DNA of 34,103 nt, taken from contig VRUD01000005.1 in the NCBI GenBank assembly GCA_019456305.1, forward strand, positions 1 through 34,103. Direction: 5' to 3'. The notes beneath the pieces were generated by a model. The model did not search any database. It had not been told where the DNA came from and saw only the letters and a program-made list of their open reading frames with translations. The translations under genes and the position numbers were made by a program. Below are positions 1-34,103 of the stretch, one piece after another (the first letter of the stretch is position 1; every line of letters begins with the position of its first letter). The DNA is from Cytophagales bacterium. Lineage in GTDB: Bacteria > Bacteroidota > Bacteroidia > Cytophagales > VRUD01.

Positions 1-2
1 TG

Positions 3-2573
3 ATTTACGGGATATCAAGGAGTGCAGCAGGAACTTATTATGATAGCCTTCTTACAGGGGCAGGTTGCGACAGTGTTCATTCCACCGTATTGACCCTTGA
101 TCCGACATACAATATTGTTGATGCACCAGTTTCTGTTTGTGATGGCGATAGTATTTCCATTTACGGTACATTCAGAAGTATAGCAGGGACGTATTATGAT
201 AGCTTAACTACTGTAAACGGCTGCGACAGCATACACTCAACAGTCCTTACCGTAAACCCAACTTACAGCATCACCGATCCTGCTATCGCTATCTGCATTG
301 GCGACAGCATTTCTATCTACGGCACTTTCAGAAGTTCTGCAGGAACATACTATGACAGTTCAACCACCTATGGACAAAATTGTGCAGACACTGCTAACAT
401 CTATCAGTTTAGCTTTAATGGAAAGAATTATGAAATAGTTAAAGAACTAAAAACATGGAATGATGCTGCTAATTGTGCAGCAGAAAGAGGGGGACATTTG
501 GTTCATATTGACAATCAAAATGAACAAGATAGTGTTTATGATGCTATAATTAATGGGGCTGGAATTTCCACTACCTATACATCGGTATTTGATGGAGGGG
601 GGATAGCATATGTATGGATTGGTGCAACTGACAAAAGTGCAGAAGGAACCTGGATTTGGGATGGGGATAATGATAGTATAGGAACTAATTTCTGGAATGG
701 TCAGGGAAACGCTGGCTCAGGAGGTGGCAGCGCTGTTGGTGGGATGTATCAAAACTGGGGGGACGACTTATTTGGGGATCCTTATGAACCTGATGATTTC
801 CTTTCTAGTCAGGATGGTGCAGCGATTGCATTAGACAATTGGCCTTATGGAATAGCAGGAGAATGGAATGATATAAATATATCAAACACCTTATACTATA
901 TTATTGGATACGATAGTTCTGGCGCTGCAACAACAAACGGCTGCGACAGCATACATTCAACAGTCCTTACCGTAAACCCAAACTACAACATCACTGACAC
1001 CGATATTGCTATATGTAATGGTGACAGCGTATCCATCTACGGGATATTCAGAAGTGTCGCGGGAACGTATTTTGACAGCTTAACTACTATTAACGGCTGT
1101 GATAGTGTGCATTCAACAGTGCTTTCAATAAACCCAACTTATTCCATCAACACACCGAATGATACAGTTTGTGATGGCGATAGCGCCTTAATATTTAGTA
1201 TTTATCGCACAACTGCCGGAATTTATTATGATACTCTAACAACTATAAACAGTTGTGATAGCGTAATTGCCACAACCTTAATAGTTAATCCACTCCCTGT
1301 TATTTCTATAACACCATCTCCGGGGGTAGTGTGCAATTATGGAGACACTGTAATGTTAGTTGCAAGCGGAGCGGTTAGCTATACATGGTCACCCGCAACA
1401 GGTTTAAATACTACGACAGGTGATACGGTGTTGGCTTTCCCTTCTGCCAACACTACTTACACAGTAGCAGGAACAAACGCATCAGGATGCGTGGACTCCA
1501 CAACCGTTTCGGTTCAACTAAGTGCTGCCGGTCCTGTTGCAAGCTTTACATCAAGTACAAATGTATGTGAAGGTGATAGTATCACATTCAATAACACATC
1601 TACAGACGCCACCGGTTTTAACTGGTCGTTCCCCGGAGGAACAACACCTGATACTACGATTCAAAATCCGGTAGTTACTTACAATTCAGCCGGTACTTTT
1701 GATGTTACATTAACAGCATTGGGTTGTTCTACGGATAGTACGATAACTATGGCGGGGTATATTACCGTTAATCCAATTTACAATTTCACTGACCCTGCCA
1801 TAGCTATTTGCGATGGGGACAGCATCACCATCTACAGCGCTTTCAGAAGTGTCGCAGGAACATACTACGATAGCTCAACCACCATAAACGGTTGCGACAG
1901 TGTTCATTTAACAGTACTTACAGTAAACCCAACCTATTCCACCAGCACACCAGATACAACTATCTGCGATGGCGACAGCATAATGATATTCAGCATTTTC
2001 CGTACAACAGCAGGAACATATTATGACAGCTTAATCTCTGTTAATAATTGCGACAGCGTAATTTCTACAACCTTAATAGTTAATTCATTACCAACTGTTA
2101 ATCTCGATGGAGATACTACGATTTGTAATGTTTGTTCAATAACGCTTGATGCGGGTGCAGGTTTTTCAAGCTATGACTGGTCAACCGGAGCAACTACTCA
2201 AACTATTATTGTTGATTCTGCTGGTACATATATTGTTACGGTTACTGATGCGAAGGGCTGTACGGGGAATGATACCATAGTGGTTGATATAGCATCTGGT
2301 TTAAATGAGTTGAGTAGTGTTGAAAGTATTAGTATTTACCCTAATCCCAACACAGGTGAGTTTGTAATAGAAATGCTTGTCCTGAACGAAGTGAAGGAAC
2401 TCCAAATTAAATTATTTAATATAACTGGTCAGGTGATATACAGCGAAAATTTGAAACGATTTAAAGGGGTATATTTCAAACGAATTGATATAAAAGGACT
2501 TTCCGCAGGGGTTTACCAGTTGCAGATAAGAACAGGTTATGGTGAGGTTAATAAGAAGGTTGTTGTTGAATAG
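3..2573 (+). CDS. Giant repeat-built secreted protein with C-type-lectin-like and PKD-like domains and T9SS sorting tail (5' end outside window)
   Basis: The reading frame is open from position 3, so the start lies upstream of the window; the TTG near 90 is internal. The protein is built of a recurring unit of about 70 residues with the cores SAGTYYDSLTT, NGCDSxHSTVLTVNP and CDGDSISIYGTFRS. One unit is split at about 369-929 by a C-type-lectin-like domain (WNDAANCAAERGGHL, WIGATDKSAEGTWIWDG, GEWNDI). A PKD-like domain follows at about 1533-1770 (SFTSSTNVCEGDSITFNNTS). The C-terminus (about 2320-2570) has the type A T9SS pattern ISIYPNPNTGEF...GVYQLQI. By family knowledge it should be exported by T9SS and attached to or released from the surface, probably as an adhesin or sugar-binding protein. 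The ligand is unknown. Confidence 0.9.
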   Translation: MYGISRSAAGTYYDSLLTGAGCDSVHSTVLTLDPTYNIVDAPVSVCDGDSISIYGTFRSIAGTYYDSLTTVNGCDSIHSTVLTVNPTYSITDPAIAICIGDSISIYGTFRSSAGTYYDSSTTYGQNCADTANIYQFSFNGKNYEIVKELKTWNDAANCAAERGGHLVHIDNQNEQDSVYDAIINGAGISTTYTSVFDGGGIAYVWIGATDKSAEGTWIWDGDNDSIGTNFWNGQGNAGSGGGSAVGGMYQNWGDDLFGDPYEPDDFLSSQDGAAIALDNWPYGIAGEWNDINISNTLYYIIGYDSSGAATTNGCDSIHSTVLTVNPNYNITDTDIAICNGDSVSIYGIFRSVAGTYFDSLTTINGCDSVHSTVLSINPTYSINTPNDTVCDGDSALIFSIYRTTAGIYYDTLTTINSCDSVIATTLIVNPLPVISITPSPGVVCNYGDTVMLVASGAVSYTWSPATGLNTTTGDTVLAFPSANTTYTVAGTNASGCVDSTTVSVQLSAAGPVASFTSSTNVCEGDSITFNNTSTDATGFNWSFPGGTTPDTTIQNPVVTYNSAGTFDVTLTALGCSTDSTITMAGYITVNPIYNFTDPAIAICDGDSITIYSAFRSVAGTYYDSSTTINGCDSVHLTVLTVNPTYSTSTPDTTICDGDSIMIFSIFRTTAGTYYDSLISVNNCDSVISTTLIVNSLPTVNLDGDTTICNVCSITLDAGAGFSSYDWSTGATTQTIIVDSAGTYIVTVTDAKGCTGNDTIVVDIASGLNELSSVESISIYPNPNTGEFVIEMLVLNEVKELQIKLFNITGQVIYSENLKRFKGVYFKRIDIKGLSAGVYQLQIRTGYGEVNKKVVVE

Positions 2574-2597
2574 GCAGTTTTTACTCTTTCCAGTCCT

Positions 2598-2617
2598 TAT
2601 AAATAAAAATCAACAAT
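2598..2617. repeat. 20-bp direct repeat, left copy, flanking the KilA-N gene
   Basis: The sequence TATAAATAAAAATCAACAAT occurs here and again, base for base, at 3645-3664. The two copies bracket a 1.03-kb segment that carries only the KilA-N gene. Confidence 0.85.
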
Positions 2618-2655
2618 AAAATAAATAGCTCGTTTCTCTTTTTTTGCTCCCTTTT

Positions 2656-3471
2656 TTATTTCATTAATTTCCGATTCTCAACCTCTTGCAGAATTTTCAT
2701 TTGTTGAATGGCTATTTGATTCAATTTAATAAGCCGTTCTTTTTGAGATATATTTTCGTTTATAAATACAGCATTAAGATTTTCCATATTAGACAGGCAT
2801 ATCAATTCTTTGATTGTAGCATAATCGCGGATATTCCCTTTTAAATCGGGATTAGCTTCCCGCCATTGTTTTGCAGTAACACCAAACATGGCAACATTCA
2901 AAACATCAGCCTCGTTGGCATATATGATTGATGTTTGAGCTGCTGATAGTTCTTTGGGAACAAGGTTTTTTTTGATGGCATCGGTATGGATATGGTAGTT
3001 TATCTTTGCTAATTCTCGTTTGGCTGTCCAGCCCAGTTGTTTCTGTTCTTCTTCCTTTAAGCGTTGGAATTCTTTAATCAAATAAAGCTTAAATGTTACG
3101 CTAATGGCTGAACCAAATTCAAAAGCAATATCTTTATGAGCATAAGTGCCACCATATTTACCTCTTTTAACAATTATCCCGATTGCATCAGTTTTTTCTA
3201 TCCATTCCGAAACACTTAACACAAAATTCGGCAAACCGGCATGAGATTTAAAGTGGTCAAATTTGACCACTTTAAAATTTTGATTGTTTATTAGTTCCCA
3301 AGTGCCCAAATATTCCAGTGTATATCGGTTTCTTAACCAGTTTTTAATAATATCGGCAGCACGGCTCTCACTTTCTTTGGCATTAGCCATGTCAGTTAAA
3401 GAAATATAATCTTTTTCACCAACCGATATAATTGTAATTTCAGTATCTTTTACATTAATTTTCCGACTCAT
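2656..3471 (-). CDS. KilA-N domain DNA-binding protein
   Basis: The N-terminal about 140 residues match the KilA-N domain: a short beta start (ITIISVGEKDYISLTDMA), the block IIKNWLRNRYTLEYLGTWE, then WIEKTDAIGI and the typical GGTYAHKDIAFEFGSAIS. The remainder is helical and charged. KilA-N domains are DNA-binding and are common in phages, large DNA viruses and accessory islands; the bacterial role is poorly defined. I start it at the ATG at 3471, where GGAGG lies six bases upstream, instead of the TTG at 3477. It lies tail to tail with the T9SS gene and upstream of nothing obviously related. The whole gene sits between identical 20-bp direct repeats, so it may be a recent insertion. Confidence 0.85.
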   Translation of the reverse strand: MSRKINVKDTEITIISVGEKDYISLTDMANAKESESRAADIIKNWLRNRYTLEYLGTWELINNQNFKVVKFDHFKSHAGLPNFVLSVSEWIEKTDAIGIIVKRGKYGGTYAHKDIAFEFGSAISVTFKLYLIKEFQRLKEEEQKQLGWTAKRELAKINYHIHTDAIKKNLVPKELSAAQTSIIYANEADVLNVAMFGVTAKQWREANPDLKGNIRDYATIKELICLSNMENLNAVFINENISQKERLIKLNQIAIQQMKILQEVENRKLMK

Positions 3472-3644
3472 CTTCAACCTCCATTTTTACAGGTTCTACA
3501 AATTCAATTTTTAAAAATACGAAGGGTTGGGATATTTTTTCTTTTAATTCTGTCATTTTGTTTCTATCTTTTGTTTCATTTTCAAGGTGTCTGTTGTCTT
3601 TTTAAGCATGAACGCTAACTTACTCCTTCTAACAACTTTCCTCC

Positions 3645-3664
3645 TATAAATAAAAATCAACAAT
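3645..3664. repeat. 20-bp direct repeat, right copy, flanking the KilA-N gene
   Basis: Exact copy of the 20 bases at 2598-2617, in the same orientation, 21 bases beyond the 3' end of hisS. It may be a target-site duplication or a recombination site. Confidence 0.85.
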
Positions 3665-3684
3665 TATGTATCATATCATTCTTT

Positions 3685-5052
3685 TTAATTGGATAGTTTT
3701 CCAATAATTTCTTCGGGTTTTAGCTGCTCCTGTTCCCCTGAATTCATATCTCTCAGCGTCAATTTACCTGTTTTAATTTCCTCTGACCCGATTAAGATCA
3801 CATAAGGGATTGATTTTTTATTAGCATAATCCATCTGTTTTTTCAATTTTGCCTGTTGGGGATATATTTCACTGTTTATTCCCGCAGAACGCAGCTTTGT
3901 TAGCACATTTAAAGAATATTTCTCAGATTCTTCATCGAAATTAGTGACCATCACAGCGGTAGTAGTTAGCCTCCCTTCACGAAAGAGCTTTAATTCTTCC
4001 AAAACCACGTAGAGCCGGTCTACACCAAATGAAAAACCTATACCCGAAACATTGAGCAAGCCAAACGAACCTGTAAGATCATCATACCTCCCCCCACCAC
4101 AAACACTGCCAATGTTTACATTATTAACTACAGCTTCAAATATTGTTCCTGTATAATATGCAAGACCTCTGGCTAAAGAGGTGTCAAACAAACAATGACT
4201 ATGATTATGACTGTGACACAGATTAGAAATATATTCAAAAACTTGATGGAGTTCTTGTAGACCCTGAATACCTGGTGCAGAATCTTTCAGGTAATTCTTA
4301 AGTTTATTTAATTTTTCCTGGTTGCTATCCTTTATTTCCAGAATAGCCATAAGTTTCGAAACGGCACTTTTAGATAAACCTTTATCAGCTAATTCTTTCT
4401 TTACTCCCTCCTCTCCTATCTTATTGAGCTTATCTATGGCAACACAAATTTCAGATTCTTTATTTCTTTCACCGATCATTTCAGCTACTCCTTTTAGAAT
4501 TTTGCGGTGATTGATCTTTATCGTAAAATCCTTTATACCAAACCTGGTTAATATTTCATCAATCATTATGATCATTTCCGCTTCACAAAGCAAAGAATCG
4601 CTCCCTATAACATCAACATCGCACTGATAAAATTCTCTGTAGCGTCCTTTTTGCGGTCTTTCAGCACGCCAAACCGGTTGGATCTGGTATCTTTTAAAGG
4701 GAAAGGTTATATCATTACGATTCATTGCTACATAGCGGGCGAAAGGGACTGTAAGATCATAACGAAGTGCCTGCTCGGGCATTTTTTTAAGAGATGCTTT
4801 GGTTAGATCATTCATACTGGTTCTGGTCAAAAGATCCCCGGAATGGATAATATTAAAGATAAGCTTACTCTCCTCCTCACCATATTTTCCAATTAGTGTT
4901 GTCAGGTTTTCCATAGCAGGCGTTTCAAGAGGCTCAAAGCCATACTTCTCAAATGTAGATTTAATTATATCAAATATATAATTCCTCCGGACCATTTTTG
5001 ATGGGCCGAAATCTCTTGTCCCTTTGGGGATTGATGGTTTTGGGTTGTTCAT
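3685..5052 (-). CDS. hisS: Histidine-tRNA ligase
   Basis: Charges tRNA-His with histidine in the cytoplasm. Class II synthetase signatures are visible: the N-terminal PSIPKGTRDFGP, motif 1 region around FEPLETPAMENL, motif 2 (FKRYQIQPVWRAERPQKGRYREFYQCDVD), the histidine-binding block LARGLAYYTGTIFEA, and motif 3 GIGFSFGVDRL. The C-terminal anticodon-binding domain starts near residue 360 (TTTAVMVTNFDEES) and ends with VILIGSEEIKTGKLTLRDM. At 455 residues it has the usual length. The stretch CHSHNHSH just before the histidine-binding block is compositionally odd but does not change the spacing. Its start lies 6 bases from a 208-bp inverted-repeat element. Confidence 0.97.
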   Translation of the reverse strand: MNNPKPSIPKGTRDFGPSKMVRRNYIFDIIKSTFEKYGFEPLETPAMENLTTLIGKYGEEESKLIFNIIHSGDLLTRTSMNDLTKASLKKMPEQALRYDLTVPFARYVAMNRNDITFPFKRYQIQPVWRAERPQKGRYREFYQCDVDVIGSDSLLCEAEMIIMIDEILTRFGIKDFTIKINHRKILKGVAEMIGERNKESEICVAIDKLNKIGEEGVKKELADKGLSKSAVSKLMAILEIKDSNQEKLNKLKNYLKDSAPGIQGLQELHQVFEYISNLCHSHNHSHCLFDTSLARGLAYYTGTIFEAVVNNVNIGSVCGGGRYDDLTGSFGLLNVSGIGFSFGVDRLYVVLEELKLFREGRLTTTAVMVTNFDEESEKYSLNVLTKLRSAGINSEIYPQQAKLKKQMDYANKKSIPYVILIGSEEIKTGKLTLRDMNSGEQEQLKPEEIIGKLSN

Positions 5053-5058
5053 TCTATG

Positions 5059-5266
5059 TATAATGCTAATATACTAACTATTTTTAGTTCATGGTTTTTT
5101 TGTTATTAGTTTTAGTTCATTGGTTCAATAGTTTGCTAATGCCGGACTCATGGCACGACCAACAAACTAAAAAACTATAACCATAAACTATCAAACCATA
5201 ACCAATAACTAAAAACTAAAAACCAACTTTAGTATCATTAGTATAAATTAGTATATTAGCATTATA
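5059..5266. repeat. 208-bp inverted-repeat element filling the hisS upstream gap
   Basis: Arms of 18 bases (5059-5076 and 5249-5266) are perfect inverted copies. The interior is made of degenerate short-period runs around the heptamer AAACTAA and its complement, also roughly inverted about a centre near 5155. It occupies nearly the whole divergent region between hisS and the small basic gene. Confidence 0.8.
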
Positions 5267-5273
5267 TTATCCG

Positions 5274-5281
5274 TATATTTG
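5274..5281 (+). promoter_or_regulatory. Candidate Bacteroidota -7 box (TATATTTG)
   Basis: TATATTTG fits the Bacteroidota TAnnTTTG -7 element and lies about 50 bases before the ATG at 5332. No clear TTTG -33 element is seen at the expected spacing, so this is tentative. Confidence 0.45.
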
Positions 5282-5331
5282 CGTCAGTACGATTTACAAA
5301 TAAAGGCATTTATCAATTAATAATAATAAAA

Positions 5332-5493
5332 ATGGGTAAAGAAAGATCACAACGAAAAGAAAGAAAAAACCGAAGCAGAGCTATTCAAAAGAAAAAAAGA
5401 ATAAAGCTTTTAAATTACCAGCCGGTGATTAAGAAGGTTGATATGGAGGCAATTAAAAAGGGTTTTGAATCAAAATCGCAAAAGACTATTTAA
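5332..5493 (+). CDS. Small highly basic protein (53 aa)
   Basis: An ATG-initiated frame of 53 residues starts MGKERSQRKERKNRSRAIQ and is very rich in Lys and Arg. It has no signal peptide or membrane segment. A TATATTTG box lies upstream and a 26-bp perfect palindrome followed by a T-rich run lies 12 bases past its stop, so it looks like a complete transcription unit. The composition suggests binding to RNA, ribosomes or DNA, but I do not recognise the family and do not assign a function. Confidence 0.6.
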   Translation: MGKERSQRKERKNRSRAIQKKKRIKLLNYQPVIKKVDMEAIKKGFESKSQKTI

Positions 5494-5505
5494 AAAAGTT
5501 AGACA

Positions 5506-5531
5506 GTTGACCCCGAGTACTCGGGGTCAAC
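5506..5531. terminator. 26-bp perfect palindrome with T-run (CCCGAGTACTCGGG family); possible terminator
   Basis: The palindrome has the core CCCGAGTACTCGGG and flanks that extend pairing perfectly on both sides (GTTGA and TCAAC). TTATTTTTT follows, giving a terminator-like shape after the small basic gene. The same core recurs at 11972-12003, inside menF, and at 20669-20686 with different but still self-complementary flanks. Confidence 0.7.
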
Positions 5532-5562
5532 TTATTTTTTAAATTCAACTACCTGTTGCGTA

Positions 5563-5706
5563 ATGAGGATAATCTCTGTCAAAACATTAAGAGATTTTTG
5601 GGAAAATCCTAAATATTCAAATTCGAAAGAAGCATTAAAAGCTTGGGTTGATGAAGCAGAAAAAGCTGATTGGAAAAATTCAAATGATGTAAAAAAACAT
5701 CCTAAA
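5563..5706 (+). pseudogene. N-terminal remnant of a HigB-type toxin, in frame with the downstream antitoxin
   Basis: The first 46 or so residues (MRIISVKTLRDFWEN, ALKAWVDEAEKADWKNSNDV) match the beginning of HigB-family mRNA interferase toxins as I know them. A complete HigB is about 95-100 residues; here the similarity ends abruptly at KKH, so the catalytic C-terminal half is missing. The frame stays open and runs straight into the antitoxin at 5707. It is therefore a truncated toxin that could only be translated as an N-terminal extension of the antitoxin. Confidence 0.7.
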
Positions 5707-5922
5707 ATGAACATAGTAATAACACAAGTTAAAAATAAAGACGAAGCGCATTTACTTGCGAAGTATGCCCGGAAACTCAAAGCCAAAACAAAAATCTTCA
5801 ATGACGAAGAATGGGAGGATTATCTTTTGGGATTGATGATTGAAGAATCGGAGCTTGAGGGTGGTGAGGTTTCTCGGAAAGAAATCTCCCAAATATTTAG
5901 ACGTAATGGAGTTGATTTTTAG
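5707..5922 (+). CDS. Antitoxin of a RelE-type toxin-antitoxin pair
   Basis: The 71-residue protein begins MNIVITQVKNKDEAHLLAKY. Its N-terminal part pairs short beta and helix elements, and its acidic C-terminal part (IEESELEGGEVSRKEISQIF) is the kind that wraps a toxin. Antitoxins of this kind usually bind the RelE-like toxin and repress their own operon. The frame is open upstream into a HigB remnant, so translation could start at 5563 (119 aa fusion) or at the ATG at 5707; the domain boundary favours 5707. It overlaps the toxin gene by 17 bases, which indicates coupled translation. Confidence 0.75.
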   Translation: MNIVITQVKNKDEAHLLAKYARKLKAKTKIFNDEEWEDYLLGLMIEESELEGGEVSRKEISQIFRRNGVDF

Positions 5923-6187
5923 ACCGCGATTCAAACGCGATTTGCAGAAAATCAAGGACAAAGAAGTGCTCAAAAGCATTTCGGTTACACTTCGTCAAAT
6001 AGAAGATGCAAATGACATTAGATTGATAGGCGGTTTAGTGAAACTGGAAAAATATGTTCACTACTATCGTATAAAAATAAAACTTTCAAAACGAAAAGAT
6101 TATCGTCTTGGGCTCATGATAAAGGGTAAAAAAGTATGGGCAGAGAGAATAGCGCGTAGGATAAAAATCTATAAAGATTTCCCATAA
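5906..6187 (+). CDS. RelE/ParE-family toxin
   Basis: The 93-residue protein starts MELIFRPRFKRDLQKIKDKE and has the RelE/ParE order: two N-terminal helices, LIGGLVKLEKYVHYYRIKI, then KDYRLGLMI and a basic tail WAERIARRIKIYKDF. RelE toxins cleave mRNA in the ribosome A site; ParE relatives act on gyrase. The basic strand residues and the terminal KIYKDF favour a RelE-like interferase, but activity cannot be judged from sequence. I choose the ATG at 5906 over the upstream TTG at 5840, because the family begins at this methionine and it overlaps the antitoxin end. Confidence 0.8.
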   Translation: MELIFRPRFKRDLQKIKDKEVLKSISVTLRQIEDANDIRLIGGLVKLEKYVHYYRIKIKLSKRKDYRLGLMIKGKKVWAERIARRIKIYKDFP

Positions 6188-6217
6188 ATGAAAATTTTGC
6201 CTCAATCCAACCTCTGT

Positions 6218-6242
6218 TGTTCTGGATTACAAATCCAGAACA
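6218..6242. repeat. Short hairpin between convergent genes
   Basis: Perfect 11-bp arms (TGTTCTGGATT and its complement) enclose a 3-base loop, midway between the convergent relE-like and phosphoesterase genes. It could stop transcription from either side, although there is no strong T-run. Confidence 0.6.
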
Positions 6243-6275
6243 GCGGTGTTAATTATGATTACTCAATTATTTACA

Positions 6276-6773
6276 CTATGTCTTTTTCCCTAATTCAACT
6301 ACCTTCATATCAACCACTTTCTTTTTTATAATATCAAATTTTATAATAGTTCTTACTGTATGTAATCCTTGTTTACCGGCAGCTCCGGGGTTTATGTAAA
6401 GGGTGGGTACTAGTTTTTTATCAGTCATTACTCTTAAGATGTGAGAATGCCCGCAAACAAAAATATCAGGCGGATTTTTATATATCTCTTTTCTGACCTC
6501 GGGTGAATATTTACCCGGGTAACCGCCAATATGCGTCATCCAGACCTGCATATCTTCACACACAAATTTATTATCTTTTGGATGTAAATATCTTATTTCC
6601 ATCCCATCTATATTTCCATACACCCCTTTTAGAGGCTTAAATGCTGAAAGCTTTCCGGAAACTTCTATATTCCCAAAATCTCCTGCATGCCATATTTCAT
6701 CGCAGTCCTGGAAGTGATTAAATATTTTGTCGTCTAGAAAACCGTGAGTATCTGATAGCAGCCCTATTCGCAT
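6276..6773 (-). CDS. YfcE/MJ0936-type metallophosphoesterase
   Basis: A calcineurin-like phosphoesterase of 165 residues. The two-metal site motifs are all present: DTH (8-10), GD (31-32), GNID (53-56), H81 in THIGG, and GHSH (108-111). The end LYINPGAAGKQG is typical of the YfcE family. These enzymes hydrolyse small phosphodiesters in vitro; the natural substrate is often unknown. It lies 59 bases downstream of pyrE on the same strand and may be cotranscribed with it. Confidence 0.9.
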   Translation of the reverse strand: MRIGLLSDTHGFLDDKIFNHFQDCDEIWHAGDFGNIEVSGKLSAFKPLKGVYGNIDGMEIRYLHPKDNKFVCEDMQVWMTHIGGYPGKYSPEVRKEIYKNPPDIFVCGHSHILRVMTDKKLVPTLYINPGAAGKQGLHTVRTIIKFDIIKKKVVDMKVVELGKKT

Positions 6774-6832
6774 CTCTAATGCTTTTTAGAAATTGTCATA
6801 GTCATTACCAATAACAAAAAACTAAAAACCAA

Positions 6833-7501
6833 CTATTTCCTATTTCCCCATTTATCAGGATTTCTTCTCCAGGCATTTAAGATCTCCATATCCCTTTCGC
6901 CTATATATTTTCTTTCCAATGCAACACTCAGGAGATAATTGTAGTTAGTTAAGCAGTGCAATGGCACATTTTTCTTCTTAAAATTTACCTCCGCAGTCTC
7001 AAACCCATAAGTAAATATGGCAAGCATTCCCAAAACCTGCATCCCTGTTCTTTTTAAGGCATCCACAGCGCTGAGAGAACTTGCACCAGTAGAGATCAGA
7101 TCTTCAACAACGATCACTTTACCTTCATTTATAATTTTTCCTTCTACTAAATTTTCCATCCCATGTTCCTTGGTCTTTGACCTTACATACAACAAAGGCA
7201 AATTCATCGCGTCGGCTATTAATGCTGCTTGTGGTATGCCGGCAGTAGCTACGCCTGCCACAGCATCTATGGCCGAATACTTGTTTTTTATGATTGAAAT
7301 GAAGCTTTCTTTCACAAAATTTCTGATTTCTGGATAAGAAAGCGTAAGCCTGTTATCACAATAGATCGGTGCATTCCAGCTGGATGCCCATTTAAAAGGT
7401 TTGTGTGGCTGAAGCTTAACAGCTCCGATATCAAGCAACATAGCAGCCATTTTATTAGCAACAATATCCTTTTTACCTTGAAAATACATTGCTTCTTTCA
7501 T
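6833..7501 (-). CDS. pyrE: Orotate phosphoribosyltransferase
   Basis: Converts orotate and PRPP to orotidine 5'-monophosphate in pyrimidine synthesis. The type I phosphoribosyltransferase PRPP loop is VIVVEDLISTGASS (about residues 129-142). The flexible loop is around RSKTKEHGMENLVEG, and the N-terminal SSWNAPIYCDNRLTLSYP is characteristic of OPRTase. At 222 residues it has normal length. It probably leads a two-gene unit with the phosphoesterase and is divergent from the NUDIX gene, 79 bases away. Confidence 0.95.
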   Translation of the reverse strand: MKEAMYFQGKKDIVANKMAAMLLDIGAVKLQPHKPFKWASSWNAPIYCDNRLTLSYPEIRNFVKESFISIIKNKYSAIDAVAGVATAGIPQAALIADAMNLPLLYVRSKTKEHGMENLVEGKIINEGKVIVVEDLISTGASSLSAVDALKRTGMQVLGMLAIFTYGFETAEVNFKKKNVPLHCLTNYNYLLSVALERKYIGERDMEILNAWRRNPDKWGNRK

Positions 7502-7580
7502 TTCAGTTGATTTTAATTTGTAAATTTGAAAATTTCTTATTTAGATTTTAAAAATATTCCAAAATCACCAAATTATCAAA

Positions 7581-8255
7581 TTGAAACTTTTCATAAACGA
7601 CATCCCGGTTGAATTTATAAAAGAAAAAAAACTTTCTTCTAAAACCCACTATGATATTATTTTTTCCAGCAAAGATAAGATAGTTTTAAAGAAATTGACC
7701 GGAAAAGTATTGGTTAACAAAGCTACCCCAAAACATTTTGATAAGCTCTTCAAGTTTTTTAATCAAAAAAAACTCAAAAAGCTAACTTCTCTTACTTTTG
7801 CAGTAAGAAGCAAAAAACATTACAAAAAATTTCTGAAGGACCAGTTTCGTATTGTAAAAGCTGCCGGTGGTTTGGTTAAAAAAAACGATCAGATATTAAT
7901 GATCCATAGACTGGGAAAATGGGATCTGCCCAAAGGCAAGCTCAATAAAAATGAAAGATCAAAGTTATGTGCCTTAAGAGAAGTCGGGGAAGAATGCAAT
8001 ATAAAAGTTGAATTGACCGGTAAATTGTGCACTACGTGGCACACTTACACAAGAAATAACAAAAGACTACTTAAAAGAACTAAATGGTACCAGATGCACT
8101 GTCTTGATGATTCAAAAATGGCTCCGCAAACCGAAGAAGACATTGAAGAGGTAAAATGGATGGACAAAGGTGAAATCCGGGAAGCATTGGAGAATAGTTA
8201 TGAAACGATAAAGGATGTTTTTAGGAAGTATTATAGCCCTACGAATTACGAATAA
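7581..8255 (+). CDS. NUDIX hydrolase
   Basis: A NUDIX box is clear at about residues 119-140: GKLNKNE, then REVGEEC, giving the G-x5-E-x7-RE-x2-EE spacing, preceded by AAGGLVKKNDQILMIHR and WDLPKGK. NUDIX enzymes hydrolyse nucleoside diphosphates linked to another moiety; the substrate cannot be deduced. The N-terminal about 90 residues are a separate, lysine-rich region. No ATG is available, so the start is taken as the TTG at 7581 (ATT at 7572 is an alternative). The last six residues (SPTNYE) are encoded by the left arm of the palindrome at 8236-8312. Confidence 0.85.
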   Translation: MKLFINDIPVEFIKEKKLSSKTHYDIIFSSKDKIVLKKLTGKVLVNKATPKHFDKLFKFFNQKKLKKLTSLTFAVRSKKHYKKFLKDQFRIVKAAGGLVKKNDQILMIHRLGKWDLPKGKLNKNERSKLCALREVGEECNIKVELTGKLCTTWHTYTRNNKRLLKRTKWYQMHCLDDSKMAPQTEEDIEEVKWMDKGEIREALENSYETIKDVFRKYYSPTNYE

Positions 8256-8312
8256 GCGAATTACGAATAAAAACGCATCATTCGTAATTCGTAAATTCGT
8301 AATTGGTAGGGC
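8236..8312. repeat. Palindrome between convergent genes, overlapping the NUDIX 3' end
   Basis: The outer arms start GCCCTAC and end GTAGGGC. The inner part is built of GAATTACGAATAA-type short repeats in inverted order. It overlaps the last codons and stop of the NUDIX gene and ends 8 bases before the batC stop. It may act as a bidirectional terminator. Confidence 0.75.
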
Positions 8313-8319
8313 CATGTGT

Positions 8320-9183
8320 TTACCAATCAGGTTTATTACTATTTGCCCTTTTTGTCGGTTTCTTTTGCATCTGCTGCAAGTATTGAATTTCACTGTTTCT
8401 CATTGCATCTAGTATCATTTTTGCTTTTTCGGGGCTAATGTTCATTTCCTGTAATTTCTGTTGGTCCATCATTGGAGCAGGGCGTTCCTGCTGTTCTTTC
8501 TTCTCCGGTTCTGCGGTTCTCTGATCCTTTGTTTCATTTTTCTTACCATCATCATTTTTTTGCTGATCTTTCTTCCCGGATTCTTCGTTTTCCTGGTTCT
8601 CCGATCCATCTTTTTGCTGGTCTTTATTTTCCTTTTGCTGGTTTTCCTTGTTTTGCTGATCCTGACTACTTTTGTTATCCTGATTATTTTGTTGCTCTTC
8701 TTGCTGGTTGTTTTTGTCTTGTTGGTCTTTATCTTGTTGTTTTTGCTGCTGCTGCTGGTCTGATTGTTTTTTAAGCAGCTCATAATTATACCGGGCGTCT
8801 TCATTAGAAGGATCGGCTCTAAGGGCTTCTTTAAAAAAGTTTAATGCAGCTTCCTTATCTTTCTGTTTATTTGCAATTACTCCCAATTGCTGATTTGCAA
8901 CAGACCTTAATTTGTTGTCAGCAGCAATAGAAAGTTTTTTGTAAATATTGAACGCGCTGTCCATAACTGATAATTTGTAGTAAGCGTGGGCAAGATTAAT
9001 CTGCACATTATCATCGCTAACCTTCAGTGAGTCCACGAGGTATGAATAGTGGTTTATAGCTTCCCTGTAATTTCCTGATTCAAATGCTTCCTGAGCCTGG
9101 TTTTTGATTTTATTGATTGTGGCGATGTTGTCAATACTGTTTAGGTTTAGAAATAATAATAGTATGAATGTAAGATGTATCAT
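8320..9183 (-). CDS. batC: BatC-like TPR protein with a Q/N/K-rich linker
   Basis: A signal-peptide-like or membrane-anchoring N-terminus (MIHLTFILLLFLNL) is followed by TPR repeats at about residues 28-140 (AFESGNYREAINHY, INLAHAYYKLSVMDSA, AALNFFKEALRADPSNEDARYN). A long disordered linker of Q, N, K, D and E covers about 141-235. The C-terminus MMDQQKLQEMNISPEKAKMILDAM is typical of BatC-type proteins. Its start overlaps the batB stop by four bases (ATGA), so the two are translationally coupled. Bat proteins form a Bacteroidota and spirochaete envelope complex linked to stress or oxygen tolerance; the exact role is unsettled. Confidence 0.85.
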   Translation of the reverse strand: MIHLTFILLLFLNLNSIDNIATINKIKNQAQEAFESGNYREAINHYSYLVDSLKVSDDNVQINLAHAYYKLSVMDSAFNIYKKLSIAADNKLRSVANQQLGVIANKQKDKEAALNFFKEALRADPSNEDARYNYELLKKQSDQQQQQKQQDKDQQDKNNQQEEQQNNQDNKSSQDQQNKENQQKENKDQQKDGSENQENEESGKKDQQKNDDGKKNETKDQRTAEPEKKEQQERPAPMMDQQKLQEMNISPEKAKMILDAMRNSEIQYLQQMQKKPTKRANSNKPDW

Positions 9184-10154
9184 AGTTTTATCACTTTAAC
9201 GGTAAAAAGCACGTCTGCTACCATAAATGGCAACAAAGCTAAGATAAGGAACCAATAATATTTATTTGCCGAAACATCTGTTTTTCGTGTATCTCGCAGC
9301 TCGCCTTCTATCTGGTTAATAGCATTTATTAAACGTGTAATATCATTCCTTGTTTTATTGATTTCAAAATAACTGCCACCGGTGATCCTTGCTAATTCCT
9401 TTAAGGAAGCTGAATTTAATTTGGATATTACGACTTTGCCATCTTTATCTCTTTTAAATCCTCCCCTAAGTGGTATTTTACTCCCTTCTTTAGTACCAAC
9501 ACCAAGCGTAAATAATTTTATATTATTTTTTTTAATATCATGAGCAATGGCTTTTGTATTCTCCCCAAAATCTTCACCATCACTGATGATAATGATCACT
9601 TTTGACTGCTTTTTTGTAGTGGTATTCTCAGTACCGGTCTGTTTTTTCAATGCGAGGTTTAAGGCCGGGGCAAGGTCAGTTCCCTCGCGGGGGACTAACC
9701 GGGTGTTTAGAGTTTCTATGAACAATGATAAAGCGCTTTGGTCGTAAGTGAGCGGACATTGGAGGAATGCTTCGGAGGAAAAAATAATAATTCCTATCCT
9801 GTCAGACGAAAATGCTTTTATAATATTTTTCAACTCGTATTTTACTTTTACCAATCTTGATGGTTGAATATCAAAAGCATCCATAGATTTGGAAAGATCA
9901 ACAGCGATATAGATGTCCTTTCCAATGCTTTTGATCTCCTTTTTTATACCTCCAAATGAAGGGCTAAGCAATGCAATAATGAATAGTGCAAAATATATGC
10001 TTCTTATGACAAGTTTTATAGAAACAGCCCGGATTTTACCCGATTCTAATTTCCTGGCAATACCTACTGTTTTGAAAATGTAAAACAGGTAAGCTGCCAC
10101 GAAAGCTATGATAGTCAGTACTTCAAAACTGCTAAATGCGTTATTCCAGGTCAT
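9180..10154 (-). CDS. batB: BatB-like von Willebrand factor A membrane protein
   Basis: Two N-terminal membrane segments (about residues 11-28 and 49-66) precede a periplasmic VWA domain, and a final membrane segment ends the protein (YYWFLILALLPFMVADVLF). The metal-ion-dependent adhesion site is visible as DLSKSM near residue 88, with the downstream T (REGTDLAPAL) and D (IISDGEDFG). This is the BatA/BatB layout. It is followed directly by batC. The usual neighbours moxR, the DUF58 gene, batA and batD are not in the window; upstream is a repeat and an unrelated phosphatase, so the pair seems to be separated from the rest of the Bat operon. Confidence 0.88.
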   Translation of the reverse strand: MTWNNAFSSFEVLTIIAFVAAYLFYIFKTVGIARKLESGKIRAVSIKLVIRSIYFALFIIALLSPSFGGIKKEIKSIGKDIYIAVDLSKSMDAFDIQPSRLVKVKYELKNIIKAFSSDRIGIIIFSSEAFLQCPLTYDQSALSLFIETLNTRLVPREGTDLAPALNLALKKQTGTENTTTKKQSKVIIIISDGEDFGENTKAIAHDIKKNNIKLFTLGVGTKEGSKIPLRGGFKRDKDGKVVISKLNSASLKELARITGGSYFEINKTRNDITRLINAINQIEGELRDTRKTDVSANKYYWFLILALLPFMVADVLFTVKVIKL

Positions 10155-10159
10155 AAAAT

Positions 10160-10257
10160 TTAGTTATTGGTTTATTTAGTTAATAGTTTTAGTTAGTTGG
10201 TTACTGGTTTTGGTTAATTAGTTTTACCTGCCCGCCAATGGCCTGTGGCAGGCGGGT
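10160..10257. repeat. TTAGTTN short-period run ending in an imperfect hairpin
   Basis: Bases 10160-10225 are a degenerate run around TTAGTTA/TTGGTTA, the complement of the AAACTAA runs near 5170-5225. Bases 10226-10257 form an imperfect hairpin with ACCTGCCCGCC facing GGCAGGCGGGT, a family also found inside menF at 12019-12061. It lies directly upstream of batB. Confidence 0.65.
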
Positions 10258-10304
10258 CGTCTCATAATTGCAACCCACTACTGATTACGAATAAAGTATT
10301 AGCA

Positions 10305-10916
10305 TCAGGTTAAATGAGAAACATCATTTTTCTGCCTAAGTGTAAATATGGTATCATCATAATCCAGTAAATACAAACTCAGATTCTGATGCATAAAATC
10401 ATCCATTTTTCTTAGATCATGCTTTAGCAGTAAGCACAAAAAGATACGCATAGCCCTTCCATGCATGCAAATCAAAATATTCTTTTCGTCCTTACGTGAT
10501 TTGATCAGTTCTAATACAGATTTTTGTCTTTCCTGCACTTCAAGCGGACTTTCACCGCCCTCAATTTTCATCTCTAAATTTCCATTCTTCCATTCTGAAG
10601 TTATTTTTTGATAATACTGGTCATCTTCGGCAGTTATTTTAGTTCCTTCTTTGTCCCCCCAATCAATTTCCTTAAGTCCATCATGCTTTTCCGAATTAAT
10701 CCCAAAATTAGCAAAATCCTGAACAGTTTGCACACTTCTATATAAGGTGGAGGTATATACCCTGTCAAATGGTACATGCTTATATGTTTCAAAAAACAAC
10801 CTTGCCTGCTCGTGCCCTTTTTCATTTAAAGGTGCATCTACCCCGCTTCCCTGCACGATCCCTTTTTTATTATAATCTGTTTCACCGTGGCGGATGATAT
10901 ATATTTTTTTACCCAT
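10305..10916 (-). CDS. Histidine phosphatase superfamily protein (phosphoglycerate mutase-like)
   Basis: The catalytic RHGE motif is at residues 9-12 (IYIIRHGETDYN). Further family signs are LNEKGHEQA, VYTSTLYRSVQT (second phosphate-binding Arg) and the C-terminal histidine in ICMHGRAMRIF. These cytoplasmic enzymes remove phosphate through a phosphohistidine intermediate. At 203 residues it fits cofactor-dependent mutase-like phosphatases (GpmB/CobC group), and the substrate is undetermined. A TATATTTG -7 box lies 17 bases upstream of the start. Confidence 0.88.
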   Translation of the reverse strand: MGKKIYIIRHGETDYNKKGIVQGSGVDAPLNEKGHEQARLFFETYKHVPFDRVYTSTLYRSVQTVQDFANFGINSEKHDGLKEIDWGDKEGTKITAEDDQYYQKITSEWKNGNLEMKIEGGESPLEVQERQKSVLELIKSRKDEKNILICMHGRAMRIFLCLLLKHDLRKMDDFMHQNLSLYLLDYDDTIFTLRQKNDVSHLT

Positions 10917-10928
10917 AATGTTCTCCCA

Positions 10929-11049
10929 GATGCAAATATACGAATGTTCCCCAAAGGGTAATCACCCGAAGGGTGAAATGCGAATAATACGAATGAAGAA
11001 TCCCTGATGGCTATGAGAGGGATTTAGTATTAATTCGTATATTAGCATC
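10929..11049. repeat. Inverted repeat with promoter-like arms in a divergent gap
   Basis: Arms 10929-10944 and 11034-11049 match in inverted orientation at 15 of 16 positions (GATGCAAATATACGAA against GATGCTAATATACGAA). The left arm, read on the minus strand, contains the -7 box of the phosphatase gene. A smaller hairpin (AAGGGTAATCACCCGAAGGGT region) lies inside. Confidence 0.6.
10933..10940 (-). promoter_or_regulatory. Candidate -7 box (TATATTTG) for the histidine phosphatase gene
   Basis: On the minus strand CGTATATTTGC matches the Bacteroidota TAnnTTTG element, 17 bases before the ATG at 10916. Such a short distance implies a very short leader. No good -33 TTTG is visible. Confidence 0.4.
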
Positions 11050-11057
11050 GGGTTAAG

Positions 11058-11065
11058 TATATTTG
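11058..11065 (+). promoter_or_regulatory. Candidate -7 box (TATATTTG) for the menaquinone cluster
   Basis: TATATTTG lies 54 bases before the menI ATG. About 20 bases upstream is TTCG, one mismatch from the -33 TTTG. It is the best promoter candidate before menI-menF. Confidence 0.45.
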
Positions 11066-11118
11066 CATCGGAGTTTATTGCTTTATTCGTAATTCGTATG
11101 GCTAATTCGTAATTCAAA

Positions 11119-11535
11119 ATGATAAATACCAATATCAAAATAGAAGACCTGAACAAGTTCTCACAAAACAGTATGGGCGCTCATATTGGGATAGAATTCA
11201 CTGAAATCAATAAAGATTTTTTATGCTGTAAAATGCCGGTTGACCACAGAACCAAGCAGCCTTATGGCGTCCTTCATGGAGGCGCTTCAGTTACGCTGGC
11301 TGAAGAATTAGGAAGCACTGCCGCTAATTTATGTCTGAAAAGTAAGGATCAATATTGTGTAGGTCTGGATATCAATGCCAACCATGTGAGAAGCGTAAAG
11401 AACGGAACCATTTTCGGCAAAGCCAAACCAATACATCTTGGTAAAAAGACGCAGATCTGGGAGATTAAAATCACCGATGAAGAGGGTGAGTTGGTATGTA
11501 TTAGCAGGTTAACCATGGCTGTGTTGGACAAATGA
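11119..11535 (+). CDS. menI: Hotdog thioesterase, probable 1,4-dihydroxy-2-naphthoyl-CoA hydrolase
   Basis: A single hotdog domain of 138 residues. The motif PYGVLHGGASVTLAEELGS (48-66) carries the catalytic Glu (62 or 63) and matches the E. coli YdiI/MenI signature, followed by the strand GLDINANHVRSVKNGTIFGKA. It would release CoA from DHNA-CoA, the step after MenB. The sequence alone would also allow a PaaI-like thioesterase, but the position 43 bases ahead of menF with menD and menB following supports MenI. Confidence 0.8.
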   Translation: MINTNIKIEDLNKFSQNSMGAHIGIEFTEINKDFLCCKMPVDHRTKQPYGVLHGGASVTLAEELGSTAANLCLKSKDQYCVGLDINANHVRSVKNGTIFGKAKPIHLGKKTQIWEIKITDEEGELVCISRLTMAVLDK

Positions 11536-11542
11536 TACTAAT

Positions 11543-11580
11543 ATACGAATAAGGGTATATTAGGATTTTATTATTCGTAT
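11543..11580. repeat. Hairpin spanning the menI-menF gap
   Basis: Perfect 10-bp arms (ATACGAATAA at 11543-11552 and its complement at 11571-11580). The right arm includes the first two bases of the menF start codon, so the start could be hidden by the stem. Confidence 0.55.
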
Positions 11581-12895
11581 GAAACCAAATATAATTGCTA
11601 ACACTTTATTTAATCCAGATGCCTTCGAAAAAAAAGAGGTACTGAATGCTTTTTACCAAACTGCATTATTTAAGCAATACCCAATTGCAATCTGGCAGCT
11701 GCCACAAACCGGAATCAAAAATGTTGCTATTAATCTTTCCAAAAAAGCTGAGATTACAAAGTTAGACCTGGAATCACAATTGTCTGGATTTGCCTTTTCG
11801 CCTTTCAATAATCTAAACGGAAAATCTACGATCTTTATTAAATCTGATCTCTATTTTAATACAGCAAAAAATAAAATCATTGAAAGTTTTAACCTACAGA
11901 CTAGTCCTGCTAAAGCTGCAGCCAGAGATGAATTTTTCAAACTCCTGGAGGATTTTTTGATGAACATCCAGCCCTGTGATCCCGAGTACTCGGGATCACA
12001 GGGTAAACATCCAGCACCTGCCCGCCCGCCTGTCTGGCGGACAGGCCAATTGGCAGGCGGGTCCAGCATCCAGCACCAAGAATTTTATTGCCAAATTGTG
12101 AAAAAAGCCATCCGGGAGATCAAAAATGGTATTTTCAGAAAATTGGTTCTTTCCAGAACAAAAACTTTTGAACTAACTCAAAAACTTGATCCTTTATTAA
12201 TTTTTGAAAAGCTTTGCAATGCTTATCCGAATTCGTTTATTTACTTAGTTTCAATTCCTGGAAATCCAACCTGGATGGGAGCATCACCAGAGATATTGCT
12301 GAGCGTAGATCATAACAATATATTCAAAACAACTGCCATGGCAGGAACGCAGCCACTGAAACCCGGAACCTCTCCCAAAAAGGCAGCCTGGACACAAAAA
12401 GAAATTGAAGAGCAGGCTTTGGTAAGCAGGTTTATCATTAATTGTTTTAAAAAGATCCGTTTACGGGAATTTGAGGAAGAAGGCCCCAAGACCATCATTG
12501 CCGGTAATTTAATGCACTTGCGAACGGACTATACAGTGGATATGAATGCTGTAAACTTTCCACAACTAGGTACAGTAATGCTTGACCTGCTGCATCCTAC
12601 TTCTGCCGTCTGCGGCATGCCGAAAAATGAATCTATGGAATTTATTCTAGCCAATGAAAATTACAACAGGGAATTTTACACCGGGTATTTAGGGCCGGTT
12701 AATATGCCGTGTCAGGTGGAAACACCTGACGCCACAGAAACGCATCTTTTTGTCAATTTACGTTGTATGCAGTTGTCGGATAATAAGGCGATCCTATACG
12801 CAGGATCAGGAATTACAGAAGATTCTGAACCGGAGAGTGAATGGGAGGAGACGGAGTTAAAGTGTAAGACAATTTTGGATGTGATTGGTAAATGA
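11579..12895 (+). CDS. menF: Isochorismate synthase with an in-frame repeat insertion
   Basis: Converts chorismate to isochorismate, the first committed step of menaquinone synthesis. The chorismate-binding domain runs from about residue 170 (EFYCQIVKKAIREIKNGIFRKLVLSR) to the end. It includes MGASPEILLS, TTAMAGTQPL, LMHLRTDY, HPTSAVCGMPK, NREFYTGYLGPV and the final YAGSGITEDSEPESEWEETE. The N-terminal domain is the weakly conserved half typical of MenF/EntC enzymes. Residues about 130-167 are foreign to the family and are encoded by a block of palindromes at 11964-12078. They lie in the linker before the catalytic domain, so activity may survive. The reading frame is intact. Confidence 0.92.
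   Translation: MKPNIIANTLFNPDAFEKKEVLNAFYQTALFKQYPIAIWQLPQTGIKNVAINLSKKAEITKLDLESQLSGFAFSPFNNLNGKSTIFIKSDLYFNTAKNKIIESFNLQTSPAKAAARDEFFKLLEDFLMNIQPCDPEYSGSQGKHPAPARPPVWRTGQLAGGSSIQHQEFYCQIVKKAIREIKNGIFRKLVLSRTKTFELTQKLDPLLIFEKLCNAYPNSFIYLVSIPGNPTWMGASPEILLSVDHNNIFKTTAMAGTQPLKPGTSPKKAAWTQKEIEEQALVSRFIINCFKKIRLREFEEEGPKTIIAGNLMHLRTDYTVDMNAVNFPQLGTVMLDLLHPTSAVCGMPKNESMEFILANENYNREFYTGYLGPVNMPCQVETPDATETHLFVNLRCMQLSDNKAILYAGSGITEDSEPESEWEETELKCKTILDVIGK
11964..12078. repeat. Compound palindromic insertion inside menF
   Basis: A perfect 32-bp palindrome (11972-12003, core CCCGAGTACTCGGG) is followed by a nested hairpin at 12021-12061 (outer CCCGCCTG/CAGGCGGG, inner CCTGTC/GACAGG). The two are separated and flanked by copies of CATCCAGC (near 11965, 12009 and 12068). 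The whole block is translated in frame as about 38 residues. Confidence 0.88.
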
Positions 12896-12964
12896 AACCA
12901 CGAATTACACGAATTACACGAATTACACAAATTAAATTAGTGTAATTCGTGTAATTAGTGGTTT
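12895..12964. repeat. CACGAATTA palindrome between menF and menD
   Basis: Arms 12895-12919 and 12940-12964 pair at 24 of 25 positions (AAACCACGAATTACACG... family). The left arm starts on the last base of the menF stop and the right arm ends 17 bases before the menD ATG. Relatives lie at 14777-14832 and 30026-30070. Confidence 0.88.
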
Positions 12965-12981
12965 AATTGGACTAAATCAAA

Positions 12982-14754
12982 ATGCTCTTTCAGCCCATTA
13001 TCAACATAGCAGAAATTTGCGCTAAAAAAAACGTAAAAGAAATTATTCTCTCACCAGGTTCACGATGTGCTCCGCTTACGTTAGCATTTGTACGGCATCC
13101 CCAAATTAATACACGTATCATCAGTGATGAAAGGTCAGCCGCTTTTATTGCTTTAGGAATAGCTCAGCAAACAAAAAATCCTTCCGTGCTTGTTTCTACT
13201 TCGGGTACAGCCGTTTTAAATTATGCACCTGCCGTTGCTGAAGCTTTTTATCAAAACATACCGCTAATAATCTTTACAGCCGATCGCCCACCAGAATGGA
13301 TAGGCCAGCATGACGGGCAAACCATCCGCCAGAAAGAAATATACGGCAAAAATTGTAAAGCAAGCTATGAATTACCGGTTGACTACGCCCATCCTGATGC
13401 TGGCTGGCAAATTGAAAGAACGATCTCTGAGGCAATCAACATCAGCAACACTTATCCTCATGGCCCTGTACACATAAATGTCCCGATAAGAGAACCATTT
13501 TATCCCTCTGAAAATGAACGTTTTGAATACACCACAAATATTAAAGTGATCGACCGTGTAGAATCAGAAAAATGCCTTACAGACAAAACCTGGGATAAAT
13601 TATTTAAGATATTTCAGGCCTCACCAAAAAAATTAGTTGTTGCAGGCCTCCAGCACCCTAATCAAAAGTTACAACAAATATTGGATGATTTTCAAAAAAG
13701 CACCGGTATCCCTGTTATAACTGATATTAATTCCAACTTGCATGGTCTTCAAAATATTATACAACACACCGACCTTATTTTAGCTACAAAAAACGAAAAA
13801 ACATTAAAAGAACTGGCACCCGACCTATTAATTTCCTTTGGCGGCCCCGTGATATCAAAAAGCACTAAACTATTTCTCAGAAAGTATCCGGCTAAAGCAC
13901 ACTGGCACATTCAGCCCGCAGGAAATGTCGCTGATACTTTTAAAACACTTACAGATATTATTAATGTGACTCCCAAATATTTTTTCAGTGAAATTATGCG
14001 CAAAGCGCATAGCGCAAAGCGCATGGCGCAAAGCGCATGGTGCATAGCATGGGCGGACCGGGAACAAAAAGCTCAGAATTTTTTAACCAATTTCTTTGAT
14101 AACAAGCCTTTCAGTGAATTTGAAGCGGTTTCAGAAGTCCTTAAAAATCTGCCTCAAGACAGCATTCTGCATCTTGCAAACAGCATGCCCGTTCGATACG
14201 CAAGTATATTGGGGATAAGCGTTGGCAGTTGGCAAAAGGCAGTTGGCAATATTGCCAACTGTCCATTGCCAACTGCCAACTTGGGGGCTGTGGATTTAAG
14301 ATTGGCCATCTATTCAAACAGAGGTACTGGCGGAATTGACGGCTGTATCAGTACTGCAGTTGGTGCAGCAGTTTCTACAAAAAAGATAACAACCGTACTA
14401 TCAGGCGATATGGCTTTTTTTTATGATAGAAATGCTTTGTGGAACAATTACATTCCGGAAAATATCAGAGTGATAATCCTGAATAACCATGGTGGCGGCA
14501 TATTCGGTTTGATTGACGGGCCGGATAAGTTGCCCGAACTGGATGAATATTTTGTTACAAAACAACCATTAAACGCCAAAAATACAGCCAAGGATCATAA
14601 TTTGGATTATTTTTGCTGCGATAAAAGAGAAGAGCTCATCAAATATTTAATAGAATTTTTTAACGTTAGCCGAAAGGCGAAAATATTGGAAATAGAGACG
14701 GATATACTGACAGACAGGAAAGTTTTTAATGATTTTAAGAACATGATTTCATAG
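12982..14754 (+). CDS. menD: SEPHCHC synthase with two in-frame repeat insertions
   Basis: A thiamine-diphosphate enzyme joining 2-oxoglutarate to isochorismate. Recognised by IILSPGSRCAPLTLAF near the N-terminus, FTADRPPEWIGQHDGQTI, the central nucleotide-like domain, YSNRGTGGIDG, the cofactor block GDMAFFYDRNALWN and NNHGGGIFGLI. It has 590 residues; typical MenD has about 550-570. The excess is explained by two blocks unlike the family. Residues 339-357 are encoded by an AGCGCAT heptamer run. Residues 414-433 (VGSWQKAVGN...PLPTAN) are encoded by a 60-bp palindrome. Both fall in linkers or loops around the third domain, and the frame is intact. Confidence 0.93.
   Translation: MLFQPIINIAEICAKKNVKEIILSPGSRCAPLTLAFVRHPQINTRIISDERSAAFIALGIAQQTKNPSVLVSTSGTAVLNYAPAVAEAFYQNIPLIIFTADRPPEWIGQHDGQTIRQKEIYGKNCKASYELPVDYAHPDAGWQIERTISEAINISNTYPHGPVHINVPIREPFYPSENERFEYTTNIKVIDRVESEKCLTDKTWDKLFKIFQASPKKLVVAGLQHPNQKLQQILDDFQKSTGIPVITDINSNLHGLQNIIQHTDLILATKNEKTLKELAPDLLISFGGPVISKSTKLFLRKYPAKAHWHIQPAGNVADTFKTLTDIINVTPKYFFSEIMRKAHSAKRMAQSAWCIAWADREQKAQNFLTNFFDNKPFSEFEAVSEVLKNLPQDSILHLANSMPVRYASILGISVGSWQKAVGNIANCPLPTANLGAVDLRLAIYSNRGTGGIDGCISTAVGAAVSTKKITTVLSGDMAFFYDRNALWNNYIPENIRVIILNNHGGGIFGLIDGPDKLPELDEYFVTKQPLNAKNTAKDHNLDYFCCDKREELIKYLIEFFNVSRKAKILEIETDILTDRKVFNDFKNMIS
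13996..14052. repeat. AGCGCAT heptamer run inserted in menD
   Basis: About seven degenerate 7-bp units (AGCGCAT, AGCGCAA, AGCGCAT, GGCGCAA, AGCGCAT, GGTGCAT...) are translated in frame as RKAHSAKRMAQSAWCIA. The GCGC units also give the run self-complementarity. Confidence 0.85.
14221..14280. repeat. 60-bp palindrome inserted in menD
   Basis: Arms of 30 bases pair at 27 of 30 positions and are built of the heptamer CAGTTGG/GCCAACT. The element occupies exactly 20 codons starting on a codon boundary (residues 414-433). Confidence 0.92.
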
Positions 14755-14776
14755 CAAGGAAAATGCTTGATGGATG

Positions 14777-14832
14777 AAACCACGAATTACACGAATTACA
14801 CAAATTAAATTAGTGTAATTATTAATTGTGGC
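14777..14832. repeat. CACGAATTA palindrome, decayed copy after menD
   Basis: The left arm is nearly identical to that at 12895-12919, and the right arm is partly degraded. It starts 22 bases after the menD stop. Confidence 0.8.
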
Positions 14833-14833
14833 T

Positions 14834-14996
14834 ACACACCCCAATCCCGATTAAAATCGGGATGTCCCCTCTCAAGAGGGGAATTATAGCGTATTATGGG
14901 TGGGAATATGGGCCTGATTCCCCTCTGAAGATCTGTCTAATTCCCCTCTTGAGAGGGGACGTCACCCCGCTGTCAGCGGGGTGACGGGGGTGTGTT
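14834..14996. repeat. 163-bp nested inverted repeat (CACACCCC...GGGGTGTG family)
   Basis: The outer ends are ACACACCCC and GGGGGTGTGT. Each arm contains CCCCTCTCAAGAGGGG or its complement (14866-14881 and 14943-14958) plus a further private palindrome (14844-14863 on the left, 14961-14985 on the right). The private palindromes differ in sequence yet hold the same place. A truncated DUF559 gene begins 31 bases beyond the right end. Apart from this element, the repeat before it and the DUF559 fragment, the 14755-15152 gap is empty. Confidence 0.88.
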
Positions 14997-15027
14997 ACAA
15001 TATGAAGGTAAAATAAAAGTGACAAGT

Positions 15028-15156
15028 ATGAAAAAAAGAAAAATTATTCCTTATAATCCAAAATTAAAGCAACTTGCAAGGAACTTAAGAAATAACAGTA
15101 CACTTTCAGAAGTATTACTCTGGGAGCATCTCAAAGGAAAAATAAATTATTTATGA
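15028..15156 (+). pseudogene. N-terminal fragment of a DUF559 (Vsr-like endonuclease) gene
   Basis: The ATG at 15028 opens a 42-residue frame beginning MKKRKIIPYNPKLKQLARNL and containing STLSEVLLWEHLKGK. This matches the start of DUF559 proteins, small Vsr-like nuclease-fold proteins of about 120 residues. The frame stops at 15154-15156, before the catalytic part, and the downstream DNA belongs to the next gene, whose ATG overlaps the stop by four bases. It is a truncated relic. Confidence 0.75.
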
Positions 15157-15533
15157 AAAATTTAAACATAGAAAAAACCCCCGACAGCCCTGCAGTAAAT
15201 TTCAATGCAGACAGCGGCATACTTGAAATTAAAGGCAGGTCAATAGCTGATGATATTGTACATTTTTACCGACCAATATTAAGCTGGATAGACAACTATT
15301 GCAAAAAACCCCATCAAAAAACAGTGATGAAAATGTTTTTTGTATATTACAATACAGGTACTTCAAAAAGTATATCAGAGATTTTAAAAAAATTAGACGA
15401 GCTCCATAAAAAGGGCTTTGACGTCAAAGTTTGTTGGTATTATGATGAAGGAGACGAAAGCGCTATGGAAGATGGAGAAGATTTCAAAGATTATATAAGT
15501 GTGCCAATTGAGGTAATTGAAAGTAAAATATGA
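15153..15533 (+). CDS. SiaC-family (DUF1987) regulatory phosphoprotein
   Basis: The 126-residue protein begins [18 protein letters not shown] and has the DUF1987/SiaC layout: [27 protein letters not shown], then [13 protein letters not shown] and an acidic C-terminal part. In Pseudomonas, SiaC is phosphorylated on a Thr in the loop corresponding to residues 68-71 here and controls a diguanylate cyclase through the SiaA/SiaB switch. Only the family is supported here; no SiaA or SiaB partner is in the window. Its stop overlaps the menB start (ATGA), so it is translationally coupled to menB. Confidence 0.8.
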
Positions 15534-16354
15534 AAACCAAATTCCCCTGGAAAACCATCAAAGAATATAAGGAGATCCTGTTCCAATATTATGATGGAAT
15601 TGCCAAAATAAGCATCAACAGGCCCGAGGTTCACAACGCCTTTACCCCGTTAACTGTGAATGAAATGAGCGAAGCATTGGGTCTGGCTCATGAAGATCAG
15701 AAAGTAGGGGTAGTGATATTAACCGGAGAAGGCGGCAAAGCGTTCTGCAGTGGCGGAGATCAAAGTGTTCGAGGGCATGGAGGTTATGTCGGTCACGATG
15801 GCGTTGCACGACTCAATGTATTGGATTTTCAAAAACAGATCCGTTCCATTCCCAAACCTGTGCTAGCGATGGTTGCCGGCTGGGCAATAGGGGGAGGGCA
15901 TGTATTGCATGTAGTTTGCGACCTTACCATTGCTGCGGATAATGCCCGGTTTGGGCAAACAGGCCCTAAAGTAGGCAGCTTTGACGGTGGATATGGCGCC
16001 TCTTATCTGGCTAGGATCGTTGGTCAGAAGAAAGCACGGGAAATATGGTATTTATGTGAACAATATGACGCACAGGAGGCTTTACAAATGGGACTGGTAA
16101 ACAAGGTAGTACCCCTTGAAAAACTGGAAAAAACCACAGTAGAATGGTGTAAAAAGATCCTCGAAAAAAGTCCGCTCGCAATAAGGATGCTTAAAAGCGC
16201 CTTCGATGCAGAATTAAACGGCCAGGCCGGGATACAGGAATTTGCCGGGAATGCCACCCTGCTTTATTATCTCTCAGATGAAGCCAAGGAAGGCAGAGAT
16301 GCTTTTTTAGAAAAAAGAAAGCCTGACTTCTCAAAGTTTACCAAATTCCCTTGA
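15530..16354 (+). CDS. menB: 1,4-dihydroxy-2-naphthoyl-CoA synthase
   Basis: Crotonase-fold enzyme closing the second ring of the naphthoquinone from o-succinylbenzoyl-CoA. MenB features: [18 protein letters not shown], the oxyanion-hole region [39 protein letters not shown], and the MenB-specific [31 protein letters not shown]. Length is 274 residues, as usual. Unlike menF, menD and menE, no repeat insertion is apparent. It starts inside the siaC-like stop codon. Confidence 0.97.
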
Positions 16355-16420
16355 GTGCTGGGAGTAGTACTTAGTTACAAAAGTAATAGTTATGCTCTAA
16401 TTGTATATCGTAGACCTAAC

Positions 16421-16774
16421 ATGTCATCAACAACCCGTAAATACAAAACCTATCTCATTCTTCCTTTATCACTATTGTTGATAAACGTTTTTGAAGAAAT
16501 TGCACACTACAAAGTTATTAATACAATTTATGATCCGCATATAAAAACTATTATTATGATATTTTTATATAGTATAGGATTTTTAATCGCTGCCAATATC
16601 ATCACGCCCTGGTTAAAGAATTTTTTTATTTCCGCTCAAAAAAGTAGTAAAAAAGAAGGGGGTTATGTGGGAATTATTATGTTTTACCTTATTGCTTTTG
16701 CACTTATTTATTGGGTGTATTTTATAATTTATACAGAAGGAGCGCAATATTTGTTGCCGAAAGGGTGGAGATAA
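16421..16774 (+). CDS. Small membrane protein of unknown function
   Basis: The 117-residue protein beginning MSSTTRKYKTYLILPLSLL has about three hydrophobic segments (roughly 10-26, 42-62 and 82-104) and a lysine-rich loop (AQKSSKKEGG). I do not recognise the family. The frame opens earlier (GTG at 16355), but the ATG at 16421 places a normal membrane-protein N-terminus. It stands between menB and menE, where Bacteroidota often carry menA or menC, yet it is far too short to be MenA (about 300 residues) and lacks a DDxxD motif. Confidence 0.65.
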   Translation: MSSTTRKYKTYLILPLSLLLINVFEEIAHYKVINTIYDPHIKTIIMIFLYSIGFLIAANIITPWLKNFFISAQKSSKKEGGYVGIIMFYLIAFALIYWVYFIIYTEGAQYLLPKGWR

Positions 16775-16779
16775 AAAAT

Positions 16780-16842
16780 AGAACAATAGACAATAGACAA
16801 TAGACAATAGACAATATGACAATAGACAATGACAATGACTAT
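16780..16842. repeat. CAATAGA heptamer run
   Basis: At least five consecutive or near-consecutive CAATAGA units are followed by degenerate CAATGAC/CTATGAC units. This opens the 348-bp gap between the membrane protein and menE. No gene is seen in that gap. Confidence 0.85.
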
Positions 16843-16857
16843 GACAAGGGGTGGTTA

Positions 16858-16901
16858 TCATCGGATGACTCTCCAGGTTGTGCGTTTGGGTCATCCGATG
16901 A
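16858..16901. repeat. Hairpin with perfect 12-bp arms
   Basis: TCATCGGATGAC at 16858-16869 pairs with its complement at 16890-16901 around a 20-base loop, between the two heptamer runs. Confidence 0.75.
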
Positions 16902-16964
16902 ATTTGCTGGCAATAAGGCAATAAGAAAAAAAGGAAATAGGGAAATAGGGAATAAGGAAATGCA

Positions 16965-17052
16965 GTTGGCAATAGACAATAGACAGTAGGCAGGGATCTC
17001 CGCTATGCTCCGATTGGCAAAAGGCAGTTGGTAATAGGTAACAGTAAACAGT
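16965..17052. repeat. Mixed heptamer run (CAGTTGG, CAATAGA, CAGTAGG)
   Basis: Degenerate 7-bp units related to those at 16780-16842, 14221-14280 and 33531-33565 alternate along this stretch and end 70 bases before the menE start. Confidence 0.7.
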
Positions 17053-17122
17053 TAAATAACAAACGGCCAACATATTATATCCAAAATAAAATATCAAATA
17101 CAGAATTCAAATTATATGAAGT

Positions 17123-18361
17123 ATGGCTTTAATTATTGGAAATAAAACACTTGATTACCAGCAAGTTAAATCAATAAATTTAGACGAGTCTAAAAATCAT
17201 ATTCCTACAAATGAATATAAAACTATTAAGTTTTGTCAGGAATGGATGAGTGGGAAAACAGCGTTCAGGGTCAACACATCAGGCACTACAGGCAAACCCA
17301 GGCAAATAACCATTACGAGAGATCACATGATTACCAGCGCTCAATCAACAGGCAAAACTTTTGGTCTTGAAAAAGGAGACAGCGCATTGGTTTGTTTATC
17401 AACAGATCATATCGCTGGGATCATGATGTTAGTGAGAGGATTTGAATTGGGATTAAAATTAACAGTGATCCCGCCTACCTCTGATCCCTTGAAAGATTTT
17501 CCGGATAATATAAGATTTGACTTTACTGCTTTTGTTCCTCTTCAATTGCACACAATTATCAAAGAAAGTCCGGAGAAGATCAGTATTCTGAATAAAATGA
17601 AAGCCATCATAGTTGGCGGAGCATCCGTTAACGACTCATTGGAGAAAAAAGTACAGATCATTAAAGCGCCTGTGTACAATACATATGGTATGACAGAAAC
17701 AGCATCGCACATAGCTATCCGAAGACTTAATGGACCTGACAGGTCAGCCTTTTATAAAATAATGGACGGTGTAGAAATAGGAATAGATCAGAGAAATTGC
17801 CTGAAAATAAAGTCTGCTAATAATAAATGGTTGATCACAAACGATTTAGTTGAAATCAGCCCCCCTACCGGCCCCCCTCTAACTCCAAGCCCACCTGAAT
17901 CGGAGAAACGAGGAATCGGAGAAACGGAGAAACGGGGCAGGCAATTCACCGATTCACCGATTCACCCATTCATCGATTCGGTAAGGAATAATGGCGGGGG
18001 GGGATTTAGGGGGGCTGCTTTTAAATGGCTTGGCAGGATTGATAATATCATTAACAGTGGTGGCGTAAAAGTTCAGGTAGAAAAAGTTGAAGCCGCTTTA
18101 GAAACTGTCATGACTAAACTTAAACATAGTAACAGGTTGTTTGTAACAGGCCTCCCCCACCCTGCTTTAGGTAAAACTGTAGCTGTAGTTTTTGAAGGCA
18201 AATCATTTTCCAGGGAAAAAAAAGAAAAAATAAAAAAAGCGTTGTCACAGGTGTTAAGCAAATATGAAATACCGCGCTATTTTTACTATCTCAATAAATT
18301 TAAGGAAACACCTTCAGGTAAGATTGACATAAAGAAAAATACTAGTGTAGCAACAATTTAG
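17123..18361 (+). CDS. menE: o-succinylbenzoate-CoA ligase with an in-frame repeat insertion
   Basis: Activates o-succinylbenzoate with ATP and CoA, giving the MenB substrate. AMP-binding signatures: P-loop NTSGTTGKPRQI (about residues 52-64), YNTYGMTETASH, FKWLGRIDNIINSGGVKV (hinge and C-terminal domain) and the final catalytic lysine region TPSGKIDIKK. At 412 residues it is longer than the compact Bacteroidota form I would expect (about 350-370). Residues about 246-298 (PPTGPPLTPSPPESEKRG...) are low-complexity and repeat-encoded, and sit just before the hinge. The C-terminal NTSVATI is also part of a palindrome. Confidence 0.9.
   Translation: MALIIGNKTLDYQQVKSINLDESKNHIPTNEYKTIKFCQEWMSGKTAFRVNTSGTTGKPRQITITRDHMITSAQSTGKTFGLEKGDSALVCLSTDHIAGIMMLVRGFELGLKLTVIPPTSDPLKDFPDNIRFDFTAFVPLQLHTIIKESPEKISILNKMKAIIVGGASVNDSLEKKVQIIKAPVYNTYGMTETASHIAIRRLNGPDRSAFYKIMDGVEIGIDQRNCLKIKSANNKWLITNDLVEISPPTGPPLTPSPPESEKRGIGETEKRGRQFTDSPIHPFIDSVRNNGGGGFRGAAFKWLGRIDNIINSGGVKVQVEKVEAALETVMTKLKHSNRLFVTGLPHPALGKTVAVVFEGKSFSREKKEKIKKALSQVLSKYEIPRYFYYLNKFKETPSGKIDIKKNTSVATI
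17857..18017. repeat. Nested palindromic insertion inside menE
   Basis: The outer arms are CAGCCCCCCTA and TAGGGGGGCTG. The inside (about 17898-17985) pairs CGGAGAAA-type 8-mers with CACCGATT-type 8-mers in inverted order. The block is translated in frame as about 53 residues rich in Pro, Gly, Glu and Arg. Confidence 0.85.
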
Positions 18362-18431
18362 TTTTGCAACATTAATTTGTAATAATATATTTTATGATTA
18401 CAATATTGCGTAATTAAATTGTTGCTACACT
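18344..18431. repeat. Long hairpin over the menE stop codon
   Basis: Perfect 17-bp arms at 18344-18360 and 18415-18431 (AGTGTAGCAACAATTTA family), with an imperfect inner stem (TTGTAAT/ATTACAA). The left arm encodes the MenE C-terminus. It may serve as terminator. Confidence 0.82.
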
Positions 18432-18539
18432 GGATCCCTGAATCATTTGAAAAAATAATTTTAAAAAATAATTTATTTAATTAGGATTTCGGTGTTGGTA
18501 TTTATAATTTTGAGCGCTAAATGGTATCAGGTTGCATAA

Positions 18540-18565
18540 TTTGATCCCGGGAACTCTGGATCAAA
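18540..18565. repeat. Short hairpin upstream of ferritin
   Basis: TTTGATCC pairs with GGATCAAA around a 10-base loop. It lies in the 370-bp gap between menE and ferritin, which otherwise holds only the two larger hairpins. Confidence 0.5.
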
Positions 18566-18636
18566 CTTAGAACCCGAAACTTTCCACCCTATTGAATAAG
18601 AAGAAATTCAACGGGATAAACTTTTTAATTTATGGG

Positions 18637-18720
18637 CATCTCTAAAAACTACATATTTTTTAAAACACACCCCTTGCCCCTCTTGATAGAGGGGAATGTA
18701 TGGTGTAGTTTTTAGAGATG
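18637..18720. repeat. Nested inverted repeat immediately before ferritin
   Basis: Perfect 17-bp arms (CATCTCTAAAAACTACA and complement) enclose CACACCCC...GGTGT with a CCCCTCTTGA-TAGAGGGG core, the same core as at 14834-14996. It ends 11 bases before the ferritin ATG and leaves the ferritin frame open upstream. Confidence 0.82.
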
Positions 18721-18731
18721 TCCTTATTACA

Positions 18732-19229
18732 ATGTTGTCAAAACAAATACAAAAAGCACTCAATGATCAAATACAAAGAGAAGCTAATGCATCTTATTTT
18801 TATCTTGCCATAGCTTCCTGGTGTGAATACAGAGGACTGGATGGTTCTGCTAATTTTTTTTATAAACAATCTGAAGAGGAAAGGGGACATATGCTAAAAA
18901 TATTCCATTACATTAATGAAGCTGGAGGTCATGCGTATACACCACTGATCGCAAAAACTCCCCGTGAATATAAAAATATTACCAGCATTTTTGAATTAGC
19001 CTTAAAGCAAGAGATGGATAACACCAGATCAATCAACAAGGTTGTAGAAATTTGCCTGAAAGCAAAAGATTATTCTACCTTCAACTTTTTGCAATGGTAT
19101 GTTGCCGAACAGCATGAAGAAGAAAGGGCCTTTAAAACTATTCTTGACAAAATTAAAATTATTGGTGTTGATGGCAAGGGCATCTACCTGATCGATAAAG
19201 AAATTGAAAAATTAGCAGAAAAAGAATAA
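18732..19229 (+). CDS. ftnA: Ferritin
   Basis: A four-helix non-haem ferritin of 165 residues that oxidises and stores iron in the cytoplasm. Iron-site residues Glu17, Glu50 and His53 (EEERGHM) are visible, with the third and fourth helices ALKQEMDNTRSINKV and YVAEQHEEERAFKTI. The start is the ATG at 18732 (MLSKQIQKALNDQI). An in-frame ATG at 18696 exists only because the upstream palindrome happens to be open. The hairpin ending 11 bases upstream must lie in or near the 5' leader and could affect translation. Confidence 0.95.
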   Translation: MLSKQIQKALNDQIQREANASYFYLAIASWCEYRGLDGSANFFYKQSEEERGHMLKIFHYINEAGGHAYTPLIAKTPREYKNITSIFELALKQEMDNTRSINKVVEICLKAKDYSTFNFLQWYVAEQHEEERAFKTILDKIKIIGVDGKGIYLIDKEIEKLAEKE

Positions 19230-19291
19230 GAAAATGTGTTCAAGTGCTCATGTATTCTTGAATACCCGAATCGTAAACACATAAAGAAATT

Positions 19292-20440
19292 ATGTACCAT
19301 AAGGTTCTATTACTACTTATATTTAGTCTGATCTTTTTCGTAGTTTCCTGTGAAAACGAAACTCCTGAACAATATCCGGGATGGAAGCAATATAATAAGT
19401 CAAATTCGGACTTACCTGAAAATTATGTAAAAAAAATCGTGATTGATGCAAGAGGTAATAAATGGATAGCCACCTGGGGCGGTGGCCTGGTAAAACTTCC
19501 CCGGAACAGCAGCGAAGGGTCTGATAGTACAAATTGGATCATATATAATACCAGCAACTCAGATATCCCAACCAATTCAATACAATCACTTGCAATTGAC
19601 AATAAAACAGGTGAGATATGGATAGGAACAAACGGTACCGGTTTAGTGACTCTATGGCCAAACAAGAGTTTATCTGAAAGTGAGATGTACAAACCAGCGA
19701 ATGTAAAGTGTAAAATTTATCATACATCAAATTCAAAATTATCCAATGATAATATCGAGTCAATTACTATTGATAAGGATGGAAACAAATGGATCGCTAC
19801 CTGGGGTGGTGGACTTATAAAGATTTCTTATGTTCATCAGCAAAAAATACAAAGACCTGAAAATGATAGCGCTGAATACGCTGATCCTGGAAATTGGACT
19901 ATATATAACACTTTAAATTCCGGGTTGCCTGAAAATTGGATTCGTTCAGTTACAATAGACCAACAGAATAATAAATGGATTGGCACCGGGTGGGGAGGTT
20001 TAGTAAAATTTAGTGAAAATAGCACGAAAGATCCTGTTTGGACGATTTATAATACTACAAACTCACCCTTACCGTATAACCTTATCAGATCAATTGCTAT
20101 AGATAACAGCGATAATCTATGGATCGGCACTGATAATGGCGGTTTGGTACATTTTGATGGAAAAAATTGGCAGATATACAACCGCTCAAATTCCAGACTG
20201 CCCAATGATTATGTAGGTTCTATTGCCATTGATAACAATGGAAATAAATGGATTGCTACCTGGTTTGGCGGCTTAGCCAGGTTTGACGGTGAAACATTCA
20301 AAGTCTATAACATTTCAAACTCAGGGCTCCCATACAACCTTGTGTCGTCAATTACAATAGATCGAGACGGAAATATCTGGATAGGCACGTTAATCGGCTT
20401 AGCAAAATTTGATGTTAGTAAAGAACAACAACCTGGCTAA
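19292..20440 (+). CDS. Reg_prop beta-propeller lipoprotein
   Basis: The N-terminus MYHKVLLLLIFSLIFFVVSC is a lipoprotein signal with the lipidated Cys at residue 20. About seven repeats of roughly 45 residues follow, each with the pattern W-x-IYNTSNSxLP-x-N-x-V-x-SIxID-x-GNKWIGTxxGGLVKF. This is the regulator-propeller (Reg_prop) repeat also found in the sensor parts of hybrid two-component systems. Here there is no membrane segment, kinase or DNA-binding domain, so it is a free-standing propeller on the membrane surface. The ligand is unknown. Confidence 0.85.
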   Translation: MYHKVLLLLIFSLIFFVVSCENETPEQYPGWKQYNKSNSDLPENYVKKIVIDARGNKWIATWGGGLVKLPRNSSEGSDSTNWIIYNTSNSDIPTNSIQSLAIDNKTGEIWIGTNGTGLVTLWPNKSLSESEMYKPANVKCKIYHTSNSKLSNDNIESITIDKDGNKWIATWGGGLIKISYVHQQKIQRPENDSAEYADPGNWTIYNTLNSGLPENWIRSVTIDQQNNKWIGTGWGGLVKFSENSTKDPVWTIYNTTNSPLPYNLIRSIAIDNSDNLWIGTDNGGLVHFDGKNWQIYNRSNSRLPNDYVGSIAIDNNGNKWIATWFGGLARFDGETFKVYNISNSGLPYNLVSSITIDRDGNIWIGTLIGLAKFDVSKEQQPG

Positions 20441-20460
20441 AATTGAAAAACTTAATACGA

Positions 20461-20633
20461 ATTTAAGTTTTGAGTCCACTCTAATAAGTCCAAAAAATAA
20501 AAATGCCACTAAAACACCAAAGCACTAAATCCCACAAAACATTGAAAATCAATCAAATAACTTTTGTGGGATTTTGTGTTATTTGTGCTTTTGTGGCGAA
20601 AATTGACTTTTTGGAGTGGACTCAGTTTTAAAG
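20461..20633. repeat. 173-bp inverted repeat with nested arms
   Basis: The outer arms GAGTCCACTC (20472-20481) and GAGTGGACTC (20614-20623) extend imperfectly outward. The inner arms are GCCACTAAAACACCAAAGC against its near complement, ending in ATCCCACAAAA/TTTTGTGGGAT. It is the first of three palindromes filling the 395-bp gap before the LRR gene; no gene is seen there. Confidence 0.85.
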
Positions 20634-20668
20634 TACTAGCTTTATTCAAAACAAGTTTTTAATAAAAA

Positions 20669-20686
20669 CCCCCGAGTACTCGGGGG
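20669..20686. repeat. CCCGAGTACTCGGG-family palindrome followed by a T-run
   Basis: A perfect 18-bp palindrome is followed by ACTTTTTTA. It is the third copy of the core seen at 5506-5531 and 11972-12003, with yet another flank. Confidence 0.8.
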
Positions 20687-20713
20687 GAAATACTTTTTTA
20701 CCGGTATGATACA

Positions 20714-20783
20714 AGTCGACAGTCCACAGTCCACAAACAGCAGTATGTAATTTTTGCCGATTGCCGACTGTGGACTGCCGACT
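20714..20783. repeat. CCACAGT heptamer hairpin
   Basis: AGTCGACAGTCCACAGTC at the left pairs with the right end (20766-20783) at 17 of 18 positions. The arms are 7-bp CCACAGT units. Confidence 0.8.
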
Positions 20784-20835
20784 TCTGGCTGATTAATTTA
20801 TATCAACAAAATTATCGTTAACATGTTATCAAAGT

Positions 20836-21801
20836 ATGCTTTTTAAGAGCCTAATCCACATCGCATTTTTATCAACAATCCCATCTAATTTAGTTCACCC
20901 CGTTAGATATTTCTCTTTACAATGTCCTTCCAACTTCAATTATTTCAAGGGTTTAAAAGGAATTGCATTGTTTTTATTGATTTTTCCTAACAAAGTAAAT
21001 GGACAAGGGAAATTACTCAATAAAGAAGAATTAGTACTAACTAAATATTACTATTCTATCAACGAAGCTTTAACAGAACCCGATAAGGCGTATGTAGTTG
21101 ACTTAACAGGGCAATTTCTTACCGGGTTACCCGCAGGAATTAGTAAACTGCCCAATTTACAAGTTTTGAATTTAGGGGGTAATCAACTCAGCGGCTTGCC
21201 TGCTGAAATTAGCAAACTCCAGAATTTACAAAAACTATCGCTAACTAATAATCAGCTCAAAACTTTTCCTCTTGAAATTTGCAAATTACAAAATTTGGAG
21301 GAATTATACCTGGATGAAAATCGAATTACTGTTTTCTCGTCTAAAATTGCTCATCTGCAAAAATTAAAAATTTTGGGTTTGTCAGGGAATCAACTCAACG
21401 TTTTCCCTGATGAAATTCTCACACTAAAAAAGTTACGAACATTAGGTTTGTGGAATAATCAACTCAGTGTTTTGCCTGAAGAAATCTACACTTTGAAAAA
21501 GTTAAAAAAATTGTATCTGGGTAATAACAAACTTACTGCTTTACCTGCCCAAACTGGCAAATTGCAAAATTTGCAAATACTGGATTTGCAATCTAATCAA
21601 CTCAGCCAATTACCTGCTGAAATAGGCAAGTTGCTGCATTTGCAACTATTGGATCTGCATAATAATCAGCTCAAAACGCTGCCTGTTGAAATGGCCGGAC
21701 TGGTAAATTTAGAAGAATTGCTACTGAGCGGAAATCCTCTTCCCAAGAAAGAAAAAGAGAAAATTAAAAAGCTGCTACCTGATACCAGAATTGCATTTTA
21801 A
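20836..21801 (+). CDS. Leucine-rich repeat protein
   Basis: From about residue 85 the protein consists of about nine LRRs of 23 residues with the bacterial pattern L-x-x-L-x-L-x-x-N-x-L-x-x-LP-x-E-I (LPNLQVLNLGGNQLSGLPAEI and similar). It ends with the cap GNPLPKKEKEKIKKLLPDTRI. A hydrophobic stretch near residues 43-57 (GIALFLLIFPNKVNGQ) looks like a signal peptide core and cleavage region, so the true start may lie further in than the ATG at 20836; no closer ATG is present. It probably mediates protein binding outside the cytoplasm. Confidence 0.82.
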   Translation: MLFKSLIHIAFLSTIPSNLVHPVRYFSLQCPSNFNYFKGLKGIALFLLIFPNKVNGQGKLLNKEELVLTKYYYSINEALTEPDKAYVVDLTGQFLTGLPAGISKLPNLQVLNLGGNQLSGLPAEISKLQNLQKLSLTNNQLKTFPLEICKLQNLEELYLDENRITVFSSKIAHLQKLKILGLSGNQLNVFPDEILTLKKLRTLGLWNNQLSVLPEEIYTLKKLKKLYLGNNKLTALPAQTGKLQNLQILDLQSNQLSQLPAEIGKLLHLQLLDLHNNQLKTLPVEMAGLVNLEELLLSGNPLPKKEKEKIKKLLPDTRIAF

Positions 21802-21825
21802 TTTAACTAAAAATTAACATCGGAT

Positions 21826-23175
21826 TTACCAGAAACACAGATGAATCACTTCTAACTTAACGCTTGCCGACTCATTGACAATAGTAGAAGCATTCTTCAT
21901 TATAGTATCAGGTGTTCCCTCTAAACCACCTTTACTAATTATGGTTGCAGGTGTCGTAATTTGAGGATGTGCCTTGGATTCATTGCATCCTCCTGAGTAT
22001 CCATACCGATCTGTTTTTATCAGGTAAACATCACTACCCTGAGCTCCAAAATTACTACTCTCTCCTATGATAATAAAGCCGCCATCATCCGTACGCTGCA
22101 GTGAAAATCCATAATCAGGGAGGGGGCCACCATAAGTTTTATACCAAAGGATAGTTCCATACCTGGTTGCTTTAGCTAGAAAAACATCAGCATCACCAGT
22201 TCCATAACTAGTGGTATATCCGGTAATAATAAATTTTTCAGGCATAGGCACGTATTCATCGCTTTTTGTACCAAAAACGGAGTGAGCATAATCAATATTA
22301 TCTCCCCCGATTATTTTTGACCAGGTCAGGTTGCCCTGCACATCAGTTTTGATCAAATAAGCATCCTCATCCTCTCCACCCAAACCAAAACTAAAACTAC
22401 TGCCACAAATCATATAGCCTCCATCTATTGTTTCCAGAACACCACGGCCATAGTCTTTACTTTTACCTCCGTAAGTCCTCGCCCACAAAAGTTTTCCGTC
22501 TTCATCGGTACGCAACAAATATACATCATAACTTCCCGTACCAAAGCTATTGGTTTCTCCTGCAATAATAAATCCATCATCAAATGTTTGCTGTATTGAA
22601 CGACCTACATCAAGTTTTTTTCCTCCATAGGTTTTTGACCAAATCAAATCCCCCTCCCAATCTAATCTTAATAGATATACATCATAATCGCCTGCACCAA
22701 AGCTGGCGGTCTCACCAATAATGATAAGTCCACGGTCATTTAATTCTATAATGGAATAGGCATAATCATTCTTTTCACCACCATAAGTTTTTGACCATAA
22801 TATTTCTCCATCAGGATCTGTTTTTATCAAATATACATCGGCTTCCCCGGCACCAAAACTAAAAGTATAACCAAGTACGACATATCCTCCATCTTTTGTT
22901 TGCATAACATGGCGGCCATAATCACTATCCTTGCCGCCAAAGTTGTGTGACCATAATATGTTCCCCATCCGGTCTGTTTTAGTTAAAAACAGATCCGTAC
23001 TACCTGCTCCAAAGCTGAAACTCTCTCCCATCATGATATAACCGCCATCTTTGGTTTGCTGTACAGACCAACCTGAATTTGTATTATTCCCCCTATATGT
23101 ACTTTGAAAGGCAAACTGAGAGTAACTATCCTGGAATAATAAGAGAATATAAATTATAATACCAAGTTGTTTCAT
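21826..23175 (-). CDS. Secreted beta-propeller-like repeat protein
   Basis: A signal peptide (MKQLGIIIYILLLFQDSYSQ) precedes about seven repeats of 50-55 residues with the pattern DGGYIxxGESxSFGAGSxDVYLIKTDxxGNILWSKTYGGKxxDYG. Such repeats are common in exported Bacteroidota proteins and fold as a propeller. The frame is open further upstream (to 23292), but the ATG at 23175 begins the signal peptide. No T9SS sorting domain is present at the C-terminus (ASVKLEVIHLCFW), unlike many relatives, so the gene may have lost its tail or be exported otherwise. Confidence 0.82.
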   Translation of the reverse strand: MKQLGIIIYILLLFQDSYSQFAFQSTYRGNNTNSGWSVQQTKDGGYIMMGESFSFGAGSTDLFLTKTDRMGNILWSHNFGGKDSDYGRHVMQTKDGGYVVLGYTFSFGAGEADVYLIKTDPDGEILWSKTYGGEKNDYAYSIIELNDRGLIIIGETASFGAGDYDVYLLRLDWEGDLIWSKTYGGKKLDVGRSIQQTFDDGFIIAGETNSFGTGSYDVYLLRTDEDGKLLWARTYGGKSKDYGRGVLETIDGGYMICGSSFSFGLGGEDEDAYLIKTDVQGNLTWSKIIGGDNIDYAHSVFGTKSDEYVPMPEKFIITGYTTSYGTGDADVFLAKATRYGTILWYKTYGGPLPDYGFSLQRTDDGGFIIIGESSNFGAQGSDVYLIKTDRYGYSGGCNESKAHPQITTPATIISKGGLEGTPDTIMKNASTIVNESASVKLEVIHLCFW

Positions 23176-23224
23176 AAAAATTCGTTTATTGTTTATCTGA
23201 TTAATAAATACGTAGTTATGCTCT

Positions 23225-23749
23225 TTATTTATCTCCACTACCAAATTGCAAGATAGTACTTCTATAACTTCCACCGAAATTATGAGCAGCATAAAATACC
23301 TGGCTTATTGCGTCTATCAATTGACTTTCAGTAAGTTCTTTCAAAGGGTGCACAAATATAGACCAAAGTAAACCATTATACAAAGCATATTTTACATCTA
23401 AGGCGCGATCAAACTGAGCTTTCAATAACTCTGAATAATAAGATTTTTTTATTTCCTTCTCATCTATAACGGGCGTGATAATTCGCATACGATTGTTTTT
23501 TTGATCTGTTATGACAATTAATATTCTATTAAGATAATTCAACTGCCAATATCCTTCCCTACTCTCAATTATTTCACCTTGCTTTTTTAAAATACCCTCT
23601 AACTTTTGATTATTCATACCCACAGAATCTATCTTATTTTGATATATATATGAGCTCGTATCTACCTTTAAGTTGTTTGATAAATTAGTTGCCCTGGCCA
23701 TAGCAGCCAAAAACAGAATACTTATAAATGATAGGATAACTTTTTTCAT
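23225..23749 (-). CDS. Exported protein with a YbjN/chaperone-like domain
   Basis: A signal peptide (MKKVILSFISILFLAAMARA) is followed by a coiled linker and a domain at about residues 60-165: EGYWQLNYLNRILIVITDQ, RMRIITPV, LLKAQFDRALDVKYALYNGLLWSIFVHPL, LIDAISQVFYAAHNFG. The order resembles YbjN and type III-chaperone-like folds; this is a resemblance of pattern only. It lies 49 bases upstream of the propeller gene on the same strand and is probably cotranscribed. Start chosen at 23749 because the signal peptide begins there. Confidence 0.65.
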   Translation of the reverse strand: MKKVILSFISILFLAAMARATNLSNNLKVDTSSYIYQNKIDSVGMNNQKLEGILKKQGEIIESREGYWQLNYLNRILIVITDQKNNRMRIITPVIDEKEIKKSYYSELLKAQFDRALDVKYALYNGLLWSIFVHPLKELTESQLIDAISQVFYAAHNFGGSYRSTILQFGSGDK

Positions 23750-23891
23750 AATCTTAGATAGCAATTAAGTGGTAAAGATAAAATTATTCTACTAAATAAA
23801 CATAAATTAAATAAAGATTTGTATCTTTACGATTAAAAATGCTAAATAAAAATAAACTACAGATACAAACCAATATATACGCATTAAAATA

Positions 23892-23899
23892 TAACTTTG
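23892..23899 (+). promoter_or_regulatory. Candidate -7 box (TAACTTTG) for the paa operon
   Basis: TAACTTTG matches TAnnTTTG exactly and lies 78 bases before the paaA ATG. A palindrome at 23925-23960 would fall in the leader. The -33 element is not clear. Confidence 0.45.
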
Positions 23900-23924
23900 G
23901 TAAAGAAATATAAATTATCTAATC

Positions 23925-23960
23925 ACCTGTCTGCGTCCCGGGCACTCGGGACAGGCAGGT
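23925..23960. repeat. Palindrome in the paaA leader
   Basis: ACCTGTCT pairs imperfectly with AGGCAGGT around a GTCCCGGGCACTCGGGAC core, a diverged relative of the CCCGAGTACTCGGG family. It sits between the candidate promoter and paaA. Confidence 0.75.
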
Positions 23961-23976
23961 AAAATCACTAAATATC

Positions 23977-24963
23977 ATGTACGGAGGAGGTAACATATTC
24001 GAAACCACAAAAACTGACGATCTCAAAAATGAAGATCCGGAGAAATTATCTGAATTTGAAGCACGTATCAATCGCGGGGAAAAAATAGAACCCTCAGACT
24101 GGATGCCTGCTTTATATCGTAAACAGCTAATACGAATGATAGAGCAGCACGCCAATTCAGAGATCATAGGGGCATTGCCCGAAGGCACCTGGATAACAAG
24201 AGCCCCTGGCTTTAAGCGTAAACTTGCCTTAATGGCAAAAGTACAGGATGAAGTGGGCCATTGCCAATTACTGTACAGCGCTGCCGAAACACTTGGCAAA
24301 CCAAGGGAAGCCATGATCAATGACCTGATCAACGGCAAATCAAAATACTCCAATGTATTCAATTATCCTGCGTTCACGTGGGCTGATTCTACGGTTATTT
24401 CATGGCTTGTAGATGCAGGCGCCATCGTAAATCAACTTGCCAATGCCAAAGGAAGCTATGGACCCTATTGCAGGGCGCTGGACAGAATTTGTGCAGAAGA
24501 ATCCTTCCACCTCAAATATGGACATGATGCAGTAGTAAGTCTTGCAACAGGTACAACCAAACAAAGAAAAATGATCCAGGAAGCCCTCAGCCGCTGGTGG
24601 GCGCCCATCATGCACTTTTTCGGCCCCCCTGATAAAATAAGCGTCCATACTGAAATACTGATGAAATGGAAGGTAAAAATGGCAACCAATGATGATATGC
24701 GCCAGACATTCCTGGATATGTATGTCCCTAAGATCTGGGAGCTTGGATTGACTGTACCCGATCCGAAGCTGCATAAAAACAAAGATACAGGCAAATGGGA
24801 ATATACAGAACCGGACTGGGATGAGTTTTTTAAAGTTATCAATGGTGATGGCCCCTGTAACAAGGAAAGGCTGGCTGTTCGCAGGATGGCAGAGGAACGG
24901 GGTAAGTGGGTGAGGCAGGCGTTGTTGAGTAAAGAGGTTGCTTATGTGCAGCCGTTGGCTTAA
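23977..24963 (+). CDS. paaA: Phenylacetyl-CoA epoxidase catalytic subunit
   Basis: PaaA is the diiron subunit that epoxidises the aromatic ring of phenylacetyl-CoA. Residues of the carboxylate-bridged iron site are in VQDEVGHCQ and [13 protein letters not shown]. Further family marks are [39 protein letters not shown] and the C-terminal DPDW-like [19 protein letters not shown]. At 328 residues it is of normal length. It begins the operon continued by paaB, paaC and paaD, with a two-gene insertion before paaB. Confidence 0.97.
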
Positions 24964-25048
24964 TTGTACCTCAACATTCATGTCGAGAATAAAATATATA
25001 TTAAAAATTTAAGATTAACTAAACAAAAAATATTTAAATACAATTACA

Positions 25049-25261
25049 ATGGATGAAACTTTTAATTGGTTCACAAAAGCAGATCTGACTAAATACGAGA
25101 ATAAGTATATCTCTATTGTAGATAAACAGGTAGTATGTGCAGATGAAGACCCGGAAGTAGTCTACGAAACTGCTAAAAAGAAATATCCAGGCAAAGAAGT
25201 GGTACTTTGGAAGGTGCCTAATGCTGAAATTTGCATTTTTATACTTAAAAGAATTAGATGA
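25049..25261 (+). CDS. DUF5678-like small protein
   Basis: The 70-residue protein has the compact pattern FTKADLTKYENKYISIVDKQVVC and DPEVVYETAKKKYPGKEVVLWKVPN, which matches DUF5678 proteins as I know them. Function is unknown. Its stop overlaps the start of the retropepsin-like gene (ATGA), so the two form a coupled pair inserted between paaA and paaB. Confidence 0.7.
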   Translation: MDETFNWFTKADLTKYENKYISIVDKQVVCADEDPEVVYETAKKKYPGKEVVLWKVPNAEICIFILKRIR

Positions 25262-25665
25262 TTGAATTTGATTACAGACAGGAGCGTCTTCGATCGGGAG
25301 AGATAATATTTAGACCAGTTGCTAACATCTATATTCTCAGGAATAACAAAGAATGGATTTCTGAAAATTTCTATATAGATTCAGGTGCAGATTACACCAT
25401 GATCTCTTATCGTATGGGTATATTCTTAGGTTTGGAAAAAATTGCTTTAGATGTAAAACAAATGGGGGGAATTGGTGGAGCTATTACTGCAAGATTTGCA
25501 ATTGTTCCAATGAGAATAGAAAAACATCAATTTAATTGTACTATTGCCTGGGCTCAGATTGAACAAGTTCCCTTACTATTGGGTAGAAAAAATGTATTTG
25601 ATAATTTTGATATAAAATTCCAACAAAGAAAAAAAAAGACTGCTTTTGAATGGCAAAAATCATAA
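25258..25665 (+). CDS. Retropepsin-like aspartic protease domain protein
   Basis: The 135-residue protein contains the aspartic protease signature FYIDSGADYTMIS (about residues 38-50), with hydrophobic strands and the second-half pattern VPLLLGRKNVFDNFDI, as in retropepsin-like single-domain proteases that act as dimers. No signal peptide is seen, so it is probably cytoplasmic. It is coupled to the upstream DUF5678-like gene. Whether it is an active protease, and whether it acts on that partner, is unknown. Confidence 0.75.
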   Translation: MIEFDYRQERLRSGEIIFRPVANIYILRNNKEWISENFYIDSGADYTMISYRMGIFLGLEKIALDVKQMGGIGGAITARFAIVPMRIEKHQFNCTIAWAQIEQVPLLLGRKNVFDNFDIKFQQRKKKTAFEWQKS

Positions 25666-25672
25666 ATCTAAT

Positions 25673-26350
25673 ATGAAATCATTAGACCCACGCATCACCA
25701 GATTAAAATTGCCCGAAAAGTGGGATAATGAGATCAACAAATCCCCTTTGGATCAATTTGGAACCTGGGAAGTTTTTCATCAAAGGAAAGAAGGAATCCC
25801 TTACACGTATGTAGGGCCCGTGCATGCTCCAAACCAGGATATGGCATTTCTTTTTGCCAAGGAGCAGTATAGCAGAAGATATACATGCAGCGGGTTATGG
25901 ATCGTGAAAACCCAAAATGTTTTTGTAACAGAATACATTGATTCTGAAGAAAACATATACGATAAATTTACAGGAAAGGGTATTCCTAACAGTGCAGCCG
26001 GTTCGGAACAATTTGAGATATTTCATCTCAACAAAAGAGGTAAGCAGCATGTACATGCTTACAACGTTAAGGCCGGGAATTATGAATCAGCAATCTTTGA
26101 AGCTAAAAAGCTTATTCTGAGCCCCGCCAATGGCAGGGAGGAACCCCCTAATAAAAAAGCCCCTATCCTTAACATTTGGGTAATTAAAACAAGTGACATA
26201 TTATTTTCTAACGATGAAGACAAGGACATCTGGAATACTGTATCAGAAAAAAAATACCGTGACGCTATTGCTTATAAGTCAATGGATAAGATCAACAGGT
26301 TTAAGGAAGAACGGAGGAAAAGTGGCGGTGACAGTAGCAATAGGCAGTAA
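25673..26350 (+). CDS. paaB: Phenylacetyl-CoA epoxidase subunit B with two PaaB domains
   Basis: PaaB is a small structural subunit bridging PaaA-PaaC dimers. The first PaaB domain is at about residues 25-90 (FGTWEVFHQRKEGIPYTYVGPVHAP, MAFLFAKEQYSRRYTCSGLWIVKT), and a diverged second copy is at about 110-185 (FEIFHLNKRGKQHVHAYNVKAGNYESAIFEAKK, LNIWVIKTSD). Proteobacterial PaaB has one domain of about 95 residues; here there are 225 residues. The start is the ATG at 25673 (MKSLDPRITRLK). The last residues (about GDSSNRQ) and the stop codon are encoded by a heptamer repeat run. Confidence 0.9.
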   Translation: MKSLDPRITRLKLPEKWDNEINKSPLDQFGTWEVFHQRKEGIPYTYVGPVHAPNQDMAFLFAKEQYSRRYTCSGLWIVKTQNVFVTEYIDSEENIYDKFTGKGIPNSAAGSEQFEIFHLNKRGKQHVHAYNVKAGNYESAIFEAKKLILSPANGREEPPNKKAPILNIWVIKTSDILFSNDEDKDIWNTVSEKKYRDAIAYKSMDKINRFKEERRKSGGDSSNRQ

Positions 26351-26390
26351 ACAGTAGACAGTAGACAAGTAGACAATGACTATAACTATG
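26328..26390. repeat. GACAGTA heptamer run covering the paaB end and paaC start
   Basis: Degenerate 7-bp units (GACAGTA, GGCAGTA, AACAGTA, GACAGTA...) begin inside the last paaB codons, supply its TAA stop and run to the paaC start. Confidence 0.8.
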
Positions 26391-27140
26391 AACGAATTAG
26401 CTATTAAAGACCTTTTATACAAAATTGCAGATGACCAGCTCATCATTGGCCACAGAAATTCCGAATGGACGGGTCTGGGCCCCTTGCTGGAAGAAGATAT
26501 CGCATTTTCGTCTATGGCCCAGGATAAAGTTGGTCATTGTTTTGCATTTTATAAATTATTGAACCAGTTGGGTGAAGCAGATCCTGATTCTGTTGCTTTC
26601 GACAGAAAAGCTGCTGGATTTCACTGCTGCCACCTGGTTGAATTACCAATTGGCGAATACGATTTCAGCCTGATCCGGCATTTTTTATTTGATACTGCCG
26701 AAATGATCCGCTTTGAAATGTTAAGTAATTCATCCTGGGAACCTGTTGCGCAAATTTCCAAAAAGCTCACTGGAGAGGTTAAATATCACACTATGCACGC
26801 TAAAATATGGATAAAACAACTTGGAAGTGCATCTGAAAGTATAGAACGGTTGCAAAGATCATTAGAATATACCCTACCTTTCGCCCTGGGAATCTTTGAG
26901 CCATCAAAATTCGAAAAAGAATTGGCTGAAGAAAACATTTTTGAAGGAGAAAACGTTTTAAAAGAAAAGTGGATAGAAAGGGTTGAAGAGGTCATCAGCA
27001 AGACTGGTTTGGAAATGCCCGATCATAAGATCATGAGTCCATCATTCGGTGGAAGGTACGGTGAGCACACTGAACATTTGCAGCCCTTGCTAAATGAAAT
27101 GTCAGAAGTTTTTAATATTGATCCAACGGCAGAGTGGTAA
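26388..27140 (+). CDS. paaC: Phenylacetyl-CoA epoxidase subunit C
   Basis: A ferritin-like helical subunit without its own diiron site, pairing with PaaA. Recognised by LLYKIADDQLIIGHRNSEWTGLGPLLEEDIAF, MAQDKVGHCFAFYKLL and the C-terminal MPDHKIMSPSFGGRYGEHTEHLQPLLNEM. In many PaaC proteins the central motif reads DExGH; here it is DKVGH. The frame also opens at 26376 (MTITMNEL), but those codons belong to the repeat run, so I start it at 26388. Confidence 0.93.
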   Translation: MNELAIKDLLYKIADDQLIIGHRNSEWTGLGPLLEEDIAFSSMAQDKVGHCFAFYKLLNQLGEADPDSVAFDRKAAGFHCCHLVELPIGEYDFSLIRHFLFDTAEMIRFEMLSNSSWEPVAQISKKLTGEVKYHTMHAKIWIKQLGSASESIERLQRSLEYTLPFALGIFEPSKFEKELAEENIFEGENVLKEKWIERVEEVISKTGLEMPDHKIMSPSFGGRYGEHTEHLQPLLNEMSEVFNIDPTAEW

Positions 27141-27151
27141 GAGCAATGACG

Positions 27152-27169
27152 AAGTACGAATTCGTACTT
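27152..27169. repeat. 18-bp perfect palindrome between paaC and paaD
   Basis: AAGTACGAATTCGTACTT is fully self-complementary and lies 11 bases after the paaC stop and 14 before the paaD start. Confidence 0.7.
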
Positions 27170-27183
27170 TCTAAATTCTATTG

Positions 27184-27669
27184 ATGAAACTAACTAAAAA
27201 AATAGTACTCAATTATCTTCATGAAGTCAAAGACCCTGAAATTCCGGTGTTATCATTGGTTGACCTGGGAGTGATTACCAATATAGATATCTCTGCCAAT
27301 GACCATGTAAAGGTAGAAATGATACCCACCTTCATGGGCTGTCCGGCCATTGATTATATGAAAGCAGACGTGATAAAAGCGCTTAAAGAAAAAGGCATAG
27401 AAAATTGCGAAGTCAACGTAACAATAAACAAACAATGGAATTCAAATCTGATCACTGAAAAGGGCAGGCGCGCAATTAAATCGTTTGGGCTTGCCCCACC
27501 ACAAATACACAACATGAACGTTGAGGTTGATATTATTGAGAATGTAGCATGCCCGTTTTGTGATAATAAAAATACCGAGCTTAAAAATCCTTTTGGCCCG
27601 ACCCTGTGCCGGTCCATGCATTATTGTAATGATTGCAATCAAATGTTTGAACAGTTCAAACCCATATAA
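27184..27669 (+). CDS. paaD: Phenylacetyl-CoA epoxidase subunit D
   Basis: A MIP18/DUF59 domain at about residues 5-90 (VKDPEIPVLSLVDLGVI, PTFMGCPAIDYMKADVIKAL) is followed by a C-terminal Cys-rich part (ACPFCDNKNTELKNPFGPTLC, YCNDCNQMFEQFKP). This is the PaaD layout, thought to help mature the iron site of the complex. A TTG at 27181 directly precedes the ATG used here. The reductase subunit gene paaE, which normally follows, is absent from the window. Confidence 0.93.
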   Translation: MKLTKKIVLNYLHEVKDPEIPVLSLVDLGVITNIDISANDHVKVEMIPTFMGCPAIDYMKADVIKALKEKGIENCEVNVTINKQWNSNLITEKGRRAIKSFGLAPPQIHNMNVEVDIIENVACPFCDNKNTELKNPFGPTLCRSMHYCNDCNQMFEQFKPI

Positions 27670-27679
27670 TGGACGGCAT

Positions 27680-27725
27680 CGTCCGACCACTAAGGGTTGC
27701 TCTGGCGCTGGAAAGTGGTCAGACG
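27680..27725. repeat. Hairpin after paaD
   Basis: CGTCCGACCACT pairs with AGTGGTCAGACG with one mismatch around a 22-base loop. It begins 11 bases after the paaD stop and may end the paa transcript. Confidence 0.7.
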
Positions 27726-27791
27726 AATAGTGTTGGCAAAATAAAAGTAATTATTAATTTTTCTATTATACTCATTAAACCTTTTAAAATC

Positions 27792-28379
27792 ATGAAACTT
27801 AAATATTTAATCTACTGTCTGGTACTTTCTATACTCATATTCTCATGTGAAAGAAAGAAAAGAGCTGCTGCGACTTCTGAAGAAGCGATCGCGAAAGTAA
27901 AAGTTGATATTGAGGCGCTATCTGATAGCATTAAAATTGCCTGGGAGGAGATGATAGCTGATGATGACCAAATGTTAAGTGATATAAAAAGGCTGCTGGA
28001 GGAAATTTCATATACGTCAAAGTACAACGTATTATTGCACGATTCATTAATAAAATTACGTGAAAAATTAATACAGGCAAGGTATGACGAGAACAGTATG
28101 GCGGCATCCGAAAAAATTGATCAGTATGATGAGCTTACTGATTCACTTATAAACGGATTAATGAGATTGCTTACAACAACGCCAGACATTGCAAGTTATC
28201 CCTTATGTGGAGAATTGATCAGTGAGATCAAGCATTCTTATAACAAGGCAATTTTATACAGGATAGGATACGATGATTGGGCAAAGAAGTATAATGAATA
28301 CATCAAAAAAAATAAAAAACAAATTAAAAAATTGGGCAGGCAATATAAAGAGAAGCCATTGTTTGAGATACAGGACTAA
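27792..28379 (+). CDS. Coiled-coil lipoprotein (LemA-like pattern)
   Basis: The signal MKLKYLIYCLVLSILIFSC places the lipidated Cys at residue 19. The rest is long charged helices (IEALSDSIKIAWEEMIADDDQM, LHDSLIKLREKLIQARYDEN) ending in WAKKYNEYIKKNKKQIKKLG. The arrangement of an early AWxxM helix and a late YNxYIKKN helix recalls LemA proteins, but the similarity is weak. The frame is open upstream to 27669 through a repeat; the ATG at 27792 begins the signal peptide. Confidence 0.65.
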   Translation: MKLKYLIYCLVLSILIFSCERKKRAAATSEEAIAKVKVDIEALSDSIKIAWEEMIADDDQMLSDIKRLLEEISYTSKYNVLLHDSLIKLREKLIQARYDENSMAASEKIDQYDELTDSLINGLMRLLTTTPDIASYPLCGELISEIKHSYNKAILYRIGYDDWAKKYNEYIKKNKKQIKKLGRQYKEKPLFEIQD

Positions 28380-28384
28380 ATAAT

Positions 28385-29947
28385 TTACAATTTCTTTACT
28401 TTTTCTTGAAGAATTGAAAGGGCAAGGTCAATCGTTTCCAAATGCGTCCTGAAGCAAAGCACTGCCAAACGAATATAAAATTTACCATCAATCAGGGTCG
28501 AAGAAAGAAAAACCCTGCCATCTTTCCGTATTTCCTCCACCAACTTCTCATTGAATAGATTGACATCTTCCTCTTTTTGTGGGACTACTGACGTGCCACC
28601 GCTCTTAGAGATGGAACGCCTGCCTGAAGCTGGAATATATCTGAAAATGACAACAGAAAGATGAGGGTATGGGCCAACTTCGAATCCATCAATGGCCTGG
28701 ATTTTTTCATAAAAATACCGGGCTAACAGGATCTTTTCTTCCAAAGCGGCCTTAAAAGGCGTTAATCCAAACAATTTTAACGGCAGCCAAAGACGTAACC
28801 CTTTAAAATGTTTTGTAAGCTCAGGAGAAAGATCGGCAGGTGAGTGCAGGGAGCTGTCCCCCACAGAATCAGGATTTCGCTGTCGCTCAATATGCCTGCT
28901 CCCTGCAACTGCTTTTTCTGCATCCTGCATATAATAAGCCGTATAGCGATGGGATTGATAAAGGTGATCCGTATTTTTGACCAATACAGCGCCTGATCCA
29001 TAAGGAAGGAAAAGCCCTTTATGTGGGTCCACAACAATTGAATCTGCTTTGTTTAGCGCTTTAATATGTTTCCAACTGGCAGAAAATAATTTCTTTCCTT
29101 TATCGCAAAGTGTAAAAAATCCACCGTAGGCAGCATCTACATGAAGCCAGAGCTTGTATTTTTGAGCTATAGTTCCAATATCAGAAATAGGGTCTACGGC
29201 CCCTGTGTCTGTTGTTCCTGCTGACACAATAATAAGCCAGGGTATTAATCCTTGCTTTTTGTCTTTCTGCAAAACATTTTCAAGCGCATTGGTATCCATG
29301 CCGAAATTATGATCCATTGGAATATATCTCGTTACTGCTTCACCCAATCCCGCTATCCGGATTGATTTATCAACAGAATGATGTACCTGGCGGGTAAGAT
29401 AAATAACGGCTTTATGATAATCCTTCCCTTGTAGTGGATGTGCATCTCTTGCAGTAACAATTGCAATCAGATTAGCAAGAGAGCCACCGGAAGTCAGATT
29501 TCCACCGGCTGTTTTAGGATAGCCAATTATATTGCACATCCATTCAATCAGCATGTTTTCCATCCTCACAGCGCCAGGTCCTGCAAAAAACACCCCTGCA
29601 TAGTGGTTTGTAATAGCAGCGATGTAGTCACCAAGCGCTGAGGGGTAAATTCCACCTCCGGGTATATATGCCAGGTGGCCGCCTGATGCGGGATTCAGGC
29701 CTGGTTTATCCAGGTTATCTTCAATAATCCTGATTGCAGCGTCTATATCAATAGGTTCGTCACCAATTGGTGAATCATATAAGCCTATACCATTATCTTC
29801 AGATATATTGTAGGTTAGCGTGGTATTGATCTTGTTCAAAAAGTTTTCGGTATAGTCAATTACTTTATCTCTGATATTTTTTCGTTCTTCAGTAAGAGGT
29901 TCCAGGCGCTTAGCTACAAGTTCGAGTTGTTTGATCTTATTTAGCAT
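28385..29947 (-). CDS. PLP-dependent decarboxylase (group II) with a palindromic insertion
   Basis: An aromatic-amino-acid/glutamate decarboxylase-type fold I enzyme. Visible marks: GNLTSGGSLANLIAI, TRQVHHSVDKSIRIAGLG (cofactor-stacking His), SAGTTDTGAVDPI, LHVDAAYGGFFTLC (Asp and Ala of the cofactor site) and the PLP lysine in VVDPHKGLFLPYG. The substrate cannot be told from sequence. The 520 residues exceed the usual 470-480. Residues about 347-368 (SRHIERQRNPDSVGDSSLHS) are encoded by a 63-bp inverted repeat and interrupt the stretch leading to DLSPELTKHFKGLRLWLP. A second odd block (GRRSISKSGGTSVVPQ, about 28568-28620) may be another insertion. Confidence 0.88.
   Translation of the reverse strand: MLNKIKQLELVAKRLEPLTEERKNIRDKVIDYTENFLNKINTTLTYNISEDNGIGLYDSPIGDEPIDIDAAIRIIEDNLDKPGLNPASGGHLAYIPGGGIYPSALGDYIAAITNHYAGVFFAGPGAVRMENMLIEWMCNIIGYPKTAGGNLTSGGSLANLIAIVTARDAHPLQGKDYHKAVIYLTRQVHHSVDKSIRIAGLGEAVTRYIPMDHNFGMDTNALENVLQKDKKQGLIPWLIIVSAGTTDTGAVDPISDIGTIAQKYKLWLHVDAAYGGFFTLCDKGKKLFSASWKHIKALNKADSIVVDPHKGLFLPYGSGAVLVKNTDHLYQSHRYTAYYMQDAEKAVAGSRHIERQRNPDSVGDSSLHSPADLSPELTKHFKGLRLWLPLKLFGLTPFKAALEEKILLARYFYEKIQAIDGFEVGPYPHLSVVIFRYIPASGRRSISKSGGTSVVPQKEEDVNLFNEKLVEEIRKDGRVFLSSTLIDGKFYIRLAVLCFRTHLETIDLALSILQEKVKKL
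28845..28907. repeat. 63-bp inverted repeat inserted in the decarboxylase gene
   Basis: Perfect 10-bp ends (TGCAGGGAGC at 28845-28854 and its complement at 28898-28907) enclose 43 bases containing ATTGAGCGACAGCGAAAT on the coding strand. It spans 21 codons and keeps the frame. Confidence 0.82.
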
Positions 29948-30025
29948 GCTGTAAATTTAACATTTTATCCACAATATCTTTGATTTAAATTTAGTACTTT
30001 CTATTCTTGTAAATTATATTTTTTT

Positions 30026-30070
30026 AACCAAGAATTACGCGAATATTTTTAATTAGTGTAATTAGTGGTT
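30026..30070. repeat. CACGAATTA palindrome upstream of the SDR gene
   Basis: The third, shorter and diverged copy of the family at 12895-12964, ending 7 bases before the SDR ATG. Confidence 0.75.
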
Positions 30071-30077
30071 TCAAAAC

Positions 30078-30929
30078 ATGGAAAACAAAATCTGTCTCAT
30101 TACCGGTGCAAATGCAGGGATTGGAAAATTTACTGCAATGGGATTGGCGAAATCAGGCGCTAAAGTGATCATGGTGAGTAGAAACAAGGAGAAAGGAGAA
30201 AAAGCATTACAGGAAATTGTGGAAAAAACCGGAAATAACCAGGTGGAATTACTCACTGCCGATTTTACTTCATTTGAATCGGTAAAAAAACTCGTACTTG
30301 AGTTTCTTTCTAAATATAATAAATTAGATGTGCTCATTAATAATGCCGGCACATTTTTTTCTGAACTTCAGTACAGCAAAGACGGGATTGAAATGCAGTT
30401 TGCCGTAAATCACCTCGCTCCGTTTTTACTTACCAACCTATTGCTTGATACGCTTAAAAAATCTTCATCTTCAAGGATAATCAATGTTTCATCAAAATTA
30501 CATTACAGGGGCAGCATTGATTTTGATGATCTGTACCTTAAAAAAGGGTATGATGGTTTGAAGGCATACTGCCAGTCAAAATTAGCCAATGTATTATTTA
30601 CTTACGAGCTATCCCGTAGATTAGAAGACACAGGTATCACGGCCAACTGCCTTCACCCAGGCGGAGTAAGGACAGGGCTTGTAAATAAAAACGCGTCAGG
30701 AATTTATAAAATAGGGTGGATATTTCTTAAGCCATTTATGATCTCACCGGCAACAGGAGCAATAACTTCCATTTACCTTGCCAGTTCAAATGAAGTAGAG
30801 GGGATCACAGGAAAATATTTTGATAAGTGTAAACCTAAAAGGTCTTCAAGGATTTCTTGTGACAGGGAAATAGCTGGCAGGTTATGGGAGGTGAGTGAAA
30901 AGTTAACGGGGATTTTAAGGTCTTTTTGA
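30078..30929 (+). CDS. Short-chain dehydrogenase/reductase (retinol dehydrogenase-like)
   Basis: Rossmann-fold NAD(P)-dependent oxidoreductase. Cofactor motif TGANAGIGKFTA (about residues 9-20) followed by VSRNKEKGE, which favours NADP; NNAG at 88-91; catalytic Ser in INVSSKLHYRG; and the active-site YxxxK in KAYCQSKLANVLF. The C-terminal CLHPGGVRTGLVNK resembles retinol dehydrogenase/WW-oxidoreductase relatives. Substrate unknown. The gene is divergent from the decarboxylase. Confidence 0.9.
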   Translation: MENKICLITGANAGIGKFTAMGLAKSGAKVIMVSRNKEKGEKALQEIVEKTGNNQVELLTADFTSFESVKKLVLEFLSKYNKLDVLINNAGTFFSELQYSKDGIEMQFAVNHLAPFLLTNLLLDTLKKSSSSRIINVSSKLHYRGSIDFDDLYLKKGYDGLKAYCQSKLANVLFTYELSRRLEDTGITANCLHPGGVRTGLVNKNASGIYKIGWIFLKPFMISPATGAITSIYLASSNEVEGITGKYFDKCKPKRSSRISCDREIAGRLWEVSEKLTGILRSF

Positions 30930-30977
30930 ACATGAGGCATAACAAGGATGCAAACAATATTTCGTTTATGTGATAAT

Positions 30978-33626
30978 TTAATAACGAATAATTATTTTTC
31001 TAATGACAGTTGAATCTCCATCAGTAACTTTAATGAAATACATCCCGTTACTTTGATCGAACATGTCAATAGTTACATGGTGCTCGTTGGGGCTCAACCG
31101 GACATTTTTAACCAATTTGCCAAAGATATCGTAAACAAAAATATCTTTAGCGCCAGTCTGCTCATTGGCAAAAATGATATTAAAATAGCCCGAAGAAGGA
31201 TTGGGGTAAATTTTTATGCTGCCAAAGTCAATGAACTCATTTATATTACTTACTATTCCTATAATAACTGTGTCAGTGACACTTTCACTACAAAGTATAT
31301 CCGCCACAGTTATTATGTACGTTCCTGAACCAAGGCCGGTTGCTAAAGGAGTAGTTTGAGTTGAATCATCATTCCACTGGTAGGTATAAACTCCGGAGCC
31401 ACCAAGAACAGAAGCAATAGCTGTACCATCATTACAAGCCGGACAGGTTGCATCGGACGAAGAAGTTATTACAGAAAGCGCTGCCGGTTCACCAATAATA
31501 ACCGTTGTAGTGGAAGTGTCACCGGTTGAATCGATCACTGCCACACTATAAGTACCAGCACAAAGTCCGGTGGCTGTAGCTGTAGTTTGAACAGAATCAT
31601 CATCCCACAAATATGTAAAAGGGGGAATTTGATTAGCGCTGCCGATTGCCGTAGCCTGGCCATTGCAGGTCCCTTTACATGAAACATCCATTGCTGAGGT
31701 AATAAAGGCACAGTTTTCAGAGGTACAGTTTGATATCCTTATATTATCTATCTGAGTTTTATGGGTAAAGCCAAAGAAATTATATAACAGATTGGCGCCC
31801 TCAAAAGTGATTTTCATTATGTTCGTTGAAGTATCAATATATGAGGTCAAATCAAATATGTTATGCTTCCAGATATTTTCAAAATTAATACTACTTGGGT
31901 TGAAACATGTGTCAAGTTGTACACCATTTACCAATACATGAAAATTGGTGAGTGATGGATCCCATTGAAACCATTGCCTGATATCAAATTCAAGATACAA
32001 CGTGTCATATCCGGTTGTATTTACAGTTAAAATAGCAGATGAAGAATAATCAGCATTAATGGTGAATGTGCTTTCGCAGCCAAAAGTAGTATCCCAGCCT
32101 GAAAAATTACCAGAAGAACCGGCAAAAAATAATCCTATACTACCACTTTTGCCTTCTGAACTTTTTATTTCAGCATGAGAATTAATATCACTGATTATAC
32201 ACAATGAAGCGCTGGTATCTTCAAAGTCTTCAAAATAGGGAACTGAAACAATTCCTGTCACATCAGTGAGAGCAATGAAGTCACTTATTGTATTGCTGCC
32301 AATATTATTATAGGCATTTAATGTTACAGTATATATGCCCGGGTTAGTAAAAATATGAGTAGGCATATAATTCGTAGAAGTATTATTGGGTGAAGCTGGA
32401 TCTCCAAAATCCCAAAAAACAGAATCAGCATTGATGCTGCTGTTTTTAAAAGTGACTTCATAAGGGGAGCAGCCTTTGATATTAGCTACTGAAAATGATG
32501 CAGCGGGAGGTTGTGTATGCGGTCCTTGTCTCATTACAAACAACCCGTATGTAATATCACATCCTAAAATATTGCCTGAAGGCAGGAAAGGATATACTCC
32601 CCAACACCCGTTATAACCGCCATAACCAATATTATCAGGATAGGTGTCATAATAAGAAACCTGAGTGGCTAGTGTATCATTTGTAATATCAAAAACCTGG
32701 ACGCCATCTTCATAATAAGCGATATAAACACTATCACCTTTGATAAAGGGATTGTGAGCCATTGCGCCTGTATTTGAACGAAAAACGCTCTTTAACACAG
32801 GGTTGGAAATATCGGATATATCATAGATCTTTAAACCGCTGCCCTGTGTTTCATCAGCAAATATCAATGTGTTGCCATCTTCTGTTACCCAGGAGGAGTG
32901 ATTGTAACCTTGTTCAGGGTAAGTTGTGATGCTGCTGATCAGCTGAGGACTAACGGGATTGGTTAAATCATAGATAAAAAATCCGTCATTACCATTAGAG
33001 CAGTAGGCAGTATCATTTCTAACATAAGCATCATGGACATACATCCCTGATAAATTCACAGTAGCTAAAAGGGTGGGATTTTCAGGGTTAGTAGCTATAT
33101 CCAGCACCTTCATACTCCATGAAAAGTCTCCCAAAATATACAACCTACCGCTGGCAGTATCGATAAAATTGGTATGTGCATTTGAAAAAAAAATATTACT
33201 GTCGAAAACTTTATCTACAGAATCCGGCAGATACTGCAGGTCAAAAATTTGAAGAGAACCGGTGCCCTCGTCAGTTACTCCATAGCAATAATTTTTGTAT
33301 GTTTTATAATCTCTGTGTATTCCACCTGTATTTTTTCCAGGTTCTTTATCACATAGTACCGGATTATATGGATCGGTCACATCCACAAAATAGGTGTAAT
33401 CTTCATTGCCAAAAATAGCATATTCATTACCCGTAGAATCCACATATCCCCATACATCGTTGTAATTCAAATTAACAGTAGTATCTTTCCAATTTGACAA
33501 TAAAGTCATATTTGAAGAGACCTGGGAGAAACAGTTGGCAGTTGGCAGTTGGCAGTAAGCAGTCAGAAATACTGCTGCTATTACAGCTTTTGCCTTTCTT
33601 TGTGAAATTTTTGTAATTGTTTTCAT
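30978..33626 (-). CDS. Choice-of-anchor B family T9SS protein with PKD and SprB-type repeats
   Basis: The order is: signal peptide; an LVIVD-type propeller at about 40-370 (GYVDSTGNEYAIFGNEDYTYFVDVTDP, DAYVRNDTAYCSNGNDGFFIYDLTNP), as in choice-of-anchor B proteins; a PKD domain at about 375-455 (SFSVANIKGCSPYEVTFKNSS, VFWDFGDP); a jelly-roll-like region; two SprB-type repeats at about 640-785 (DVSCKGTCNGQATAIG, GTYSVAVIDSTGDT); and a T9SS sorting domain (IKIYPNPSSGYFNIIF...GMYFIKV). It is probably cell-surface or released. The signal peptide core and cleavage region (LTAYCQLPTANCFSQ) are encoded by a GCCAACT heptamer run. Confidence 0.92.
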   Translation of the reverse strand: MKTITKISQRKAKAVIAAVFLTAYCQLPTANCFSQVSSNMTLLSNWKDTTVNLNYNDVWGYVDSTGNEYAIFGNEDYTYFVDVTDPYNPVLCDKEPGKNTGGIHRDYKTYKNYCYGVTDEGTGSLQIFDLQYLPDSVDKVFDSNIFFSNAHTNFIDTASGRLYILGDFSWSMKVLDIATNPENPTLLATVNLSGMYVHDAYVRNDTAYCSNGNDGFFIYDLTNPVSPQLISSITTYPEQGYNHSSWVTEDGNTLIFADETQGSGLKIYDISDISNPVLKSVFRSNTGAMAHNPFIKGDSVYIAYYEDGVQVFDITNDTLATQVSYYDTYPDNIGYGGYNGCWGVYPFLPSGNILGCDITYGLFVMRQGPHTQPPAASFSVANIKGCSPYEVTFKNSSINADSVFWDFGDPASPNNTSTNYMPTHIFTNPGIYTVTLNAYNNIGSNTISDFIALTDVTGIVSVPYFEDFEDTSASLCIISDINSHAEIKSSEGKSGSIGLFFAGSSGNFSGWDTTFGCESTFTINADYSSSAILTVNTTGYDTLYLEFDIRQWFQWDPSLTNFHVLVNGVQLDTCFNPSSINFENIWKHNIFDLTSYIDTSTNIMKITFEGANLLYNFFGFTHKTQIDNIRISNCTSENCAFITSAMDVSCKGTCNGQATAIGSANQIPPFTYLWDDDSVQTTATATGLCAGTYSVAVIDSTGDTSTTTVIIGEPAALSVITSSSDATCPACNDGTAIASVLGGSGVYTYQWNDDSTQTTPLATGLGSGTYIITVADILCSESVTDTVIIGIVSNINEFIDFGSIKIYPNPSSGYFNIIFANEQTGAKDIFVYDIFGKLVKNVRLSPNEHHVTIDMFDQSNGMYFIKVTDGDSTVIRKIIIRY
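33531..33565. repeat. CAGTTGG heptamer run encoding part of a signal peptide
   Basis: Three exact and two degenerate 7-bp units (on the coding strand ACTGCTT, ACTGCCA x3, ACTGTTT) encode residues 22-32 of the T9SS protein. The same heptamer builds the 60-bp palindrome in menD. Confidence 0.85.
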
Positions 33627-33678
33627 CGTAAAATAAATTAAAATTCTGTTGCGCTAAAATACACAAAAAGTTGCAACA

Positions 33679-33768
33679 TTAAGCTTTAGGAACATATTTC
33701 ATTACTTTGGTTAATTTTGCCTCAAGCTCTTTGTTTTTTTTCTTTATAGAAGATATCTGTTGATTTTC
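33679..33768 (-). other. In-frame continuation behind an amber codon
   Basis: After the TAG at 33769-33771 the same frame stays open for 29 codons to a TAA at 33679-33681. It encodes more coiled-coil-like sequence (ENQQISSIKKKNKELEAKL, ending KYVPKA). This looks like the original C-terminus of the gene at 33769-34103. Confidence 0.6.
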
Positions 33769-34103
33769 CTACTCTTTATTATCTAATACTGACATAAATC
33801 TGCCTATTTTTAAACTCAGTGCAATAATAAGAGCAGTTATTGCAACTATAAATGTTCCTAAAAAACCAAATATTGACCATGTAGTTGTATTTAAAGTATC
33901 AATTCTTTGATCTACATAACCAATTCTTTGATAAATTCTTTGATCTAAATAATCAATTTTTTGATCAATTCGTTTAATTTCTGCTTTGAATGTCTGCTCT
34001 AACTTGATTTGATTCTTTTCAATCTCTGTTACTTTCTTATCAATTTCTATCAGTTTCTTATAAATTTGGGCGTTACTTACCTGCTCATTCGCAGAGGCAT
34101 AAT
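33769..34103 (-). CDS. Coiled-coil membrane-anchored protein (5' end outside window, possible premature amber stop)
   Basis: The frame runs in from the right edge. The first visible residues (YASANEQVSNAQIYKKL) look like the region after a signal peptide cleavage. A charged coiled coil follows, with tandem short repeats (KRIDQKIDYLDQRIYQRIG, YVDQRIDTL) and one membrane segment (WSIFGFLGTFIVAITALIIAL). The protein then stops at an amber codon after MSVLDNKE. The family is not recognised. The layout suggests an exported coiled-coil stalk anchored near its C-terminus. Confidence 0.65.
   Translation of the reverse strand, partial: YASANEQVSNAQIYKKLIEIDKKVTEIEKNQIKLEQTFKAEIKRIDQKIDYLDQRIYQRIGYVDQRIDTLNTTTWSIFGFLGTFIVAITALIIALSLKIGRFMSVLDNKE

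Follow-up and report, generated by a model that had tools for sequence, protein, structure and literature searches.

Why does a gene of menaquinone synthesis carry a near-perfect palindrome within its reading frame, and does that palindrome serve the gene in which it lies? The question is raised by menD (12982-14754, + strand), an intact gene of 590 codons in the window, by which we mean the whole stretch of 34,103 nucleotides analysed here. Its product was identified as MenD by NCBIfam TIGR00173 (393 bits, above cut-off) and by a fold match to solved MenD structures. A 60-bp palindrome at 14221-14280 (+ strand) encodes the peptide VGSWQKAVGNIANCPLPTAN within this protein. A sequence-only reading of the locus took the palindrome for an insertion into menD and expected the mRNA to form a very strong hairpin.

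The palindrome and its setting

The gene is part of a men cluster. Upstream of menD lies a menF-like isochorismate synthase gene (11579-12895, + strand), and its downstream neighbour is menB (15530-16354, + strand; TIGR01929, above cut-off). The o-succinylbenzoate-CoA ligase gene menE (17123-18361, + strand) follows 2.4 kb downstream of menD; it has a solved homologue, 4gs5, and its top NCBIfam match is TIGR01923, under the cut-off and split into two stretches. A DHNA-CoA thioesterase-like gene is also present, and the cluster surrounding menD looks to be in use.

The two arms of the palindrome (14221-14250 and 14251-14280) are 30 nt each, abut without a spacer and are complementary at 27 of 30 positions (90%). 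The repeat begins in phase 0 at codon 414 and is 20 codons long, so that the near-perfect, in-frame palindrome described from the letters is indeed there. Every one of the six frames of the 60-mer is open. That the palindrome ends on codon boundaries is little informative, because the ends are soft and a fit of both length and phase has a chance of about 1 in 9, and because inside an intact gene only in-frame copies are visible. The RNA is predicted to fold at -47.6 kcal/mol, against a mean of -18.7 (sd 3.0) for dinucleotide shuffles (z -9.5), and none of the 200 shuffles matched it; the expectation of a strong hairpin is thus borne out computationally. The stem has three unpaired positions and is not followed by a U run.

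An insertion relative to other MenD proteins

MenD sequences for comparison came from genomes belonging to the same order but to other families, and from 80 named relatives. The nearest of the latter, Splendidivirga and Pontibacter among them, belong to the Cytophagales and have about 50-55% identity. The loop could be measured in 104 sequences, a few near-duplicates among them. The stretches SMPVRYASILG and YSNRGTGGIDG had been said to lie much closer together in other MenD proteins, and the comparison agrees: from NSMxVR to NRG there are 14-22 residues (mode 17) in the 104 relatives and 40 in this MenD. Comparable extra residues occur in none of the 104, nor does the MenD alignment show any relative with a homologous loop as long as this one. 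The loop of this MenD is longer by 22-23 residues (66-69 nt), the length of the 60-bp palindrome and 2-3 further codons. A TTGGGG directly abuts the 3' end of the palindrome (14281-14286, + strand) and recurs 6 nt before it (14209-14214, + strand). The pair may represent the halves of a 6-bp target-site duplication, and the loop is compatible with a 72-bp insertion of that kind; the duplication is only suggestive, because flanks of such size would contain a match by chance with a probability of about 0.04.

The AlphaFold model of this MenD has a mean pLDDT of 87.9 and superposes on solved MenD structures with a TM of about 0.85. Residues 418-437, preceded by a helix and followed by a strand, are the sole stretch with a pLDDT below 50. 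The predicted fold is therefore normal apart from the low-confidence loop of the insert. As far as sequence comparison goes, the palindrome is confirmed as an insertion relative to the relatives, absent from the orthologues compared.

A dispersed family of heptamer palindromes

The genome (4.2 Mb in 159 contigs) was searched with 120 bp around the palindrome. The search returned 78 matches, many of which are both strands of one place. The closest other copy (C81:11397-11463) is 93% identical over 67 nt and has unrelated flanks; the order of its heptamer variants is nearly identical to that in menD, and a copy on contig 67 has unit order, centre and length in common with both. The exact string AGTTGGCAGTTGGCA occurs 105 times in the genome, compared with 0 for a reversed control. 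Contigs were further read over 0.9 Mb in stretches, part of them around repeat matches and part picked independently, so densities of CAGTTGG copies in this sample are biased upward. Within it, and with the same bias towards matches, a profile search found 61 places. The family is built of the units AGTTGGC, AGTAGGC, AGTCGGC, AATTGGC and AGTTGAC around centres such as GGCAATATTGCC, and the profile places also comprise plain tandem heptamer arrays, one of about 25 units at L126:3113-3288. Most copies are intergenic, which places the menD copy among the few that are clearly gene-internal. The insertion and the predicted hairpin of the sequence-only reading stand; the palindrome is not private to menD, being a copy of a repeat dispersed throughout the genome.

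A strict palindrome pattern gave 8 matches (7 separate places) in this genome. Among 290 other genomes of the order 6 have it, as do 2 of 197 further genomes drawn from the phylum, each with one or two matches. The CAGTTGG family has thus expanded in this lineage. The heptamer has no stop in six frames, an endless array reading LAVGSWQ or LPTANCQ, so that copies of an in-frame length would be read through in any phase or strand. Variants that contain AGTAGGC are not always stop-free.

The window holds further repeats. A tandem CAGTTGG tract at 33533-33575 falls in the first codons of an 882-codon ORF on the minus strand for a T9SS-sorted protein, the true start of which may lie downstream of the tract. 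For the same reason heptamer tracts near ORF N-termini were left out of the coding count. Long inverted repeats lie at gene edges or between genes at 8233-8315, 12891-12968, 14861-14963, 18344-18431 and 20713-20784, and several of them are similar to repeats elsewhere in the genome.

Other repeats inside coding genes

The menD palindrome is not the only repeat in this gene. A second dispersed repeat, of the GCGCAAAGCGCATGG type, is in frame at 14002-14050 (+ strand); genome matches (47, the closest other copy 88% identical over 49 nt) and the alignment identify it as a partial copy in a region of variable length among relatives. A third family has made a 150-bp in-frame insertion in menE (17858-18007, + strand). 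In the alignment with 4gs5, menE residue 245 aligns to 238 and residue 296 to 239 without loss, a gain of exactly 50 residues, and the family has about 40 copies in the genome, one of them 97% identical over 150 nt.

Of the strong palindromes in the sample, 31 of 112 lie entirely inside ORFs, some of these near N-termini where they may be outside the true gene. Clear in-frame examples are found in MoeA (L168:5608-5667; 60 nt, 20 additional residues), AroA (L180:12719-12797; 79 nt, 26 additional residues) and an asparagine synthetase (L178:18906-19006). Clear too are the insert in an M1 peptidase and that in a DUF4175 protein, both absent from the compared orthologues. A chorismate-binding enzyme (L156:10300-10356) has a further in-frame palindromic insert. 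To judge by these alignments, genes of this genome have been invaded in frame by several short repeat families.

Locus-specific arms in the AGAGACG family

Palindromes of the form AGAGACG(N10-11)CGTCTCT, a family different from CAGTTGG, occur at 101 places in the genome (examples lie at L130:2497-2559, L148:7648-7705 and L175:12801-12867). Outside the core their arms continue to be palindromic for 2-25 nt, and the sequence of these outer arms differs between loci. In 35 sampled copies, picked by the core alone, own-partner pairing at nucleotides 3-7 beyond the core is 93%, against 28% for partners taken from other loci; over nucleotides 3-12 the match sum is 286, compared with 100 +/- 11 in permutations. 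The arms may have arisen by template switching at the palindromic core, or by insertion into the centres of existing palindromes. The DUF4175 gene has a net gain of about 8-9 residues over its orthologues, roughly what the core by itself would add, as though an inverted copy of one flank had replaced the other. In MoeA, unlike DUF4175, the gain is the whole palindrome, and the picture is mixed. A paralogous pair of filled and empty sites (L171:14340 and 18160) has diverged too far for the insertion event to be read.

For CAGTTGG, a rough all-pairs comparison of arms with their own partners was suggestive, but its places had been preselected as palindromic. A centre-anchored permutation showed no significant excess of own-partner matches (p 0.26), and the claim was dropped for this family.

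Transposases and larger elements

Seven Y1_Tnp transposase genes were found in the genome, and none of the seven is bracketed by CAGTTGG palindromes; a Y1/RAYT link to the family was rejected on this ground. One RAYT-like Y1 gene is flanked by a row of other palindromes, CATCGGATGAC...GTCATCCGATG, at L193 (C27:6893-7090). These are also seen at L147:6527, L153:6060 and L154:2667, and the pair belongs to a composite repeat with at least six copies.

Two composite elements were found around heptamers, and the menD copy is in neither. A MITE-like element, about 230 bp long and bounded by the inverted ends GGCTCTTTTCTAAATATTGG, was seen in five copies (L127:6044-6154, L149:6006-6116, L148:6023-6193, L151:5981-6084 and L177:12290-12410, with flanks) and has CAGTTGG palindromes inside it. 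Transposition of larger elements could hence have spread some copies of the family. The menD copy has the duplicated TTGGGG, with its chance of about 0.04, and does not lie within the MITE-like element.

Origin of the menD palindrome

We consider it very probable that the menD palindrome, as a copy of a dispersed repeat, landed in a loop of the enzyme, where it is near-neutral, probably selfish and without a dedicated role in menD. The repeat is made of degenerate heptamers, CAGTTGG and its variants, in opposed orientation on the two sides of a GGCAATATTGCC-like centre. A copy would have landed in the menD loop after the lineage split from its known relatives. As the insert had a length that kept the reading frame and a heptamer free of stops, it would be translated, and the 22-23 extra residues of which it is part would make a disordered loop that a presumably working enzyme tolerates. 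Copies that keep the frame and fall into tolerant loops would survive in genes, the remaining ones being seen between genes, and the menD insert would be one case among several repeat families that entered coding genes.

How the palindromes come to be planted and lengthened is a related matter. It is conceivable, and no more than tentatively proposed, that a process run by the genome itself plants small palindromes in genes and lengthens them by fold-back copying of the flanks, that is, by template switching. The proposal of lengthening derives from the AGAGACG signature of own-partner pairing, and the corresponding test in CAGTTGG was not significant. If true, flank copying would mean that hairpins and the peptide loops they encode arise and grow with no transposase dedicated to them, and the menD palindrome would be one product.

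The alternative that fares best dispenses with a mobile element: a heptamer tract would have grown by slippage within menD and then been turned into a palindrome by fold-back template switching. Plain tandem arrays such as that at L126:3113-3288 do occur, the locus-specific arms of the AGAGACG family are a template-switch signature, and such switching is known to generate hairpins and to preserve them (PMC8794818). However, a common master is suggested by the contig-81 and contig-67 copies, whose unit order, centre and length are those of the menD copy, and own-partner matching in the CAGTTGG family does not exceed that in permutations. We therefore judge growth in place to be unlikely, and arrival by dispersal the better account.

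Less probable still is a hairpin that acts in the menD mRNA as a site of ribosome pausing, attenuation or processing and is selected to tune menaquinone synthesis. Its great predicted stability and its location within a biosynthetic gene cluster speak for such a function. The same family is, however, found at dozens of unrelated places, mainly intergenic, the palindrome is absent in all compared relatives, the stem has its unpaired positions and lacks a U run behind it, and other families behave alike in other genes. As the family is genome-wide and other repeats stand in frame in menD, menE and further genes, a role specific to menD is unlikely, and a dedicated regulatory role of the hairpin is not supported. 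Finally, although a 159-contig assembly with many repeats, and palindromes being hard to sequence, could let another repeat copy be joined into menD during assembly or binning, such an artefact can be set aside as scarcely credible, given an ORF open through the insert for its 590 codons, an insert length equal to the excess over relatives, and the inserts that other families have placed cleanly and in frame in menE, MoeA and AroA on other contigs.

Relation to known repeats and significance

As a copy of a dispersed repeat, the menD palindrome has its nearest counterparts in the palindromic elements of Rickettsia (RPE), which, in the work of Ogata and colleagues of 2000 and 2002 as summarised in PMC10969869, enter unrelated functional genes without breaking the frame and are translated. 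Like these and the Wolbachia palindromic elements, the repeats of the present genome are short palindromes of several families that stand in frame in genes. To go by copy number, frame and absence from orthologues, the menD insert appears to work like coding palindromes of the RPE kind. The RPE are longer (about 150 bp, compared with about 60 here), and the family described here is built of heptamers, mostly intergenic and housed in a Cytophagales-like host; no sequence relation is claimed, host phylum and unit length setting the two apart.

Similarly, more than half of intragenic GTAG/CGTC REPs are dimers or groups that encode 20-30 residues (PMC3733652). They resemble the present repeats as high-copy palindromes that are sometimes found in genes, core genes included, with inserts of this size. 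The menD copy and its best relatives, however, start and end with GTTGGC/GCCAAC, untagged, and the family is heptamer-built. In view of the missing GTAG or CGTC end tag and of a missing tie to an adjoining RAYT, it was not filed with these REPs. Inverted repeats within protein-coding genes are also known from Nematomorpha mitochondria, where they are long and perfect (PMC6649704). The likeness ends with their position in genes, as these are mitochondrial and not a dispersed family. Tandem 7-bp arrays are a feature that the CAGTTGG family has in common with another group of repeats. Cyanobacterial tandem heptamer repeats (STRR), together with small dispersed repeats, were reportedly described by Elhai and colleagues in 2008; they are said to share the heptamer units, the tandem arrays and the nested small palindromic elements, and to differ in their host phylum and in the sequence of the unit; what is prominent in the present genome is insertion into genes in frame.

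A literature search by repeat sequence returned only primers and unrelated matches, and a description of the CAGTTGG family was not found in the literature searched, mostly without subscription journals, which is weak evidence of novelty. We regard the phenomenon as known and the family as new, the number of families in the coding genes of one genome being unusual. Coding palindromes have so far been mainly a peculiarity of Rickettsia, with fewer in some REP-rich species. Here, core enzymes contain at least four distinct families of short repeats in frame, of which three occur within two genes of a single cluster. This Cytophagales-like genome thus offers a second, independent system in which to follow how proteins absorb insertions that were not selected and how palindromes spread without a visible transposase.
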